Source: Candidatus Polarisedimenticolaceae bacterium (GTDB lineage Bacteria > Acidobacteriota > Polarisedimenticolia > Polarisedimenticolales > DASRJG01). Taken from it: a stretch of DNA of 64,000 nucleotides. Each line of letters starts with the position of its first letter. The stretch's first letter is position 1. Under the pieces are notes generated by a model. It ran no database searches, was not told the DNA's origin, and worked only from the letters and a program-made list of their open reading frames with translations. The stretch is taken from assembly GCA_036376135.1 (NCBI GenBank), contig DASVAW010000059.1, positions 1-64,000 of the forward strand. Direction: 5' to 3'. Below, in pieces: positions 1 through 64,000 of the stretch. The position numbers were made by a program, and so were the translations under genes.

Positions 1-260
1 GGCGACGTCGCGTCGAGGATCACACGCGACGATCCCGCGTCGAGCGGGAATCGCCTGAGGATCAGGGGCAGGAACACCTGCACGCCGTCGGCGTATCCCA
101 CGATCGCCACGGGGTCACCGCCCTGGCGGCGGGCCTCCAACCCGACGTACGCCGCGGTGTGATAGAAGTCGTGATCCAGTTCCGCCAGAAGGCCGGACCA
201 ACGCCCGTCCGCTGGCGTAAGAACGTCGAACCCAGAGAGGTCGTGGTTTGTGCTCGTCAC
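1..260 (-). CDS. FemAB/GNAT-like acyltransferase, N-terminal fragment (runs off left edge)
   Basis: This frame opens at a GTG near 260 and stays open to the window edge, so about 86 residues are visible and the C-terminus is missing. The fragment contains DFYHTAAY followed by a segment ending FLPLILRRF. This resembles the opening strands of FemAB-like proteins of the Acetyltransf_6 type, which often accompany exopolysaccharide loci. A GGAG lies about 11 bases upstream of the GTG. It is divergent from the glycosyltransferase at 462. The complete gene at 3491 belongs to the same broad superfamily. The family call rests on a short fragment; that the frame is coding is fairly likely. Confidence 0.6.
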   Translation of the reverse strand, partial: MTSTNHDLSGFDVLTPADGRWSGLLAELDHDFYHTAAYVGLEARRQGGDPVAIVGYADGVQVFLPLILRRFPLDAGSSRVILDATS

Positions 261-461
261 GAGGACCGAATCTCCAGTCGGAGGCGAGCGCTTCGCACTC
301 CGCGGATCCCAAACGATAGGTTTCCGGCTCGACGACTGCCACCGGCCCCGCCGGCGGTGGACCCCGCAGGGCGAGGATGGGCCCCGGATGGAGCCGCGGA
401 TCCATGAACGCCACAGGCCGCCGAATGCCGGATCTGTAATCGGCAGGTTCTCGCGGCTGCC

Positions 462-1550
462 ATGAAGATCCTGATGGCCGCCTCCGCGAGGTCGACGAAC
501 ACGGCGTCTCTGGTCGAAGGACTTGCGAACTGCGGCGACGAGGTTCACGTCGCGACGCTGCACCCCGGGCCCCTCCCGGCCGCCACCGTGCACTCCTTGG
601 GAGCTGCGTCGCGAGGGCTGAGCCGGACGGCGTTCCTCGCCGCCGTCCCCGCGTTCCGAAGGCTTCACCGGATGCTCGCCCCCGACATCACGCTCGGGTA
701 CTACGCGAGTTCGTACGGGGTCTTGACCGCATTCGCGCCCGGCCCGCGCGTCGTCGCGACTGCGGGGGGCGATGTGCTGCGCGAGGCCCAGGACTCGGCG
801 CTGCGCCGTCTCGCGATCCCGCTTCTCGCGCGGCTCGCCCTGTCCCGCGCCGACCTCGTGTTGTGCTGGGCACCCCATCTCGCGCGCGCGGCGCGGGCAC
901 TGGGAGCGACCGACTCGAGGATCATGACCCTCCCCAGGGGAATCGACACCGAGCTGTTCCGTGTGCCCGATCGACCGCCCGAGCACCCCCCCACCATCGT
1001 TTCCACACGGGCGCTGGATCCGTTCTACCGTCCGGGCGTCCTTCTCGATGCGTTCGCGCTGGCGCGCTCGCAGGGCCTCGAGGCGAGGCTCGTGTTCGTG
1101 GGGGACGGTCCGGCGGCTCCGGAACTGCGCGATCGATCGGCCAGCCTCGGCATGGACGGCGTGGTGACGTTCACCGGACGCCTGACGGTCGTGGAGCTCG
1201 CCGAGCGGCTTCGGCATTCCCACGTCTACGCGAGCTTCCCGAAGAGCGAGGGCTTGAGCGCTTCGTTGCTCGAGGCCATGGCGACGGGGCTGCTGCCCGT
1301 GGTCAACGATCTCGCGGCGAACACGGAGTGGGTCCGTGACGGGGCGAACGGACTCACCGTCCGCGAGCCGGTCACGCCTGCATCCATTGCGGCCGCCCTG
1401 CGTCGGGCCGTGGACGACGCTTCGCTCGCAACGTGGGCACGCGAGAAGAACCCGGTCCTGGTTCGCCAGCTCGCCTCGCGGAGCGCGAACGCGCTCCGGT
1501 TCCACGATGCGTTCCGGGAATTGGCCCGTTCCCGCGGTCGGGACGTTTGA
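462..1550 (+). CDS. GT4-family glycosyltransferase
   Basis: This 362-residue protein has the GT-B fold signature of family 4 glycosyltransferases. The N-terminal Rossmann half starts MKILMAASARS. The C-terminal half has the LVFVGDGP strand (about residues 203-210) and a late SEGLSASLLEAMATGLLPVV segment, the nucleotide-sugar binding EX7E-type region. It probably adds a sugar to a lipid-linked exopolysaccharide repeat unit at the inner face of the cytoplasmic membrane. It leads a forward block that continues with a second GT4, a phosphoglycosyl transferase and a FemAB-like gene. Donor and acceptor cannot be read from the sequence. Confidence 0.88.
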   Translation: MKILMAASARSTNTASLVEGLANCGDEVHVATLHPGPLPAATVHSLGAASRGLSRTAFLAAVPAFRRLHRMLAPDITLGYYASSYGVLTAFAPGPRVVATAGGDVLREAQDSALRRLAIPLLARLALSRADLVLCWAPHLARAARALGATDSRIMTLPRGIDTELFRVPDRPPEHPPTIVSTRALDPFYRPGVLLDAFALARSQGLEARLVFVGDGPAAPELRDRSASLGMDGVVTFTGRLTVVELAERLRHSHVYASFPKSEGLSASLLEAMATGLLPVVNDLAANTEWVRDGANGLTVREPVTPASIAAALRRAVDDASLATWAREKNPVLVRQLASRSANALRFHDAFRELARSRGRDV

Positions 1551-1641
1551 GGCGGGACGCGATAAGATCCACCCACGGGGTGCGACCCAAGGCTCGGACG
1601 TTCCTTGCGCGCCTGCCCGTGTTGCGGAGGGTTGGCGGTTC

Positions 1642-2868
1642 ATGAAGATCCTGTTCATCAGCCAGTTCATCGCCCGACCCGATCAGCCCGGCCAGAACCG
1701 TATCTTCGATTTCCTCCAGCGGCTCGTGAAGGAGGGACACCGGGCCCACGTCGTGACATGCGGCGTCCACTACCTGACGGCCACGCTCGACGCGGAGCTC
1801 GCTCGGGCGAAGTTCATCGAGACGCGCTGGGGTGACGTCGACGTCACCCTGACGTACGCGACACCGGGATTCCGGAGCGGGACCGTCGCACGCCTGCGTT
1901 CGTATCTGAGCTTCGTGTGGTACGCCATGCGCGCAACCCTTCGCGAGCGCGACGTCGACGCGATCATGGTCTCCATCCAGCCGATGTTCGTCGCGCCGCT
2001 CGCGTGGTTCGTCGCGAAGCTGCGCCGAGTTCCGTTCATCCTCGAGGTGCGGGATATCTGGCCGGACGTCGCCGTCGAGATGGGCATGCTCACCAACCCC
2101 TTGATGATCGGGCTCGGCAGGCGCCTGGAGCGTTTCGTCTACCGCAGCGCCCACCACATCATCGTGATCGGGCCGGAGATGAAACGCCTGCTCGTCGCCC
2201 GAGGAGTACCGGAGTCGCGCATCGACGTGGTGCCGCAAGGATTCCAGCCGCCTCCTTCGCCTCCTTCGCCGGCCGGTGACATCCGGGAGCGCCTGGGGCT
2301 TCAGGGGAAGTTCGCCGTCATGTATACCGGCTCCTTCGGGGTTGCCAACAACGACCTTCCCATGGTCCTCGACGCGGCCTCGCGACTCCGCGACCACGGG
2401 GACATCCGCTTCGTGCTCGTGGGGGACGGGAACCGGAAACAGGAATACGTGGAACGGTGCCGTCGTGAGGGGCTCACGAACGTCCAATTCGAACCCATGG
2501 TGTCGAAGAACGAGGTCCACTCGATGCTCTCGGCGGCGGACGCGTGCGTCATGACGCTGCCGCCGGGAGACTTCTTCAGGATCTGCCTGCAGAACAAGAT
2601 CTTCGACTACCTGGGCAACGGTAAACCGGTCGTCGCAGCCGTGGCGGGTGACCAGGAAGACCTGCTCCGCACGTCGGGCGGAGGGCTCGTCGTGCCGCCG
2701 GGTGATCTGGATGGACTCTGCCGCTCCGTGCTCCAACTTCGCGACGATCCGGAACTCCGGCGCCGAATCGGTGAGTCCGGTCGGTCCTATGTCGGGCGGC
2801 ACCTGATGCGGGACGACCTTCTCGAGCAGTACGTTCGCCTGCTGGAGCGAACGGTGAATCGCGCATGA
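1642..2868 (+). CDS. GT4-family glycosyltransferase (WbuB/WcaI-like)
   Basis: The frame is open further upstream, but I place the start at ATG 1642. It has a GGAGG about 11 bases before it, and the protein then begins MKILFISQFIARPDQPGQNR, a normal GT-B N-terminus. The product is 408 residues. EVRDIWPD (around residue 135) is typical of the WbuB/WcaI branch of GT4. LVGDGNRK and a late KIFDYLGNGKPVVA segment form the donor-binding half. The stop overlaps the next start by ATGA, so it is probably translationally coupled to the initiating phosphoglycosyl transferase. Its sugar specificity is unknown. Confidence 0.9.
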   Translation: MKILFISQFIARPDQPGQNRIFDFLQRLVKEGHRAHVVTCGVHYLTATLDAELARAKFIETRWGDVDVTLTYATPGFRSGTVARLRSYLSFVWYAMRATLRERDVDAIMVSIQPMFVAPLAWFVAKLRRVPFILEVRDIWPDVAVEMGMLTNPLMIGLGRRLERFVYRSAHHIIVIGPEMKRLLVARGVPESRIDVVPQGFQPPPSPPSPAGDIRERLGLQGKFAVMYTGSFGVANNDLPMVLDAASRLRDHGDIRFVLVGDGNRKQEYVERCRREGLTNVQFEPMVSKNEVHSMLSAADACVMTLPPGDFFRICLQNKIFDYLGNGKPVVAAVAGDQEDLLRTSGGGLVVPPGDLDGLCRSVLQLRDDPELRRRIGESGRSYVGRHLMRDDLLEQYVRLLERTVNRA

Positions 2869-3494
2869 CCCGTGTTCTCAGTGTTGGGATCGCGATCGTC
2901 GCGGTCATCGTCGCGTCGCCGCTCGCCGCGCTCATCGCAATCTGCATCAAGCTGGAGGACGCGGGGCCGGTCTTCTTCCGACAGGATCGGGCGGGACAGG
3001 GAGGCCGGAACTTCCGGCTGCTCAAGTTCCGCACGATGGTCACGGACGCGGAGCGCAAGGGGTTGGGGGTGAACGTCGCGCCGAACGACGATCGGATCAC
3101 GCGAGTGGGTCGCGTGCTCCGACGTTGGAGCCTCGACGAGCTTCCGCAGTTCCTGAACGTGCTGAAGGGCGACATGAACGTGGTCGGACCCCGGCCGGCG
3201 CTCCCCTTCCAAGCCGCTCGGTACACGCCTTCGGAGCGGCGACGGCTGGAGGTTCGACCGGGCCTCACCGGCTGGGCTCAGGTCCACGGACGCAACGCCC
3301 TCAGCTGGAAGCAACGCATCGAGCTGGACGTCTGGTACGTCGATCACCGCAACCTCGCCGTGGACCTGCTCGTGCTGCTACGGACGCCGGCCGCGATGCT
3401 GCGTTCGGAGGGGCTGTACGAGCCGGGCGCCGGGCTCGACGACGAGTTCAACGCGCCCGAGGGCGAGCCCCCGGTCGGAGGGGCCGGACCGTGA
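2865..3494 (+). CDS. Undecaprenyl-phosphate sugar phosphotransferase (PglC/WcaJ C-domain type)
   Basis: This 209-residue bacterial sugar transferase is the short monotopic form. One hydrophobic re-entrant segment (residues 4-27) is followed by FFRQDRAGQ, LLKFRTM and RRWSLDELPQFLNVLKGDM. The Asp91-Glu92 pair matches the catalytic DE dyad of PglC-like enzymes, and VVGPRP and RPGLTGWAQV follow. It should transfer a sugar-1-phosphate from a UDP-sugar to undecaprenyl phosphate, starting repeat-unit assembly. Its start overlaps the preceding GT4 stop (ATGA) and its stop overlaps the next start (GTGA). The dehydratase, aminotransferase and acyltransferase nearby suggest a modified amino sugar as donor, which is inference. 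Confidence 0.93.
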   Translation: MTRVLSVGIAIVAVIVASPLAALIAICIKLEDAGPVFFRQDRAGQGGRNFRLLKFRTMVTDAERKGLGVNVAPNDDRITRVGRVLRRWSLDELPQFLNVLKGDMNVVGPRPALPFQAARYTPSERRRLEVRPGLTGWAQVHGRNALSWKQRIELDVWYVDHRNLAVDLLVLLRTPAAMLRSEGLYEPGAGLDDEFNAPEGEPPVGGAGP

Positions 3495-4549
3495 CCGACG
3501 GCGCCATCGTCGCGATCCCGCCCGAGGATCACGGGGCCTGGTGGGATGCCATCTCCGATCTCCCGGATGCCCACCCCTTCTACCACCCGGACGTGCTCTC
3601 CCACCTGGCCCGGCAGGACGACTCCCGTGCCGAGCTCCTGACGTACCGCGAAGGGACGAAGAGCGCGTTGCTGCCGTGGCTCGTGAGGGACCTGCCCCCT
3701 CGAGTCGTCGATCGCGTCGGGGGGAGATTTCGACACGATGCGGTGGGGCCGGACTACGGCGGGCCGGTAGGCTCCTTCGACGCCGACGTGCTGGGCCGCT
3801 TCTACGACGCCCTGGGCCGGTTCGCGGCGGACCGTGGCATCCTCACGGCGTTTCTCCGCCTGAACCCGTTCGGAGGAGTGCAAGCGCTCCTCGAGCACTG
3901 CCCGAACATCCAATCCGATCGCGACATCGTGTGGCTCGATCTGACCCGAGGATTCGACGCCTTGTGGGCCGAGTTCGCCCATTCGGCTCGCAAGAACTAC
4001 AAGCGGGCGCTGGCTTCGGGGCTCGAGTTCACGGCGTCGACCAGCGATGAGGCCGTGGAGGGACTGGCGGGCGTCTACGCGGCCACGATGACGCGTCGTC
4101 ACGCCGAGGATCGGTACCGCCTGGACCTCGAGTTCTTTCGCGGCCTGACGCGACTCGCGGGGACCAGCACGCTCATCGTGACGGCTCGGCTCTCGGGCCG
4201 GCCGGTCGCCAGCCACCTCTACCTCTGCGACAGCCGCTACGCGTTCTCCTATCTGGGAGGGGCGCTCTCCGAATTCGCTGCGTGCCGGCCGACGAACGGT
4301 GTGGTGACCGAGGCAATCAAGCTGCTTTCCGGGCGCGGCGCAACCCGTCTGGTTCTGGGTGGTGGATACCACGCGGGAGACGGGATCGAACGATTCAAGC
4401 GGACGTTCTCCCGCTCGACCATCGGCTTTCGGACACAACGGCTCGTCTTCGACGAATCGGCCTACCAGGCCGCCACGACGGAGCAGCGGGAGGACGCGAG
4501 GACGTCGGTGACCGACTTCTTCCCCGCCTACCGCGCGACCGACTCGTAG
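3491..4549 (+). CDS. FemAB-like GNAT protein of exopolysaccharide loci
   Basis: The open frame extends far upstream, but GTG 3491 overlaps the previous stop by GTGA and gives a 352-residue protein beginning TDGAIVAIPPEDHGAWW (after initiator Met). HPFYHPDVL near residue 30 and FAHSARKNYKRAL (around 160) resemble the FemAB/Acetyltransf_6 family. The second half contains RPVASHLYL and FSYLGGAL, the second acyltransferase fold. Relatives occur in XrtA-type exopolysaccharide loci and are presumed to acylate or aminoacylate a glycan or lipid intermediate; the reaction is not established. Its 3-prime end overlaps the convergent glycosyltransferase by 22 bases. Confidence 0.8.
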   Translation: MTDGAIVAIPPEDHGAWWDAISDLPDAHPFYHPDVLSHLARQDDSRAELLTYREGTKSALLPWLVRDLPPRVVDRVGGRFRHDAVGPDYGGPVGSFDADVLGRFYDALGRFAADRGILTAFLRLNPFGGVQALLEHCPNIQSDRDIVWLDLTRGFDALWAEFAHSARKNYKRALASGLEFTASTSDEAVEGLAGVYAATMTRRHAEDRYRLDLEFFRGLTRLAGTSTLIVTARLSGRPVASHLYLCDSRYAFSYLGGALSEFAACRPTNGVVTEAIKLLSGRGATRLVLGGGYHAGDGIERFKRTFSRSTIGFRTQRLVFDESAYQAATTEQREDARTSVTDFFPAYRATDS

Positions 4550-5655
4550 GCAGCCTCCATGCGGTGCACCATCGCGTCGAGCGTGAAGTGCGCCCCGATC
4601 CGTTCACGGGCAGCGGCACCCATGCGGCGCCGAGTGTCCGGTGCGGCCAGGATCGAGCGAATCGCGTTCGCGAGCGCTTCCGGGGAAGCCGGCGGCACGA
4701 CGAGACCCGTGACGCCGTGTTCCACGACCCTGGAATTGGCGCCCACGTCCGTGACGACGGCGGGGATTCCCTCCGCGTGAGCCTCCAACAGTGCGTTGGA
4801 CATCCCCTCCTCCAATGACGACAGCACGAAGAGGTCGGACGAAGCAAGCACCTCGCGCACGGCGCGCACCGCACCGGGCAGGAGGACGACCGACTGCAAC
4901 CCGAGCTCGGCTCTCAGGGACTCCAACCTCGCGCGCTCCGGTCCCTCTCCGCAGATCAGGAAATGCGTGCCCGGGAACGCCGTCACGACCTGCTTCGCCG
5001 CGCGCAAGAGATGGTCGAGGCCCTTCCGGGGATGGAGGCTCGCGAGCGTCACCACGATCGGGCGGCCGGGCAGGCGCCCCCCCAGCGCCTGCTCCGCCGT
5101 TTCGAGCGAAGCACCGCCGCGCGGCGACTCGAGCTCGATGCCGTTCTCGACGACCTCGATTCGCTCCGACGGAACGCCCCGCTCGGCGAATCGTTCCTTG
5201 ACCGGATCGCTCACCGCCACGATCCGGTCGGCAAGTCGCAATACCGCGACGTAGAGACTCATCCTCAGACTCGAGTACTTGTCGTCCATGTTCCGGAGCC
5301 CCGCGACCACGAGCGTTCCCCGGCTCAGGCGCGTCGCCAGGATCGCCTGGACATTGCACTCGAAAAGCAGGCTATGAAGGACGTCAATGCGCCGTTCGCG
5401 CACGAGCCGCGCGAGGCGGACGACCGCTCGAAGGGAGGACGGGCCGTAGAGCGGCCCCCGAGAAGCGATCTCGACGACCTCGATCCCTGCATCCTCGAGC
5501 TCCCGGAGGTATTCGCCACGACGTTCGCGGCAGAGGACGAGGACGTCGAATCGCGAACGGTCCAACCGAGGAGCCAGGAGAGAGACGTGCCGCTGCGCGC
5601 CCCCGCCGCCGAGCGAGCCGATGAAGAGCGCCAGGCGGATGCGCTTCCGGCTCAT
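4528..5655 (-). CDS. GT4-family glycosyltransferase
   Basis: The frame opens upstream, but ATG 5655 gives a clean N-terminus, MSRKRIRLALFIGSLGGGGA, with the glycine-rich GT-B acceptor-side loop. The protein has 375 residues. SLHPRKGLDHLLRA and FLICGEGPER mark the donor-binding half, and SSLEEGMSNALLEAHAEG the EX7E-type region. It is the last gene of a reverse-strand block (acyltransferase, two hydrolases, DegT, GT4), 28 bases after DegT. It probably adds a late sugar of the repeat unit. Specificity is unknown. Confidence 0.9.
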   Translation of the reverse strand: MSRKRIRLALFIGSLGGGGAQRHVSLLAPRLDRSRFDVLVLCRERRGEYLRELEDAGIEVVEIASRGPLYGPSSLRAVVRLARLVRERRIDVLHSLLFECNVQAILATRLSRGTLVVAGLRNMDDKYSSLRMSLYVAVLRLADRIVAVSDPVKERFAERGVPSERIEVVENGIELESPRGGASLETAEQALGGRLPGRPIVVTLASLHPRKGLDHLLRAAKQVVTAFPGTHFLICGEGPERARLESLRAELGLQSVVLLPGAVRAVREVLASSDLFVLSSLEEGMSNALLEAHAEGIPAVVTDVGANSRVVEHGVTGLVVPPASPEALANAIRSILAAPDTRRRMGAAARERIGAHFTLDAMVHRMEAAYESVAR

Positions 5656-5683
5656 CGACGCGCCGAGTTGCGGCCGGAGGAAC

Positions 5684-6814
5684 TCAAGCCGCGCGCCCCT
5701 CGAGCACCCCACGCAGCGCGTCCGCCACGTAGTGCACGTCCTCGGCGGTCATTTCCGGGAACATCGGGAGGGAGAGGATCGTGTCGCAGATCGCCTCCGC
5801 CGTCGGGAACGACCCCCGCCTCAGGCCGAGGTACGCGTACGCGGGGAGCAGATGGACGGGCAGCGGGTAGTGCACCCCGGTGGCCACACCGCGCTCCTCG
5901 AGCGCCGCGCGAACGCCCTCACGGTCGGCGACCCGAACCACGTAGACGTGGTACACGTGTTCCGCGCCTTCCGTCTCCTCCGGGAGCCGCAGTCCTGGGA
6001 TTCCGGACAGGGCCTCCCGGTACAGCCGGGCGACGCGACGCCTCCCCGCGGACCAGTCGGTCAGGTGCGGCAGTTTCGCCCTCAGGATCGCGGCCTGCAG
6101 CGCGTCGAGGCGGCTGTTCACCCCTTCGAATTGGTGGTCGAACTTCCCCTCCCGTCCGTGGTTCCGCCACATTCGGACCTTCGCGGCGAGGGCGTCGTCG
6201 TTCGTCGCGACGGCCCCTGCATCCCCGTAGGCCCCCAGGTTCTTGCCGGGGAAGAACGAATAGGACGCGACGTCCGCGAGCTCCCCGAGGCGGCGGCCGT
6301 TCACGCGCACACCGTGCCCCTGCGCACAGTCCACGATCGTGGCGACGCCGCGACGCCGGGCGGCGTCGAGGACGCCGTCGAGACCGGCGGGATTGCCGTA
6401 GATCGGAACCGGAAGAACCACGCGCGTCGCGGGCGTCCATGCCCGCTCGAGCGTCTCCGCCGTCATGCAGAACGTGGTGGCGTCGACGTCGCAGAGCGTC
6501 GGTCGCCCGCCCGCCTGGGTGACCGCCTCGGTCGTCGCCATGAAGGTGTGCGCGGGAGCGACCGCTTCGAAGCCGGGCGCAAGACCCATCGCACGCATGA
6601 TCAGGACGAGGGCGTCCGTCCCGTTCGCGACGCCGACCACGTGCCGGAAGCCGCTGTACGCCGCGAACTCACGCTCGAAGGCCTCCACCTCGGGGCCGAG
6701 GATGAACGAGGTATTCCCGATCACCCGCGCCACCGCGGCGTCGATCTCGGGGCGGATCGCGAGGTACTGGGCCTTGAGGTCGAGAAACGGGACCTTCTTC
6801 GTCGTCGCGGGCAT
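5684..6814 (-). CDS. DegT/DnrJ/EryC1/StrS sugar aminotransferase
   Basis: This 376-residue PLP-dependent aminotransferase acts on nucleotide-linked keto-sugars. ANGTDAL (63-69) forms the phosphate-binding loop. VDCAQGHG (161-168) carries the Asp that contacts the pyridine nitrogen. SFFPGKNLGAYGDAG (187-200) contains the Schiff-base lysine Lys191. Many relatives have EDAAQAHGA where this has VDCAQGHG, a mild variation. With the PglF/WbpM-like dehydratase at 12163 and the hexapeptide acyltransferase at 8689 it could build a UDP-N-acylamino sugar. Which carbon is aminated cannot be told. It is 15 bases downstream of the hydrolase gene, so co-transcribed. Confidence 0.93.
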   Translation of the reverse strand: MPATTKKVPFLDLKAQYLAIRPEIDAAVARVIGNTSFILGPEVEAFEREFAAYSGFRHVVGVANGTDALVLIMRAMGLAPGFEAVAPAHTFMATTEAVTQAGGRPTLCDVDATTFCMTAETLERAWTPATRVVLPVPIYGNPAGLDGVLDAARRRGVATIVDCAQGHGVRVNGRRLGELADVASYSFFPGKNLGAYGDAGAVATNDDALAAKVRMWRNHGREGKFDHQFEGVNSRLDALQAAILRAKLPHLTDWSAGRRRVARLYREALSGIPGLRLPEETEGAEHVYHVYVVRVADREGVRAALEERGVATGVHYPLPVHLLPAYAYLGLRRGSFPTAEAICDTILSLPMFPEMTAEDVHYVADALRGVLEGRAA

Positions 6815-6829
6815 GGGTTCCTCCGGAAT

Positions 6830-7804
6830 CTAGTCGCGCGATCCGTCGTCCGTGGCCAGCCACTCCTCCACCACGCGTATCAGCATCTCCCTCCACGGCG
6901 GCATGCCGTAGATGTGATTGGAGTCCGGAATGCTGACTCGCGCGTGGCGTGAGGCGTACTCGCCTCCCGGCGCGAGATGGTGCCGACCGAAGTGCTCGTC
7001 GAACGCGAACGTGCTCGCGTCGTTCGCGGCGGTCACGAAGAGGGCCCGGCCGCCCCGTCGGTGGAACGCCCCGAGGGCTTCCACGAACATCGGGTTCAAG
7101 ACCTCGCCCGCCGCAGCCGCGCCCGGCGCCGCGCCCCCTGCGGTCCCGTCGCCCGCCGGTGCGACAGCGAGGTTCGCCGCCGCGGCCCGCTTGAGCGTCG
7201 AGAAATCCGTGCGGAGACTCAGGAGGTTGAGCCACGCGCGCCAGTCCTTGGCCCGCCGCAGATACGCGCGGAGGATCCTCCTGGAATGCGCCTTTCCAGT
7301 GATCCGCGGGCCGCCCCCCTCACTCGCGTCTCGCAAGGTGACGGGAACGTCGATGAGGACGAGGCGGCGGACATCCGCGTCCTCCCCCGCCTCGAGCAGC
7401 ACGCTGATCGCCCCGCCGCAGTTCCCCATGCCGACGACCTCGTCCAGTCGGCAGGTTCGTCGGAACTCGGCCGCGGCCGTTCGCACGCAGTCGACGAAGC
7501 ACCCTTTCTGCACGGTCTGCCAGAGATCGACGAGCGGCTGCTCCGGAAGTTCCCCGACGCTGTCCCCGATTCCGGGTGGGTCCACCCGCAGGACCCAGTA
7601 CCCGTTTCCCGCCAGGCGACGCGCGAGGCGCACGTTCAGCCGGTTCGGGGCGACGCGGCTCTTGAGACCGGGATTCAGCAGGAGAATGCCGACCCTGCGG
7701 CGCCGTGGACCGTCCGGGGCGTGGAGCATCGCGAAGCTCGGATCCCCCGCGATATCGAGAACAACGGGCGTTTCCGCGAGGGGCGCGGGATCCGGCGCGA
7801 TCAT
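6830..7804 (-). CDS. Alpha/beta hydrolase, exosortase-A-associated hydrolase 1-like
   Basis: The start is ATG 7804, which overlaps the upstream stop as ATGA; an earlier in-frame start would lie inside the neighbour. The 324-residue protein has the alpha/beta-hydrolase pattern: GILLLNPG (39-46), VLRVDPPGIGDS (71-82), a nucleophile elbow GNCGG (127-131) and a late SIPDSNHIYG likely holding the catalytic His. The elbow residue is Cys129 rather than Ser. Paired hydrolases of this kind occur next to XrtA exopolysaccharide genes, where their substrate is unknown; an acyl thioester on the nearby acyl carrier protein is possible. An Ala/Gly-rich insert lies near residues 212-235. Confidence 0.78.
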   Translation of the reverse strand: MIAPDPAPLAETPVVLDIAGDPSFAMLHAPDGPRRRRVGILLLNPGLKSRVAPNRLNVRLARRLAGNGYWVLRVDPPGIGDSVGELPEQPLVDLWQTVQKGCFVDCVRTAAAEFRRTCRLDEVVGMGNCGGAISVLLEAGEDADVRRLVLIDVPVTLRDASEGGGPRITGKAHSRRILRAYLRRAKDWRAWLNLLSLRTDFSTLKRAAAANLAVAPAGDGTAGGAAPGAAAAGEVLNPMFVEALGAFHRRGGRALFVTAANDASTFAFDEHFGRHHLAPGGEYASRHARVSIPDSNHIYGMPPWREMLIRVVEEWLATDDGSRD

Positions 7805-8667
7805 CGGAGGCGTCCCAACTCGTCGAGCCACCGAACCGTCGCCTCCGCCGCATCCGGGGACGCGGTCCGGTAGCGCCGCACGTCGTTCCAGAACGGCTCC
7901 TCGTCAAACCTCCGATACGCGATGCGCGTGCGCGGCCCCCCCCGATCGGCGAGGGCCTTCACGGGCGTGGCGGCGTCGGCAGAGCCCTTTCGAAGCTCCA
8001 CGACCAGCGCCTCCGGACAACTCCCGGGAAAGGCGCCATCGCCCAGGCCTCCCGACGCGGTCGCCTCTCGCCAGAATCGACCGGTCAGCCCGTACCCTTC
8101 GATCACGACCGCTTCGTCCCGCAGCAGCCCCTGCACCAACGCATCGCGATTCCGCTGGACCCTTCCGTGGAGTCGCACCTGGAAGGTCAGGTTGATGCGC
8201 AGGCACTCGCGAAGCCACGACGCGACGTCCACGACGGGCTCCCAGAGTACGGCCGGGAGCCCCAGCCGGGCGGCGGCCCTCCCCGCGAGTGTCCCGCCGA
8301 GGCGCAGCCCGGCGAGGACCGGCTTTCGTCCCGTGCGTCCCTCGGTCCATTCGGTCGCCTCGACGACGTCGCGCTCCAGATCTTCGAAACCGAACTCCTC
8401 GAACTCCCCCTCGCTGTCGCCGTGCCCCGAGAGATCGAACCGCACGACGACGTGGCCCGCGGCGGCGACGCGACGCGCCAGGTCCACGAGGACCCGGTGA
8501 GCCCAGAGTTTCTCCTCGAAGTGGGGGTGGCAGAGGACGAGTGGAGGCGCCGGAAGGGTGTCGCCCGGTGGCTCGTGCACGATCGCGAACTTGCGGCGCC
8601 CCGGCGCTCCGAAGAAGAGCGGGATCTCCCGCACTCCCGCGACCTCGGCAAACGACGACCACGCCAC
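7801..8667 (-). CDS. Alpha/beta hydrolase fold protein, exosortase-A-associated hydrolase 2-like
   Basis: This 288-residue protein starts at GTG 8667, eight bases after GAGGAG. PLVLCHPHFEEKLW (42-55) and VVRFDLSGHGDSEGEF (73-88) are alpha/beta-hydrolase core strands. At the expected nucleophile elbow it reads GLRLGG (120-125), with Arg122 where hydrolases have Ser, Cys or Asp. I recall similar sequences in the XrtA hydrolase-2 family, so this may be a family trait rather than decay. It may be non-hydrolytic or a partner of the adjacent hydrolase, to which it is translationally coupled. It begins 21 bases after the acyltransferase stop. Confidence 0.75.
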   Translation of the reverse strand: MAWSSFAEVAGVREIPLFFGAPGRRKFAIVHEPPGDTLPAPPLVLCHPHFEEKLWAHRVLVDLARRVAAAGHVVVRFDLSGHGDSEGEFEEFGFEDLERDVVEATEWTEGRTGRKPVLAGLRLGGTLAGRAAARLGLPAVLWEPVVDVASWLRECLRINLTFQVRLHGRVQRNRDALVQGLLRDEAVVIEGYGLTGRFWREATASGGLGDGAFPGSCPEALVVELRKGSADAATPVKALADRGGPRTRIAYRRFDEEPFWNDVRRYRTASPDAAEATVRWLDELGRLR

Positions 8668-8688
8668 GACGATGGCTCCTCGCCCGCC

Positions 8689-9309
8689 CTAGCGACCCGG
8701 CTCGCCGTAGGGAAGCCGGTCCACGGTGTTGATCTGCCGGGCGGGGTTCCCCACCACGACGGCGTCGTCGGGCACGTGACGGACCACGACCGAACCGGCC
8801 CCGACGAGCGCCCGTTCGCCGATGCGCACGCCCGGAAGAAGCGTCGCGTTCGCCCCGACCTTCGCCTCCGCACCGACGTCCGCACCGAGAAGCTCGTGCT
8901 TCACGTTCCTCGACCGCGGGTATCTCGCGTTGGTGACGCACACCCGGGGACCGATCCAGCAACCGCGACGCAGGATCGACATCTCCGGAATGAAGGCCTG
9001 CGAGTGGATCCGGACGCCGTCCTCGATGACGACGTGGTGCTCGACGACCGAGCCCGTTCCGATGCTGACGTCGCGTCCGATCGCGTTCTCCTCGCGGATC
9101 AGCACGTGATGGCCGGTCTGGAAACCCGCTCCGATCCGATTCCCCGCGTAGATGACGGTGTGGGAGCGAATGACCGCGCCGTCGCCGATCACCGTCTCGA
9201 GTTCGCCCGGCGTGCGACCGGCAGGAGGCTCACCGAGGATCACGTAGTCGCCGATCTTCACGTCGGCGCCGAGCCTCACGTTCGGGTGGATCGTGGCCTT
9301 GGGGTTCAT
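8689..9309 (-). CDS. Left-handed beta-helix acyltransferase (hexapeptide repeat family)
   Basis: This 206-residue protein is built of hexapeptide repeats, for example IHPNVRLGADVKIGDYVILG near the N-terminus and GANATLLPGVRIGERALVGA near 165-185. It ends with the usual VVVGNPAR. It lacks the N-terminal sugar-nucleotide domain of PglD and more resembles WlbB/WbbJ-like transferases. It would N- or O-acylate a nucleotide sugar, plausibly the product of the DegT aminotransferase further along the block. It is the first gene of the reverse operon 9309-4528 and is divergent from the deacetylase gene across an 83-base gap. Confidence 0.85.
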   Translation of the reverse strand: MNPKATIHPNVRLGADVKIGDYVILGEPPAGRTPGELETVIGDGAVIRSHTVIYAGNRIGAGFQTGHHVLIREENAIGRDVSIGTGSVVEHHVVIEDGVRIHSQAFIPEMSILRRGCWIGPRVCVTNARYPRSRNVKHELLGADVGAEAKVGANATLLPGVRIGERALVGAGSVVVRHVPDDAVVVGNPARQINTVDRLPYGEPGR

Positions 9310-9392
9310 CGTGGAACGGCCTCGTCAGCGCGCCGCACGGGCCGGGCGAGAAATGCGCGATGGTAGGATTCGACGGAAGGGGGTGAGGATTC

Positions 9393-10400
9393 ATGGCGTC
9401 CGCGGCTCGACGGGCCATCGCCGCGACACGGCTGTTCCTGCGATACGGCGCGGCAGCGGTGCGCCTGCAGGCCGATCGCCGGGCCTCGCTCGTGCTCCGC
9501 TACCACGCGATCGGCGAGCCGGAACGGGTCGCGTCGTACGTTTCGCCCGGAATCAGTCTGACGGCGCAGCGGTTCCGCGAACACGTCGGCTTCCTGACGT
9601 CGCGTTACGCGGTGATCGACCTCGACGAGGCGGTCCGGCGGGCCCGCGAGGGACGCGCACCGGGAACGCGCCCCGGCGTCGTCCTCACGTTCGACGACGG
9701 GTACCTCGACAACTTGATCGGGGCGCTCCCCGTCCTTTCGGAGTTCGGCGCCACCGCGACGATCTACGTCGTGTCCGGCGCGGTGCACCCCGGGCCTCCC
9801 ATCTGGACCATGCGCCTGCGAAGGATGTTGCATGACTCGAACGGCGCGCGTGGTCGCTGCCCCGCGCCGATCCCGGTCCCGGCGGAGACCCCCGAGGAAC
9901 GCGCCGCCGCGGCCCGGCCGATCACCCGGTGGCTGCGCGGATTGCCCCGAATCGAACGGGAATCGGCGCTCTCCCGGATCGCGACGTGGCTTGGGGCGCC
10001 CCACGGCGAACCCGAGCCGGTCATGATGAACGCAGCTCAATTGCGGGAACTCGACGCCGCGGGGATTACCGTCGGAGCGCACACCGTGAGCCACCCCCTG
10101 CTCACAGCCGTCCCCGTAGACGAGGCCGAGCGCGAGATCCGCGACTCCAAGGACGAGTTGGAGTCCATCCTGGGCCGACCCGTCCGTCACTTCTCCTATC
10201 CCAACCCGGGGAGCGGCAGGCACGAGAACCCGACGATCCGCGAACTGGTGCGGCACGCGGGCTACGCGACCGCGGCGACCTCGCTCGACGGGCTCGTGAC
10301 GAGGCAGTCCGACGCCTACGCGATCCGACGGCTCGGCATCAACGCGGGCACTCAAGAGCGGCTCCTCTTCAGGATCCTGGAGCGGGTCACGCCTCGTTAG
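9393..10400 (+). CDS. Polysaccharide deacetylase (NodB-fold, CE4)
   Basis: This 335-residue protein carries TFDDGY (99-104) with the catalytic and metal-binding aspartates, and HTVSHP (230-235) with the two metal-binding histidines. RHFSYPNPGSG follows. These are the CE4 motifs for metal-dependent N-deacetylation of glycans. A strong GGGGGTGAGG precedes ATG 9393. An N-terminal hydrophobic stretch is short and no clear signal peptide is visible, so its location is uncertain. Deacetylases of this fold are regular members of XrtA-type exopolysaccharide loci, where they would trim N-acetyl groups of the polymer or its lipid intermediate. The 3-prime end overlaps the convergent carrier-protein gene by 14 bases. 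Confidence 0.88.
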   Translation: MASAARRAIAATRLFLRYGAAAVRLQADRRASLVLRYHAIGEPERVASYVSPGISLTAQRFREHVGFLTSRYAVIDLDEAVRRAREGRAPGTRPGVVLTFDDGYLDNLIGALPVLSEFGATATIYVVSGAVHPGPPIWTMRLRRMLHDSNGARGRCPAPIPVPAETPEERAAAARPITRWLRGLPRIERESALSRIATWLGAPHGEPEPVMMNAAQLRELDAAGITVGAHTVSHPLLTAVPVDEAEREIRDSKDELESILGRPVRHFSYPNPGSGRHENPTIRELVRHAGYATAATSLDGLVTRQSDAYAIRRLGINAGTQERLLFRILERVTPR

Positions 10401-10665
10401 CTCCGGTGGCGACGGCGCTGCGCTTCCGGCGGACGTATTCGGCCGTCAAGCGCACCGAGTCCAGGTTCTCGGGGGTGAGCTCGTCGTCCTCGACTTGGAT
10501 CGCGAAGGTCTGCTCGAGAAACGCGACGAACTCGAGCACTCCGGTGGAGTCCATCAGTCGGCTCTCCAGAAAGGACTGCTCGAGACCGACCGCCGGCGGG
10601 CCTCCGGGCACAAAGAACTGCTCGGCCACGAATCTGCGGATGGTCTCTTCGATCTGTTGACTCAC
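10387..10665 (-). CDS. Acyl carrier protein
   Basis: This 92-residue acidic helical protein has the carrier motif LMDSTGVLEFVAFLE, with Ser40 in a DST context as the 4-phosphopantetheine site. Length and helix pattern fit stand-alone acyl carrier proteins. No acyl-activating enzyme or ketosynthase is adjacent; the two hydrolases and the acyltransferase nearby are possible partners. Carrier proteins recur in XrtA loci with an acyl-CoA ligase, which is not in this window. It probably shares a transcript with the small HTH gene 30 bases upstream. Confidence 0.85.
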   Translation of the reverse strand: MSQQIEETIRRFVAEQFFVPGGPPAVGLEQSFLESRLMDSTGVLEFVAFLEQTFAIQVEDDELTPENLDSVRLTAEYVRRKRSAVATGANEA

Positions 10666-10695
10666 ATGGTCTCCGATGAGAACGCGAGGGGACGC

Positions 10696-10914
10696 TCAGA
10701 CTCGGTTCGCGTCGAGCCAACGCATGAGGTCCGAGCGCTTGTAACGCAGCGACGACCGCGTACCGACGCCGATGCGGTACGCGGGGATGACGTTGTTCTT
10801 GGTGAGTTCCCAGAGCTTCGTCCGACCGATCTTCAGGAGGTGCCGCACCTCCTCGGTCGTCAGGAACTCCTCTCGTTCGACGGGCGCTTCGCGCAATTCC
10901 TTGGTGACTCCCAC
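10696..10914 (-). CDS. Small excisionase/MerR-like HTH protein
   Basis: The frame is open upstream, but GTG 10914 is preceded at seven bases by GGGAGGT, so I take it as the start of a 72-residue protein. FLTTEEVRHLLKIGRTKLWE is the winged-helix recognition unit of the HTH_17 (excisionase/AlpA-like) family. A basic C-terminal half ends with RYKRSDLMRWLDANRV. There is no effector domain. It lies between the carrier-protein gene and the divergent NTP_transf_5 gene, so a local regulatory role is plausible. The HTH units of the two response regulators in this window resemble it. Confidence 0.78.
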   Translation of the reverse strand: MGVTKELREAPVEREEFLTTEEVRHLLKIGRTKLWELTKNNVIPAYRIGVGTRSSLRYKRSDLMRWLDANRV

Positions 10915-10972
10915 GGCCCTACCTCCCGACCCCACCGAGGCACGCGATCGGCGTGCGATAATCAACGCTACC

Positions 10973-12154
10973 GTGGTCACTCACGAAGATACCGTTGAGC
11001 CCCTGCGCCGCCTGTTGCGGGCCGTCGTGAACGGCGCCGAGATCCGACACGCGCACGGGGTCGATTGGGATGACGCTTCGAGGCTGCTGGCCGCCCACCG
11101 GCTCCAGCCTCTCGCCGAGCGCGGGCTGAGAGACGCGGGCGGGGCCCTCGATCCGCACCGGGAGGCGTTGATCGAGTCCGCCCGCCGCCTCCGCCTTCGG
11201 AGCGCGCTGCTCCGTCTCGAGCTCGCCCGACTGGTGATCGGCCTCGAGGCCGCAGGGTGCGAGCCCATCGTCCTGAAGGGCGCCGCCCTGGCCCATACCG
11301 CCTATTCGGATCCGGGCGACCGGTACTTCGGCGACCTCGACATCTTGGTTCCGAAAGAGCGCCTCACGGACGCCGCGCGCGTCGTGGAGGCCGCCGGATA
11401 CACGACGTCCCGCCACGCGCGAGCCAGCGCCGCCCAATACGACCGGCATCATTTCCATCGGGTGCTCGTTTCCGCCGCGGGGGTCCGCGTCGAGCTGCAT
11501 TGGGATCTGACGCGGCCGACCAGCGCATTCCGATTCGACCTGGCCGGTTTCCGCCAACGGAGCCGCACCATCGACGCCGAAGGTACCCGCCTGCGCGTCC
11601 CGTCGGACGGCGATCAGGTCCTTCACGCCGCCTGCCAGGCCGCCAAGGACGGTTTCCTCGAGCTGCGGCGCGTCGTGGACGCGGCGAAGCTCGCCCGTTG
11701 CGGCGCCTTCGACGAGGCCGAGCTTGCCGAACGAGCCCGGCTGCAGGGCCTCCGAACGCCGACGTGGTTGCTCGCCGCCCTCGCCGGCGATCTCGCGGGT
11801 GCAACCCTTCCGTCCGATCTGTTGGACCGCGTCCGACCGAATCGGCTCACGGTTCGTTGCCTTTCGGCGGCCCGCCTCCCGGACGCGCTGCTTTCCACGG
11901 CTCCACGCCGAGCCGGCGAGCGGCAGTGGGTTCGGTGGTGGTGCTCCCCGAACGCCCGCGCGGGAATCCGCGCCGCGGCACAGTACGTGTTCCCCACCGC
12001 GGAGGACGTCTTCGACGAGGGCGACGCCCCGAGCTTCAAGGCCGATCCGCTCGGTTCCACGCTCGCGACTCTCCGCCGCGCCGGTTCCGCGGCACGCGTC
12101 GCCTTGGTCTTCGGCGCGCGTCTGCTCGACGGCGGGAGCGGTCCTCGCGGCTAG
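10973..12154 (+). CDS. Nucleotidyltransferase-family protein (NTP_transf_5)
   Basis: This 393-residue protein starts at GTG 10973. The frame continues upstream, but there it would run back over the divergent HTH gene. GCEPIVLKGAALAHTAYSDP is followed by YFGDLDILV, with the paired aspartates of the nucleotidyltransferase fold, and a later VRVELHWDLT. These are the features of PF14907. Members cluster with HprK-like kinases and exopolysaccharide or peptide-modification genes; an HprK-like gene lies at 19490. Substrate is unknown. A GATAAT hexamer ends 10 bases before the start codon, so the leader may be very short. Confidence 0.8.
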   Translation: MVTHEDTVEPLRRLLRAVVNGAEIRHAHGVDWDDASRLLAAHRLQPLAERGLRDAGGALDPHREALIESARRLRLRSALLRLELARLVIGLEAAGCEPIVLKGAALAHTAYSDPGDRYFGDLDILVPKERLTDAARVVEAAGYTTSRHARASAAQYDRHHFHRVLVSAAGVRVELHWDLTRPTSAFRFDLAGFRQRSRTIDAEGTRLRVPSDGDQVLHAACQAAKDGFLELRRVVDAAKLARCGAFDEAELAERARLQGLRTPTWLLAALAGDLAGATLPSDLLDRVRPNRLTVRCLSAARLPDALLSTAPRRAGERQWVRWWCSPNARAGIRAAAQYVFPTAEDVFDEGDAPSFKADPLGSTLATLRRAGSAARVALVFGARLLDGGSGPRG

Positions 12155-12162
12155 ACGGCGGC

Positions 12163-14094
12163 TCACGACGACTCTCCCCGGAACGAGATCATCGGCACCG
12201 GCATCGGTTCCGGCTCCTCGTTCGGTGCGTACTCCGGAACGATGCGGCGCAGGCCCGCGCGGATCCCCGCGAAGTCCATGCGCAGGGCCTTGTCGGTCAG
12301 GATCTTGATCTCCGAGAGGAGCTTGAGCGGGTCGGTGCCGTCCCCGCGGACGCACGTGATCTTGGGGTGCGTCGTCGGTTCGAGGGGTTCGGTGTGGTAG
12401 TTCAGTTCCTCGTCGAGCTTCTCGCCGGGGCGGAGGCCGACCTCCCGGACCTCGACGTCGCGCCCGGGCTCGAGGCCGGCCAGCCGGATCATGTTCTCGG
12501 CGAGATCCCAGATGCGCACCGGTTCGCCCATGTCGAGTACGAAGATCTCGCCGCCGCGCCCCATGGCGCCGGCCTGGATGACGAGACCGGCCGCCTCGGG
12601 GATCGTCATGAAGTACCGGCGAATGTCCCGGTGCGTCACGGTGATCGGCCCGCCCTGGGCGATCTGTCGCTTGAAATGGGGGATCACCGACCCACGGCTG
12701 CCGAGCACGTTGCCGAATCGGACGGCGCAGGCGACGGTGTGCTGGTACATGTTGGAACGGATCAGAAGCTCCGCGACCCGCTTGCAGCAACCCATGACGC
12801 TCGTCGGATTCACCGCCTTGTCCGTCGAGATGCACACGACGCGCTCGACGCGATAGGCGTCGGAGACCTCCAGCACGTTCTTGGTCCCCACGACGTTGTT
12901 GAACACCGCCTCGTCGGGGTTCATCTCCATCAGCGGGACGTGTTTGTCCGCCCCGGCGTGGAAGACGAGCTGCGGCCGGTACATCGCGAAGATCCCCTCG
13001 AGCTTCTTCTTGTTGATGACGTCGCCGATCACCTGGACGAGGCGGGTAAATCCGGCCTGGCGACTGAGCTCGTTGTGGATCTCGTAGATGCTGTTCTCGC
13101 CGCGGCCGAACAGCTGGATCTCGGCGGGCCCGAACTTCAGGATCTGACGGCAGAGCTCGGAGCCGATCGACCCCCCGGCGCCGGTGACGAGCACCCGCTT
13201 GCCGCGGACGTAGGCGGCGATCATCGAGTGGTCGAGCGTGGCGACGTCGCGCCCGAGCAGGTCCTCGACTTCCACGCTGCGGAGGTCGCCGAGCTCGACC
13301 TTGCCGTCCTGGATGCGGCTGAGGTCGGGGAGGATCTTGAACGTCGCGGGCGTGTTCCGGCAGACCTCGACGATCGTCCGCACGTCGCGGCCGCGGGCCG
13401 AGGGAATCGCGATCAGGATCTCCTTCACGTCGTGCGCGGCGACCAGCCGAGGGATGTCGAGCGTGCGGCCGAGCACCGGCACCCCGTGGATCCGCTGCCC
13501 CTGCTTCAGGGGGTTGTCGTCGACGAAGGCGACCGGGTTGTAGTCCATGCGCTGGTTGCGGAACATCTCGCGGACGATCATCTCGCCGCCGTCCCCGGCC
13601 CCGACGACCAGCACGCGGCGCGATTTGCGCCGCGGGCGCGTGCCGAGGAACTGGGCCGCGACCGTCGCCCGGCCGCCCGCGTAGGAAGCCTCGTGGAAGA
13701 TGCGCACGGACAGCCGCGCGGCCCCCGCGAGCAGGACGGCGATCGCGAGGTCGATGAACGGCACGGAGCGCGGCAGCTGCATCGAGTCGGGGAGGAAGAA
13801 CCCCACCGTGATGATCGCGGCGCAGGACACGAGCGCCGAGTGTCCGAGGAACTGGAGGTCCCGCAGGCTCGCGTATCGCCAGATCGTCCGGTACGAACCG
13901 AAGTAGGCGTGGACGAGGAGCTTCGTCGCCACCACGGCCGGGAGCGTAAGCAACAACGTGCGGCGGTACGGCTCGGGAAATCCGTCCAGCCGCGCCAGAT
14001 ACGCCAGGACGTACGCGAACGCGAAGATGCCCGCATCGGCGGCCATCTTCGCGATCACCGGCGCTACGGTCCGGAGGCGGGGAGCGGGGGTCAT
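12163..14094 (-). CDS. Membrane-anchored nucleotide-sugar 4,6-dehydratase (PglF/WbpM/CapD family)
   Basis: The start is ATG 14094, overlapping the YvcK stop as ATGA, giving 643 residues. About four membrane helices fill residues 10-130. A first Rossmann domain has VLVVGAGDGG (161-170). The catalytic SDR domain has VLVTGAGGSIGSE (301-313) and STDKAVNPTSVMGCCK (423-438), with Met434 and Lys438 in the SMK-type arrangement that replaces the usual YxxxK in this family. It probably converts UDP-GlcNAc (or a related NDP-sugar) to the 4-keto-6-deoxy sugar, feeding the DegT aminotransferase. It is the last gene of the reverse operon starting at 19304. Confidence 0.93.
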   Translation of the reverse strand: MTPAPRLRTVAPVIAKMAADAGIFAFAYVLAYLARLDGFPEPYRRTLLLTLPAVVATKLLVHAYFGSYRTIWRYASLRDLQFLGHSALVSCAAIITVGFFLPDSMQLPRSVPFIDLAIAVLLAGAARLSVRIFHEASYAGGRATVAAQFLGTRPRRKSRRVLVVGAGDGGEMIVREMFRNQRMDYNPVAFVDDNPLKQGQRIHGVPVLGRTLDIPRLVAAHDVKEILIAIPSARGRDVRTIVEVCRNTPATFKILPDLSRIQDGKVELGDLRSVEVEDLLGRDVATLDHSMIAAYVRGKRVLVTGAGGSIGSELCRQILKFGPAEIQLFGRGENSIYEIHNELSRQAGFTRLVQVIGDVINKKKLEGIFAMYRPQLVFHAGADKHVPLMEMNPDEAVFNNVVGTKNVLEVSDAYRVERVVCISTDKAVNPTSVMGCCKRVAELLIRSNMYQHTVACAVRFGNVLGSRGSVIPHFKRQIAQGGPITVTHRDIRRYFMTIPEAAGLVIQAGAMGRGGEIFVLDMGEPVRIWDLAENMIRLAGLEPGRDVEVREVGLRPGEKLDEELNYHTEPLEPTTHPKITCVRGDGTDPLKLLSEIKILTDKALRMDFAGIRAGLRRIVPEYAPNEEPEPMPVPMISFRGESS

Positions 14095-15119
14095 CGGGAC
14101 GTCACCTCTTGACGAATCGTGGACGCGACGACGGACGGCTTCGCGGCTCGGGATGTCTTCGGACTCGGAGCGAGCGCCAACACGGCGGCCGCGGTCCGGG
14201 CGGCGTCGTGACGGATCTTCCCTGAGCCCGTCGCGAGTTCGGCGACCACCAGGCGCTCGCGCCGGCCGGATCGGAGAGGCTCGAGCACGGGCTCGGAACC
14301 CTCGGCGGCGTACGGCGCCAGCCGCCACGGCTCGACGGCAGGGCCGTGGGCCAGCACCGCGTCGACCATCCCGGCGCCGAGATGGGCGTCGATGGCGTCG
14401 AGGTGGGCGTTGAGCCGCATCCCCGAGGTCTCGCCGGGCTGGGTCATCAGGTTGGAGACCAGGACGCGGATCGCCGCCGTTTCACGCAGCGCGCGGGCGA
14501 GGTCGCCGACACAGAGCACGGAGAGCAGGCTCGTATAGAGGCTGCCGGGGCCGATCACCAGCAGGTCGGCCTCGCGGATGGCGGACACCGATTCCTCCGG
14601 CGCCGAGGCGTCGGACGGCTCGAGCCAGACCCGCCGCACGGACCGCTCGGAACGACCGATGCTCGACTCGCCGTTCAGGAGGCTGCCGTCCTCCAACTCG
14701 GCATGCAGCGCGAGGGGGACCGTCGTCGCCGGGAGAACCCGCCCCGCGCAGCCGAGCAGCCGCCCCGCCACCTCCAGGCCCCGCAGGTGGCAGCCCTCCT
14801 GCTCCGCAAGCGCCGCGAGCATCAGGTTTCCTACCGCATGTCCGGCGAGCTCTCCGGTCCCGAGATAGCGGTGGGCGAAGAGCTTCGCAAGCGGGGAGGG
14901 GTCCGGCGCCAGCGCCAGAAGGCAGTTCCGGAAGTCTCCGACCGGCAATCCCCCGCGCTCCCGCCGGATGCGCCCGGACGATCCCCCGTCGTCCGCGGTC
15001 GCGACGACGGCGGAGATCTCGAGGGCGCGCCCCTCGCGCGACTCGCGGGCGAGGCCGCGGAGAACGGCCGAAATGCCGTTCCCACCGCCGACCACGGTGA
15101 CGCGCAGGGTGCTTCTCAC
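14091..15119 (-). CDS. YvcK/GlmR family UDP-sugar-binding regulator (CofD-like fold)
   Basis: The start is GTG 15119, overlapping the kinase stop by GTGA; the product has 342 residues. RVTVVGGGNGISAVLRGL is followed by VVATADDGGSSGRIR, the signature of the gluconeogenesis-factor family. LGTGELAGHAVGNL, VIGPGSLYTSLL and NLMTQPGET are further conserved blocks. In Firmicutes, YvcK/GlmR binds UDP-GlcNAc and controls carbon flow into it. Here it lies between a tyrosine autokinase and a dehydratase probably using UDP-GlcNAc, which suggests precursor control for the polysaccharide. That role is inference. Confidence 0.9.
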   Translation of the reverse strand: MRSTLRVTVVGGGNGISAVLRGLARESREGRALEISAVVATADDGGSSGRIRRERGGLPVGDFRNCLLALAPDPSPLAKLFAHRYLGTGELAGHAVGNLMLAALAEQEGCHLRGLEVAGRLLGCAGRVLPATTVPLALHAELEDGSLLNGESSIGRSERSVRRVWLEPSDASAPEESVSAIREADLLVIGPGSLYTSLLSVLCVGDLARALRETAAIRVLVSNLMTQPGETSGMRLNAHLDAIDAHLGAGMVDAVLAHGPAVEPWRLAPYAAEGSEPVLEPLRSGRRERLVVAELATGSGKIRHDAARTAAAVLALAPSPKTSRAAKPSVVASTIRQEVTSR

Positions 15120-15898
15120 TTCGTGGTGCCTCGTGACGCGTCGTCCGCGTAGCGATACGGGTCGTAGTCGTCGTAGCGGTAGTAGTAACGATCGACCGGC
15201 GTCGCCACGACGTCGTTCAGCACGACGCCGAGCAAGGGGCCCGCCTCGAGGGACTCCAGCGCACGCTCGACCGTCGCCCTGGCGGTGGCCCCCGCCCGCA
15301 CGACGAGCAGCGTGCCGTCGACGAGCGGCTGCAGGACGGTGGCGTCGGAGAACGGGACGCACGGGGGCGTGTCGATGATGACCCAGTCGAACCGGCGCCT
15401 CAGCTCCTCGATCGTCGCGCCGAGCGCCGCCGAACGCAGCAGCTCGGTCGGGTTCGAGGCCGGCCGGCCGGCCGGCAACACGTGCAGGCGGCCCGGCTTG
15501 AGCGGGATGATCGCGTGGTCGAGCCCCACGCCGTCGCCGAGCATCTCGCTCAGCCCCAGGCTCGGCGGCGGCGTCAGGTACCGGCCGACCGATGGACGGC
15601 GAAGGTCGAGGTCGACGAGCAACGTCGAGCGCTGGCGTTCCTCGGCGAACGCGAGCGCGAGGTTGATCGCCGTCGTGGTCTTGCCCTCGTCGGGCACCGA
15701 ACTCGTCACGAGGATGACCTTCGCCGCGGTCCCCGCCTCTTCCCGGCTGATCTCGAGCTTCGACCGGAGACGACGGTAGCGCTCTGCGACCGCTTCCTTC
15801 GGCCGATGGGCCATGACGAGCTCCGGGGCCTCCGTCAGTTTCCTCGGGATGATCGAGGCCAGCGGCACGCCTTCGGTGACGGGGTTGTTCGGCTTCAC
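15116..15898 (-). CDS. Polysaccharide tyrosine autokinase (CpsD/CapB/Wzc-C type)
   Basis: GTG 15898 follows GAGGGGG and gives a 260-residue BY-kinase. The Walker A region SSVPDEGKTTTAIN lies at 66-79, Walker A-prime LLVDLDLRRP at 93-102 and the Walker B strand WVIIDTPP further on. The tail has seven tyrosines between 238 and 250 (YYYRYDDYDPYRY), the usual autophosphorylation cluster. It is a separate cytoplasmic protein, so it would need the transmembrane Wzz-like protein encoded immediately upstream as activator. The pair should control polymer length and export. It overlaps YvcK by GTGA. Confidence 0.93.
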   Translation of the reverse strand: MKPNNPVTEGVPLASIIPRKLTEAPELVMAHRPKEAVAERYRRLRSKLEISREEAGTAAKVILVTSSVPDEGKTTTAINLALAFAEERQRSTLLVDLDLRRPSVGRYLTPPPSLGLSEMLGDGVGLDHAIIPLKPGRLHVLPAGRPASNPTELLRSAALGATIEELRRRFDWVIIDTPPCVPFSDATVLQPLVDGTLLVVRAGATARATVERALESLEAGPLLGVVLNDVVATPVDRYYYRYDDYDPYRYADDASRGTTK

Positions 15899-15908
15899 GG
15901 TCGCCCCC

Positions 15909-17420
15909 TCAGAGCCAACCGGCGGCGGCGAGTCCCGCAACGCCGATCGCGATCAGGACGGCGGCGCTCTTCCGGAGCTTCGTACGCCGGCCCGGCGTGG
16001 GTTTGGTCTCGGCCAGGAGGTTGGGAACGGTCCCGAGCAGCGGCACGTCGGGGAACGCGCTCCGGAACGCCTCCTCGGTACGCATGGACTGGTCGAACTG
16101 CTCCAGCCCGAACGCGATCCCGACGCCGACGGCCAGTCCGCCGAGAAGCCCCATCAGGATCAGCTGCAGCGGCTGGGGGCTGAAGGGAACGCTGGGCACG
16201 CCGGCGCGGTCCTGCACGCGGAAGTGCTCCGACTGGTTGGCCGCCTCGAGCTGCTCCGCACGCGTGGCCTCGTCCCGGTTGCGCAGCAGGGTCTGGTACT
16301 CCTGCTGCAGGTTGTTGTAATCGCGCGTCAGCTGCGACAACTCCTGTTCGCGCAGCGGAGTGTTGCGGACCCGCCCGGTGATCTGATCGATGCGCGCGTT
16401 GACCTGCTCGCGCTCGCCGTGCAGGCGCGTGATCTCCGTGTTCAGTTGACGAAGCTCCGCGCGAATCGGCGCGGAAGCGAGGTTGCCGCCCGCGCCGCCT
16501 TCGGCGTCGGCCGCCGCCCCTCCCGACGATGCGAGCGTCTTCTTGAACTCCTCGAGCTGGGCCGCTTTCGCACGGACATCCGGGTGAACGTCCGCGTAGC
16601 GGAGCTTGAGTTGCGTGAGCTCTTGCTCCAGCAGTGCCAGGCGCTGCAGGTTCGGATCGACGCCGGTGGTGGGGAGCCCCGCGGCCGCGTTGATCGACTC
16701 CATCGTCTGCAGCTGGGACTGGAGCATGGCGATCCGCGCCTCTCGGTTCCGGATCCCGTCATCGATCTGGGTCAGGCGCTGCTGCGCCACGGCGATCAGT
16801 TGGAGGTTCGTGGCCTGCTGGTCGGGGAGCTCCCCGTAATGCTCGCGCCGGTACGTGGCGAGGCGAGCGTCGATGTCGTCGAGCTGTTTCTTCTTCTCGG
16901 CCAGCCACTTCTCGGTTTGCGCGCGGGTCGTGGACGCCTGCTCCGTCCGAAGGAGGCTGTTCTGGGCGATGAACAGGTCCGCGAGCATGTTGGCCGCGGC
17001 GGCCGCGATCTTCGGATCCGAGTTCTTGACCGCGATCTGGAAATAGGTTCCGCGACGCGTGTCGGGGGTGACCTGGACGTTTGCGCGCAAATGCGCCCGA
17101 GCCCGCTCGACCTCCTCGTCGGTGGCATTCGCCCCGACGATCCGGAGGTCCTTCAGCACACGATCGAGGTAACTCGGGCCGAGAATCTGCACCTGGATGC
17201 TCGAGAGACGCTCGACCAGGCCCGCGGTGACCGTCGTACGCACGAACGTCTCCGGGACCCGCTGGGGTACGACGAGCACGGTCGTCGCGGCGCGGTAGAC
17301 CTTGGGCGCCCGCTGGAGCAGCACGGTCGACACGAGCAGCCCGACGATCGGCGGAACCAGGATCCACCACTTCCGCCGCCACGCGGCGTCGAGCAAGGTC
17401 TTGATCGGAAGCCCGCTCAA
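15909..17420 (-). CDS. Wzz-family chain-length determinant (XrtA/PEP-CTERM type)
   Basis: TTG 17420 overlaps the upstream stop as TTGA; the resulting 503-residue protein begins SGLPIKTLLDAAWRRKWW (after initiator Met). One membrane helix lies near residues 18-37 (WWILVPPIVGLLVS) and another near 420-445. Between them is a long periplasmic, largely coiled-coil domain (about 150-400). PFSPQPLQLILMGLLGG is the proline-rich approach to the second helix typical of Wzz proteins. It should act in the inner membrane with the tyrosine kinase to set polysaccharide chain length. Confidence 0.9.
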   Translation of the reverse strand: MSGLPIKTLLDAAWRRKWWILVPPIVGLLVSTVLLQRAPKVYRAATTVLVVPQRVPETFVRTTVTAGLVERLSSIQVQILGPSYLDRVLKDLRIVGANATDEEVERARAHLRANVQVTPDTRRGTYFQIAVKNSDPKIAAAAANMLADLFIAQNSLLRTEQASTTRAQTEKWLAEKKKQLDDIDARLATYRREHYGELPDQQATNLQLIAVAQQRLTQIDDGIRNREARIAMLQSQLQTMESINAAAGLPTTGVDPNLQRLALLEQELTQLKLRYADVHPDVRAKAAQLEEFKKTLASSGGAAADAEGGAGGNLASAPIRAELRQLNTEITRLHGEREQVNARIDQITGRVRNTPLREQELSQLTRDYNNLQQEYQTLLRNRDEATRAEQLEAANQSEHFRVQDRAGVPSVPFSPQPLQLILMGLLGGLAVGVGIAFGLEQFDQSMRTEEAFRSAFPDVPLLGTVPNLLAETKPTPGRRTKLRKSAAVLIAIGVAGLAAAGWL

Positions 17421-18673
17421 GCGCCGGCCCTCCTCTCCCCACGCACGATCCAGCTCCCGTGGAGCCCGGCGGAGTGGTAGTTGGTCTCGAGCGCCGCCTC
17501 GTCCGAGCTCTGGCTGTGGAACGTGTGGAACACGCCGATGCGGAAGAACCGCCCGACCCGCCACGAGAGGGCATCCGAGAAGGTGAACGCGGCCGGCAGC
17601 GCCGAGGCCGCGGACGGATCGTTGAGGTTCCGGCGGTCCCAATAGGTCGCCGCCACGCTCGCGCTGAATCCGCGGGGGGCCGTGTAGGACCACGACGCGT
17701 AACCGCCGCGGTCCAGAGTGGCGCCGGATGTGCCGTCCCCCGCCGAAGCTCCTTGCCGAACGCCCGCGGTGATGGACGACCGGGGCCCGAGCACCCAGTT
17801 CGCGGTGACGTTGACGCTCCCCGCGGTGTTGGTCACGCCGCCGTTGTCGCTGCGAAGAGCGCCGACCGCGTAGATCAGGCTCCCGTCCCGGCTGAAGCGG
17901 CGCGTTCCCGTGTGGCCGAGCGAGACGACGTCGACGTCGGGGAACGTCTCGGAAGCCTCGTAGGTGAAGTGCTGCACCAGGAGGCCGATCCCGGCGCTCC
18001 CCTGCGGGGAATAGTCGTGCGCCCAGCCGAACCCTGCATTGTAGGCTTCCGAGTCTTGATACGGAGATTCGGGGAGGTCCTCGCCTCGCTCCCAACGGAC
18101 CCCGACCCTCCAGTCGAGACTGGAGCTACGCCCCGCGGAGAAGCTCCCCGACCCGCTCAAGCCGCCCGACTCGAAGGTCCGACGCAGCGTGTAGGTCCGC
18201 GGGTCGACCAGTTCGTCCGGCGGGCGGCGCGGGTCGAGCTCCTGCCGGTCGGTCCGATCGTAACGCGCCGCGACCGAATACGAGGCGCGTGGACTGACGG
18301 TACGGCCGACCGACGTTTCGAGCGCGTGCGACGTGAAATCCGGTCGTTCCTCGTCGCCGTAGATCTCCCGTCGCGGGCGGTAGGAGACGGCGAACGTGGT
18401 CGACGGCGTCCTTACGGTCCACGGCAGCGTCACGCCGATGCCGCCGACGATCGCCGAAGGATCGTCCGTCGACGTCGGGTCCGTCGGAGGATCCGGAGGC
18501 GGTTCTTGCGGCGGCGGCGCGTCCTCGCCCACCCCCCGGGTGTTCCCGTCGTAGAACACATTGAAGTCCACCGTCGGGTTGAACTCGACGTCGGCCGCGA
18601 GGCCGTACGGCGCCGACGCGCACGAGGCGGCGGCGACCATGCAGACCTGGGCGAGGAACCGGTCAGTTCGCAA
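17417..18673 (-). CDS. Outer-membrane beta-barrel protein of the polysaccharide locus
   Basis: This 418-residue protein uses TTG 18673, overlapping the Wza-like gene by 11 bases. That start gives a complete signal peptide (RTDR n-region, hydrophobic core, cleavage near GLA-A), whereas ATG 18640 would shorten it. After a Pro-rich loop (about 50-67) the sequence is alternating beta strands rich in Tyr, Ser, Gly and Arg, for example ASYSVAARYDRTD and GSGSFSAGRSSSLDWRVG. It ends as a barrel rather than in a soluble domain. Position between the exporter and Wzz resembles the TIGR03016 outer-membrane protein of XrtA loci. Function is unproven; a transport or anchoring role is likely. Confidence 0.75.
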   Translation of the reverse strand: MRTDRFLAQVCMVAAASCASAPYGLAADVEFNPTVDFNVFYDGNTRGVGEDAPPPQEPPPDPPTDPTSTDDPSAIVGGIGVTLPWTVRTPSTTFAVSYRPRREIYGDEERPDFTSHALETSVGRTVSPRASYSVAARYDRTDRQELDPRRPPDELVDPRTYTLRRTFESGGLSGSGSFSAGRSSSLDWRVGVRWERGEDLPESPYQDSEAYNAGFGWAHDYSPQGSAGIGLLVQHFTYEASETFPDVDVVSLGHTGTRRFSRDGSLIYAVGALRSDNGGVTNTAGSVNVTANWVLGPRSSITAGVRQGASAGDGTSGATLDRGGYASWSYTAPRGFSASVAATYWDRRNLNDPSAASALPAAFTFSDALSWRVGRFFRIGVFHTFHSQSSDEAALETNYHSAGLHGSWIVRGERRAGA

Positions 18674-19304
18674 TGATGGTGTCTCCGGGCTTGAGGAAGA
18701 TGTTCTGGTCGGGCCGGTCGCCGCTCAGCACCTTCCGGTAGTCGATCACGATTCGAGCCTCGCGGCCATCCTCCTGGCGGAGGATCACGAGCTTCGACTT
18801 GTCCGCGTACGGGGTCAACCCGCCCTGCTGCGCGATCGCCTCGAGTAGGCGCGTCGGCCGGCGAAGCGTCAACGCGCCCTGGGTCACGACTTCGCCGAGG
18901 ACGAACACCTTGAAGGCGTTGATCTCGGCAACGATGACCGTCACCACGGGCTCGCGTATGAAAACGGCCAGCTTCTGCGTCAGTTCTTCGTCGAGCTGCC
19001 TGGCGGTCCTGCCGGCGGCCTGAAGGTCACCGACCAGTGGAAAGGTGATCTTGCCGTCCGGCCTGACGACCACGGTTTGGACCATGTCGAGTTCACGCCA
19101 GACCGAGATGGAGAGGCGATCCTCCACTCCGAGGACGTAATCGGGAGCACCCGGGTCGGTCTTGTTCTCCGGATCGGCCGCCAGAACCCTCCCGGACGAG
19201 GCCGCAGGGAGTATCACGACGATCGCCAGAGCTAATGCAACAATTCGATGGCCTAGCCGATCGATATAGTTACCCGACGGGACACACGCTTTCGCGAGTT
19301 GCAT
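18663..19304 (-). CDS. Wza-like polysaccharide export protein
   Basis: This 213-residue protein has an N-terminal signal sequence (hydrophobic core IVALALAIVVILPAA, about 21-35). The Poly_export domain starts YVLGVEDRLSISVWRE, and VVVRPDGKITFPLVGDL follows. An SLBB-type segment KVFVLGEVVTQGALTL and a closing LKPGDTIIAN complete it. It should form or gate the periplasmic/outer-membrane export channel. I see no strong lipobox, so whether it is lipidated is unclear. It is the first gene of the reverse operon (export protein, barrel, Wzz, kinase, YvcK, dehydratase), with a TTGACA promoter upstream. Confidence 0.9.
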   Translation of the reverse strand: MQLAKACVPSGNYIDRLGHRIVALALAIVVILPAASSGRVLAADPENKTDPGAPDYVLGVEDRLSISVWRELDMVQTVVVRPDGKITFPLVGDLQAAGRTARQLDEELTQKLAVFIREPVVTVIVAEINAFKVFVLGEVVTQGALTLRRPTRLLEAIAQQGGLTPYADKSKLVILRQEDGREARIVIDYRKVLSGDRPDQNIFLKPGDTIIAN

Positions 19305-19352
19305 ACGTTCGCTGATCCTCTACGCTAAGGTCTTCCCGACGAGCCGAAAGGA

Positions 19353-19381
19353 CGGATACAGCTAGGCGAGAGGCGTGTCAA
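19353..19381 (-). promoter_or_regulatory. Sigma-70-type promoter of the export/Wzz operon
   Basis: Reading the minus strand, TTGACA (19381-19376), a 17-base spacer and TATCCG (19358-19353) precede the Wza-like start by about 48 bases. The -35 is perfect and the -10 matches only TAT. The divergent HprK-like gene shares this 185-base region; I see no equally clear promoter for it. Confidence 0.55.
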
Positions 19382-19489
19382 GGGATAAAGTCCGAACACA
19401 CGTGAACGAGTTCGAAATGGATTCGACACCCAAGAACGCGAATCCCGACCACCTAGAGAAATTCTAGGCCGGAGGCGCGAGCTTCCAGA

Positions 19490-20641
19490 ATGACCACCAA
19501 CGCTCCTCCATCTCGTCGCCCCACTTTCGCTCCGGCGACGGCGTCGATTGCGGGGTTCGAGGTTCGCCTCTCGGGCATCCCACCCCGCCTGAGGCGGCTG
19601 CTGATCGCCCATTGGGGCAAACGTGCCCCGGCTCCTCGGGGACTTCTGAAGTACACGCTCGAGCGTCGCGGGACGGGTTCCATGCTGACCGGCCCTGACC
19701 GAACCATGGATCTGCCGCGCCCGACGGATCCGCTCTTCTTTCACCAGCGGCTGCTCGAGGATGTCTTCTCCCGGCTCGACGACGCGTTCGCACTGCACGC
19801 CGCCGGCGTCGGGCGGAACGGCACGGCGGTCCTCATCTCCGGACCGTCGGGGTTCGGAAAGACCACGTTGGCGATCCATCTGGCGCTGCGAGGATTCCAG
19901 TTCCTCGCCGACGACCTGGTCTTGGTCGACCGTCGAACCGGGAGAGTGGAGCCGGTGCGTCGCGGCGTCCATCTCCGGACGGGCTCCCGCAAGCTCCTCG
20001 ACGCGAGCGCAAGGAAGCGGGCGCGCCGCGCCGCGCGGCTGCGCGGGCGCGACGAATGGACGATCGACCCGGATCGTTGGCTCGGGCCGGCGGTCCCTTG
20101 CCGAGGGGTCGGGATTGTCCTGCTCCTGCGCCCCGACGCGGACTTGCATCGCGTTCGCCGCCTCCGTACGGTCGAGCTCGCGTTCACGGAAGGCCGTCGT
20201 CGCCTTCCGTCCGCGCTGACGAACGTCACCGGGGTGCGAACCCTCCGACGGTCGCCCGACGGAAGGCAATGGAGGATCGAGGCGAACGATCCCGCGGCGG
20301 TCGGAGCCTGGATCGAGACGAGGCCGAAGGGCCTGCGAGGTTGGGCCAAGGTCGCGGACACATCCCCCGATTTTGACCGCGAGCCTCGCGTGGCGTCCAT
20401 CGGCCGGTTCCAGGCGGCCATCGAGCTTGCCCAGGAAATGGTCAATCGAGGGCCCGGAAGCCGACTCGGTGCCGTCTACGACGGGCGCGAAGCGGAGCTG
20501 GCGGTGGACCTGGCGGCCAGGATCCGGGATGCCCGCTGCTACGCCCTCGTCCCGGGCCGGCTCGAGGAGACGCTTCGGCTTATCGAACGTCTCTGCGGGG
20601 GAATCAGCCCGCGACCGCCTGGCCGCGCTGCGCCTCGTTGA
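19490..20641 (+). CDS. HprK-related kinase
   Basis: This 383-residue protein has the P-loop GPSGFGKTT (118-126), preceded by ALHAAGVGRNGTAVLISG and followed by FLADDLVLVD (138-147). This is the HPr-kinase-like arrangement. It lacks the N-terminal domain of true HprK and has a long basic C-terminal half. Relatives sit in loci with NTP_transf_5 proteins and exopolysaccharide or peptide-modification genes. What it phosphorylates is unknown; no HPr gene is visible here. It is divergent from the export operon and its 3-prime end overlaps the convergent response regulator by 38 bases. Confidence 0.78.
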   Translation: MTTNAPPSRRPTFAPATASIAGFEVRLSGIPPRLRRLLIAHWGKRAPAPRGLLKYTLERRGTGSMLTGPDRTMDLPRPTDPLFFHQRLLEDVFSRLDDAFALHAAGVGRNGTAVLISGPSGFGKTTLAIHLALRGFQFLADDLVLVDRRTGRVEPVRRGVHLRTGSRKLLDASARKRARRAARLRGRDEWTIDPDRWLGPAVPCRGVGIVLLLRPDADLHRVRRLRTVELAFTEGRRRLPSALTNVTGVRTLRRSPDGRQWRIEANDPAAVGAWIETRPKGLRGWAKVADTSPDFDREPRVASIGRFQAAIELAQEMVNRGPGSRLGAVYDGREAELAVDLAARIRDARCYALVPGRLEETLRLIERLCGGISPRPPGRAAPR

Positions 20642-21227
20642 GCAGCCGCAGCACTTCCAGCCGGAAGTGGTCGAACTGCAGCGGCTTCATCAGGCACAAG
20701 TCCGCACCGGCGTCGTACATCTTCCGGAAGGCGTCATGCTCCGGGAACGCCGTGATGGCGAGCACCTTGATCCCCCGCGTCTCCGGATTCTCACGAATGG
20801 AGCGGCACAGGGAGATCCCGTCCACGCGAGGCATCATCACGTCCAAGACGACCAGGTCGGGCTGGAGCGATCCGATCTTGATCCCCGCCTCGTAGCCGTC
20901 GGAGGCCTCCTCGATCCGGAGGCTCGGCTCCATCTCTCGAAGCACCCGTCGGACGATCTCGCGGATGTCCTGTTCGTCGTCGACGACGAGCACGGTTCGG
21001 GGTCGCTGCTGCCCGGAGAAGAAGTTCTCGTCGATCGGGATGTCGTACTTCTCGAGGAACTCCCGGAAGTCCTCGGAGCTCACGCGGTAGTGACCGCCCG
21101 GAGTCGAGAACGCCTGGAGTTTCCCCGACTTGATCCACTTGAGCACGCCGTCGTTCGTCACGGCGCAGTACCGGGCGACTTCCGAGGTGGTGAAGAAACG
21201 GCGTCCGCTATCGCTCTGCACGGCCAT
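20604..21227 (-). CDS. HTH-REC response regulator (excisionase-type DNA-binding N-terminus)
   Basis: This 207-residue protein reverses the usual order. A MerR/excisionase-like HTH (FFTTSEVARYCAVTNDGVLK, then AFSTPGGHYRV, residues 11-50) comes first. A receiver domain (VLVVDDEQDIREIVRRVL, LVVLDVMMPRVDG, LCLMKP) comes after. The second Asp of VVDDE and the Asp of VLDVMMP form the acidic pocket and phosphorylation site. No partner kinase is nearby. A paralogue of the same build lies at 41771. GGAG precedes the ATG by six bases. Targets are unknown. Confidence 0.88.
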   Translation of the reverse strand: MAVQSDSGRRFFTTSEVARYCAVTNDGVLKWIKSGKLQAFSTPGGHYRVSSEDFREFLEKYDIPIDENFFSGQQRPRTVLVVDDEQDIREIVRRVLREMEPSLRIEEASDGYEAGIKIGSLQPDLVVLDVMMPRVDGISLCRSIRENPETRGIKVLAITAFPEHDAFRKMYDAGADLCLMKPLQFDHFRLEVLRLLNEAQRGQAVAG

Positions 21228-21243
21228 GACCCGCTCCTATCGC

Positions 21244-21276
21244 GTCGAAATCCTTCGACTTTCGCCGTAGTCGGCG
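21244..21276. repeat. Two adjacent inverted repeats upstream of the HTH-REC gene
   Basis: GTCGAA-ATCC-TTCGAC occupies 21244-21259 and CGCCG-TAGT-CGGCG occupies 21263-21276. They lie 17-50 bases before the start codon. A possible minus-strand promoter (TTGCAT 21322-21317, 16 bases, TATATT 21300-21295) would place them in the leader, so they may be operators or hairpins. Confidence 0.4.
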
Positions 21277-21360
21277 CTTTCGTGCCCGCCCCCGAATATA
21301 AGTCCCGGCTCTTCGGATGCAACTACACGGCGGCGCGGAGGGGGAACGGGGGTCCCGGGT

Positions 21361-21390
21361 TTGACAACCCCCGGCCGGCAAGGCTAGGAT
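21361..21390 (+). promoter_or_regulatory. Promoter of tRNA-Arg(ACG)
   Basis: TTGACA (21361-21366) is followed after 18 bases by TAGGAT (21385-21390). It ends 56 bases before the tRNA. A T-rich run follows at about 21399-21406. The -35 lies in a small GGGTT-TGAC-AACCC dyad. Confidence 0.6.
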
Positions 21391-21446
21391 TCGGCGTCTT
21401 TTTTTCAGCCGGGTCACACGGGAAACCGCGTTCCGGGTCCACAGGC

Positions 21447-21520
21447 CGGACCGTAGCTCAGTTGGATAGAGCGACTGGCTACGAACCAGTAGGTCGGGGG
21501 TTCGAATCCCTCCGGTCCGA
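21447..21520 (+). tRNA. tRNA-Arg(ACG)
   Basis: Acceptor arms CGGACCG (21447-21453) and CGGTCCG (21513-21519) pair fully. The anticodon arm is ACTGG-CTACGAA-CCAGT with anticodon ACG. The T arm GGGTTCGAATCCC is canonical. CCA is encoded at 21521-21523. The ACG wobble adenosine is the substrate of TadA, whose gene begins 53 bases downstream. Confidence 0.97.
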
Positions 21521-21575
21521 CCACCTTCCGGGCTTCCCGGGTGGATCCGATCGCGGTTGTTTCGTCGAGGGGCGC

Positions 21576-22169
21576 ATGCACGAGCACGAACGGTTCATGC
21601 ACGTCGCCTTGGACGAAGCCGTGCTGGCCCGAGCCGCCGGTGAGGTCCCCGTCGGGGCGGTCGTCGTCCTCGACGGCCGGATCGTCGGACGCGGCCACAA
21701 CGCATCGCTGGCCTTGACGGACCCGACGGCGCACGCGGAGGTGCTCGCGCTGCGCGACGCCGCCCGCTCCGTCGGGAACTACCGGCTCGTCGGAGCGACG
21801 CTTTACTGCACCGTCGAACCGTGCCTCATGTGCCTCGGTTCTGCCATGCACGCAAGGGTGGCGAGACTGGTGTTCGGTGCGTCGGATCTGAAGGTCGGCG
21901 CGGTGGGCCGGCTGGCCGCGCTCGAGGAGCTCGGGGCCGACTTCAATCACCGGTTCGAAGCCGTCGGCGGGGTGCTCGCGGAGAAGGCGGCCGACTTGCT
22001 GCTGGAGTTCTTCAGGGAGCGTCGCGTCGCGGGGAAGCAATTCGTTCCGGAGTCGGATGCGGAGAGGTACCGAAGTGGCCGTAACGGGGGCGCCTCGAAA
22101 GCGCTTTGTCTGGGTGACCAGGCACGTGGGTTCGAATCCCACCCTCTCCGCCACCAGCACTCCGGTTGA
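21576..22169 (+). CDS. tadA: tRNA-specific adenosine deaminase TadA, with C-terminus read through a tRNA gene
   Basis: ATG 21576 gives 197 residues. [11 protein letters not shown] supplies the zinc-binding His and the catalytic Glu, and [12 protein letters not shown] the two zinc-binding cysteines. This is the cytidine-deaminase-fold tRNA-A34 deaminase that makes inosine in tRNA-Arg(ACG), encoded just upstream. Homology ends near [10 protein letters not shown]; there is no stop codon there. The frame runs through the whole tRNA-Ser(CGA) gene and stops at TGA 22167-22169, so about 36 residues are translated tRNA sequence. A sequencing error hiding a stop is possible but not indicated. Confidence 0.9.
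22061..22150 (+). tRNA. tRNA-Ser(CGA), inside the tadA reading frame
   Basis: Acceptor arms GGAGAGG and CCTCTCC pair. The anticodon loop is CTCGAAA (anticodon CGA, stem GGCGC/GCGCT with one G-T pair). A long class II variable arm and T arm GTGGG-TTCGAAT-CCCAC follow. CCA is encoded at 22151-22153. The gene lies wholly within the last codons of tadA, same strand. Confidence 0.95.
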
Positions 22170-22199
22170 TGCCGCGTGGACGACGGGGTTCCGCCTTTC

Positions 22200-22286
22200 G
22201 GAGAGATGACCGAGTGGCTGAAGGTGCACGCTTGGAAAGCGTGTGTACGGGAAACCGTACCGAGGGTTCGAATCCCTCTCTCTCCG
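22200..22286 (+). tRNA. tRNA-Ser(GGA)
   Basis: Acceptor arms GGAGAGA and TCTCTCC pair. Anticodon arm is CACGC-TTGGAAA-GCGTG with anticodon GGA. The variable arm GTACGGGAAACCGTAC and T arm GAGGG-TTCGAAT-CCCTC are clear. CCA is encoded at 22287-22289. It starts 49 bases after the tRNA-Ser(CGA) body ends and 30 bases before the SRP RNA. Confidence 0.96.
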
Positions 22287-22316
22287 CCAGCGGGACGATG
22301 ATGCGATCGAGATTGC

Positions 22317-22419
22317 GGGGCCCGAGCCCTGTGCACTGCAACGCCGCGAACCCCGCCAGGCCCGGAAGGGAGCAACGGTAAGCGGACCGCTGCAGGTGCC
22401 GCAGGTCCACTTGGGCCCC
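22317..22419 (+). ncRNA. ffs: 4.5S signal recognition particle RNA
   Basis: The termini GGGGCCC (22317-22323) and GGGCCCC (22413-22419) pair. The apical domain contains CCAGGCCCGGAAGGGAGCAA, matching the conserved GGAA tetraloop and the asymmetric loop bound by Ffh. About 103 bases is the usual length of the short bacterial form. It lies 23 bases before dnaX, as scr does in Bacillus subtilis. It directs co-translational membrane targeting with Ffh and FtsY. Confidence 0.94.
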
Positions 22420-22442
22420 TTCCCATTTCCGGGGGCGACGCC

Positions 22443-24227
22443 GTGTATCAGGTTCTCGCGCGAAAGTGGCGGCCTCGGGGGCTGGACGAGCTCATCGGCC
22501 AGGACCACGTCGCGCGGACGCTGCGCAACGCCTTCGGCGCAGGCCGGATCGCTCACGCCTACCTCTTCGCCGGCGTGCGCGGCACCGGAAAGACCACCGT
22601 CGCACGGATTCTCGCGAAGAGTCTGAACTGCGAGAAGGGCCCGACCGCGAACCCGTGCGGCACGTGCGTCCCCTGCCTCGAGATCGCGGAGGGGCGCGCG
22701 CTCGACGTTCTCGAGATCGACGCGGCGTCCCGAACCGGCGTCGACGACATCCGTGAGCTGCAGGAGGTCGTGGTCTACGCCCCGGCGCGGGACCGATACA
22801 AGGTCCTCATCGTCGACGAGGTGCACATGCTCTCCAAGAGCGCGTTCAACGCGCTCCTGAAGACCCTCGAGGAGCCGCCGCCGCGAGTCGTGTTCGTGCT
22901 CGCCACGACCGAGCTGCACAAGGTCCTGCCGACGATCCTCTCGCGCTGCCAGACTTTCGAGTTCCGCCGTGTCCCGCCGCGCGAGGTCGCCGCGCACCTC
23001 CGGAAGGTGTGCGACGCAGAGAAGATCGTCGTTTCGGAGAAGACGCTCGACCGCGTCGCCCGGGCGGGCGAAGGTTCCGTCCGCGACGCGCTCTCGGTGC
23101 TCGAGCGCGTGCTCGCGTTCTGCGGCAGCGAGATCGCGGATGAGGACGCCTTCTCGCTTCTCGGCTCGGTCAAGACCGAGGTGCTCGCCGGGCTCGTGTC
23201 CGCGCTCGTCGCCCGCGACGCCGCGGGGGCGCTCCGGACCTTCGACGAGGTGATCCGGGCCGGTCACGACCTCCTCCAGTTCTGGGCCGAGTTCGTCTCG
23301 GTGGCGCGCGATCTCGCGGTGTTGTCGGTCACCCCCGACGGGGGGGAGCTTCTTGCACGCCCCGCCGACGAGAGTCGGGCGATCGCCGACGCCGCCGGCG
23401 GCTGGTCGACCGACGACCGCGTCCGGGCCTTGCAGATCCTGCTGGACCTCGAGCCTGCGTTGCGGGGAGCTTCGCAGCCCCGGTTCGTGTTCGAGGCCTG
23501 CCTGCTGCGCCTGGCGACCCTGGGGGACCTGCGGAGCGTCGAGGATCTGCTGGCCGAGCTGCGCGGCGACGACCCTCCCGGCGGCGCCGCCCCGTCTGGG
23601 GGAAGGCCGACCCCGTCCCCGACCCCCGGGACGCCCTTCGTCCCCCGCCCGGCTCCCGCTCCGCCCGATCCCAAGCCTCCGCCGAAACCCCCGGCCGGGC
23701 CCGCGGCCCCGCCGCCGAGCAAGCCCGGCGGCCCCAGGCGTGTGGAAGATCTCGTCGAGGCGCTGCGCGCGCGGCGTCCGATGCTCGAGGCGATGTTGGA
23801 GGAGGCGGCGACGCTCCGGCTCGAGGGCGACGACGTCGTGGTCGCCTTCTCCCCCGGCGCGGAGGCGGTCCGCCGGATGTTCGAGCGCGACGACACGGTC
23901 GCCTTCGTCCGGCAACTCGCCGTGGAGGTGTTCGGCTCGAGCCTCGGGCTGCGCTTCGAGAGCGGGGATGTTGCGGCGGCCGTTCCGGCCTCCGCGAGTG
24001 CCACGGCGGGTCCGGCGGCGAGTCCGACGGTCAGCCCGGACGAGACTTCGTCGGACCCCGCCCCCACCCGCCAGCAGCTGTTCGACGGCGCCCGGCGCGA
24101 TCCGTCGATCCAGCGCCTGCTCCGGGAATTCGGTGCCCAGATCGTCGACGTCCGCCCCCTCGAGCTCCCTCGCGCCGAGCCTTCGCTCGGCGAGGACCTC
24201 CCGGGCGCGGGCGAGGAGAACGCATGA
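22443..24227 (+). CDS. dnaX: DNA polymerase III tau/gamma subunit
   Basis: GTG 22443 opens a 594-residue clamp-loader subunit. [19 protein letters not shown] is the family N-terminus. [16 protein letters not shown] (44-59) is the P-loop. A four-cysteine zinc module follows ([16 protein letters not shown]). [11 protein letters not shown] is Walker B, and [13 protein letters not shown] contains the SRC box. A very Pro-rich linker spans about residues 380-435 before the tau-specific tail. I saw no A-rich slippery heptamer for programmed frameshifting, so gamma may not be made. Synteny with the SRP RNA, ybaB and recR is widespread. Confidence 0.96.
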
Positions 24228-24523
24228 ACATCGCGAAGATGATGAAGGACCTGCAGAAGGCGCAGGCCCGGCTGCAGCAGGACATCGACGCGCTCGAGGT
24301 CGAAGCGTCGTCGGGCGGAGGCGTCGTCGTCGCCCGGATGAACGGCAAGAAGTACCTGACCTCGCTCCGGCTCTCCCCCGACGCGATCACCCCCGACGAT
24401 CCCGGTCTCGTCCAGGATCTCGTGCTCGCGGCGGTCAACGAGGCCAGCCGGAAGGTGGACGCGGAGATCCAGCGCATGACCGAGGGGCTCGCCGGCGGTT
24501 TCAAGCTCCCCGGCATGGGTTAG
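24224..24523 (+). CDS. ybaB: YbaB/EbfC nucleoid-associated protein
   Basis: This 99-residue protein has the family start [20 protein letters not shown], a central glycine-containing beta segment and the C-terminal GGFKLPGMG tail. It binds DNA as a dimer. Its ATG overlaps the dnaX stop as ATGA, and recR follows seven bases after its stop, the conserved dnaX-ybaB-recR order. Confidence 0.95.
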   Translation: MNIAKMMKDLQKAQARLQQDIDALEVEASSGGGVVVARMNGKKYLTSLRLSPDAITPDDPGLVQDLVLAAVNEASRKVDAEIQRMTEGLAGGFKLPGMG

Positions 24524-24530
24524 GCCGGCC

Positions 24531-25130
24531 ATGAGCACGTTCGCCGCCCCGCTCGAACGGGTCATCGTCGAGCTGGCGAAGCTGCCCGGAATCGGACGGA
24601 AGACCGCGCAGCGGCTCGCGTTCCACCTGCTCGACGCACCGGCCTCCGACGCCCGGGCGCTCGCCGAGGCGATCGCCGAGCTGCGCGAACGCATCCGCTT
24701 CTGCGCGCGCTGCTTCAACGTCGGGGACGCCGAGCTCTGCCCGGTTTGCGCCGACCCCCGTCGCGACGGCACGTCGTTGTGTGTCGTCGAGCACGCCACC
24801 GACGTCGCCGTCTTCGAGAGGGCCGCGGGTTTCCGCGGCCGTTATCACGTGCTCGGCGGCGCGCTCTCCCCCTTGCGCGACGTCGGTCCGGACGACCTCC
24901 ACGTTCGCGAGTTGCTCGATCGAGTCGGCTCGGAGGGCGTCCGTGAGGTCATCCTCGCGACGAGCCCGAGCGTCGAGGGGGAGGCCACCGCGGTCTACCT
25001 GGCGCGTCTGCTCAAGCCGCTCGGCGTCGGGGTCAGCCGTCTCGCGCAGGGGTTGCCGGCGGGCGCTTCGCTGGAGTTCACCGACGACCTGACGTTGCGG
25101 CGCGCGCTGGAGGGCCGGAGGGAGTACTGA
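24531..25130 (+). CDS. recR: Recombination mediator RecR
   Basis: This 199-residue protein has the helix-hairpin-helix LAKLPGIGRKTAQRLAFHLL near the N-terminus. A four-cysteine zinc finger follows (CARCFNVGDAELCPVC), then a Toprim domain with VVEHATDVAVFE and LATSPSVEGEATAVYL. It acts with RecO (and RecF) to load RecA on gapped DNA. Length is standard. Last gene of the dnaX operon before a new promoter at 25154. Confidence 0.96.
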   Translation: MSTFAAPLERVIVELAKLPGIGRKTAQRLAFHLLDAPASDARALAEAIAELRERIRFCARCFNVGDAELCPVCADPRRDGTSLCVVEHATDVAVFERAAGFRGRYHVLGGALSPLRDVGPDDLHVRELLDRVGSEGVREVILATSPSVEGEATAVYLARLLKPLGVGVSRLAQGLPAGASLEFTDDLTLRRALEGRREY

Positions 25131-25153
25131 GGCGGTTCGGGGTCGCTGGGCTC

Positions 25154-25182
25154 TTGCCAACCCCGCCCCCGGTCCCTAGATT
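25154..25182 (+). promoter_or_regulatory. Promoter of mglB-mglA
   Basis: TTGCCA (25154-25159), a 17-base spacer and TAGATT (25177-25182) lie in the 84-base gap between recR and mglB. Five of six -35 and four of six -10 bases match the sigma-70 consensus. Confidence 0.5.
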
Positions 25183-25214
25183 AGCGCCGTCGTCCGACGA
25201 CCCCGGGGGCTGGT

Positions 25215-25712
25215 GTGGGCTTGCCCGTAACCGATCTCGTCCTGCTCGAGTCCGACCACGCGCGATTCACCTCCGTACTCGAGAAGCTTCGAGTGGAGGC
25301 GAATGCCAAAGTCGTGTTCCTGATCGACAAGAACGGCCAGCAGATCGCCAGCGCCGGCGACGTCGCGGGTCTCGACCCCACCTCGCTCGCCTCGCTCACG
25401 GCGGGGAACGTCGCCGCGACGGACGGCTTGGCCAAGCTCCTCGGCGAACGGGAGTTCTCGATCCTGTTCCACGAGGGGGAGCACGACAACCTCCACATCA
25501 ACGTCGTTGGGGGCCGCGCCATCCTGGTCGTCCTGTTCGACGAGCGGTCGTCCCTGGGGCTGGTCAGGCTGCGCGTCAAGAAGGCCACGGGCGAGATCGG
25601 CGCCGTGCTCGAGGAGGTCGTGGCGCGGTCGATGTCGCAGCGCCCCGGAGGCGGGTCGCACTCCCCGTTCACCGAGATCACCGACGAGGACATCGACGCG
25701 CTGTTCAACTGA
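25215..25712 (+). CDS. mglB: MglB-like Roadblock/LC7 protein (GTPase-activating partner of MglA)
   Basis: This 165-residue protein, starting at GTG 25215, has the Roadblock/LC7 fold. KVVFLIDKNGQQIASAGD (around 34-51) is the opening hairpin and IIVVGGR-like HINVVGGRAILVVLFDE the central strand. An acidic tail follows. MglB proteins activate MglA GTPase and help set cell polarity. The GTPase gene follows 30 bases downstream, so the pair is functional by context. Whether this organism glides or uses the pair for other polarity functions cannot be told. Confidence 0.88.
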   Translation: MGLPVTDLVLLESDHARFTSVLEKLRVEANAKVVFLIDKNGQQIASAGDVAGLDPTSLASLTAGNVAATDGLAKLLGEREFSILFHEGEHDNLHINVVGGRAILVVLFDERSSLGLVRLRVKKATGEIGAVLEEVVARSMSQRPGGGSHSPFTEITDEDIDALFN

Positions 25713-25742
25713 CCGTTCGGCCGTGGCCGGACCGGTGTCACG

Positions 25743-26327
25743 ATGACGTTCATCAACTACGCGGCCCGAGAGATCAACTGCAAGATCGTGTACTACGGTC
25801 CCGGCCTGTGCGGGAAGACGACGAACATCCAGTTCATCTACGACAAGACCAACCCCCAGGCGAAAGGCAAGCTGATCTCGCTCGCCACGGAGACGGATCG
25901 CACCCTCTTCTTCGACTTCCTGCCGATCGAGCTGGGCTCGATCCGCGGGTTCCGGACCCGGTTCCACCTCTACACGGTTCCGGGCCAGGTCTTCTACGAC
26001 GCGTCACGCAAGCTGATCCTCAAGGGCGTCGACGGCGTCGTGTTCGTGGCGGACTCGCAGGAGGCCCGGATGGACGCCAACGTCGAGTCGATCCGGAACC
26101 TCGCCTACAACCTCCGCGAGCACGGCTACGACGTCGGATCGATCCCCTACGTCCTCCAGCTGAACAAGCGCGACCTCCCGACGGCGGTGCCGGTGGACGC
26201 CATGGCCAAGGCTCTCCGCAGGGGGGACGAACCGGTGTTCGAGGCCGTAGCCTTCAAAGGGATCGGCGTTTTCGACACGCTGAAGGCCGTGGTCAAGCAG
26301 GTCCTGGTCAACCTGAAGAGCCGCTGA
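25743..26327 (+). CDS. mglA: MglA-like Ras-family small GTPase
   Basis: This 194-residue protein has P-loop [10 protein letters not shown] (19-28), the MglA switch segment [18 protein letters not shown] and the G4 box [13 protein letters not shown] replaces the Ras DTAGQ box, as in MglA proteins. It would act at the cell pole as a nucleotide-dependent switch with the MglB encoded upstream. A promoter for the ribosomal-protein genes begins just after its stop. Confidence 0.94.
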
Positions 26328-26333
26328 CCTGCC

Positions 26334-26362
26334 TTGACAGCCTCCGGACCCCCTTCTAACAT
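26334..26362 (+). promoter_or_regulatory. Promoter of rplU-rpmA-obg
   Basis: Perfect TTGACA (26334-26339), 17 bases, then TAACAT (26357-26362), 30 bases before the rplU start. It is one of the best consensus promoters in the window. Confidence 0.75.
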
Positions 26363-26392
26363 GCCGAATTTCGACGGTACGGGAGTGCTCCG

Positions 26393-26707
26393 ATGTACGC
26401 TGTGATCGAAACCGGTGGCAAGCAGCACCGTGTCGAGGTGGGCGAGGTCGTCCAGGTCGAACGGACCGGCGCCGAGCTCGGCGCGAAGGTCGTTTTCGAC
26501 CGCGTTCTCATGGTGGGCGACGGTTCCGCCGTTCGCGTCGGGAGCCCGTCGGTCGAGGGGGCCACGGTCCGCGGTACGGTCCTCGAGCTCGACCGCGCCA
26601 AGAAGGTGCTCACCTATCAATACCGGCGTCGCCAGAATTCGAGCCGCAAGCGCCGCGGCCACCGCCAGGACTACATGGCGGTGAAGATCGACGCCATTCA
26701 GGGCTGA
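26393..26707 (+). CDS. rplU: 50S ribosomal protein L21
   Basis: This 104-residue protein begins [20 protein letters not shown], the L21 signature, and contains [20 protein letters not shown], the conserved basic rRNA-binding part. The order rplU-rpmA-obg is one of the most conserved in bacteria. Confidence 0.97.
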
Positions 26708-26720
26708 GCGGAGGACGCCG

Positions 26721-26978
26721 ATGGCTCACAAGAAAGCAGGCGGCAGTTCCCGCAACGGCCGCGATTCGAACTCGCAGCGACTGGGCGTGAAGGCGTTCGA
26801 CGGGGAGGCGGTCCTCGGAGGCGCGATCATCGTCCGGCAGCGCGGCACCCCGATCAAGCCTGGCCTCAACGTGGGCCGCGGCAAGGACGACACCCTCTTC
26901 GCGATGGTCGCCGGAAAGGTCAAGTTCCGCGACCGCGGGAAGATGGGACGTTTCGTCAACATCGTCCCCGCCGAATAA
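26721..26978 (+). CDS. rpmA: 50S ribosomal protein L27
   Basis: This 85-residue protein starts [20 protein letters not shown], the L27 N-terminus that reaches the peptidyl-transferase centre. [20 protein letters not shown] and [10 protein letters not shown] follow. It needs no N-terminal cleavage, unlike some Firmicutes forms. Confidence 0.97.
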
Positions 26979-27000
26979 GGCCGGGGCCGGTACCGGCCCG

Positions 27001-28032
27001 ATGTTCGTCGACGAAGCCACCGTCCAGGTCCATGGAGGGGACGGCGGGAACGGCTGCTGTTCGTTCCGCCGCGAGAAGTACGTCCCGAAGGGGGGGCCGG
27101 ACGGAGGCGACGGCGGGGCCGGCGGCTCCGTCGTGCTGGTCGCGGACCCGGAGGTGTCGACCCTCCTCCCCTTCCGCTACAAGACCATCTTCAAGGCCGA
27201 GCGCGGGCGGCACGGCGAAGGCGCCAATCGCTCGGGTCGGTCCGGGGCGGACCTCGAGGTCCACGTGCCCCCGGGAACCCTCGTCTGGTCGGAGGACCGG
27301 ACCCGCCGGCTCGCCTGGCTCGCGGAGCCCGGCGCGAGATGGGTAGCCGCCCGCGGCGGCCGGGGCGGCCGGGGCAACTCGAGATTCGCCACCTCCACCA
27401 ACCAGGCACCGACCAGGCACGAGCCCGGCGAGCCGGGCGAACAGGGCGTTCTGCGGCTCGAGTTACGCCTGCTCGCGGACGTGGGGCTCGTCGGATTCCC
27501 CAACGCCGGGAAGTCGACCCTGATCTCGCGCATCTCCGCCGCACGTCCGAAGATCGCGGATTACCCGTTCACGACGCTCGAGCCCCACCTCGGGGTCGTC
27601 GACCTCGGGGACCGACCCGGATTCGTCGTCGCCGACATCCCGGGGCTGATCGAGGGCGCGCACGGGGGGGCCGGACTCGGAGACCGCTTCCTGCGCCACA
27701 TCGAACGCTGCCGGCTGCTGCTCCACCTCGTCGACCCGGCGGCCCCCGACCGCGATCCCGTTCGCGACGCCGAGATCATCGATCGGGAGCTGGCCGCGTA
27801 CTCCGGGACCCTCGCGGAGAAGCCGCGCATCGTCGTCGTCACGAAAAGCGATGCCCTTCAGGACCGCAGCGCGCTCGGGCGGATCGACGCCTGGGCGAGG
27901 TCGAGGGGGTTCGAGTGCCTCGTCGTCTCCGCGGTGAGCGGCGAGGGACTTCCCGCCCTGCTCCACGCCGCCGCGGATGCGCTCGAGCGGCTCCCTCGAG
28001 CGTCGGCGGAATCGGAGGATCTCGCGGGGTGA
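27001..28032 (+). CDS. obg: GTPase Obg/CgtA
   Basis: This 343-residue protein has the glycine-rich Obg domain ([20 protein letters not shown] onward). The GTPase domain has [12 protein letters not shown] as P-loop, [16 protein letters not shown] as switch II and VVTKSDAL as G4. It lacks a C-terminal OCT domain, as many short Obg proteins do. It binds the 50S subunit and acts in ribosome assembly and stress control. Its stop overlaps nadD by GTGA. Confidence 0.96.
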
Positions 28033-28682
28033 GTCTCGCCGTGGGCCTTCTCGGGGGAACCTTCGACCCGGTGCACGAAGGCCATCTGCACGCCGCGACG
28101 TGCGTGCGGTCGGCCCTCGGGCTCCCCCGCGTCGCGCTGCTCCCGTGCGCCGTACCGCCCCACAAGCCGGAGGGTCTCGTGGCGAGCGACGACGACCGAC
28201 TGGCGATGCTCCGCCTCGCCGTGGCCGATCGCCACGGACTCGAGCTTTGCACGTGGGAGGTCGATCGAGGAGGACGGCACTACACGATCGACACGCTGCG
28301 CGCGCTGCGTCGCGCGCACGGCTGGGATCCGGTGTTCGTCGTCGGCATGGACGCCCTGGCGGACCTCGCGTCGTGGCGCGAGCCCGACCGGCTGCTCGCG
28401 GAGTTCGACCTCGTCGCGGTCGACCGGCCGGGACGGACCATCGAGGAAGCGGCCGCGAGGATCGCCGGGCTCGGCGCCACGCGCGTTCGCGCCTGGGACG
28501 GTTCGGCCGACGTGGGTCGGGGGGGGCGCGTGTTCCATCTCGGAATCCCGCCGCGGGACGTCTCGGCCAGCGAGATCCGACGCCGTTGCGCCGCGGGCGA
28601 ACCGCTGGACGACCTTGTTCCCCCCGCGGTAGCCCGGTATATTCGCGAGCGAAAGCTCTACCGTCTGGAGGCCGCGCGCTGA
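28029..28682 (+). CDS. nadD: Nicotinate-nucleotide adenylyltransferase
   Basis: GTG 28029 overlaps the obg stop; the product has 217 residues. [18 protein letters not shown] contains the nucleotidyltransferase GTFDPxHxGH box. [12 protein letters not shown] and a late [16 protein letters not shown] with the ISSTxIR-type motif follow. It makes deamido-NAD from nicotinate mononucleotide and ATP. The obg-nadD-rsfS order is common. Confidence 0.95.
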
Positions 28683-29089
28683 CCCGCGAACTTCGAGAGA
28701 CCGTCGAAGCCATCCGCGACAAGAAGGGCGAGGACATCCTCGTCCTGGACCTTCGCGGACTGTGCGATTTCACCGACTGGTTCGTCATCACCCACGGATC
28801 GAGCGACCGACAGGTCGCCGCGATCGCCGACGCGGTCGAGGAACGGCTCGAGGGCGAGTGCAAACGCTCGCCCCGTCACGTCGAGGGGCGCCGCGTGGGC
28901 GAGTGGGTGCTCCTCGACTACTACGACTTCGTGGTGCACGTCTTCCTCGAGGAGCGCCGGCGGTTTTTCGGGCTGGAGCGCCTCTGGGGCGACGCCCCGC
29001 GAGCCGAGACCCTTCCGGAAGCGGAACCCGCGCCCGCCGCCAAGGCGGCCGCGCGACGCCGAGCCCCCGCCCGCAAGCGCCGGGCGTGA
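28679..29089 (+). CDS. rsfS: Ribosomal silencing factor RsfS, with an unusual CTG start
   Basis: The protein matches RsfS: TVEAIRDKKGEDILVLDLRG, then DFTDWFVITHGSSDRQVAA, then EGRRVGEWVLLDYYDFVVH. It has 136 residues, with an added basic Ala/Arg-rich tail. No in-frame ATG, GTG or TTG exists near the conserved start. CTG 28679 overlaps the nadD stop as CTGA and is preceded at seven bases by a perfect GGAGG (28667-28671), so I take it as the initiator. RsfS binds L14 and blocks subunit joining when nutrients are short. Overlaps the next gene by GTGA. Confidence 0.92.
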   Translation: MTRELRETVEAIRDKKGEDILVLDLRGLCDFTDWFVITHGSSDRQVAAIADAVEERLEGECKRSPRHVEGRRVGEWVLLDYYDFVVHVFLEERRRFFGLERLWGDAPRAETLPEAEPAPAAKAAARRRAPARKRRA

Positions 29090-30015
29090 CCGCGCTCACG
29101 ACGCACGACCCGGTCCTCCGGGGTGTTCTCGACGCGGCGGCGCGCGCCGCGGTCACCCAGGCCAACGTGCTGATCACCGGAGAATCGGGAACGGGCAAGA
29201 CCCGCCTGGCGCGCTGGATCCATGCACGAAGCCCACGGAAGTCCGGGCCTTTCGTCGAAGTCCATGCGGCGAGCCTCCCGGGCGAGTTGCTCGAGAGCGA
29301 GTTGTTCGGACACGAGGCGGGGGCGTTCACCGGAGCGACCGCCGTGCGCATCGGACGCTTCGAGTCCGCCGGCGGCGGAACGCTTTATCTCGACGAGGTC
29401 CAGGAGCTCGCGCTCGAAGCCCAGGCCAAGGTCCTCCGTGCGATCGAGGAACGCCGGTTCGAGCGGATCGGCGGGGTGGCGACCGTCGAGGTCGACGTGC
29501 GCATCGTCGCGTCGACGCGGGAGAGCCCCGAACGCCTCGTCGAGGACGGCCGCCTCCGGGGCGATCTCCTCTATCGCCTCGACGTGGTGCGGCTCGAGTT
29601 GCCCCCGCTGCGGGAGCGCCTCGCCGATCTGGAAGGGCTCGTCGGCGAGCTGCTCGGGGAGATCTCGCCGTCGGGCGGCGTCCGGCGGCTGAGCGTCGCC
29701 GCCCTGGCGCGCCTTCGCGCGCACGACTGGCCCGGCAACGTCCGCGAGTTGCGTCACGTGCTCGAGGCGGCGGCCCTCAACGCCGAGACCGAAGCGATCG
29801 ACGTGGAGCACCTGCCTTCGACGCTCGCCGCGGGGGGGCGCGCCGCGATCCGGGCGGCGGCTCATGCGGGACGATCGCTCGCCGACGTGGAGGCCGCCTA
29901 TATCGACGAGGTGCTCCGGCGGGTCCGCGGGAACAAGAGCGCCGCCGCGCGGATCCTCGGCATCCATCGCAAGACGCTTCACGAGAGGCTGCGCCGCGGC
30001 GGCCCCCCTCGATGA
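29086..30015 (+). CDS. Sigma-54-dependent transcriptional activator without sensory domain
   Basis: GTG 29086 overlaps the rsfS stop; the product has 309 residues. It is an AAA+ domain followed by a Fis-type HTH. GESGTGKT (32-39) is Walker A, and GAFTGA (79-84) is the intact sigma-54 contact loop. GGGTLYLDEV is Walker B and WPGNVRELRHVLEAA the sensor II region. KSAAARILGIHRKTLHERLR is the recognition helix. No receiver, PAS or GAF domain precedes the AAA+ core, so control must come from expression or a partner. It lies between rsfS and rlmH, usually direct neighbours. Targets unknown. Confidence 0.93.
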   Translation: MTALTTHDPVLRGVLDAAARAAVTQANVLITGESGTGKTRLARWIHARSPRKSGPFVEVHAASLPGELLESELFGHEAGAFTGATAVRIGRFESAGGGTLYLDEVQELALEAQAKVLRAIEERRFERIGGVATVEVDVRIVASTRESPERLVEDGRLRGDLLYRLDVVRLELPPLRERLADLEGLVGELLGEISPSGGVRRLSVAALARLRAHDWPGNVRELRHVLEAAALNAETEAIDVEHLPSTLAAGGRAAIRAAAHAGRSLADVEAAYIDEVLRRVRGNKSAAARILGIHRKTLHERLRRGGPPR

Positions 30016-30476
30016 GATTCCGGCTGCTGTGCGTCGGCCGGCCCCGCGACGCCCGGCTCGCGGCGCTGCACGATGATTACGCCGCGCGCATCCGGAAGTT
30101 CGGCGTGACGTGGGACTCGCGGCACGTCGCGGAGGAACGGCCCGGCGGACGCTTCTCGGACGCACACGTCCGCGAGCGGGAGGCCCGGCACCTCGCCGAC
30201 GCGATCGACGAGGCGGAGGCCGTCGTGGCCCTGGATGCGCTCGGCCAGGAGCTCACGAGCGAGGAGCTCGCGGTCCGGCTCGGCCGCTGGGCGGCTCCCC
30301 GGGCGGTCTTCGTCGTGGGTGGACCGCTCGGGCTCGACCCCGCCTGGCGCGGGCGCGCGACGGCGACCTGGTCCCTGTCCCGACTGACGTTCCCCCACGA
30401 GCTCGTCCGGGTGATCGTCGCGGAACAGGTCTACCGCGCCTTGTGCATCACGCGGGGGATCCCGTACCACAAGTGA
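30012..30476 (+). CDS. rlmH: 23S rRNA pseudouridine-1915 N3-methyltransferase RlmH
   Basis: This 154-residue SPOUT methyltransferase has AVVALDALGQELTSEELA, FVVGGPLGLDP and SLSRLTFPHELVRVIVAEQV, ending YRALCITRGIPYHK. These are the knot and the C-terminal family signature. It methylates pseudouridine 1915 on assembled 70S ribosomes. ATG overlaps the activator stop by ATGA. Confidence 0.96.
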   Translation: MRFRLLCVGRPRDARLAALHDDYAARIRKFGVTWDSRHVAEERPGGRFSDAHVREREARHLADAIDEAEAVVALDALGQELTSEELAVRLGRWAAPRAVFVVGGPLGLDPAWRGRATATWSLSRLTFPHELVRVIVAEQVYRALCITRGIPYHK

Positions 30477-30486
30477 GGGGCGTCCG

Positions 30487-30516
30487 TTGACGGCGCCGCC
30501 GGGCGGGCGTTAATCT
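30487..30516 (+). promoter_or_regulatory. Promoter of the LapB-like gene
   Basis: TTGACG (30487-30492), 18 bases, TAATCT (30511-30516). Only nine bases separate the -10 from GTG 30526, so transcription would begin almost at the start codon. Confidence 0.5.
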
Positions 30517-30525
30517 CCCGATCTC

Positions 30526-31896
30526 GTGAAGATCCGAACCCTCCTCCTCATCCTCCTCGCGATGGGCGCCGTCCACGTCATGGCCACGCTCTTCGTCGCC
30601 AATCGCGAGCTGCTCGAGCGCGAATTCCACTTCGGCGGCGGCTACGACCTCAAGGTCGGGCTGACCCTGCTGCTCTTCCTGGTCGCGGGCGTGCTCTTCG
30701 CGACGGGGGCCGGGCTCACGCGCGAGGCGTCCAAGCTGATGGACGGCTGGAAGCGCCGGAAGGAGGACCGTCGCTCCGAACGCATCGAGGAGGAGTACTC
30801 CAAGGGCCTCGCGGCGGTCCTCGAGGGGCGGGACGACGAGGCGATGCGGCGATTCCGTGCCGCGCTCGAGTGGGACAGCCGGCACTTCAACACGCTGCTC
30901 AAGCTCGGCGAGGTCCTGCGCGCCCAGGAGCGGTTCGACGAAGCGATCGAGCTCCACCGCAAGGCGCACCACCTCAAGGAGGACGACCCGCGCCCGCTGT
31001 ACGCCCTGGTCGAGGATTACGAGGCCAAGGACGATCTCGATCGGGCGAGGGCCGTCCTGGGCCGCATCCTCGCCTTGCGCAAGGACTCGGTGTCCGCGTG
31101 GCGCAAGCTCCGCAGCCTGCACATGAAGGAGCGCGACTGGCCGCGGGCCCTCGAGGCGCATCTACGGGTCGAGAAATACGCGATCCCCGGCGACGCTCGC
31201 GATGCCGCCGATCGCCGCTTCGGGGTGGGCATCCGGTACGAGATCGCGTCCTCGATGCTCGCCGCGGGGAAAGCGAAAGACTCGACCGGCGCGCTCCGCA
31301 AGCTCCTCAAGGACGAGGGACACTTCGTGCCCGCGCACGTGCGGCTCGGTGAGGCGCTTCTCGAGCAGGGTGCCGAGTCGGAGGCCGTGGAAGCCTGGCA
31401 TCACGGCTTCGAGGAGACCGGATCGCCGGTCTTTCTCACCATCCTGGAAGATCACTACCTCGGAACGGAACGTCCACTTCAGGCGATCGAAGCCCTGAAG
31501 CGTTGCGTGGCCCGGGCGCGAAAGGACACGGTCGCTCGGTTCTACCTCGGAAAGCTCTACTTCCGCCTCGAGATGCTCGACGACGCGATGGTGGTCCTCT
31601 CGAGCCTCGAGGGCCGCGCGAGCTACGCGCCGACGCTGCACTTCCTGCTGGGGAGGATCCACGAGCGCCGGAAGCAGTGGCGGGAGGCCTCGAGCGAGTA
31701 CCGGAAGGTCATCAAGGAGATGGACCTGGTCCAGCTCGAGTACCGTTGCCGTCACTGCGCGCACGCCGCGTCCGAGTGGAACGACCGCTGCGAGTCGTGC
31801 GGCGAATGGAACTGCGTCGAGGTGAACTTCCGCGAGGAGATCTCGCCCGAAGACCTCGGCTTGTCCCGTGCCCCGGTGTACACCGCCCGCGTCTGA
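30526..31896 (+). CDS. LapB/YciM-like TPR membrane protein with zinc ribbon
   Basis: This 456-residue protein has two hydrophobic segments (residues 4-21 and 44-63). A charged stretch and about eight TPR-like helix pairs follow (for example FNTLLKLGEVLRAQERFDEA). A C-terminal rubredoxin-like ribbon has two CxxC pairs (CRHC near 407-410, CESC near 424-427). This is the layout of LapB, which controls LPS synthesis in Escherichia coli by delivering LpxC to FtsH. LapB has one N-terminal helix; two here is a difference. The start codon is GTG with almost no leader. A role in envelope lipid control is inferred. Confidence 0.82.
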   Translation: MKIRTLLLILLAMGAVHVMATLFVANRELLEREFHFGGGYDLKVGLTLLLFLVAGVLFATGAGLTREASKLMDGWKRRKEDRRSERIEEEYSKGLAAVLEGRDDEAMRRFRAALEWDSRHFNTLLKLGEVLRAQERFDEAIELHRKAHHLKEDDPRPLYALVEDYEAKDDLDRARAVLGRILALRKDSVSAWRKLRSLHMKERDWPRALEAHLRVEKYAIPGDARDAADRRFGVGIRYEIASSMLAAGKAKDSTGALRKLLKDEGHFVPAHVRLGEALLEQGAESEAVEAWHHGFEETGSPVFLTILEDHYLGTERPLQAIEALKRCVARARKDTVARFYLGKLYFRLEMLDDAMVVLSSLEGRASYAPTLHFLLGRIHERRKQWREASSEYRKVIKEMDLVQLEYRCRHCAHAASEWNDRCESCGEWNCVEVNFREEISPEDLGLSRAPVYTARV

Positions 31897-32656
31897 TCCG
31901 GTCCCGCTCGTCCGCCTCCCCGAGTCGCTCGTGTCGCTCCCCTGGCGCGATTGGCGCCGCACCGTCGAGGGCGGTGTCGCGCGGTACCTGCTTCCGACAC
32001 CCTGCTTCGGGTGCGGTGGCGCACTCGGCGTGGAGCAGCACCTCGGAGCCTGCGTCCGATGCTGGAGCTCGATCCGGCCGGAGCCCACGGGAGGTTTCGC
32101 CCCGCGCGACGACGTGATCGAGGACGTCCGTGCCGCGGTTCGCTACCGGGGGTTCGCGCGACGCGCGCTCCTCCGCGCGAAGATGGAAGGACGTCGCGAG
32201 TTGCTCGCTCCGCTCGCCGCCCAGCTCGCGGTGACCGTCGGTGGTTGGGACGCGGCCGGGCCGAACGCGCTGGTCGTGGCGGTCCCCTCGCACCCGTGGA
32301 CCCGGTGGAGGCGCGGGTTCGATCCCGCCGCCGAGTTCGCCTCGACCGTCGCCCGGAGCGTCGGGTCCACGGCAGGCCCCCGCGTTCTGGGCCGGCGTTG
32401 GAGGTCCCCCCGCTCGCTCAAACGGCTGGGAGCCGCGGGTCGCCGTCAGGCCGCCGAGGGTGCGTTCTTCTGCCGCCGACCGGAGCTCGTGGCGGAGCGG
32501 TGCGTGCTCCTCGTCGACGACGTCTGGACGACGGGAGTCACCGCTCGCTCCTGCGCCCGGGCCCTCCTCGCGGCGGGCGCTAGCGTGGTGTTCGTCGCCG
32601 TGTGGGCGCGTACCCCTCGCGCGTCGGGTGGTGGCGCTCGGGATCGGTCCGTATAA
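31868..32656 (+). CDS. ComF-like phosphoribosyltransferase-fold protein
   Basis: Up to 262 residues from GTG 31868, which overlaps the LapB-like gene by 29 bases; a later GTG near 31931 is an alternative start. CFGCGGALGVEQHLGACVRC forms the N-terminal zinc finger of ComF. CVLLVDDVWTTGVTARSCAR is the PRPP-binding loop of the PRT fold. Relatives aid DNA uptake, but many carriers of this gene are not naturally competent, so the role here is open. No other competence gene is visible. Confidence 0.85.
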   Translation: MPRCTPPASDPVPLVRLPESLVSLPWRDWRRTVEGGVARYLLPTPCFGCGGALGVEQHLGACVRCWSSIRPEPTGGFAPRDDVIEDVRAAVRYRGFARRALLRAKMEGRRELLAPLAAQLAVTVGGWDAAGPNALVVAVPSHPWTRWRRGFDPAAEFASTVARSVGSTAGPRVLGRRWRSPRSLKRLGAAGRRQAAEGAFFCRRPELVAERCVLLVDDVWTTGVTARSCARALLAAGASVVFVAVWARTPRASGGGARDRSV

Positions 32657-32657
32657 T
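32652..32657 (+). promoter_or_regulatory. Consensus -10 element (TATAAT) before the cyclophilin gene
   Basis: A perfect TATAAT lies 38 bases before ATG 32696, at the extreme 3-prime end of the ComF-like gene. I see no convincing -35 at 17 bases. The context CCGTATAAT resembles the -10 elements at 33710, 33803 and 36965. Confidence 0.45.
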
Positions 32658-32695
32658 CCGCCGTTACGCCCGGAGAAAGGGTCGAGGAGACTTCG

Positions 32696-33655
32696 ATGAT
32701 CGCAGGAGTTCGAACCGGTGCCGCCTCCCTGCTCGCGGCCGCTGCATTCGCCGCGGCGCCGGGGGCGGAGCCCCCGCCCGCCGTCGCTCCGGTCGTGGCC
32801 GTGCTCGAGCTGCGGGACAATTTCTTCTATGCCGGGGACCCCTTCGAGGTTCGCCTCAACATCACCAATCGGGGAGACGTGGAGGTCGACAACCCCGTGC
32901 GGTCGCGGCTTCTCGAAGGCTTGAAAGTGCGGCCGGTCGGGGGCGAGGAGATCAAGCCGACCGGCAAGCCCAAGGCCTCCGAGCCCTCTCGGCCCGCGAA
33001 GCTCGGAGCTAAGGGATTCTACGGAACGGTGTTCGATCTGACCGAGATGTACCCGGAGCTCAAGAAGCCGGGGAGATACGAGCTCCGCTGGTCGGCGTCG
33101 GGGGTCGACTCGAACGAGATCCGGGTGTCGATCATCCCCCGCTACGACCCGACCCGGGTCTACCGCGCACGGTTCGAGACCGACGAAGGGAACTTCGTCG
33201 TGGAATTCCTGGGGAAGTCGGCGCCGCTGGCCTCCAAGGCGTTCGTGGACCTCGCCCACAGCGGCTTCTACGACGGACAGGTCTTCCATGAGGCGCGCCC
33301 GGACCTGATGATCGCCGGCGGCGATCCCACCGGAACCGGGGCGGGAGGTGCGCCGTTCGCGTATCCTCAGGAAACCCCGTCGATTCCCGTCGTCGCCGGT
33401 TCCGTCCTGATGAAGCCGTCCGGGTTCGCACCCCCCTCGAACAGCTCGCAGTTCTTCATCCTCCTGCAGGCCGAGCCGTCGATGACCGGTCAGTTGACCG
33501 TCGTCGGCCAGGTTGTCGAGGGACTCGAGATCGTCCGGAAGATCTCGCGGGTCCCGACGACCCAGCAGGCCACCCGCCCCTACTTCAAGCCGTTGCAGGA
33601 CGTCCGGATTCGAAAGGTCTCGGTCGAGATGCAACCTTCGGTCACCGGACCGTGA
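32696..33655 (+). CDS. Exported cyclophilin-type peptidyl-prolyl isomerase
   Basis: This 319-residue protein has a signal peptide (about residues 1-23). An Ig-like beta domain (about 30-150) follows. The cyclophilin domain is about 155-310: ETDEGNFVVEFLGKSAPLAS, FYDGQVFHEARPDLMIAGGD, SNSSQFFILLQAEPSMTGQ. The catalytic Arg and Phe positions of the FHR motif read FHEARP, so the usual Arg directly after FH is replaced by Glu, with Arg two further on. It probably assists folding in the periplasm. Low activity is possible. Confidence 0.85.
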   Translation: MIAGVRTGAASLLAAAAFAAAPGAEPPPAVAPVVAVLELRDNFFYAGDPFEVRLNITNRGDVEVDNPVRSRLLEGLKVRPVGGEEIKPTGKPKASEPSRPAKLGAKGFYGTVFDLTEMYPELKKPGRYELRWSASGVDSNEIRVSIIPRYDPTRVYRARFETDEGNFVVEFLGKSAPLASKAFVDLAHSGFYDGQVFHEARPDLMIAGGDPTGTGAGGAPFAYPQETPSIPVVAGSVLMKPSGFAPPSNSSQFFILLQAEPSMTGQLTVVGQVVEGLEIVRKISRVPTTQQATRPYFKPLQDVRIRKVSVEMQPSVTGP

Positions 33656-33686
33656 CGCAGTTCTTCATCGTGGAGCCGAAGTTCCC

Positions 33687-33715
33687 TTGACCGTCCGTGG
33701 CGTTAGCCGTATAGA
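33687..33715 (+). promoter_or_regulatory. Upstream promoter of the small exported protein
   Basis: TTGACC (33687-33692), 17 bases, TATAGA (33710-33715), in the context GCCGTATAGA. Confidence 0.6.
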
Positions 33716-33780
33716 CTCGGCGGTCGGAGCGGGGGACGGGAAAACGAGGCGAAAGCGACGCCTCCGGTTGGGGAAGGCGC

Positions 33781-33808
33781 TTGACGACGCAGCGTTTGGC
33801 CGTATAGG
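33781..33808 (+). promoter_or_regulatory. Downstream promoter of the small exported protein
   Basis: TTGACG (33781-33786), 16 bases, TATAGG (33803-33808), in the context GGCCGTATAGG. Same -10 context as the promoter 93 bases upstream, so the gene has tandem promoters. Confidence 0.55.
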
Positions 33809-33874
33809 ACACACATTCAGGTTCGGGACGACGTTAAGTCAACGATCAAGACCCGGAGCGGGGAGGTCAGGTTC

Positions 33875-34327
33875 ATGAAGATTTGGAACAAGTTGGGGTT
33901 GGGTATCGCCGCCGCGGTGGTTGTCAGCGCGATGCCGGCGATGGCCGCCGATTACACGGTCGGCCAGTTCCTGGTGGAGATCGCCAAGGCCAAGAACATC
34001 GTGGCCGTCGATCCGGCGGGCGCAGAGCGTGGTCTTCGCCAGGCGGGCGTGAGCCTTCCGGCGCTGGACCTCAACAAGAGCCTGACCGAGGGGACGGTCG
34101 CGACCATCGCCACGGCGGTGGGAGTGCCGGTGAGCACGAGCCGCCCGGATGCGCCCTTCAACCAGGGCCAGGTGGAGAGCTTCATCACGACCTTCGGTTC
34201 GTCGATGAGCGCCGGCTCCACGGCGCAGACGGACGCGGCCGGAACGGACGGGACGACCAAGGAAGACCCGCAGCCCGGCAAGGGCAAGTCGAAGGGCTTC
34301 AACAAGTCGCCCTCCGAGCCCGTCTAG
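33875..34327 (+). CDS. Small exported protein of unknown function
   Basis: This 150-residue protein has a clear signal peptide (MKIWNKLGLGIAAAVVVSAM, cleavage near AMA-A, residue 24). The mature part starts YTVGQFLVEIAKAKNIVA. Two helical repeats rich in Ala and Leu follow, then a low-complexity tail of Thr, Ser, Gly, Lys and Pro (about 112-150). I recognise no family. GGGGAGG precedes the ATG. Two promoters upstream and a strong terminator downstream make it a single-gene unit, likely well expressed. It is probably a periplasmic or surface protein. Confidence 0.8.
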   Translation: MKIWNKLGLGIAAAVVVSAMPAMAADYTVGQFLVEIAKAKNIVAVDPAGAERGLRQAGVSLPALDLNKSLTEGTVATIATAVGVPVSTSRPDAPFNQGQVESFITTFGSSMSAGSTAQTDAAGTDGTTKEDPQPGKGKSKGFNKSPSEPV

Positions 34328-34351
34328 TCCCTGGCTTCATCGACTCGATCG

Positions 34352-34390
34352 AAAACGCCGCCGGGAGGTTTCCTGGCGGCGTTTTTGTTT
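34352..34390 (+). terminator. Rho-independent terminator
   Basis: AAAACGCCGCC (34352-34362) pairs with GGCGGCGTTTT (34375-34385), with a 12-base loop that can pair further, followed by a T-rich run to 34390. The stem flanked by A and T runs can also work in reverse. It ends the transcript of the small exported protein. Confidence 0.92.
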
Positions 34391-34408
34391 TCGCGCGACG
34401 ATCCGCCG

Positions 34409-36922
34409 ATGTATCTCCTCTTCTTCCTGTCCGGCGCGACCGGGCTGATCTACCAGGTCGTCTGGCTTCGCCAACTGGTCCTGGTCTTCGGTTCCACCCT
34501 CGAAGCCACCAGCGCCGTGCTCGGCGTCTTCATGGCCGGTCTGGCTGCGGGCGCGTGGGCGGGCGGTCGCTGGATGGACCGTCGCCCGGGGGCGTCTCCC
34601 CTTCGGGTCTACGGGATCCTCGAGATCGGCGTCGCGGCGGCTGCGCTGTCGGCCGCATTCCTGCTGCCGCGGGTCTCGATTCCGGCGGAGTTGGGCGAGC
34701 CTTCCCGCTCCGCGGCGCGGCTGCTCGCGATCGCCGCCCTGCTCCTCCCCCCGACGCTGCTGATGGGCGCGACGCTCCCCGTCTTGTCGCGGCGGGCGGT
34801 GCGCGACCCGCTCCTCGTCGGCGGCTCGGTCGGGCGCCTGTACGCGGTGAACACGTTCGGAGCGGTGGTCGGGACGTTCCTGGCGGCGTTCGTGGCCCTC
34901 CCGTCCGTCGGGCTTCGCGCCACGAGCGCGCTCACCATCGGGGCGAACGTCCTGCTGGGCACGGTTGCGATCGTCGCTTCGCGACGGACGGGCGAGGCTT
35001 CGACCGTCGTCACCCCGCCGCGCGATCCCCGACCGGCCAACGTCGCGCAGGCGCTTCCGCTCCTGGTGTTCGCCGCGTCGGGATTCGGGGCGATGGTTCT
35101 CGAGGTCGCCTGGACGCGGGCGCTCGGCCTGGTCTTCGGCAGTTCCGTCTACGCGTTCGCGCTCATGCTGCTCGCCTTTCTCATCGGCCTCGCCTCGGGG
35201 GGGGCGGGGGTCTCCGCCTGGCTGCGCCGTCGTCCCGACGCCGACGGCGGCGCTTTGCTCGCGCTCCTTCTCGCCGCCTCGGCCGCGGCCTCGTTCGCAA
35301 CGGCATGGGGACTCCAGGCCCTCCCGGGCATCGCCGCGTCCTACCTCATCCGGGGCTCGGAGGCCCCGATCGGCTGGTTCGCCCTCCAGTTGGGGCTGGC
35401 GCTGCTCGTGATGTTCCCGTCGACGTTCGCCCTTGGGGGCGTGTTCCCGGCCGTGCTCCACCGCTGTGCCGTGGCGGGGGACGGCGTGGCCGGCAGCGTC
35501 GGCCGCGTCTACGCGTCGAACACCGCCGGGACGATCCTCGGTGCGTTGGCGGCCGGCTTCGTCCTCGTCCCCCGGTTCGGCGTGTGGGGGGTCCTCCTCG
35601 GCGTCTGCGCGCTCCAGGGCGCCCTCGCGTTGACGGCGGCGCTCGGCACGGCGCAAGCCCGGTCGTCGATGCGAGCCGTCGCGGTCGGGCTCGCCGTCGC
35701 CGTGATCGGAGCGCTCGCGATCGCGCGACCGGGATGGGACGCCCTGCTCATGAACTCCGGCGTTTACTACAACGTCGACACGGGGCCTGGGGCGCCCAGC
35801 TGGCCCGAACACCTGGCCAAGCTGCGCGCGACGAGCCGGATCGTCTTCGTCGAGGAGGGGCGCACCGCGTCGGTGATGGTCGTGGATCACCTTCCGTCCC
35901 GCGGGCGTTATCTCGCGGTGAACGGCAAGGTGGACGCGTCGTCCAGTGCCGACCTCGAGACCCAGCTGCTGATGGGCCACCTGCCGATGTTGTTCCGTCC
36001 CGGCGCGAAGGACGTCCTCGTCGTGGGCCTCGCGAGCGGCATCTCCGTGGGAGCGGTCGCCGCGCACCCCGCGGAGACCATCCGGGTCGTCGAAGTCGAG
36101 CGCGCGATGGTGCGGGCCGCCCGGGAGTTCGCCCGCTGGAACGGGGACGTGCTCGACGACCGTCGCGTCGAGGTCGTCGTGGACGACGCCCGGCATTTCC
36201 TGCGCCGGGATCGCGGCGCTTACGACGTGATCGTGTCGCAGCCCTCGAATCCGTGGATGACCGTCGCCGCGAACCTCTTCACCCGCGAGTTCTTCGAGAT
36301 CGGTCGGAGCCGACTGCGCCCCGGCGGCGTCTTCGGCCAGTGGATCCAGCTGTACGGCCTGCGACCGGAGGACGTGGCCTCGGTGGTCGCCGCATTCCGG
36401 TCGAGCTTCCCGAGCGTGATGTTGTTCAGCACGATGGGGGGCGTCGACCTTGTCCTCCTGGGTTCGGAGACGCCACTCCGCTTCGATACGGCCTCGCTGG
36501 ATGCCGCAATGAGCGAGCTCCGGGTGCGCATGAGCCTCGGGCGCGTCGGGATCCACCGATCGGACGACCTGCTCCCGCTCTTCCGGGTCGGGGACGCCGA
36601 AGTCGACTCCCTGCTGGGGGGAGCCGTCACCAACAGTGACGACAACGGTCGCGTCGAGTTCCGCGCGCCCAAGGCGATGCAACTCCAGACGATCGACGCC
36701 AACGCCGAGTGGCTGTGCGCGGCCGGAAGCGACCCCGTCCGTTACCTCCGGCCGGAGCCCCCCGCCGACGACGCGGACCGCCGACGGCTCGCCATCGCCG
36801 ACCGTCGGTTTCGGCGAGGCGAGACGATCTGGGGGATCGCGAGCGCCCGGCTGGCCCTCCAGGGTCGGTTTCGCTCGGAGGCCACAGAAATGCTGCGAGG
36901 CCAATCCGTCCAAACTCACTGA
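34409..36922 (+). CDS. MFS-like membrane protein fused to a spermidine-synthase domain
   Basis: I take ATG 34409 (837 residues); a TTG at 34385 would lie in the terminator. Residues 1-480 hold about 12 to 14 membrane helices, starting MYLLFFLSGATGLIYQVVWL. The C-terminal part is an aminopropyltransferase-like Rossmann fold: VVGLASGISVGA for the SAM-type site, VVEVERAM, VVVDDARHFL, then VIVSQPSNPWMT. Such fusions are widespread but no substrate is proven. No polyamine pathway gene is nearby, so spermidine synthesis is not implied. It stands alone between the terminator and the next promoter. Confidence 0.85.
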   Translation: MYLLFFLSGATGLIYQVVWLRQLVLVFGSTLEATSAVLGVFMAGLAAGAWAGGRWMDRRPGASPLRVYGILEIGVAAAALSAAFLLPRVSIPAELGEPSRSAARLLAIAALLLPPTLLMGATLPVLSRRAVRDPLLVGGSVGRLYAVNTFGAVVGTFLAAFVALPSVGLRATSALTIGANVLLGTVAIVASRRTGEASTVVTPPRDPRPANVAQALPLLVFAASGFGAMVLEVAWTRALGLVFGSSVYAFALMLLAFLIGLASGGAGVSAWLRRRPDADGGALLALLLAASAAASFATAWGLQALPGIAASYLIRGSEAPIGWFALQLGLALLVMFPSTFALGGVFPAVLHRCAVAGDGVAGSVGRVYASNTAGTILGALAAGFVLVPRFGVWGVLLGVCALQGALALTAALGTAQARSSMRAVAVGLAVAVIGALAIARPGWDALLMNSGVYYNVDTGPGAPSWPEHLAKLRATSRIVFVEEGRTASVMVVDHLPSRGRYLAVNGKVDASSSADLETQLLMGHLPMLFRPGAKDVLVVGLASGISVGAVAAHPAETIRVVEVERAMVRAAREFARWNGDVLDDRRVEVVVDDARHFLRRDRGAYDVIVSQPSNPWMTVAANLFTREFFEIGRSRLRPGGVFGQWIQLYGLRPEDVASVVAAFRSSFPSVMLFSTMGGVDLVLLGSETPLRFDTASLDAAMSELRVRMSLGRVGIHRSDDLLPLFRVGDAEVDSLLGGAVTNSDDNGRVEFRAPKAMQLQTIDANAEWLCAAGSDPVRYLRPEPPADDADRRRLAIADRRFRRGETIWGIASARLALQGRFRSEATEMLRGQSVQTH

Positions 36923-36941
36923 TTCCGGAGCTTTTCCGCGC

Positions 36942-36970
36942 TTGCGTCGCGTCGGTCCTCGACGTATAGG
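36942..36970 (+). promoter_or_regulatory. Promoter of the beta-helix/thrombospondin-repeat protein
   Basis: TTGCGT (36942-36947), 17 bases, TATAGG (36965-36970), 68 bases before the ATG at 37039. Confidence 0.5.
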
Positions 36971-37038
36971 CTGGCGGGGTCTCGAGGAACCGGAGACATC
37001 GATCTGGACGCGATCGAGGTCTCGGGGGTGGGTGGTTC

Positions 37039-40000
37039 ATGACGGAATTCAGGGGGGTGCGCCTTCCCCGGCGCATACGTTTCCTGCTTGGCCTCGGGAT
37101 CGCAGGCGTCCTGTCCGTCCTCGCGGCGCGGGCACAAACCGTCGTCTGGGTGGACGACGGCAACTGCCCCGGCCCGGGGACCGGAACCGAGGGCGACCCG
37201 TACTGCAAGATCCAGACGGCGATCTGCCAACACCGCAACGACGCAGGAGGCGTCACCGTCCGCGTGTTGCCGGGCATGTACAACGAAGCGGTGCGCCTGT
37301 TCCCCAACGTCGATCTCGTCTCGACGGACGGGCCTTCGGCCACGACGATCGACGGCAACGGCCAGCCCTGCTTCACCTCCGCCTGCATCCCGAGCACCAC
37401 CGCCCTGCAGTGTTCGACCGTGTACTTTCCGACCGACGCCAGCGGCCGCCTCGAGGGCTTCCGCGTCATCGGCGGCAAGGGGATCCGGCAGACCTGCAGC
37501 GGGACGTGCGACGCGCTCATCGGCGGCGGCATCACCGTCTTCGCCTCTTCTCCGACGATCACGCGCAACGAGATCATCGGCAACGTCCTGACCCGGGCGG
37601 CCGGAACGACCACCGTCTACTTCTACGGGGGCGGCATCTACGTGCAGGGTTCCGGGAGCAGCGGGGCCGTGGCCAGCCCCGTCATCACCCGGAATCTCGT
37701 CGAGGGGAACGACGCCAACCCTCCGTCGGGGAGGAACAACGCCCCCTCGCGCGGCATCGGCGGCGGGATCTACGCCGGGTTCCTGAGCTCCCCCACCATT
37801 CGGGAGAACACCGTCACGAGCAACGGCGCGGGCGACGGCTCGGCCGACCAGATCGGCGCCGGCGCGGGAATCGCCGTCTACAGCGGATGGAACAACACTT
37901 CCGCGAACGTGCAGCGGAACTTCGTGAAGGGGAACGACGCCGCGGACTACGGCGGGGGGATCCTCCTCGGCGAGTCGAATCCCAACGGCGACGCGGTCAC
38001 CGATCCGTCCCGCGGCGCGATCGAGAACAACGTCGTGGTGGAGAACATCTCGTTCGACGGAGGCGGTTTCTACACGGCCACCACGTTGGCGACCATCCGG
38101 AACAACACCGTCGCGGACAACATCGCGGCGGTCCGCGGGTTGTTCGGAGGGACCGGCGGCGGGTTCCACATCGACCCCCCGACCACCGGGACGCCGCAGC
38201 CCACGCTGGTGAACAACATCGTCGCCTACAACGCGGCGAACGCCGGAGCGAACGGCGGCGGACTCGGCGGCGGGCTGTTCGTGAACACCGGAGCGAACCC
38301 CACCGTCCGTTTCCAGGACCTGTTCGGCAACACGCCCACCGACGTCGGAGGCTCGAAGGTCGACGCCGACTACATCGGGCAGAACGGGACCGTCAGCGTC
38401 CTCCCCTCGTTCCTGAATCGAACCGCCGGCTCGCGGGACTACCGACTGCTCGCCGCGAGCGCGGTGATCGACGTGGGCGACGCGGCCCAGACGCCTGCCG
38501 CGGACTACGACGGGGCCCCGCGGCCGCAGGACGCCGGATACGACGGCACCAACATCGTGGACATGGGTGCGTTCGAGTTCTCGCCCGACTTCGACGGCGA
38601 CGGGAACGTCGACTGGCAGGACGCGGACGACGACAACGACTCCGAGCTCGATCCGAGCGATTGCGCCCCGCGAGGCAAAGGGGTCAGCAAGCAGCCCGAC
38701 CCCGTCGACCGGACCCTGCGTTACGAAAAGCAGGGGAACAACGGCCGGTGGAAATGGGATCGCTCGAAGCAGGGACACACCTACAACCTCTACCGCGGCA
38801 CGATGCTGCGCCCGTGGGTGTACGGCGAGACCTGCATCGACAACGAAAATCCCGCCTCCCAGACGAACGACAACGACGCGAACCCCGCCCCCGGGTCGGG
38901 CTTCTACTATCTGCTCAGCGCGCGCAACACCTGCGGCGAGTCGGCCAGCGGGAAGGACAGCGCGGGTCAGAGTCGGTTCTCGACACCCGCGTGCGGCTCG
39001 GCGAACCGCGACACCGACACCGACGGAGTGAAGGACAACCAGGACAACTGCCCGGCGGCCACGAACGCCGCGCAGGGCGACGTGGACATCGACTTCGTCG
39101 GCGACGCCTGCGACAACTGCCCCTCGCTGTTGAACCCCGACCAGGCCGACCCCGACCTCGACGCCCGCGGCAGCCTCTGCGACAACTGCCCCGCGATCGC
39201 CAACGCCGATCAGCTCGACGGCGACTCCGACGGCGCCGGCGACCTTTGCGACAATTGCGCCTCGTCGATCAACCCCGACCAGCTCGACACCGACCTGGAC
39301 CGCCTGGGCGACGCGTGCGACGTCGACGACGACAACGACGGGCTCGGCGACGTCGCGGACAACTGCCGCGTCGTGGCGAATCCCGACCAGGTCGACCTCG
39401 ACCTGGACGGTTTGGGCGACCCCTGCGATCCCGACGACGACGGCGACGCGGTGGCCGACGGGCTCGACAACTGTCCGCGGCTGTCGAACGCCGGCCAAGT
39501 GGACGTCGACCTCGACGGCCGTGGCGACGCCTGCGACAACTGCGCGTTCCTTGCCAACGCCGGACAGGAGGACGGAGACCTCGACGGCGTCGGGAACGTC
39601 TGCGACAACTGCGCCTCCGCGGCGAACGCCGACCAGGCGGATTTCGACGTCGACTCGATCGGGAACGTCTGCGACACGGACGACGACAACGACGGCGTGT
39701 CGGACGCCACCGACTGCGCGCCGTTGAACGCCGCCTTGTCCGGACCTCCGGGGCCCGTCGGTGCGACGGCGGTGGACAAGAACCCGGGGACGACGCTGTC
39801 GTGGGCCGGCGTGACGAGCGCCGATCGGTACGACGTGCTCAGCGGCAGCCTCGGCGCCCTTCGCTCGGACGGCGCGGTGACGTCGGGGACCTGTGCGTCC
39901 GACGACGTCGCGTCGACGACGTGGACGGATCCGCGCCCGGACCCTGCGGCCGGGGACGGGGTGTATTACCTCCTGCGCGCCCAGAACGTCTGCGGCGCGG

Positions 40001-40059
40001 GCGGGTACGGCACGTCGAGCTCCGGCGCCGCCCGAACGCCGACGGCGGATTGCCCCTGA
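37039..40059 (+). CDS. Secreted beta-helix protein with thrombospondin type 3 repeats
   Basis: This 1006-residue protein has a signal peptide (about 1-32, RARA-Q cleavage). A right-handed parallel beta-helix (about 35-510) has repeated coils such as SPTITRNEIIGN and GGGIYVQG. A Ca-binding-like linker (DFDGDGNVDWQDADDDND) follows. A Cys-containing module (about 557-652), eight thrombospondin type 3 units (about 655-895) and a second copy of the module at the C-terminus (900-1006, ending ADCP) complete it. The protein is acidic and should bind much Ca. It is probably cell-surface or extracellular; ligand or enzyme activity is not evident. Very long frames on other strands and frames here are compositional shadows. 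Confidence 0.88.
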   Translation: MTEFRGVRLPRRIRFLLGLGIAGVLSVLAARAQTVVWVDDGNCPGPGTGTEGDPYCKIQTAICQHRNDAGGVTVRVLPGMYNEAVRLFPNVDLVSTDGPSATTIDGNGQPCFTSACIPSTTALQCSTVYFPTDASGRLEGFRVIGGKGIRQTCSGTCDALIGGGITVFASSPTITRNEIIGNVLTRAAGTTTVYFYGGGIYVQGSGSSGAVASPVITRNLVEGNDANPPSGRNNAPSRGIGGGIYAGFLSSPTIRENTVTSNGAGDGSADQIGAGAGIAVYSGWNNTSANVQRNFVKGNDAADYGGGILLGESNPNGDAVTDPSRGAIENNVVVENISFDGGGFYTATTLATIRNNTVADNIAAVRGLFGGTGGGFHIDPPTTGTPQPTLVNNIVAYNAANAGANGGGLGGGLFVNTGANPTVRFQDLFGNTPTDVGGSKVDADYIGQNGTVSVLPSFLNRTAGSRDYRLLAASAVIDVGDAAQTPAADYDGAPRPQDAGYDGTNIVDMGAFEFSPDFDGDGNVDWQDADDDNDSELDPSDCAPRGKGVSKQPDPVDRTLRYEKQGNNGRWKWDRSKQGHTYNLYRGTMLRPWVYGETCIDNENPASQTNDNDANPAPGSGFYYLLSARNTCGESASGKDSAGQSRFSTPACGSANRDTDTDGVKDNQDNCPAATNAAQGDVDIDFVGDACDNCPSLLNPDQADPDLDARGSLCDNCPAIANADQLDGDSDGAGDLCDNCASSINPDQLDTDLDRLGDACDVDDDNDGLGDVADNCRVVANPDQVDLDLDGLGDPCDPDDDGDAVADGLDNCPRLSNAGQVDVDLDGRGDACDNCAFLANAGQEDGDLDGVGNVCDNCASAANADQADFDVDSIGNVCDTDDDNDGVSDATDCAPLNAALSGPPGPVGATAVDKNPGTTLSWAGVTSADRYDVLSGSLGALRSDGAVTSGTCASDDVASTTWTDPRPDPAAGDGVYYLLRAQNVCGAGGYGTSSSGAARTPTADCP
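39001..39725 (+). repeat. Eight-unit thrombospondin type 3 repeat array
   Basis: The coding sequence repeats a unit of the form NC-x4-N-x2-Q-x-D-x-D-x-D-x2-GD-x-CD about eight times, most units 24 to 36 codons apart. At DNA level the units share GACAACTGC and CTCGACGGC blocks. The array is a likely site of copy-number change between strains. Confidence 0.85.
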
Positions 40060-40068
40060 ACGGCGCGG

Positions 40069-40097
40069 TTGTTTCGCCGCAGTAACTCGGCTACGAT
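40069..40097 (+). promoter_or_regulatory. Promoter of the two lipoprotein genes
   Basis: TTGTTT (40069-40074), 17 bases, TACGAT (40092-40097), 79 bases before ATG 40176. Confidence 0.45.
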
Positions 40098-40175
40098 GCG
40101 CCTTTCGCCGCGAGGCCGGGTACCTTTCGGGGTGATTCGGGGGGTGGTTCACCGGCTCCGAGGAGGCGTGCGTTC

Positions 40176-40844
40176 ATGAAGCTCGGTTCGACCTGGCAAC
40201 GCGCCGCGATGGCTCTCGCCGGCGTGGCGATGGGAATGTCGATTTCGTGCAGCGAGGCGGATCCCATCCCCCCGAGCAGCGGGGCGATCGCGGTGAAGGT
40301 GCAGGCCTCGACGACAGGAACCGGCCGATACGAGTCGGTGACGTTCCCGCTGTCCCAGCTCGTGGTTCGACCTCTCGACCCGCTCACCGAGGCGGCGACG
40401 GGCGGGTATCGGATCTCGCTCACCTCGTCGAGCCTCGTCGCCGATCTGGCCAGCGGCACGGCGGCGGTCCGGGCGGCCGCACTCCCCGCGGGCAGGTATC
40501 GGCTCGAGCTGCTTCTGATCGGGGAGCCGGTCCTGCGGGACACCACGTCGCCACTGCCGACTCCGACGACGTGCATCGAAAAGCTGGCCCGGGTCCCCCT
40601 CGGAGGCGACGGCGAGTTGACCGTTCCTTCCGTCGCCTACGTGGAGAGCGATTTCCCGGGCTGGATCCTCGACGTCTCGTCGAGTGCGCACGAGATCGCT
40701 CTCTCGGTCGACGCGCCGGCGCTCGTCCAACTCATCGAGAACTCGTTCACCTGCGACGACTCGAGCGGAACCGCGGACCTGACCGCGTTCGACAGCAACG
40801 GCTACCGCAACGGCTTGCTGCCGCTTCTCACGTTCCAACCCTGA
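40176..40844 (+). CDS. Putative lipoprotein (DUF4382-like, tentative)
   Basis: This 222-residue protein has a signal sequence ending MGMSISC; Cys25 could be lipidated, although the lipobox is weak (Ser at -3). GAIAVKVQASTTG and LPAGRYRLELLLIG give the look of a beta-sandwich with a middle LxAGxYxxL motif, as in DUF4382 proteins. That similarity is from memory and weak. GAGGAGG precedes the ATG. The next lipoprotein gene starts one base after its stop, so the two are probably made together. Function unknown. Confidence 0.7.
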   Translation: MKLGSTWQRAAMALAGVAMGMSISCSEADPIPPSSGAIAVKVQASTTGTGRYESVTFPLSQLVVRPLDPLTEAATGGYRISLTSSSLVADLASGTAAVRAAALPAGRYRLELLLIGEPVLRDTTSPLPTPTTCIEKLARVPLGGDGELTVPSVAYVESDFPGWILDVSSSAHEIALSVDAPALVQLIENSFTCDDSSGTADLTAFDSNGYRNGLLPLLTFQP

Positions 40845-40845
40845 C

Positions 40846-41763
40846 GTGGATCCTTCACGCTGCGGAACTCGGCTCCGGGGGGCGGTCGTCCTGCTCGCCG
40901 GCGTTCTGGCCGTGGCGGGTTGTTCCACGTCCGAATCCCCGTTCCCCTCGACGGGAGGCGTCTTCGTGACGCTTCGCGCGACCGGCCTCGGGAGTCAGGC
41001 GACTCCGGACGCTCGCGTCCAGTACGTCCGCTGGGAGGTGGACCGCTTGGTCGGCGCCATCTCGGAGCCCGCCATCGAGCACCCGTTCGTGACCTCCTCC
41101 CCCTGCATCGTCGCGGCCTCCCCGGTGACGGACGGCGACGTCCGCCGTTGCAGCGGCGGAAGCGGCTTGACTCTGACGGCGGGCACCCCCCGCACCCTCA
41201 CGCTTCAGGTGCAGATCGGTCGGCTTGACGGGATCGCGGCGCAGCGTCCGGACCTTCCGGACGGCGGCGACTACGACGGCGACGGCGTCCCGAACGGATC
41301 GGACAACTGCAAGCTCCTTTCGAATCCGCCCGTGGCCGGCGACGACGGCGTCCTCGCGCAGCCCAAGGACTGCTACATCCTCGACGTCAACGGGGAGCGG
41401 ACCCTGCCGGACCAGGACGGCGACAAGCTCGCGGACAGCTCGGACAACTGTCTCTGGTTCCCGAACGGCAGCGACCAGACGGACGCGAATCTCAACGGGA
41501 TCGGCGATGCCTGCGAGCGAACGCTCCCGGCGTCGTTGCCCACCGGCGGCTTCGCCATCCGCTGCCCGGGAGAGTTCACCGTCGCCGAGAGCGGGCTTTC
41601 GCTGTTCATCGTGGACTTCACCCAGGCGCTGACGTGCGACTTGGTGGGGGGCACGTGCAACTTGGCGCTTCCCGCCGTCGGTCAGTCGACCGCGATCACG
41701 ATTCGTCGCGCCGATCAGGATGCGTCGGACGCGGTGGACTGCACGCGCATCGACCTGCCCTAG
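40846..41763 (+). CDS. Lipoprotein with thrombospondin-3-like Ca-binding segments
   Basis: This 305-residue protein starts at GTG 40846 and has a good lipobox, LAVAGC, with Cys26. The N-terminal domain resembles that of the previous gene (GGVFVTLRATGLG, then RTLTLQVQIGRLDG). Two Asp-rich segments follow: DYDGDGVPNGSDNC and DQDGDKLADSSDNC, with SDQTDANLNGIGDACE completing a thrombospondin-3-like unit. The tail is rich in Cys and beta structure. It is probably anchored in the outer membrane as a partner of the preceding lipoprotein. Confidence 0.75.
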   Translation: MDPSRCGTRLRGAVVLLAGVLAVAGCSTSESPFPSTGGVFVTLRATGLGSQATPDARVQYVRWEVDRLVGAISEPAIEHPFVTSSPCIVAASPVTDGDVRRCSGGSGLTLTAGTPRTLTLQVQIGRLDGIAAQRPDLPDGGDYDGDGVPNGSDNCKLLSNPPVAGDDGVLAQPKDCYILDVNGERTLPDQDGDKLADSSDNCLWFPNGSDQTDANLNGIGDACERTLPASLPTGGFAIRCPGEFTVAESGLSLFIVDFTQALTCDLVGGTCNLALPAVGQSTAITIRRADQDASDAVDCTRIDLP

Positions 41764-41770
41764 GGTCGGA

Positions 41771-42385
41771 TCACGCCCTGGCGGGACGCCGGCGACGGCG
41801 CCCGGTGCCGTGTTCGAACAACCCGTCGAGGATCGAGGCAAGCGTCGAGGGCTCCACCGGTTTGGCGATGCAACGTTGCGCGCCGCATTCGAGGATGCGC
41901 GACTCGGTCTCCGGAGTGTAGTAACCGGTCATCGCGAGCACGATCGTCGAGGCCGTTTCCGGGTCCGCCTTGATCGTCCGACAGACCTGGAACCCGTCGA
42001 GTCCTGGCATCCGGAGGTCGAGGATCACGGCATCGGGCCGGAAGGTGGCGACCAGACGCCCCGCCTCGAACCCATCGGCCGCGGTCATCACCTCGTAAGC
42101 GTTCGCCCGGGACGAGAGATGCTCGGCGATCACCTCGCGAATGCCGGGCTCATCGTCGACCACGAGCACGCGGGCGCGTCCCGAACCGTCTCGCAGCTCT
42201 TCGGGAATGGGAATGCCGTTCTCGCGCATGAAACGCACGAGATCTTCACGACGGATGCGGCGGTGGCCGCCGGGAGTCCGGAAAGCCGGGAGACGTCCCG
42301 CATTGACCCAGTTGATGATCGACAGCGGGGACACGTGACAGAGCTTCGCGGCTTCGAACGTCGTGAATACCGACTTTTCTCTCAT
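41771..42385 (-). CDS. HTH-REC response regulator (paralogue of 20604-21227)
   Basis: This 204-residue protein has the same reversed order. An excisionase-like HTH comes first (FTTFEAAKLCHVSPLSIINW, then AFRTPGGHRRI), then a receiver domain (VLVVDDEPGIREVIAEHL, AVILDLRMPGLDG, CIAKPVEPS). The phosphorylated Asp is in ILDLRMP. The tail is very Arg-rich. No histidine kinase is adjacent. A TTGACA promoter with an inverted repeat over its -10 region lies upstream and may be its own operator. Confidence 0.87.
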   Translation of the reverse strand: MREKSVFTTFEAAKLCHVSPLSIINWVNAGRLPAFRTPGGHRRIRREDLVRFMRENGIPIPEELRDGSGRARVLVVDDEPGIREVIAEHLSSRANAYEVMTAADGFEAGRLVATFRPDAVILDLRMPGLDGFQVCRTIKADPETASTIVLAMTGYYTPETESRILECGAQRCIAKPVEPSTLASILDGLFEHGTGRRRRRPARA

Positions 42386-42417
42386 TCGCCTACCTAAAAG
42401 AAATACAAGTATTGCAA

Positions 42418-42458
42418 GCTGCCGACAAGAATATGTACCGATTCGGCAGCATTGTCAA
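42418..42458 (-). promoter_or_regulatory. Promoter with inverted-repeat operator candidate
   Basis: On the minus strand TTGACA (42458-42453) is followed by TATTCT (42433-42428) at 19 bases, or CATATT at 17. The arms GCTGCCGA and TCGGCAGC (42418-42425 and 42443-42450) flank the -10. A 19-base spacer is typical of MerR-controlled promoters. Confidence 0.5.
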
Positions 42459-42470
42459 GATCCCCGGAGG

Positions 42471-43235
42471 TCAACCCGACTCGGTGGGACCCGCCGATTC
42501 GTCGGGCATTCCCTCCACGAGAATCGGTTCGCTTTGCTCCGGAAGATGGGGCTTTCCCGAGAAGTCGATCCAGTGCCCGGACCGGGACGCTTTGGTTTCG
42601 AGGTAGAAGCGATTGTGCGGGTTGGGCGGCAGGATGTGGGGCACGCGACGCGAAACCCGGATGCCGTACTGCTCCAACTGCCGGATCTTCGACGGGTTGT
42701 TCGTGAGGAGTGCGACCGACTGCACGTCGAGGCTGGCGATCATGTGCGCCGCGATCGCGTAGTCCCGCTCGTCGTCACGGAAGCCGAGCGCCAGGTTCGC
42801 CTCGACGGTGTCCATGCCGCGATCCTGAAGCGCGTACGCGCGGATCTTGTTGATCAACCCGATCCCGCGCCCCTCCTGACGCAGGTAGAGCAGCAGCCCC
42901 CGTTCCTCGCCCCCGAGCCTCCCCAAGGCCGCCTCCAGCTGGTCCCGGCAGTCGCACCGGAGGGAGCCGAGCGCATCGCCGGTCAGGCACTCGGAGTGGA
43001 GCCGCGTCGGCACGTCCGCCGCGCCGACGATGTCCCCCCGCACGATCGCGACGTGCTCCTTGCCGTCGCGGTTGTTCCAGAACGCGACGATCCGGAACGT
43101 GCCGAACCGGGTGGGGAGTTCGGCGACCCCGGTCACGCGAACACACAGTTTCTGCGGACCGTACCCTTCGCACTCGTGGACGCGATCCCGCTCGACGAGC
43201 GCTTCGAGCGTGGCGGCCGCTCCGGACATCGTCAT
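42471..43235 (-). CDS. ribA: GTP cyclohydrolase II
   Basis: This 254-residue protein has the zinc site Cys83, Cys94 and Cys96 (SECLTGDALGSLRCDCRDQL), then YLRQEGRGIGLINKIRAYAL with the substrate loop and LLTNNPSKIRQLEQYGI. It opens the imidazole ring of GTP, the first step of riboflavin synthesis. It is the stand-alone form without a RibB domain. Start overlaps the FAD oxidoreductase stop by ATGA; a second Met two residues later is an alternative. Its place at the end of a CarH-headed operon suggests light-linked flavin supply. Confidence 0.94.
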   Translation of the reverse strand: MTMSGAAATLEALVERDRVHECEGYGPQKLCVRVTGVAELPTRFGTFRIVAFWNNRDGKEHVAIVRGDIVGAADVPTRLHSECLTGDALGSLRCDCRDQLEAALGRLGGEERGLLLYLRQEGRGIGLINKIRAYALQDRGMDTVEANLALGFRDDERDYAIAAHMIASLDVQSVALLTNNPSKIRQLEQYGIRVSRRVPHILPPNPHNRFYLETKASRSGHWIDFSGKPHLPEQSEPILVEGMPDESAGPTESG

Positions 43236-44260
43236 GCCTCCGCGGAAAGGACCCGCGCGAGGGCGAGCCCGGAAAGGAAGGCCCCTTCCACACCGGCGGC
43301 GGGGTCGAACGCCTCACCCGCGAGGCCCAGCGCCCCGGCCCCTCGGCACGGTACCACGAGCGGTCCGGCGAGCGTCTCGCTCGGCGCGATCCGCGCACGA
43401 CGCCAGACGTGCGTCTGCAGCCACGCCGGTCGGCGCACCCAGTCCCCGTAAAGGCGCGCCGCCTCCTCGAGGATGGCCGCGCCCCACGACGCCGGCTCGG
43501 CCTCGAGGTGAGCCAGGGACCACGCGGGTCGGGCCTGCAGCACCAGCACGCGCGAGGCGGGCGAGCGACGCTTCGACGAGTCGTGGGACGCGACCTGAAG
43601 CACGGCCGACGACTCCGGGTAGGCAACGTGCCACGAAGGCTCGGGCGCGTCGGGCGGATACCCCGCGATCGTGGTCAGACACGGCACCGTCCCCAGGAGA
43701 GACAGCGGCCCTTCCACGCGCTCCAGTGTCTCCCGCGCCGCCGGCGCCGACGAGAGCAGGGCCAAGACGCTCTCCACCGGCAGCGTGAGGAACAGCCGAT
43801 TGGCGAGGATCGTCGAGCCGTCCGCGACGACGGCGCGCCAGCCGTCGCCCGTCGGCTCGACGAATCGCACGTTCGAGCGCAGCCGCACGTCGAGGCCACG
43901 CGCGAGGTGTTTCGGGAAGACGGACACGCCGTCGGCGTACGCGATGCTGCGCTGACCGTCCCGAAACGCCGCCGGGTGGCACGGCGGACCCGCCCCCGAC
44001 GATCGCGTGGGCCAGCCCTCCGCTGGAGCACCGTCGACTCCCCCGAGGGCGGCGAGGAAGCGCGGGTCGGCCCCGTGGAGGAAGAGGACGCCGTGATCGA
44101 CGGGCTGACCGTTCACGCGCCGCGTGGCGCAGCGGCCGCCGACCCCCGCCGCGCGCTCGAGCACGATCGTCCTCGCCCCGGCCTGCGAGAGAGCGCGCGC
44201 GCAGGCGAGACCGGCGACGCCCGCACCGACGCCCAGGACGTCGGTTAGCTCCGGCTTCAT
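43232..44260 (-). CDS. FAD-dependent oxidoreductase (renalase/amine-oxidase-like)
   Basis: ATG 44260 gives 342 residues; the longer open frame upstream belongs to other genes. GVGAGVAGLACARAL (10-24) and VLERAAGVGGRCATRRVNG are the FAD-binding dinucleotide fold and the following arginine motif. DHGVLFLHG matches the renalase-like branch. GLAGEAFDPAAGVEGAFLSG closes the FAD site. The substrate is unknown. Proteins of this type often lie beside LitR/CarH regulators. It is coupled to ribA by ATGA. Confidence 0.86.
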   Translation of the reverse strand: MKPELTDVLGVGAGVAGLACARALSQAGARTIVLERAAGVGGRCATRRVNGQPVDHGVLFLHGADPRFLAALGGVDGAPAEGWPTRSSGAGPPCHPAAFRDGQRSIAYADGVSVFPKHLARGLDVRLRSNVRFVEPTGDGWRAVVADGSTILANRLFLTLPVESVLALLSSAPAARETLERVEGPLSLLGTVPCLTTIAGYPPDAPEPSWHVAYPESSAVLQVASHDSSKRRSPASRVLVLQARPAWSLAHLEAEPASWGAAILEEAARLYGDWVRRPAWLQTHVWRRARIAPSETLAGPLVVPCRGAGALGLAGEAFDPAAGVEGAFLSGLALARVLSAEA

Positions 44261-44295
44261 GGATCGATCATCGTAGGAGAGCCCTGCCCGGGCCG

Positions 44296-44943
44296 CTACG
44301 TTCCGGAAGGGATCGCCTTTCCGAAACGGGCCGGGAGGTGGAAATCGGCGGGACTCGCGAGTGTGGGCGACCACGCCTGGAACTCCGCCGCGCCCGACAC
44401 CGGCCGCTCGATCCGATAGACGTTCGTCCGGAGGGTCCCCGGGCCGTTCAGTCCGATGGCAGCCCACGGCAGACGCACCTGGACGGTCCACAACGCGGCA
44501 GCGCGATCCACGCGAACCGTCCAGCGAAGCCCCGCGGCCGACCACCCGCGATCGACGTGCATCGTGCGCCGATCGCCGTCGGGATTGTCGACCCAGGCAT
44601 CGAACAGCGTTCCGAGCGGGTTCCACTCGAGTTCGGCGTAGGCCGACGGGGTCTCCGCGCCCGCGGCGACGAACCACTCGACGACCTCCTCCTCCCAGAG
44701 CGGCGCATCGCGGAGAAGATGGGTGGACCAGATGTCCCGGTCCCGACAGCGCACCTGCAAGTGCAGGGCCGCCGGATCCCAAACGAGCCGGGCCTGGGTC
44801 GGGTGCGCCGCGGGCGAACCGTCGGTCGCGCGGACCAGCTCGAGAGGCGGGAAGTCGTCCCACGACTGGGGACGGCTCCACAGGTCCCGCTCGGAGACTC
44901 GGCCGCGGGACGGGACGAGGTGCTCCGGAACCGGTCCCGTCAA
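44296..44943 (-). CDS. CBM9-like carbohydrate-binding fold protein
   Basis: TTG 44943 overlaps the carH stop as TTGA and gives 215 residues. ARLVWDPAALHLQVRCRDRD, EEEVVEWFVAAG and YAELEWNPLGTLFDAWVDNP follow the CBM9-like beta-sandwich pattern, with VRLPWAAIGL near the end. No signal peptide is seen, so it seems cytoplasmic, which is odd for a glycan-binding fold. Its ligand in this light-regulated context is unknown. Confidence 0.75.
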   Translation of the reverse strand: MTGPVPEHLVPSRGRVSERDLWSRPQSWDDFPPLELVRATDGSPAAHPTQARLVWDPAALHLQVRCRDRDIWSTHLLRDAPLWEEEVVEWFVAAGAETPSAYAELEWNPLGTLFDAWVDNPDGDRRTMHVDRGWSAAGLRWTVRVDRAAALWTVQVRLPWAAIGLNGPGTLRTNVYRIERPVSGAAEFQAWSPTLASPADFHLPARFGKAIPSGT

Positions 44944-45899
44944 CGGTCGGCGCCCCGGAGCCGCGACAGCTCCGCGCGGAAAAGGGCGACGTCGTCGACG
45001 ACCACCGCTTGCGCGAGACGGGCGGCATCCTCGAAACGACGCGCGGATCCGCCGCCGAGAAGCAGCGCGGTCCCGTCGGGGAGCGCGCGACGCAACCGGA
45101 GCAGCTCCGCCGCGAGATCCCCGTCGCGATCGCGGAACACCACGCTGAGGGCGACCGCGCGTGCACCGCGTTCGACCGCCACCTGAGCGAGGTCCTCCAC
45201 CGGCACGTTCGGCCCGAGGTAGGTCACCCGCCATCCCTCCGCCGCGGCGACGACCGACGCCATCAGGGCGCCGAGCTCGTGTTGTTCCTCGGGAGGCGTC
45301 GTCACCACGATCTCCGGTCCCGCGAACGATCGGGCGTGACTTTCCCGCAACGCGTCGAGCAGGGCGCGCACCAGGGCGGACGCGAGGTGCTCGTGGTGGA
45401 TGCGCATCGAGCCACGCAGCCACTCGTCTCCGACCGCGTTCATGAGGGGCACGAGGAGCTGCTGCAGGAGGACCGGCGTCGCGAGATCGATCGCGGCGCC
45501 GTGAAGCACGGCTCGGAGGCGCTCCCCGTCGAGTGCGCGAACGGCCTCCAGGGCGGCGCCGAACCGCGCCGCGGCGACGGGGTCGCCCGGAACGGGCTCC
45601 GCGGCACGGGGAGCCTGCTGCACGGCGGATTCGTCCGCTTCGACCACGCGACGCAGTCTCGGCGTGTCGAGGGAGGCGACCTGCCCGATCGCGCGGCCGA
45701 GCAGCGTGGCCCTGCGCAGGAGCAGGAGCCGATCGAGATCGTCGTCGGAGTACAGACGTCGATTGGTCGTCGACCGCCGGGGGCTGACCGCGCGATAGCG
45801 ACGTTCCCAGACGCGGATCACGTCCGGGCTGAGCCCCGTGCGGCGGGAAACCACCTGGATCGGATGTCTGGGCTCGGAAGTCGCGTCCGCGTCGCGCAC
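44940..45899 (-). CDS. CarH/LitR-type B12-dependent photoreceptor repressor
   Basis: This 319-residue protein has an N-terminal MerR HTH (PIQVVSRRTGLSPDVIRVWE, RRLYSDDDLDRLLLL). A four-helix bundle has Trp160-x9-Glu170-His171, the Wx9EH motif that caps adenosylcobalamin in CarH. The cobalamin domain has Glu-Gln-His207-x2-Gly, the lower-ligand motif. In the dark, CarH tetramers with AdoCbl repress their promoters, and light breaks the Co-C bond and releases DNA. Leu161 stands where Thermus CarH has His132 (from memory). GTG start; a TTGACA promoter places transcription at the start codon. Confidence 0.88.
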   Translation of the reverse strand: MRDADATSEPRHPIQVVSRRTGLSPDVIRVWERRYRAVSPRRSTTNRRLYSDDDLDRLLLLRRATLLGRAIGQVASLDTPRLRRVVEADESAVQQAPRAAEPVPGDPVAAARFGAALEAVRALDGERLRAVLHGAAIDLATPVLLQQLLVPLMNAVGDEWLRGSMRIHHEHLASALVRALLDALRESHARSFAGPEIVVTTPPEEQHELGALMASVVAAAEGWRVTYLGPNVPVEDLAQVAVERGARAVALSVVFRDRDGDLAAELLRLRRALPDGTALLLGGGSARRFEDAARLAQAVVVDDVALFRAELSRLRGADR

Positions 45900-45905
45900 G
45901 GCGAG

Positions 45906-45934
45906 ACGTTAGCGGCGCGTTCAGCCACTGTCAA
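45906..45934 (-). promoter_or_regulatory. Promoter of the carH operon, probably leaderless
   Basis: On the minus strand TTGACA (45934-45929), 17 bases, TAACGT (45911-45906). Six bases then lead to GTG 45899, so the transcript should begin at or next to the start codon. CarH would be expected to bind here. Confidence 0.65.
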
Positions 45935-45986
45935 ACCCGACGACCTTTCGGAACGCGACAGCGCCTGGACACCCTCGTGACGGCGC

Positions 45987-46643
45987 TCACATCTGGATGA
46001 TGCCCCGTTTGAGCGCGAACCGGATCAACGCGGTTCGGTCGTGAACGTCGAGTTTCTCCATCAGGTGCTCGCGATGCGACATGGCGGTCTTCACGCTGAT
46101 CCCGAGGAGGTCGGCGACCTCCTTGTTCGACTTCCCTTCCGCGACGAGTTTGAGCACCTGCTTCTCGCGGTCCGTCAGCCGCTCGTACGGGTCGTCGCGC
46201 AGCGTCTCCGCAGCGGGCTGGCGGGCATCCTGGAACGCACCGCGCGCGATCTCGGGGTCGAGCACGAGCCCCCCCCGCGCCGCGGCGCGAATCGCCGCCA
46301 CGAGTTCCGAGCCGGCCGCCTTTTTCAGCACGTAGCCGGAGACTCCCGCTTTGAGGAAACGCGCGACGTACTCCCGATCGTCGTATTGCGTGAGGACGAG
46401 GATGCGGGCCCGGTCGTTCTCGGCGCGGATCGCGAGCGTCGCCTCGAGCCCGCCGAGTCCGGGCATGGCGACGTCCATGAGGATCACGTCGGGGTCGAGG
46501 CGACGGGCCTCCCGGATCGCCGCATGACCGTCCTCGGCCTCGCCGATCACCTCGACATCCCCCGCGGCCGCGAGCAGCGCACGCACGCCGTCGCGGACGA
46601 GCGCATGGTCGTCCACGATCAGGACCCGGATGGGGTCAGCCAC
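45987..46643 (-). CDS. NarL/LuxR-family response regulator
   Basis: GTG 46643 gives 218 residues and overlaps the kinase gene by eight bases. The receiver has VLIVDDHALVRDGVRALL, ILMDVAMPG with Asp57 as phosphorylation site, and GYVLKKAAGSEL. The output domain is LuxR type: LTDREKQVLKLVAEGKSNKE, then LLGISVKTAMSHREHLMEKL. It is the partner of the kinase just upstream and probably controls the adjacent cytochrome genes. Confidence 0.94.
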   Translation of the reverse strand: MADPIRVLIVDDHALVRDGVRALLAAAGDVEVIGEAEDGHAAIREARRLDPDVILMDVAMPGLGGLEATLAIRAENDRARILVLTQYDDREYVARFLKAGVSGYVLKKAAGSELVAAIRAAARGGLVLDPEIARGAFQDARQPAAETLRDDPYERLTDREKQVLKLVAEGKSNKEVADLLGISVKTAMSHREHLMEKLDVHDRTALIRFALKRGIIQM

Positions 46644-48498
46644 GCACGGCCTCCTTCCGAAGCGGCACGCGCAGGGCGACGTGCGTTCCCTCGCCCGGAG
46701 TCGACTCGACTCGGGCCTCCCCGCCGAGCGCCTGCATCCGCTCGCGCATCCCCAGCAGCCCCAGCCCCGCACCGTCGGGAGTCGGCGTGGCCGTCGCCGC
46801 GGGCACGAACCCCACGCCGTCATCCTCGATGTCGGCCCGCAACTCGTCGTCCAGGCAGGCGACCTGGATCCAGACCCGCTCCGCCCGGGAGTGGCGCGCC
46901 ACGTTGCTGAGCGCCTCCTGGAGCGCGCGGAACACCCCCAGCTCGACCTCCATGGGAAGAGGGCGTGCCGTCGCCTCGAAATCGACGTGCGCCCGGATCC
47001 CGAACGGCTCCAGGTGACGCTTCGCAAGCCACCGCACCGACGCCTCCAGCCCCAGGTCGTCCAGCACGCTCGGCCGAAGGTCGTAGATCACCCGGTGCAA
47101 CTCGTCGAGCGAGCGGACCACCAGTGCCTTGGCGTCGGCGAGGCGCTCGCGCGCGACGGCCAGGTCCTCGGAATCGGCCGCGAGATCGACGCTCATCCCG
47201 AGCGCCGCGATCGCCTGACAGGTGTCGTCGTGGAGCTCCCGGGCGATGCGCTTGCGCTCCTCCTCCTCGGCCCGAAGCAGCTTTCGAAGCAGAAGGCCGC
47301 GCTGCTCGTCTTTGAGCCGCAGCTCCGCGTACAGCCGCTGGAGCTCCCGGGTGCGCTCGTCGACGCGACGATCGAGGTCGCGGTTGGTCCGCGTGAGCGC
47401 GTCGTGCGACTCCTGGAGCGCGGCCCGCATCGCCTCGAACGCACGGCTGAGCGATCCGATCTCGTCCGAGCCCAATTGCGGGATCGGATGGGAGAGGTCC
47501 CCCGCCGCGATCCGCTGCGCCGCCGTGCCGAGCCGCGCGATCGGCTCGCGCACGCTCCACGCGACTCCGAGCGCGAGCACGAGGCCGAGCAGCGGCACGA
47601 TCGTCGCGAGCGCGTCCCACGGGCGCCGCGCCCGTCGAACGTCGGCGAAGAGCGTGGTCTCGGGCTCGCTGACGAGCACCCCCCACGGCACCACGGCCAC
47701 CGGCGCCCACGCGTGGTAGATCGGGTCCTCGTCCGAGGACGCCGCGGAGCCCGCGGTCCGTCGCGCCCGGAGCGTCGCGACGACCGCCGAGTCCGCGATC
47801 GAACCCGCCCGCGACGGATCGGTGGAGACGGCGATGACGCCGCGGTCGTCGAGGAGGTCCACGACCGCGCGCCCTCCCGGACCGAGCTCGGCGAGCGTCG
47901 CCGCCCAGGACGCCGACTGGACCTCCCAGATGGCGATCGCCGCCTGGACCCGGTGGCCGCTCGAATCGCGCAGCGCGACGGCGGCACCGACCACCGGGCT
48001 CCCGTCGGGAACCGTCAGGACACGCACGGCGCTGCGGCCGGTGGAGAGGACGTCCGCGGCGAACCGCACGGCTGCGTCCGCCTGGGAGGCCGAGGCGCCG
48101 CCGGCGGGCTCCTCCGCGAGGATCCGGCCCTCCGAGGAGACGAGCGCGACCGTGGTGACCATCCGCGAGCGGGCCCGAACGATGCGCATCGAGGTGCGCT
48201 GCGCGTCGGTCTCGCCGACCCACGGGGTCTGGGCGGGGACCGACGCGAGGTTCTCGAGCGTCTCGCGAAGGCGGTGCTCGCTCTGGTGGGCGACCGCGCG
48301 GGCGAGGGACAGCCGCTCGGCGATCACGCGCTGTCGGAGCGCCTCGACGCCGGCGAAACCGGCCCAGCCCAGGATCGCCGTGGGGGCGAGCACCGCCGCC
48401 AGCACGGCCGTAACCAGGCGCGCACGGAGACCGTGCCGCCACGACAGCGCATCGGTCGGGTGTTGCCCGGCGTCAGGCCTTTCGGCGGGCGGGATCAT
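46636..48498 (-). CDS. NarX-like membrane sensor histidine kinase (HisKA_3)
   Basis: This 620-residue protein has membrane helices at about 27-49 and 295-316 enclosing a Cache-like periplasmic sensor. A HAMP domain follows (about 317-370), then a coiled coil and the HisKA_3 helix RIARELHDDTCQAI with His423. The ATPase domain has EALSNVARHS, DDGVGF and GLGLLGMRERMQALGG. The ligand is unknown. ATG 48498 overlaps the cytochrome b gene by 26 bases, which ties the kinase to the electron-transfer genes. Confidence 0.92.
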   Translation of the reverse strand: MIPPAERPDAGQHPTDALSWRHGLRARLVTAVLAAVLAPTAILGWAGFAGVEALRQRVIAERLSLARAVAHQSEHRLRETLENLASVPAQTPWVGETDAQRTSMRIVRARSRMVTTVALVSSEGRILAEEPAGGASASQADAAVRFAADVLSTGRSAVRVLTVPDGSPVVGAAVALRDSSGHRVQAAIAIWEVQSASWAATLAELGPGGRAVVDLLDDRGVIAVSTDPSRAGSIADSAVVATLRARRTAGSAASSDEDPIYHAWAPVAVVPWGVLVSEPETTLFADVRRARRPWDALATIVPLLGLVLALGVAWSVREPIARLGTAAQRIAAGDLSHPIPQLGSDEIGSLSRAFEAMRAALQESHDALTRTNRDLDRRVDERTRELQRLYAELRLKDEQRGLLLRKLLRAEEEERKRIARELHDDTCQAIAALGMSVDLAADSEDLAVARERLADAKALVVRSLDELHRVIYDLRPSVLDDLGLEASVRWLAKRHLEPFGIRAHVDFEATARPLPMEVELGVFRALQEALSNVARHSRAERVWIQVACLDDELRADIEDDGVGFVPAATATPTPDGAGLGLLGMRERMQALGGEARVESTPGEGTHVALRVPLRKEAVRG

Positions 48499-49165
48499 TC
48501 CCCGCCTCCATCCTCTCGAGCTCGAGCGGGTGCTCGTGATGCATGCGCTCGCGGCTGATCTTCCCCGTGAAGATGGCCGTGTCGAACGGGAAGACGTCCG
48601 GCGAGAGATGCGCGTTGTAGATGTGCCACGTGATGACGACGAGGAAGGCCATCAGCCCCTCGTTGCTGTGGGCCACTTTCGCGGCCGGGACGAGCTGGCC
48701 GGGGAGGAAGGCGGTGAAGAAGACCGGATAGTAGAGGAGCAGGCCCGTGAACACCATGAGCAGGCCGCCCGCGACCATGCCCCAGTATTCGAACTTCTGA
48801 CGATAGTCGTAACGGTCGAACTTCGCGCCGTGCGACTCGAGTCCGAGGTAGTAACGCAGCGTCCGGATCGCGTCCGCGAAGTCCTGGCGCGTCGGCACCA
48901 TCGTGAGCTTGAAGCGACCGGTGAGCGAGAAGAAGCCCACGTAGAGGAGGTGGTAGACGCACAGGACCGAGAAGAGGATCCCGCTCACCCGGTGGACGAG
49001 CCGGAGCGTCTCGACGCCGCCGACCGCGGAGGAGAACGACTGGGCCCACCCCGCCGACCAGTACTTCTGCGGGAAACCCGTGACGGTGAGGATCGTGAAC
49101 AACGACATGATCGCGAAGTGCTCGAGGCGCTGCGCGACGTTGAATCGGACGATCTTCTCGCTCAT
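48473..49165 (-). CDS. Membrane cytochrome b subunit (formate dehydrogenase gamma/PhsC-like)
   Basis: ATG 49165 overlaps the cytochrome c stop as ATGA and gives 230 residues. Four to five membrane helices carry conserved His16, His58, His72, His166 and His181, enough for two b hemes (VAQRLEHFAIMS, LVHRVSGILFSVLCVYHLLY, VVITWHIYNAHLSPD). It probably exchanges electrons with quinol and passes them to or from the nine-heme cytochrome encoded upstream. A catalytic molybdenum or sulfur enzyme subunit is not nearby, so a stand-alone quinol-cytochrome path of the Cbc kind is likely. Confidence 0.88.
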   Translation of the reverse strand: MSEKIVRFNVAQRLEHFAIMSLFTILTVTGFPQKYWSAGWAQSFSSAVGGVETLRLVHRVSGILFSVLCVYHLLYVGFFSLTGRFKLTMVPTRQDFADAIRTLRYYLGLESHGAKFDRYDYRQKFEYWGMVAGGLLMVFTGLLLYYPVFFTAFLPGQLVPAAKVAHSNEGLMAFLVVITWHIYNAHLSPDVFPFDTAIFTGKISRERMHHEHPLELERMEAGNDPARRKA

Positions 49166-50223
49166 CGGTTCACCACCACGCGCCAGAGGTGCAGGAGGAT
49201 CTGGAGGCAGAGTCCCCCGATCATGAACGGGATCAGGACGAGGTAGCCGACCTTCACGAGCCACACGAGGGGTGCCTTTTCGAGGGTCGGCTCGTAGTGG
49301 GACAACCAGGCGGCCGGGAAGTTCTCGGTCGCGCCTTCATGACATTTCTGACAGGTCTTCGCGAGGTTCGCGCGGAGGACCGGCGAGTCGGGGTCGTCCG
49401 CCCTGGCGATGTCGTGAACGCCGTGGCAGTCGATGCACAGCGCCGTCGGACGCGGCGCGCCCGTTTCGGTGGAGTCCTTCGCCGCGGAGAGCTGCGTCGT
49501 CGTTCCGTGGAAGTCCCAGAGGTAGGTCTCCACCACGTTGGCGGACAGGCCGTACTTCTTCATCTTCTCGGGGTCCGAGTGGCACTTGCCGCACAACTCG
49601 TGCACCCGTACGAGCCAGGCCTGCTGCGTCGGATCCGGGATGTCGTGCGACCGGTGGCAGTCGGTGCAGACGGGAGCGTCCTGGTTCCCCTTCTCCAGCA
49701 GGGCCTTGCCGTGCACGCTCTCCGCCCACTTCCCGTTGACGTCGAAGTGGCAGCCCGCGCAGGTCTCCGAGATCCGCGTGCGCGGCTCGGAGGCCTTCTT
49801 CACGTCGTGCGCGCCGTGGCAGTCGATGCACGACGGCGCGGAGGAGTTGCCGCCGGCCCGGAGCTTCTCGTGCACGCCGTCCCCGGCCTGCTCGTACTTG
49901 TCGAGGTGGCAGGACTTGCAGCCGTCGAGGAAGCCCGCCTTGAATTCCGCCGCGTTCTTCGCCGACCGCGCCGGATGGGGGTAGGCGTCGTACCCCGCGT
50001 GGCAATCGGTGCATTCGAGGGAGGCGTGCACCGAGGAGGTGAACTTCTCCCGGTCCACGTGGACCGGAACCGATTCGCCGCTCGGCAGCGTCGCGGTCAT
50101 GGCCGCGTCCGCGTGGCACGAGAGGCAGCCGTCGAGCTGCGACCCCGCCGCCGTTTCGGCAGCGGTTCGCGCCGGAGCGAGGACTCCGGCCAACCCGACG
50201 GCAAGCACGAGCAGTCGTCGCAT
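49162..50223 (-). CDS. Nine-heme cytochrome c with C-terminal membrane anchor
   Basis: This 353-residue protein has a signal peptide (about 1-22) and nine CxxCH heme sites, starting at Cys33, 71, 102, 132, 155, 186, 211, 263 and 291. A single membrane helix near 320-344 precedes a short basic end. SCIDCHGAHD, VCTDCHRSHD and LCIDCHGVHD look like repeats of one two-heme unit. It should sit on the periplasmic face and take electrons from the cytochrome b encoded next (ATGA overlap). The terminal acceptor is unknown. Confidence 0.93.
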   Translation of the reverse strand: MRRLLVLAVGLAGVLAPARTAAETAAGSQLDGCLSCHADAAMTATLPSGESVPVHVDREKFTSSVHASLECTDCHAGYDAYPHPARSAKNAAEFKAGFLDGCKSCHLDKYEQAGDGVHEKLRAGGNSSAPSCIDCHGAHDVKKASEPRTRISETCAGCHFDVNGKWAESVHGKALLEKGNQDAPVCTDCHRSHDIPDPTQQAWLVRVHELCGKCHSDPEKMKKYGLSANVVETYLWDFHGTTTQLSAAKDSTETGAPRPTALCIDCHGVHDIARADDPDSPVLRANLAKTCQKCHEGATENFPAAWLSHYEPTLEKAPLVWLVKVGYLVLIPFMIGGLCLQILLHLWRVVVNR

Positions 50224-50506
50224 GGCGTCCCTTTCGATCCCTTTCCCGGGCCTGCCGACCGGGAGGGCGGTGCATGGGCGGCCTGGAGCCGAAGGTCGCC
50301 GACGTGGTCGACGAATGTAGCCTGAATCAAGATAAAAAGATAGAGAACTCGGTTTATCAAATGTATAATCCGGCTCGTACGCTCCTGTTCAGGGAAGCGA
50401 ACCGGCCGTGCCGGGTGGCGGCGCCGCGCTTTTTCGACGCTTCGAGTGCCTCCGCCCTCGCGCCGACCGATGCCGCCGGGCAAGCGACCCGGGGAGGCGG
50501 TCTGAA
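50224..50506. promoter_or_regulatory. Divergent control region of cytochrome operon and Rrf2 gene
   Basis: This 283-base gap has an unusually AT-rich patch at 50324-50370. GATAAA (50331-50336) and TTTATC (50353-50358) form an inverted repeat. On the minus strand TTGATA (50360-50355), 17 bases, TTTTAT (50337-50332) is a possible cytochrome promoter covered by the repeat. On the plus strand TATAAT (50364-50369) is a perfect -10 for the Rrf2 gene. I see no gene in the gap. Confidence 0.5.
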
Positions 50507-50974
50507 ATGCTGTCGCGGAGCTCCGAATACGCCATTCGCGCTCTTTCCTACATGGGGGCGCGGAAGGAACGGGCGTTCATGCTGAGCCGGGAGATCGCGG
50601 AAGAGCTCGGCATGCCGCCGCCGTTCCTCGCCAAGGTGCTGCAGACGCTGGCCGGAGCGGGAATCCTCGAGAGCCAGCGCGGGCGCGGCGGAGGCTTCCG
50701 CCTCGCGCGCGACCCCGAGAAGCTCTCCCTGTTCGAGGTCGTGGAGCCGTTCGACCACCTCGCCGATCGGAAGATCTGCGTGCTCGGCCAGAAGACCTGC
50801 TCGGAGGAGACGGCCTGCCCGCTCCACCACGCGTGGAAGGCCACGCGCGGGATGTTCCTGACGGCCCTCGAGGGAACGACGCTGGCCGCCGTCGAGCGGA
50901 TGAACGTCCCGGGCGGCTTCCCCTGGCGCGCCAAGCCGAATCCGGTGCCGCCGGCGACCGCCTCGAGGTCCTGA
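50507..50974 (+). CDS. Rrf2-family regulator with three conserved cysteines
   Basis: ATG 50507, preceded by GGGGAGG, gives 155 residues. MLSRSSEYAIRALSYMG, MLSREIAEELGMPPPFLAKV and LESQRGRGGGFRLARDP are the Rrf2 winged helix. Cys-x6-Cys-x5-Cys (CVLGQKTCSEETAC) resembles the Fe-S ligand set of IscR and NsrR, with one more residue in the first gap. It probably senses redox state, iron-sulfur status or nitric oxide. It is divergent from the multiheme cytochrome operon, which it likely controls. No isc or suf genes are nearby. Confidence 0.9.
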   Translation: MLSRSSEYAIRALSYMGARKERAFMLSREIAEELGMPPPFLAKVLQTLAGAGILESQRGRGGGFRLARDPEKLSLFEVVEPFDHLADRKICVLGQKTCSEETACPLHHAWKATRGMFLTALEGTTLAAVERMNVPGGFPWRAKPNPVPPATASRS

Positions 50975-50975
50975 C

Positions 50976-51746
50976 TCAGCGCAGGCGGAACAACGCGCGC
51001 GCGTTCGCGCTCGCGGTTCGCGCGAGCGTCTCCGGCTCCTCGCCCCGGAGCTGCGCCACCCGGTGCACGGTCGCCGTGAGGTGCGCGGGCTCGCACCGCT
51101 CGCCGCGATGCGGTGCGGGGGCGAGGTACGGCGCGTCGGTCTCGAAGAGCAGGCGTTCGGAAGGGCAGGCTCGCGCGGCCTCGCGGACTTCCTCCGCGTT
51201 CCGGAAGGTCACGACTCCGTTGAACGCGAGCGACCAGCCGAGCTCGAGGTAACGCTCCGCCTCGCGGATTCCGGCCGTGAAGCTGTGGATCACCCCCCGG
51301 CATCCGGCGTGCTCCTTCAGGATGGCGGCGAGGTCCTCGTGCGCGTCGCGTACGTGGATCACGACCGGCAGGTCGAGATCCCGCGCGATCTCGAGCTGCC
51401 GACGGAATCGCTCGGCTTGGATCGGGCGAGGATCGAGGGCGTAGTGGTAGTCCAGGCCCACCTCGCCCACCGCGACGTACGCACCCGAGCGAAGCCCTTC
51501 CGCCAGGCGCGCGAGGTGGTCGTCGAATGCGTCCCCCGCGGCGTGGGAGGAGAACGGATCGAGCCCCGCCGTGCAGACGACGAACCCCGGGTGGCGACGC
51601 GAAAGCTCCACCACCCGCGCCGCATCGTCCACCCCGGTCCCGATGGTCACGCAGCCTTCGAGTCCCGCGTCGCGGGCGCGGGCGATCACCGCGTCGACGT
51701 CGTCGCGGAATCTCGCGTGGGTGAGGTGACAGTGCGTGTCGATCAT
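50976..51746 (-). CDS. tatD: TatD-family metal-dependent hydrolase
   Basis: This 256-residue TIM-barrel protein begins MIDTHCHLT with the HxH metal site. It continues VGEVGLDYHY with the Glu ligand, LPVVIHVRDAHED, GVIHSFTAG and LLFETDAPYLAPAPHRG. TatD proteins act as 3-prime to 5-prime exonucleases or D-aminoacyl-type hydrolases; which applies here is not known. Its stop is two bases from the Rrf2 stop (convergent). Confidence 0.93.
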   Translation of the reverse strand: MIDTHCHLTHARFRDDVDAVIARARDAGLEGCVTIGTGVDDAARVVELSRRHPGFVVCTAGLDPFSSHAAGDAFDDHLARLAEGLRSGAYVAVGEVGLDYHYALDPRPIQAERFRRQLEIARDLDLPVVIHVRDAHEDLAAILKEHAGCRGVIHSFTAGIREAERYLELGWSLAFNGVVTFRNAEEVREAARACPSERLLFETDAPYLAPAPHRGERCEPAHLTATVHRVAQLRGEEPETLARTASANARALFRLR

Positions 51747-51785
51747 CGGGAGAGGTTAACCTAGGGACCTTCGCGGAGGTGTCCC

Positions 51786-52448
51786 ATGTCCGAGCCCCTC
51801 GTGATCTACATCGGCGAGAAGAACATCTCCTCGTGGTCCATGCGCGGCTGGGTCGCGCTCAAGCACAAGGGCGTCCCGTTCGAGGAGCGCACGATCTCGC
51901 TCGTGCACGATCCCGACCGCGTCGAGCGGCGTCGGGTCTCCCCTACCGGCCGGGTTCCGGTCCTCCATCACGGGGCGGTCGTCGTCCCGGACTCCCTCGC
52001 CATCATCGAGTACCTCGACGAGGTGTTCCCGCCCCCGGACCACCCGCCGATGTGGCCCGCGGACCGGGCGGCGCGCGCCCACGCGCGTTGGCTCGCGGCG
52101 ACGATGCACTCCGGCTTCGCCGCGCTGCGCGAGTCGATGTCCTTCAACCTGTGTTTCCTGCCGAAACGTCCGGAGCCCACCTCCGCCGCGCTCCGGGACG
52201 CGGCGGAGATGCTCGGCCTGCTCGAGGGCGCGCTGACCGCGAACCGGCAACCCGGCCCTTACCTGTTCGGGGAATTCGGCGCCGTCGACGTCATGTACGC
52301 GACGGCGGCCTGGCGCCTCGTCGCGTTCGAGGTCTCCACCCACGCGACGCCGCGCGCCGGGGCGTACCTTCACGCCGTCCTCGAGCATCCGGCGGTCCGG
52401 GCCTGGCTGGATGCGGCGCGCGCGCTCCCGCCGGTCGAGCGGGAGTAA
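51786..52448 (+). CDS. Glutathione S-transferase family protein
   Basis: This 220-residue protein has a thioredoxin-like N-terminal domain (LVIYIGEKNISSWSMRGWVA, GRVPVLHHGAVVVPDSLAII) and an all-helical C-terminal domain. The SSWSMR segment places serines at the catalytic position, as in several bacterial relatives. VPDSLAIIEYL is the glutathione-binding region. The substrate is unknown. It starts 40 bases from the divergent tatD start and ends three bases from the convergent ABC permease stop. Confidence 0.88.
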   Translation: MSEPLVIYIGEKNISSWSMRGWVALKHKGVPFEERTISLVHDPDRVERRRVSPTGRVPVLHHGAVVVPDSLAIIEYLDEVFPPPDHPPMWPADRAARAHARWLAATMHSGFAALRESMSFNLCFLPKRPEPTSAALRDAAEMLGLLEGALTANRQPGPYLFGEFGAVDVMYATAAWRLVAFEVSTHATPRAGAYLHAVLEHPAVRAWLDAARALPPVERE

Positions 52449-52451
52449 CGG

Positions 52452-54995
52452 TCAGGAGGCCTCCGCGCGCAACACTTCGACCGGACGGCGCCGCAGCGCC
52501 CCGGCGCTCGCCGCGATCCCCGCCAGAACCGCCAGCGCCGCCGCGGCGGCGACCGCGACGAGGAACGGCGCGGCGGAGAGCCCGGCGCGCATCTCCATGC
52601 CCCGCTCGAGAACTCCCCAGGCGAGGCCGCCGGCCCCCGCGGCCCCGATGATTCCGGCGACGAGCCCGACCAGCGCGTACTCCACGGCGAACACGGCGAC
52701 GACGTCCCGTCGCGTCATCCCGAGGGTCTTGAGCAAGGCGACCTCCCGCCCGCGGCGCGAGGACCCCGCGCTCACCGCGCCGCCGAGGATGACGATCCCC
52801 GCGACGACGGTGAAGCCGCCGAGGATCCGGACCGCGAGCCCCACGCGGTCGAGCACCGCCACCACCTTCTCGAGGATGTCCCGGATCGGGAGCATGGTGA
52901 CGTTGGGATGGGTCTCGGCGAGCGCATCGCGCACCCCGCCCTCCATCCCCGCGGGAATGCGCGCGACGGCCACGCGGGCCTGCGGAGCCCGGTCGAGGAC
53001 GCCGGGCTCGACGACGAGGAAGAAGTTGATCCCGAACGTCCTCCAGTCGACCGTGCGCAGGCTGGACACCAGGAGCTCGACCGGGACTCCCTGGACGTCG
53101 AGCACGATCGAGCCGCCGACTCCCACGCCGAGATCGCGCGCGAAGTCGCGCTCGATGCTGATCTCCGGCCGCGGGTCGCTCCACAGCGCCCCTTCGACGA
53201 CGACGTTGTCCTTCGGAAGCTCCCGGCCGTAGGTCAGCCGCTGCTCCCGCGTGAGCACCCAGCGACCGCGCCCCTCGTCGCGCGCGCCGCGCGCGAGCTC
53301 CTCCACGCGCACGCCGTCGATCGACGCGAGTCGCGCGGTGACGATCGGCACGCTCGCCACGCCCGTGGCACCCGCCTTCGCGAGGATCGTCTCGACGTCG
53401 CGCAGCTGGTCGGTCTGGATGTCGACGAAGAAAGCCGTCGGCGCGTTCTCCGGGAGATCCGCCCGGAGCTCCTCGCCCAGACGCGTCTGCACGAGCCACA
53501 TCCCGAGGACGACCAATACGCCGATCCCCAAGGCGACGATCCCGCCCAGCGTTCCCGCGCCGGGCCGGGCCAGCGCGGAGAGTCCGTGACGGAGCCAGAC
53601 GCGGGCGAACCGGCGCGGCGCGGTTCCCAGCCCTCGCGTCGCCACCCACGCCGCTCCCGCGAGCGACGCCGTGGCGATCCCCATCCCGAGCGCGAACAGG
53701 GCCCCCAGGCGCCAGGATCGCGACTGCGCCGCCGCGATCGCGAAGATCCCCACCGCGACCGCGACGCCGGCGAGGCCCGAGGCCCAGCGGCTCACGGGAA
53801 GCGGTTCCGCATCGCGACGGAAGACGCGCAGCGGTGCGACGCGCCCGAGCCCGACCAGGGGCGGAAGGCTGAACAGGAGCGCCACCCCCAGGCCCAGGCC
53901 GAGGCCGCGCGCGATCGCCCACGGCTGCCAGGGACGGATCGCGCCCGACGGAAGCACGTCGCCGACGAACGCCGGGACGATCGCGAGGATCAGGATCCCT
54001 GCGGAGGCGCCGACGGCGCTCCCGAGCAGCGCCAGCAGCGTCGTCTGCCCCGCGTAGAGCGCCAGGACCTCGCGAGGCCGCATCCCCAGGCAGCGCAGGA
54101 TCGCGATCGCCTCCATCCTCCCCGCGATCCACGCGCGCACGGTCTGCGCCACGCCGATCCCGCCGACGATGAGCGAGAGGAGCGCGACGAGCCCGAGGAA
54201 CCTCTCGGCGCGCTTCAACCCGTTGCGGAGCGCCGGCTGCGCCTGCGCGAAGGTCTCGACCTGGTGCCACCCGCGCTCGGGGAGCGCCGCCTTGATCCTC
54301 GCCGCGAGGGCGTCCGCATCCGTCGCGAGGGCGCCGTCGGGAAGCTTGACCAGCAGGCGGTGCTCGATGCGGCTGCCGAGCTGCTCCAGGCGCGCCCGCT
54401 CCAGCCCGGCGACCGAAAGGAAGACCCGCGGACCGAGGGCGAACCCGCCCCCGACGCGGTCGGGCTCCGAACGCACGATTCCTCGCACGACGAAATCGGC
54501 CTCGCCGACGCGCAGTCGGCCCCCGCCGCCGATCGAGAATCGCGCGGCGACCTCGGGAGCGATCACGATCCCTCCGGCGTCGAGGAGCGTCTCCAGCGGG
54601 CGATCGGGCTCGAGCGCGAGCTTCCCGTAGAACGGGTATCCGGCCTCCACCGCCTTGAGCTCGACCAGTTGGCTCCGGCTTCCGGTGGCCGCGACGTCCC
54701 GCGGGAGCGCGACCACCGTCGCGAGCTCCTTCACGACCGCCAGACGCGTCCCGGGCGTCGCGCGGACGATCGCCGTCGCCTCCTCGGGGATCGGCCGGGA
54801 GCCCTTCACCGCGAGGTCGGCGGCCAGCAGCTGCCGCGCCTCCGATCGGATGGTGCGGTCGAGGCTCGTGCCGAGGCCGGCGACGGCGACCACGGCGGCG
54901 ACGCCGACCGCAAGGCAGGTCGTGAAGAAGACGAGCCGTCCGCGTGAACCTCGGGACTCGCGGCGCACGTGGCGGAGGTACGCGCGGAGGTTCAT
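52452..54995 (-). CDS. ybbP: FtsX-like ABC transporter permease (YbbP type)
   Basis: ATG 54995 overlaps the ATPase stop by ATGA; 847 residues. [20 protein letters not shown] precedes the first helix ([20 protein letters not shown]). Two FtsX-type repeats follow, each with a MacB-like periplasmic part and about four helices ([40 protein letters not shown]). Total about ten helices, as in YbbP. It probably extracts lipids or hydrophobic molecules from the inner membrane; the substrate is not established. Confidence 0.9.
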
Positions 54996-55690
54996 GCGCG
55001 AGCGGCGGAGCGGCGCTCGACGCGATCCACGCGGCCGTCGCGCAGGTGCACGAGCCGGTCCGCACGCGCCGCGACGGAGGGGTCGTGGGTGACGAGGACG
55101 AGCGTCGTCCCCGACTCGCGCCGGAGCTCGTCGAGCAGCGCGAGCACGCGGTCCCCGTTGGCGGAATCGAGATTCCCCGTCGGCTCGTCGGCGAGCAGGA
55201 TCGGCGGACGCGTCGCGAACGCCCTTGCGATCGCCACCCGCTGCTGCTCTCCACCCGACAACTGGGTGGCGTAGTGGTGGCCGCGCTCCGCGAGGCCGAC
55301 CGCCGCGAGCAGGGCGTCCGCCCTCGTCTCGGTGTCCCGGGCGTCGAGCAGCTCGAGGGGAAGCATGACGTTTTCCTTCGCGGTCAGGTTGCCGAGCAAC
55401 TGGAACGATTGGAACACGAAGCCGATCTTGCGGCGCCGCAGGAGGGCGAGCGCATCTTCGGAGAGGGCTTGGATCGCCTCGCCGTCGACACGCACCTCCC
55501 CCTCGGTCGGCCGATCGAGCCCCGCCATCAGCGCGAGGAGGGTCGACTTCCCGCTCCCCGACGGACCGAGGATGGCGACCGACTCCCCGGCCTCGATTTC
55601 CAGGTCGACCCGGTCCACGATGGTGAGCGTGCGCTCGCCCGAGGGGAGCCTCCGGGTGAGACCACGTAGCGCGATTCTGGGAGGATGCAT
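54992..55690 (-). CDS. ybbA: ABC transporter ATPase (YbbA/LolD-like)
   Basis: ATG 55690 gives 232 residues; a longer frame upstream would overlap the divergent esterase. GPSGSGKST (42-50) is Walker [18 protein letters not shown] the Q-loop region, QLSGGEQQR the signature and [12 protein letters not shown] Walker [13 protein letters not shown] has the switch His. Its start codon overlaps the divergent tesA-like start by two bases. Pairing with the FtsX-like permease and divergence from a GDSL esterase reproduces the tesA/ybbA-ybbP arrangement of Escherichia coli. Confidence 0.95.
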
Positions 55691-56360
55691 GGGTCTGGTG
55701 TACCGCACGCTCCGGGGGGCCGCCACCGCCGCGCTCGTGGGCGCGCTGGTCGCGTGCTCCGACGCCCCGCCGCCGGCTGCCGCGCTGCCCTCGGGCCGGG
55801 AGACTCCGCTCGAGGGGCCGCTCGTCGTGTTTCTCGGCGACAGCCTCACGGCCGGATACGGGCTGGACGCCGATCAGGCCTTTCCCGCCCTCGTCGGCGC
55901 CGAGCTCGCCACGGAGGGAAGCCCGGTGCGCATCGTGAACGCCGGCGTCAGCGGGGACACGTCCGCCGGCGGGCTCGCCCGCCTCGACTGGTTGCTTCAG
56001 CAGAGACCCGACCTCCTCGTCGTGGGCCTCGGCGCCAACGACGGGCTGCGCGGCCAGCCCCCCGAGGCGACCGAGGCGAACCTCGTCGAGATCGTCCGAC
56101 GCGCCAAGGGGTCGGGATCGAAGGTGCTCCTGCTCGGCATGAAGGTCCCCCCGAGCTACGGCCCGCTTTACGCCCGACAGTTCGAGAGGCTTTATGACCG
56201 CGTCGCCGACGCGACCGACGTGCCGTTGATGCCGTTCCTCCTCGACGGCGTCGCGGCACGGCCGGAGCTCAACCTCCCGGACGGGATCCACCCCAACGCG
56301 GACGGCCACCGGATCGTCGCGGGCAACGTCGCCCGGTACGTCCGGGACCTCGTGAGGTGA
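55689..56360 (+). CDS. tesA: GDSL/SGNH esterase, TesA-like lipoprotein
   Basis: ATG 55689 gives 223 residues. The signal sequence ends LVGALVACS, a lipobox with Cys23. FLGDSLTAGYG holds the block I Ser52, GLGANDG the block III Asn, and DGIHPN the catalytic Asp and His of block V. It is the thioesterase I/arylesterase type, here likely lipid-anchored. GGGAGG lies just before the start, inside the divergent ATPase leader. Substrate unknown; lysophospholipid or ester cleavage is plausible. Confidence 0.92.
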   Translation: MGLVYRTLRGAATAALVGALVACSDAPPPAAALPSGRETPLEGPLVVFLGDSLTAGYGLDADQAFPALVGAELATEGSPVRIVNAGVSGDTSAGGLARLDWLLQQRPDLLVVGLGANDGLRGQPPEATEANLVEIVRRAKGSGSKVLLLGMKVPPSYGPLYARQFERLYDRVADATDVPLMPFLLDGVAARPELNLPDGIHPNADGHRIVAGNVARYVRDLVR

Positions 56361-56416
56361 GGCGCGGCGCCCTGGGCGGACGGAGCGGACCTGTGCCAGC
56401 ATGGAGGCTTCCTGCC

Positions 56417-56833
56417 ATGGGGAATGCGATGGAAGACGTCCCGGCCAATGCCTCCGAAGCGGTCACTCGGGGAATCCGCGTCCAGGTCCGCTCCCAGTTC
56501 GTGCCGGAGCGCTCCGACCCCGCCGACAGCGAGTGGTTTTTCGCCTACACGATCCGCATCGCCAACGAGAGCGACCGAACGGCCCAGCTCCTCAGCCGGC
56601 ACTGGGTGATCACCGACGGGAACGGCAGGGTCGAGGAGGTCCGAGGCCCAGGAGTCGTCGGCAAGCAACCGATCCTCGGCCCGGGCGAGAACTTCGAATA
56701 CACCTCGGCATGCCCCCTCAAGACGTCGTTCGGCGTCATGGAGGGGACCTACCAGATGGTCTCTCCGGACGGGGAGCACTTCGACGTGCGCATCGCCCCG
56801 TTCTGCCTGAGCGAGCCTTTCGCCATCAATTGA
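56417..56833 (+). CDS. apaG: ApaG family protein
   Basis: ATG 56417 gives 138 residues; ATG 56429 is a possible later start. TRGIRVQVRSQFVPERSDP, FAYTIRIANESDRTAQLLSR and HWVITDGNGRVEEVRGPGVV are the ApaG signature, followed by GEHFDVRIAPFCL. It is a fibronectin-like fold of unclear biochemical role, linked in enteric bacteria to cobalt/magnesium handling and to Ap4A. Here it follows the esterase gene. Confidence 0.94.
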   Translation: MGNAMEDVPANASEAVTRGIRVQVRSQFVPERSDPADSEWFFAYTIRIANESDRTAQLLSRHWVITDGNGRVEEVRGPGVVGKQPILGPGENFEYTSACPLKTSFGVMEGTYQMVSPDGEHFDVRIAPFCLSEPFAIN

Positions 56834-56859
56834 CGGCCGCGCGCCGTACCGGAGTCCGC

Positions 56860-57534
56860 ATGGTCAAGCGCATCACCCTCGTCCTCCTGGCCGCGTGCCT
56901 CACGGCGCTTCCCGTCCTCGCCGCGGAGCCGAAGATCGAATCCGAGCAGGACAAGACGCTGTACGCCCTCGGCCTGTTCCTCAGTCGCAACCTCGGCGCC
57001 TTCCAGCTCACCGAGGCGGAGCTCGAGGTCGTCAAGGCGGGCCTTTCCGACGGCGTGCTCAACAAGCCCAAGAAGGCCGAGCTCGAGACCTACGGCCCGA
57101 AGATCAACGAGTTGCAGAAGGCGCGGATGGTCAAGGCGGCCGAGAGCCACAAGGCCGGCGGGAAGGCGTTCGTCGACAAGCTCCTCGCCGCCAACAAGAA
57201 CCTCAGGAAGACCGGGTCCGGACTCGTGATGGAGACGATCACGGAGGGGACGGGCGCCTCGCCGACGGCGACCGACCGCGTGAAAGTCCACTACACCGGA
57301 ACCCTCATCGACGGGACCGTCTTCGACAGCTCGGTCAAGAAGGGACAGCCTCTCGACCGTCCGCTCAATCAAGTGATCCCGTGCTGGACCGAGGCGTTCC
57401 AGTTCCTGAAGCCCGGCGCCAAGGCGAAGCTCTACTGCCCCTCGGACATCGCCTACGGCGACCAGGGTCGCCCCGGGATTCCTCCCGGCGCCACGCTCAT
57501 CTTCGAGGTCGAGCTGCTCGAGGTCCTGAAGTAG
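56860..57534 (+). CDS. Exported FKBP-type peptidyl-prolyl isomerase
   Basis: ATG 56860 gives 224 residues. The signal peptide (MVKRITLVLLAACLTALPVL, cleavage about residue 21) is followed by an FKBP_N helical dimer domain (about 25-115). The FKBP domain is about 120-224: VKVHYTGTLIDGTVFDSS, PGAKAKLYCPSDIAYGDQG, GIPPGATLIFEVELLEV. It is the Mip/FkpA type periplasmic chaperone. Many family members have GWTEALQLMKxG where this has CWTEAFQFLKPG. Confidence 0.93.
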   Translation: MVKRITLVLLAACLTALPVLAAEPKIESEQDKTLYALGLFLSRNLGAFQLTEAELEVVKAGLSDGVLNKPKKAELETYGPKINELQKARMVKAAESHKAGGKAFVDKLLAANKNLRKTGSGLVMETITEGTGASPTATDRVKVHYTGTLIDGTVFDSSVKKGQPLDRPLNQVIPCWTEAFQFLKPGAKAKLYCPSDIAYGDQGRPGIPPGATLIFEVELLEVLK

Positions 57535-57545
57535 AACGCCCCGGC

Positions 57546-58964
57546 TCAGGGACAGGCGACCGCCGGGACCCGCTCCGAGCCGCTCGACGCGGTGCCGAGG
57601 GAGCCCGTCGCGGTCGCCTTCCCGCGCACGAGGTACAGGAACCCCTGCCCCGTCGCCGGGACGGTCGCGTCGGTCGCGGAAGGGGTCGGCAGCGACCCGG
57701 CCAGGCATTCGCCGACGGGTCCGGCCGCGAGGGGACGCAGCGCGTCCCGATAGAGCTCGAACACGACCGCGGCATTCACGCTGTCGTCCCACGCGAGGGC
57801 GTCCGGCCCGTCGAAGCGCAGCCGTGTCAACTCGCGCGGATTCTCGAACGCGCCGACGTCGGGCGCGGCGGTCCCGTTCAGGTCGCCGTCCACGTTGCGC
57901 GGCCGGCCGTCGGCGTCGACCGAGGGAACGCCGGTCCCGGTGCCCCGATCGATCAGGGCGCTGTCCGAGCGCAGGCGAAAGCGGTTCGCCGCCGGATCCT
58001 CGAAGCCGGCCGGCAGGAACAACTGCCCGCCGTCGCACTTGGACGACGGAAGCCCCCCGCAGGCGTCGGGGAGATTGCCGTCGAAGTCGTTCAGCGTGTA
58101 CGTGAACCCCTGGAGCCCGGTCGCGAAGAAGTGGATTCCGCCCCCCGCGAACCGGGCGACGTTCTGTACGAACAGGTTGTTCCGCAGCGTCGCCGCCGCG
58201 CCGTCCGCCGCGAGGATCCCGCCCCCGTACGAGAAGGTGTTCGCCGCGCCGCTCCCCGCCTCGTTCCCGAAGATCGTGTTGTTCGTGACGTCGACCGGCA
58301 TCGCCGCCCCGGTCACCCCGAGTGAGATGCCGCCGCCGGAGTCCGAGGCGACGTTGTCGCGGATCGTGTTGTTGATCACGACCGCCGAGGCGTCGTCCCC
58401 GACGTCGATGGCCCCTCCGTAGGCGAACACGCCCTGCGCATCGCCGAGCACGGCGTTCCCCGCGATCACGTTGCGCGTGATCACCGGGCGCGACCCCGGA
58501 TCGACCGCGATGCCGGCGCCGAAGGCGGGAAAGGCCGAACCGTCGCGGGCGGCTGTGTTCCCTTCGATGACGTTCCCCTCGATCGTCGGGTTGGCGCCGC
58601 CGACCACCGCGATCCCCGCCCCGGTGCGCGCGCGGCCGCCGGAGATCGTGAAGCCGCGCAGCGTGGCGTTCCCGTTGAGCAGGACGACCCGGGTCTCGCC
58701 CTCGAGGTAGAGCACGGTCGCCGCGGGCCCGGACTCCGATCGCACGGTGATCGCCTTCCCGAGGAAGTTCAGCGTCTCCTTGTACCGCCCCGGGCGGACG
58801 ACGACCTCGTCCCCCGCCCCGGCGGCGTTGATCGCCGACTGGATGCTCGGGAAGTCCGCGGGGCCGTTGTCGTCCACCGTGTACACCGCCGCCCCCGCCG
58901 CCGGTGCCGAAGCACCGGCGGCGAGGGCGGTGAGGAACGCGGCGCGGATCGCGAATCGGGTCAT
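57546..58964 (-). CDS. Secreted parallel beta-helix protein
   Basis: ATG 58964 overlaps the protease stop as ATGA and gives 472 residues; the long upstream frame is antisense/compositional. A signal peptide (about 1-25) is followed by [20 protein letters not shown], the usual opening of right-handed beta-helix proteins. Coils such as [14 protein letters not shown] and GGGISLGV run to about 370. The tail (about 380-472) ends ERVPAVACP and resembles the C-terminal module of the protein at 37039. No catalytic residues of polysaccharide lyases are evident. It is probably processed by or acts with the upstream protease. Confidence 0.85.
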
Positions 58965-60574
58965 CGGGCCTTGCGACCTCCGCCCCGGATCGCGCACGTC
59001 GTGGTGGAGGGGGCGCTCGAGATCCGGTATTTGTCCTTCACGGTGAGCGTCACGACGTAGTCGGCGTTCCCCGCGGGATACGCGTGCGTCACCGTCGGCG
59101 ACGAGGTCGTCACCACGCTCCCGTCGCCGAAGTTCCAGGTGTACACGGCAACGTAGTCGTCGAGCTGCTGCGCGTCCGGGTCGAACGACCCGGAGCCGTC
59201 GAAGGTGACCGGCGAGAAGGCACGCCCCTTGTACGGGCCGCCGGCGACGGCGGTCGGGGAGTCGTTTTCCGGCGGGACGACCGGAGGGGGGGTGAGGTCG
59301 AGCGCGTTCTTCAGGTTGAGCATCCCGCCCGAGACGCAGCGTCCCGCGAGATTGTCGTTGGGCACCACGCTCTGCATGAGGATGTCCTTGTATTCGAGGT
59401 GCCCGAGGAAGGGATTGAACCCCATGAGGTTCGCGATCGCGCCGCTCACGTGGGGGCACGCCATCGAGGTGCCGCTCATGCTGGAGTACCCGTTGTTCGG
59501 CGTCGTGCTGAGGATGTCGCTGCCCGGCGCGCCGAGGTCGACGGAGGTGAGGCCGAAGTTCGAGGAGCTCGACCGCCCGCCGAATCGCGTCATGTTCGCG
59601 ACCGAGATGACGTTCGGGCTCGTGTACGACGCCGGGTAGAAGGGGCTCGCGTCGGTGTCCCGCCCGTTGTTCCCCGCCGCCGCGACGTAGAGGACTCCCG
59701 CGGCGTCCGCGCGATCGATGGCGTCCTTCATCGCCTGGCTGAAGCTGCCGCCGCCCCAGGAGTTGCTGGTGAGGCGCGCCCCGTTCTCGGTCGCGTAGTC
59801 GGTCGCGGCGATCGCCGCGCTCACGTCGCAACCTCCGCCGGAATTGCAGATCTTCAGCGGCATGATCGACGCGGACCACGCGACGCCGGCGACGCCGACT
59901 CCGTTGTTCCCGACCGCGGCGGCGGTGCCCATCGTGTGGCTGCCGTGCGAGTGGTCGTCCTGGGGGTCGTTGTCGTTGCTCAGGAAGTCCCAGCCGTGCA
60001 CGTCGTCGACGTAGCCGTTCGCATCGTCGTCGATCCCGTTCCCGGCGACCTCCCCGGGGTTGGTCCAGATGTTCGCCGCGAGGTCCTGGTGGTTGCGGTC
60101 GACGCCGGTGTCGATGCTCCCGATCACGATCCCCGCTCCGGAGGTGTTGACGTCCCACCCCTCGGGGGCGTCGATGTCGGAGTCGACGAGGCCGCCGTTC
60201 TGCCCGGTGTTGTGCATTCCCCACAGATCGCCGAAGCGGGTGTCGTTCGGGATCCCCTGCGTGTGGTAGATGAAGTCGGGCTCGGCGTACCGCACGTCGG
60301 GCTGAGCCGCGTACCGGTCGAGGAGCGCCCCGAGATCGGTCCCCTCCGGGAAGGCCACGAGCTCGAGGTCGGGGTCGAGGCGGAAGGTCTGGATCCGTTG
60401 TCCCCGGAATTGCCCGTGCAGCGCCGCCTTCGCGGTCGCCGCGGTGCCGGGTTGGAACTTCACGAGCAGCCGGCCGGGGACGTACGTCCCCTCCTCGAGG
60501 GTGACGGCCATCGAGGCCGATCCCCAGGCGGCGAGCAGAGCGAGAACGGCGAACGAGCGGACGAATACCCTCAT
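58961..60574 (-). CDS. Secreted subtilisin-family serine protease with PKD domain
   Basis: This 537-residue protein has a signal peptide (about 1-23) and an I9-like propeptide (about 30-105, [13 protein letters not shown]). The S8 domain has the triad Asp155 (GSIDTGVD), His210 (HGSHTMGTA) and Ser370 ([12 protein letters not shown]), with the oxyanion Asn in AAAGNNG. A C-terminal PKD domain (about 445-530) carries YTWNFGDGS. All key residues are intact, so it should be an active extracellular protease. It is coupled by ATGA to the beta-helix gene downstream. Confidence 0.95.
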
Positions 60575-60659
60575 CGAGCCCCCCTTTGACGAGCGCGAAT
60601 CGCTCGGGTCCCTTGACTCCCCGATTGTACGGCGAAATCGGGGTCGCGGGGGGCGACGC

Positions 60660-61946
60660 TCAGCGTCCTCCGGTCGGCACGCAGGCCTCGATCGGCAGCT
60701 CGAAGAAGGTCGGGACGACCTCGAGATCGACCGGGGGGATCTTCGTGTCGACGGCCTGGGCGCCGGCCTCGCGCACGTTGGCGTTCGTCGCCCGCAACGG
60801 GACCTTCGTCTCCCGGACGACGCCGCACGAGGCGTCCTCGACGTTGCCGTTCCGGTCGATGCGCATCAGCCAGTGCTCGTAGACGATCGGGAAGGAGTAG
60901 GAGTCCCCGATGACGGTGTACCCCGTCGCCGTCTCCTGGATCTCCCAGGCGCTGTCGGTGCGATCCGGAATGCCGTAGGACTTCTGCCACTCGATCTTCG
61001 CCCTGGCGTCGAACTTCACGAGCCAGATCTCGCCGGCCGTGGCGTTGAACGATCCGGAGCCTCCGCCGATCAGGAATCCTCCGTCCGAGGTCGCGATCGC
61101 CGCGTGCGGATCCTCGGCGTCCGCGCCCCCGAGCGAGAACTCCTTCGAGATCTTGCCGTTCTGGCCGACGATCACCGCCCACCAGTTCCGGAGTCCGCCG
61201 TCGGCGAACGAGTCCGACGCGCCGACCACCATGTAGTAACGCTTGAGGACGGGGGTCACGACGAGCCCCGTGTCCTCGGCGCCGCCGCCGTAGGCGTTCT
61301 GCCAGACCACCGCGCCGGTCGCCCGATCGAGCTCGGCCAGCCAGTAGTCGCCGCGCGTCGAACCGGCGACGATGAAGTTCCCGTTGTAACCCTGGATCGC
61401 GTCGGCGAAGAACTCGTTCGGCCCGGGCCTTCCGTAGATCTTCTGCCAGATCACCTCCCCGTTCGGGTCGACGAGCACCGCGCGGCCGTTGCTCGCGTTC
61501 GGATCGTCCATCGCCGTCGCGCCGGTGAGGAGCAGGCTGCCGTCGTCCGCCTCCACCACGCGCAGGAGCGAATACCCGCCGTCCCCGTAGTCGCGGGCCC
61601 AGAGCACGTTCCCGGCGGCGTCGATCTTCACGAGCATGAACGACGTCCCTTCGCCGGAAAACACGTAACCGCCGTCCCGGGTCGGCACGAGGTTGTTCGC
61701 CCCGGCGAGCCCCGGCGCGTCGTAGGTGACCTCCCACGCGGGCGTGCCGTCGGCGTTGAGCTTGACCACCCACGGCCGGCAGCAGTCGAATCCGGCGCCG
61801 AAAGTCCCGCCGAGAATCGCCCCGCCGTCCGCGGTCTCGAGAACGCTGTGCCCGTACCCCCCTTGGTAGGTGCGGATCCAGTTCCCCTCGAGGGCGAACG
61901 ACAGAGAGGGGCAAAGGAGCAGAGCCAGGGTCACGAGTGGTTTCAT
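60660..61946 (-). CDS. Secreted repeat protein, beta-propeller-like
   Basis: This 428-residue protein has a signal peptide (about 1-19) and about seven repeats of the kind [22 protein letters not shown] and [11 protein letters not shown]. Each is followed by a strand such as [14 protein letters not shown] or [12 protein letters not shown]. This is the pattern of secreted beta-propeller-type repeats found in many environmental bacteria. The tail has two cysteines. I see no enzyme motif. A 85-base gap separates it from the protease start. Confidence 0.75.
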
Positions 61947-62058
61947 GGGGCCTCCGTGGGACCGGAAACGTACGGAGCGGCGGACCGCAGGCAGCGCGCG
62001 ATGCCGCCGTTCGCGGCGTTGGCGCAGCGACCCCCCTCCGCGGAGACCCGAACGCGGC

Positions 62059-62087
62059 TTGCTCCTGGCCCGGCCGGGGCGTCTAAT
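62059..62087 (+). promoter_or_regulatory. Promoter of the BP74-like lipoprotein, nearly leaderless
   Basis: TTGCTC (62059-62064), 17 bases, TCTAAT (62082-62087), with only eight bases to ATG 62096. Confidence 0.45.
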
Positions 62088-62095
62088 CGAACCGC

Positions 62096-62524
62096 ATGGA
62101 GTGGCTTTCGAGGAGCGGCGCGGGCGTGCTGGCCCTCGGGCTCGCGGCGTGCGGCGGCCAGGACGCCGCCGTTCCGGGACCGAGCGCGACAGCGTTCGTC
62201 TTCGCCGTGCGCGGCGTCCCCGACGCGGAGGGTCGGTTCGTGGCGGTCACGGACGACCCCGCGGTGCTGGCGCGGCTGGACGACCAACTCGCGCTCCCCG
62301 AGTCCGAGCGGAGCCTCCACATCGCGGGCCCGATCGCGTCCGGGAACGGCGGGCACAACCTCGCATGGAGCTGGCACTTCATCCCGAGCCGCTGGGACGT
62401 CGTCGAGGCGAGCATCGAGGTCTGTGACGGGACGCCCCAGGCCGTCGAGAAGGACGTGGGGCGCTGGGTGGCCGAAGTCGGCACCTTCTGTCCCTGGGCC
62501 TCCTACGTCCAGCGAAGGATGTGA
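62096..62524 (+). CDS. Small lipoprotein with a BP74-like domain
   Basis: This 142-residue protein has the lipobox LGLAAC with Cys19. The rest matches, from memory, the domain of Dictyostelium calmodulin-binding protein BP74 and its bacterial relatives. FVFAVRGVPDAEGRFVAV opens it, LHIAGPIASG and AWSWHFIPSRWDVVEASIEV form the core, and FCPWASYVQ ends it. The two late cysteines (IEVC, TFCPW) could form a disulfide. Function in bacteria is unknown. It stands alone with its own promoter. Confidence 0.72.
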   Translation: MEWLSRSGAGVLALGLAACGGQDAAVPGPSATAFVFAVRGVPDAEGRFVAVTDDPAVLARLDDQLALPESERSLHIAGPIASGNGGHNLAWSWHFIPSRWDVVEASIEVCDGTPQAVEKDVGRWVAEVGTFCPWASYVQRRM

Positions 62525-62711
62525 GGCCCGGCGGCTCGAAACTCCTTCCCCCGGGTAAGTCCGGCCGGGGAGTTCGTACCTATCCCCCTCGACCCTGTGG
62601 GCGAACGGACCGCGTCACGGCGCGATAAACCGCGCCACACCGCCCTGGCACGATTCTCGTTCTACACCTCCGGTCGCGCGGTTTCACAGATGCAACCCGG
62701 GAGGTCGCACC

Positions 62712-63083
62712 ATGGGATTCAGTTCATCACGGCCGGGCTACACCGTACGCGTCGACGGGCTGCTCTTGGGAAGCACCCGATTCGTCATCCAGGCTGCGAT
62801 CGAATACGAGACTTGGCTGACCGACGGCGAGCGGGAGCGCCTCGCCCCGATCGCGCAGTTGGAAGCCCTGCTCGCGATCGAGGGCGAGGAGGCACGCGGG
62901 CGCCGCCTCGGGGCCCGCGACGTTCACGTGGGGGTCGTCGGGGACGAACCGCTCTACCGGCTGTTCCGGACGCGGACGCCTGCGGCGCGGGGCCGCGTCA
63001 CGGACGCGGGCGCGCGGAGGGGATACCCGACCGGGAGCCTCTCCTCGTCGATGCACGACAGGGTTGGCGAGGCGGTGTCGTAG
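62712..63083 (+). CDS. Small protein of unknown function
   Basis: This 123-residue frame has a good GGGAGG before its ATG. Its first half is well structured: RPGYTVRVDGLLLGSTRFVI and AAIEYETWLTDGERERLAPI. The second half is Arg-rich and low in structure. I recognise no family. No signal peptide is seen. A 187-base gap upstream includes the hairpin GGCGCG-ATAAAC-CGCGCC (62619-62636) and a TGGCACG box. It may belong with the stress-type membrane cluster that follows. Confidence 0.55.
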   Translation: MGFSSSRPGYTVRVDGLLLGSTRFVIQAAIEYETWLTDGERERLAPIAQLEALLAIEGEEARGRRLGARDVHVGVVGDEPLYRLFRTRTPAARGRVTDAGARRGYPTGSLSSSMHDRVGEAVS

Positions 63084-63213
63084 CGCCGGACTCCGTCCCG
63101 ACAGCGGCACGCGGCCCGACGGGCGTCGCGCGTTCGCCGTCGCATTCCTTGATTCCCCCCGGGGCGGCCCCCCTCCGATCCTGTTACAGTTTGCGCGAGG
63201 CAGGGAGGCCGAG

Positions 63214-63516
63214 ATGGAGAAGGTCACCACCGACAAACTCTTGCAGGACCTGAGCGCGGTCATCCAGGACGCCGAGGCGCTGCTGCAGGCGACCGCCGGC
63301 CAGACCGGGGAGAAGGTCGCCGAGATCCGCGGCCAGGCCGCGGAAACGGTCCGCAAGGCTCGCGAGCGCATGGCGGAAGCCGGCGTCGAGGTCCAGGAGA
63401 AGGCGAAGGCGGTCGCGAAGTCGACGGACGCCTACGTGCACGAGAACCCCTGGACCTCGATCGCGATCGCCGCCTGCCTCGGTTTCCTCGTGGGTACGCT
63501 CAGCAGCCGCCGATGA
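63214..63516 (+). CDS. YqjD/ElaB family (DUF883) membrane protein
   Basis: ATG 63214, after GGGAGG, gives 100 residues. A long amphipathic helix (EKVTTDKLLQDLSAVIQDAE onward, about 1-75) precedes a C-terminal membrane segment (WTSIAIAACLGFLVGTLSS). This is the YqjD layout; YqjD and ElaB are stationary-phase inner-membrane proteins reported to bind ribosomes in Escherichia coli. It overlaps the holin-like gene by ATGA, as in the yqjD-yqjE-yqjK order. Confidence 0.9.
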   Translation: MEKVTTDKLLQDLSAVIQDAEALLQATAGQTGEKVAEIRGQAAETVRKARERMAEAGVEVQEKAKAVAKSTDAYVHENPWTSIAIAACLGFLVGTLSSRR

Positions 63517-63914
63517 CCCCGAACGGCGAAGAGGCACGGGGGGCGCCGGCCGGGTTCCTGGAGTCGATCCGGACCCTGGCGACCACCGTCGTCGCCCTCG
63601 CCCACGACCGTCTCGAGCTGGCGGCGACCGAACTCCAGGAGGAGATCGCCCGCCTGGCGGGAGTCCTCCTCTGGGCCCTCACCGCGCTGCTGCTCGCGGT
63701 CGTGGGCGTGGCGTTCGTCGCGATCATGATTCTGCTCGCCGTCGACCCGGCGTACCGGGCGCTCGCGGCGGGCCTGCTCGCGATCCTCTTTCTCGCCGGC
63801 GCGGGTGTCGCGGCCATGATCGTGCGACGCATCCTGCGCGCGAAGCCCCGCGCCTTCGACGCGAGCCTCGCCGAGCTCGAGAAGGACCGCCAGGGGCTCG
63901 GAGGCGGGCGGTGA
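63513..63914 (+). CDS. Phage-holin-superfamily membrane protein (YqjE-like)
   Basis: This 133-residue protein has an N-terminal amphipathic helix (FLESIRTLATTVVALAHDRL), two membrane segments (about 48-75 and 82-108) and a charged tail. This is the PF07332 (holin superfamily III / YqjE) pattern. Despite the name it is a chromosomal inner-membrane protein with no phage context here. Its stop overlaps the next gene by GTGA. Confidence 0.88.
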   Translation: MTPNGEEARGAPAGFLESIRTLATTVVALAHDRLELAATELQEEIARLAGVLLWALTALLLAVVGVAFVAIMILLAVDPAYRALAAGLLAILFLAGAGVAAMIVRRILRAKPRAFDASLAELEKDRQGLGGGR

Positions 63915-64000
63915 GGTCGCGGATCGAGGCGCTCGCCGAGCGGCGGCTGGCGCTCGTCCGAAGCTCCGACGCGCACCGCGCGCAGCTCGGCGCGACCGTC
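63911..64000 (+). CDS. YqjK-like protein, N-terminal fragment (runs off right edge)
   Basis: GTG 63911 overlaps the previous stop by GTGA. Thirty codons are visible, reading RSRIEALAERRLALVRSSD (after initiator Met), a basic helix like the start of YqjK-family proteins. Context after a YqjD-like and a YqjE-like gene supports the call. The remainder lies outside the window. Confidence 0.65.
   Translation, partial: MRSRIEALAERRLALVRSSDAHRAQLGATV

Follow-up and report, generated by a model that had tools for sequence, protein, structure and literature searches.

How can an enzyme and a tRNA be produced from the same DNA strand when no stop codon separates their genes? The question was raised by the window analysed here (the whole stretch of 64,000 nt), in which the initial annotation had described a tadA frame with no stop after the conserved TadA fold, running through tRNA-Ser(CGA) to TGA 22167-22169. 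The window belongs to G000, a GC-rich genome of 4.4 Mb assembled in 179 contigs. A genus of its phylum has a TadA 95.7% identical to that of Geothrix limicola, by which the phylum is taken to be Acidobacteriota.

The tadA frame spans a complete tRNA-Ser(CGA) gene

The features of the locus are as follows:

21361..21390, + strand: sigma70-like promoter match TTGACA-18-TAGGAT (consensus match)
21447..21523, + strand: tRNA-Arg(ACG) with encoded CCA, 52 nt 5' of the tadA start codon
21576..22169, + strand: tadA reading frame of 197 aa, from ATG 21576 to TGA 22167-22169, spanning the entire tRNA-Ser(CGA) gene
21576..22031, + strand: conserved TadA domain, residues 1-152, with deaminase motifs TAHAEV and PCLMC in the translation
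22029..22060, + strand: in-frame linker from the end of the TadA fold to tRNA base 1, ten residues and 2 nt without a stop
22061..22153, + strand: tRNA-Ser(CGA), 90 nt plus encoded CCA; expected RNase P cut at 22060/22061
22167..22169, + strand: TGA closing the tadA frame, in the spacer ahead of tRNA-Ser(GGA)
22200..22289, + strand: tRNA-Ser(GGA) with CCA
22320..22419, + strand: bacterial small SRP RNA (ffs)
22443..24227, + strand: dnaX-like frame (DNA polymerase III gamma/tau), named from sequence only

Residues 2-155 of the tadA product match the NCBIfam TadA equivalog NF008113 with 168.1 bits (cut-off 150), the Pfam dCMP_cyt_deam_1 match has an E value of 4e-28, and both zinc deaminase motifs, HAE and PCxxC, are present. 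Solved TadA structures align up to about residue 152-156. Past about residue 152 the frame encodes the ten-residue linker, then the residues read from the tRNA and then a few more. The tRNA was called on the tadA strand by both ARAGORN and Rfam, at 22061-22150 or, including the CCA, at 22061-22153; it is a complete same-strand gene inside frame 21576-22169, and all its 93 bases are read. These data confirm the tadA frame without a stop ahead of tRNA-Ser(CGA) as a real, homology-verified feature.

A missing stop alone is weak evidence, because this GC-rich genome has many open frames that run into tRNAs: at the 25 tRNAs examined in G000 there are 22, each with at least 60 upstream codons. The GC content at the three codon positions is 0.77/0.45/0.88 in tadA and 0.76/0.52/0.90 in the dnaX-like frame, and a gene-like pattern was found in none of the 22 control frames, which leaves tadA as the sole verified coding frame among those examined. 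Since missing stops by themselves prove nothing, the case for run-through rests on TadA homology and on the relatives; a chance open frame as the explanation of tadA is ruled out by the homology.

The overlap is shared by relatives within the order

Ten genomes of the order were compared, comprising f1 (G000 and G001, of different genera), its sister family f2 (G002 and G003, two genera) and f3 (six genomes). The order tadA, tRNA-Ser(CGA), tRNA-Ser(GGA) is present in 10/10 of them; in all those whose contig reaches far enough (8/10), tRNA-Arg(ACG) is found upstream of tadA. G001, the only other f1 genome compared, has the same run-through, with a TadA 79% identical to that of G000, a linker of 35 nt in both genomes and a tRNA-Ser(CGA) that is 100% identical. 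In f2 the linker is 45 nt long, the tRNA is entered in a different frame and the stop is a TAA at tRNA bases 22-24. In all six f3 genomes tadA stops 3-29 nt ahead of the tRNA. The comparison of the junction in relatives that had been proposed thus rules out a base error, G001 having no stop ahead of the tRNA and f2 stopping only inside it.

The tadA frame of G001 touches two tRNA genes, as it spans tRNA-Ser(CGA) and ends at a UGA formed by bases 8-10 of tRNA-Ser(GGA) (L004 positions 1980-2157, locus reverse-complemented).

In a TadA tree, f1 and f2 form one clade (support 98/89), so that the overlap is kept in related species, fully in two genera and partially in two sister genera. Because f2 stops inside the tRNA and groups with f1, the simplest history would be a single loss of the upstream stop in the f1+f2 ancestor, outlasting the split into two families.

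The linkers of G000 and G001 have the same length and no sequence conservation, and no conserved peptide was found in the extension when these two genomes were compared. Only the tRNA-encoded part is alike, being fixed by the tRNA; residues outside it differ, and no function of the tail is therefore indicated. Given length and composition, the chance of finding no stop in the linker is 0.64-0.87 per genome, with a product of about 0.27 for the four genomes of the clade, and between each of these linkers and a stop lie 3-6 single-base changes. Neutrality predicts open linkers after the requirement for the stop has gone. The unusual point is that the upstream stop ceased to be required, not the open linkers themselves.

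tadA/tRNA-Ser pairs in a wider sample

The survey sampled tadA in many phyla, at 190 loci, and a tRNA-Ser was counted when it lay on the same strand at most 300 nt downstream. This was so at 91 loci (80 CGA, 11 GGA). The survey rows are not independent, so the counts hold for this sample and should not be read as rates: the tadA stop lies ahead of the tRNA in 84/91 pairs and inside it in 5/91, and the frame runs through in 2/91, both of f1. The five internal stops are TAA at bases 22-24 (twice), TAG at 8-10 (twice) and TGA at 12-14 (once). tadA and tRNA-Ser are anciently linked, they rarely overlap, and often it is the tRNA sequence itself that provides the stop. As 84 of the 91 pairs keep a stop ahead of the tRNA, its loss is normally selected against.

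Outside the clade, independent partial overlaps were observed at L075, L198 and L203, where tadA stops within tRNA-Ser(CGA), at TGA 12-14 in a Nitrospirae genome and at TAG 8-10 in two other families of the window's phylum. On the 5' side, tRNA-Arg(ACG) lies on the same strand less than 300 nt upstream of tadA at 20 of the 185 loci with enough upstream sequence (window 21447-21576, L004, L007-L009, L011, L013, L014, L027, L033, L080, L091, L100, L102, L112, L115, L117, L120, L132 and L134), in Acidobacteriota, Rokubacteria, Deltaproteobacteria and Planctomycetota. Four Firmicutes-type loci have tRNA-Arg(CCT) in that place. L024, a contig titled Klebsiella pneumoniae MAG, encodes a TadA 60% identical to that of the window, followed by tRNA-Ser(CGA), tRNA-Ser(GGA) and tRNA-Gly, unlike enterobacteria; this record is probably misnamed.

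Maturation of tRNA-Ser(CGA) and ribosome rescue genes

No second copy of tRNA-Ser(CGA) was found in G000-G003. Being single copy, the tRNA can therefore come only from the tadA locus, and RNase P, in cutting, must separate the tadA message from its stop and leave a nonstop fragment. From the mature 5' end at 22061, the cut is placed at 22060/22061. The last whole tadA codon ahead of it is GAT (Asp) at 22056-22058, two nt of the next codon remain, and the fragment would end in ...GAT-GC. Such an end would not be mended by A addition, as the leftover GC plus A cannot make a stop. The proposal that maturation severs the stop from the tadA message is borne out by the single-copy status of the tRNA.

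Rescue of stalled ribosomes had been named as the fallback, and at the level of gene presence this agrees with what was found: G000 encodes a tmRNA with the tag GNSNYALAA and SmpB, which together make up the trans-translation machinery, and in addition ArfB (138.6 bits, cut-off 100). Missing rescue machinery in G000 is thereby ruled out. In G001, SmpB and ArfB are present, and a tmRNA gene was not found with the Rfam model, by blast with the G000 tmRNA or with ARAGORN on the best match, which probably reflects an assembly gap rather than true absence. This genome, too, carries a nonstop-prone tadA.

Two further observations concern the tRNAs of the locus. Predicted pairing between the leader and the trailer of tRNA-Ser(CGA), CCGGAGU with ACUCCGG, would lengthen the acceptor stem (window 22024-22169). 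TadA enzymes (tRNA adenosine-34 deaminases) form inosine at position 34 of their classical substrate, tRNA-Arg(ACG), so that for tRNA-Ser little can be made of the comment that the enzyme is itself a tRNA editor, although the tRNA-Arg(ACG) gene is found a short way 5' of tadA.

Probable tolerance of an ancient stop loss, and alternative explanations

A scan of 21200-22600 gave 21361-21390 as the sole promoter-like match (1 found, 0.1 expected), and no terminator-like site was found from this match to past the tRNAs. A shared transcript is favoured because the only promoter-like site precedes tRNA-Arg and nothing resembling a terminator follows until past the tRNAs. Our preferred reading, to which we assign a probability of about 0.62, is that tadA and tRNA-Ser(CGA) overlap on one such transcript after an ancestral stop loss that has long been tolerated and was not selected for regulation. 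The two genes would be co-transcribed and overlap on that RNA, the ancestor of the clade having lost the tadA stop that normally precedes the tRNA. A ribosome arriving before the tRNA folds and is cut would read through it to the TGA at 22167 and make a TadA with a tail of 45-46 residues. Should RNase P act first, the mature tRNA would be released together with a tadA fragment whose last codon has only two of its bases, and ribosomes stalled on this fragment would be freed by tmRNA/SmpB or ArfB. Ribosome and RNase P would thus locally exclude each other on any shared transcript, and each RNA copy should yield either properly finished TadA or tRNA-Ser(CGA), not both. The loss has most likely been tolerated in a gene from which little product is needed. 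We infer competition between translation and maturation, and tagging of TadA, with no selected function. On the other hand, part of the tadA transcripts might end uncut.

The same arrangement could be a selected homeostatic switch, in which RNase P that is fast relative to the supply of pre-tRNA would cut tadA to a nonstop message, with TadA tagged and destroyed, and a pile-up of precursor in fast growth would give more read-through and more TadA. We consider this unlikely. The upstream stop is absent in 4/4 genomes of the clade and kept in 84/91 pairs elsewhere, although it could be restored by the few base changes given above for each linker, and these four lineages could mean more than tolerance. 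A like logic was proposed for selB/selC (Mukai 2021, PMC8124441), and the gene for a TadA substrate, tRNA-Arg(ACG), is encoded just upstream. However, frame, linker and tail vary within the clade, an ordinary stop is retained in 6/10 genomes of the order, and open linkers are the chance expectation after the stop has gone. That an old stop loss has been tolerated appears more likely than a switch under selection, because neither the linkers nor the residues after the tRNA are alike in G000 and G001, and the openness of the linkers needs no selection. Quite doubtful, for its part, is the specific proposal that maturation of an essential tRNA acts as an off-switch for an essential TadA, whereby RNase P would render tadA nonstop, tmRNA would tag the product and TadA output would follow pre-tRNA supply relative to RNase P capacity, with the substrate tRNA-Arg(ACG) on the same transcript. 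Taken as a whole, the initial annotation is partly supported: the run-through, the loss of the stop on RNase P cleavage and the presence of tmRNA agree with it; the competition it describes is a prediction, and a regulatory role is not favoured, given an unconserved tail and six of ten genomes without overlap.

Separate transcripts were also considered: tRNA-Ser(CGA) would be made from a promoter inside tadA, and the tadA mRNA would be translated through a slowly processed tRNA, leaving the overlap almost without consequence. The tRNA could have a promoter of its own within tadA that escaped the scan, for instance a non-sigma70 one, and the predicted leader-trailer helix, by extending the acceptor stem, could slow RNase P. 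No promoter-like match was found within tadA by the scan, which covered sigma70 promoters. Leader-trailer helices are predicted as often in relatives without overlap, and a special helix slowing RNase P was rejected on that ground; moreover, no transcript of a single-copy tRNA is useful unless the tRNA is matured from it. We regard separate transcripts as improbable. A base or stop codon lost from the linker by sequencing or assembly error, conceivable for a 179-contig assembly and an otherwise unconserved linker, is extremely unlikely and, on the genomes compared, refuted unless both assemblies carry equivalent errors, as the frame and the linker length recur, with an identical tRNA, in G001, an independent genome from another genus, and the sister genomes of f2 also lack a stop ahead of it.

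Comparison with known systems

Ten related genomes provide a natural series at one conserved junction, with the stop before, inside or after the tRNA, which permits translation and tRNA maturation to be tested against each other on one RNA, and also the load of nonstop mRNA in normal growth. Overlaps of this sort are easily missed, since a coding frame that runs into a tRNA gene is usually trimmed or discarded in automatic annotation.

A programmed nonstop mRNA is known for ArfA of E. coli, where RNase III cuts in a hairpin and regulation was shown by experiment. As with ArfA, a ribonuclease would leave the tadA message without a stop and tmRNA is predicted to tag the product; unlike there, the cut would come from RNase P maturing a tRNA, and regulation is a hypothesis.

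In animal mitochondria, polyadenylation can complete stop codons. This is no remedy for tadA, where A addition after GC cannot make one, and the genome of 4.4 Mb is far from a compact organelle genome. The likeness to overlaps of tRNA and protein genes in these mitochondria, of which PMC8124441 cites tRNA-Lys within Armadillidium vulgare cox1, is that excision of the tRNA cuts a coding message.

No report of a tadA/tRNA-Ser overlap was found in the literature searched, and only selB/selC came up as related. There, the 3' end of selB contains the whole tRNA-Sec gene (selC) in Alphaproteobacteria, and the two overlap in part in Dyella/Luteibacter and Nitrospirae; it was termed the first case of a tRNA gene nested within a protein frame of bacteria. 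Its relatives stop inside or before the tRNA, and a nonstop-mRNA logic was put forward as a hypothesis (Mukai 2021, PMC8124441). The tadA case is alike in that a lengthened protein frame takes in an entire same-strand tRNA gene, the stop in close relatives falls within the tRNA or shortly ahead of it, and tRNA processing would, as hypothesised for both, leave a nonstop mRNA. In both, the length of tRNA plus CCA is a multiple of three (93 for tadA; 96 or 93 for selC). The selB stop often, though not universally, overlaps the start of the conserved ORF that comes next, which the tadA stop does not. A TGATG coupling at 22167-22171 to a downstream ORF was rejected, as that ORF reads only tRNA-Ser(GGA) and SRP RNA and G001 stops elsewhere. 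SelB carries the tRNA that it overlaps and TadA does not. The regulatory part is an unproven hypothesis in both systems. tadA/tRNA-Ser(CGA) is of the same kind as selB/selC; what is new is an ordinary elongator tRNA, in single copy, in a different gene and a different phylum, Acidobacteriota. The single published bacterial example, tRNA-Sec in selB, is thus extended to an elongator tRNA and a probably essential enzyme.
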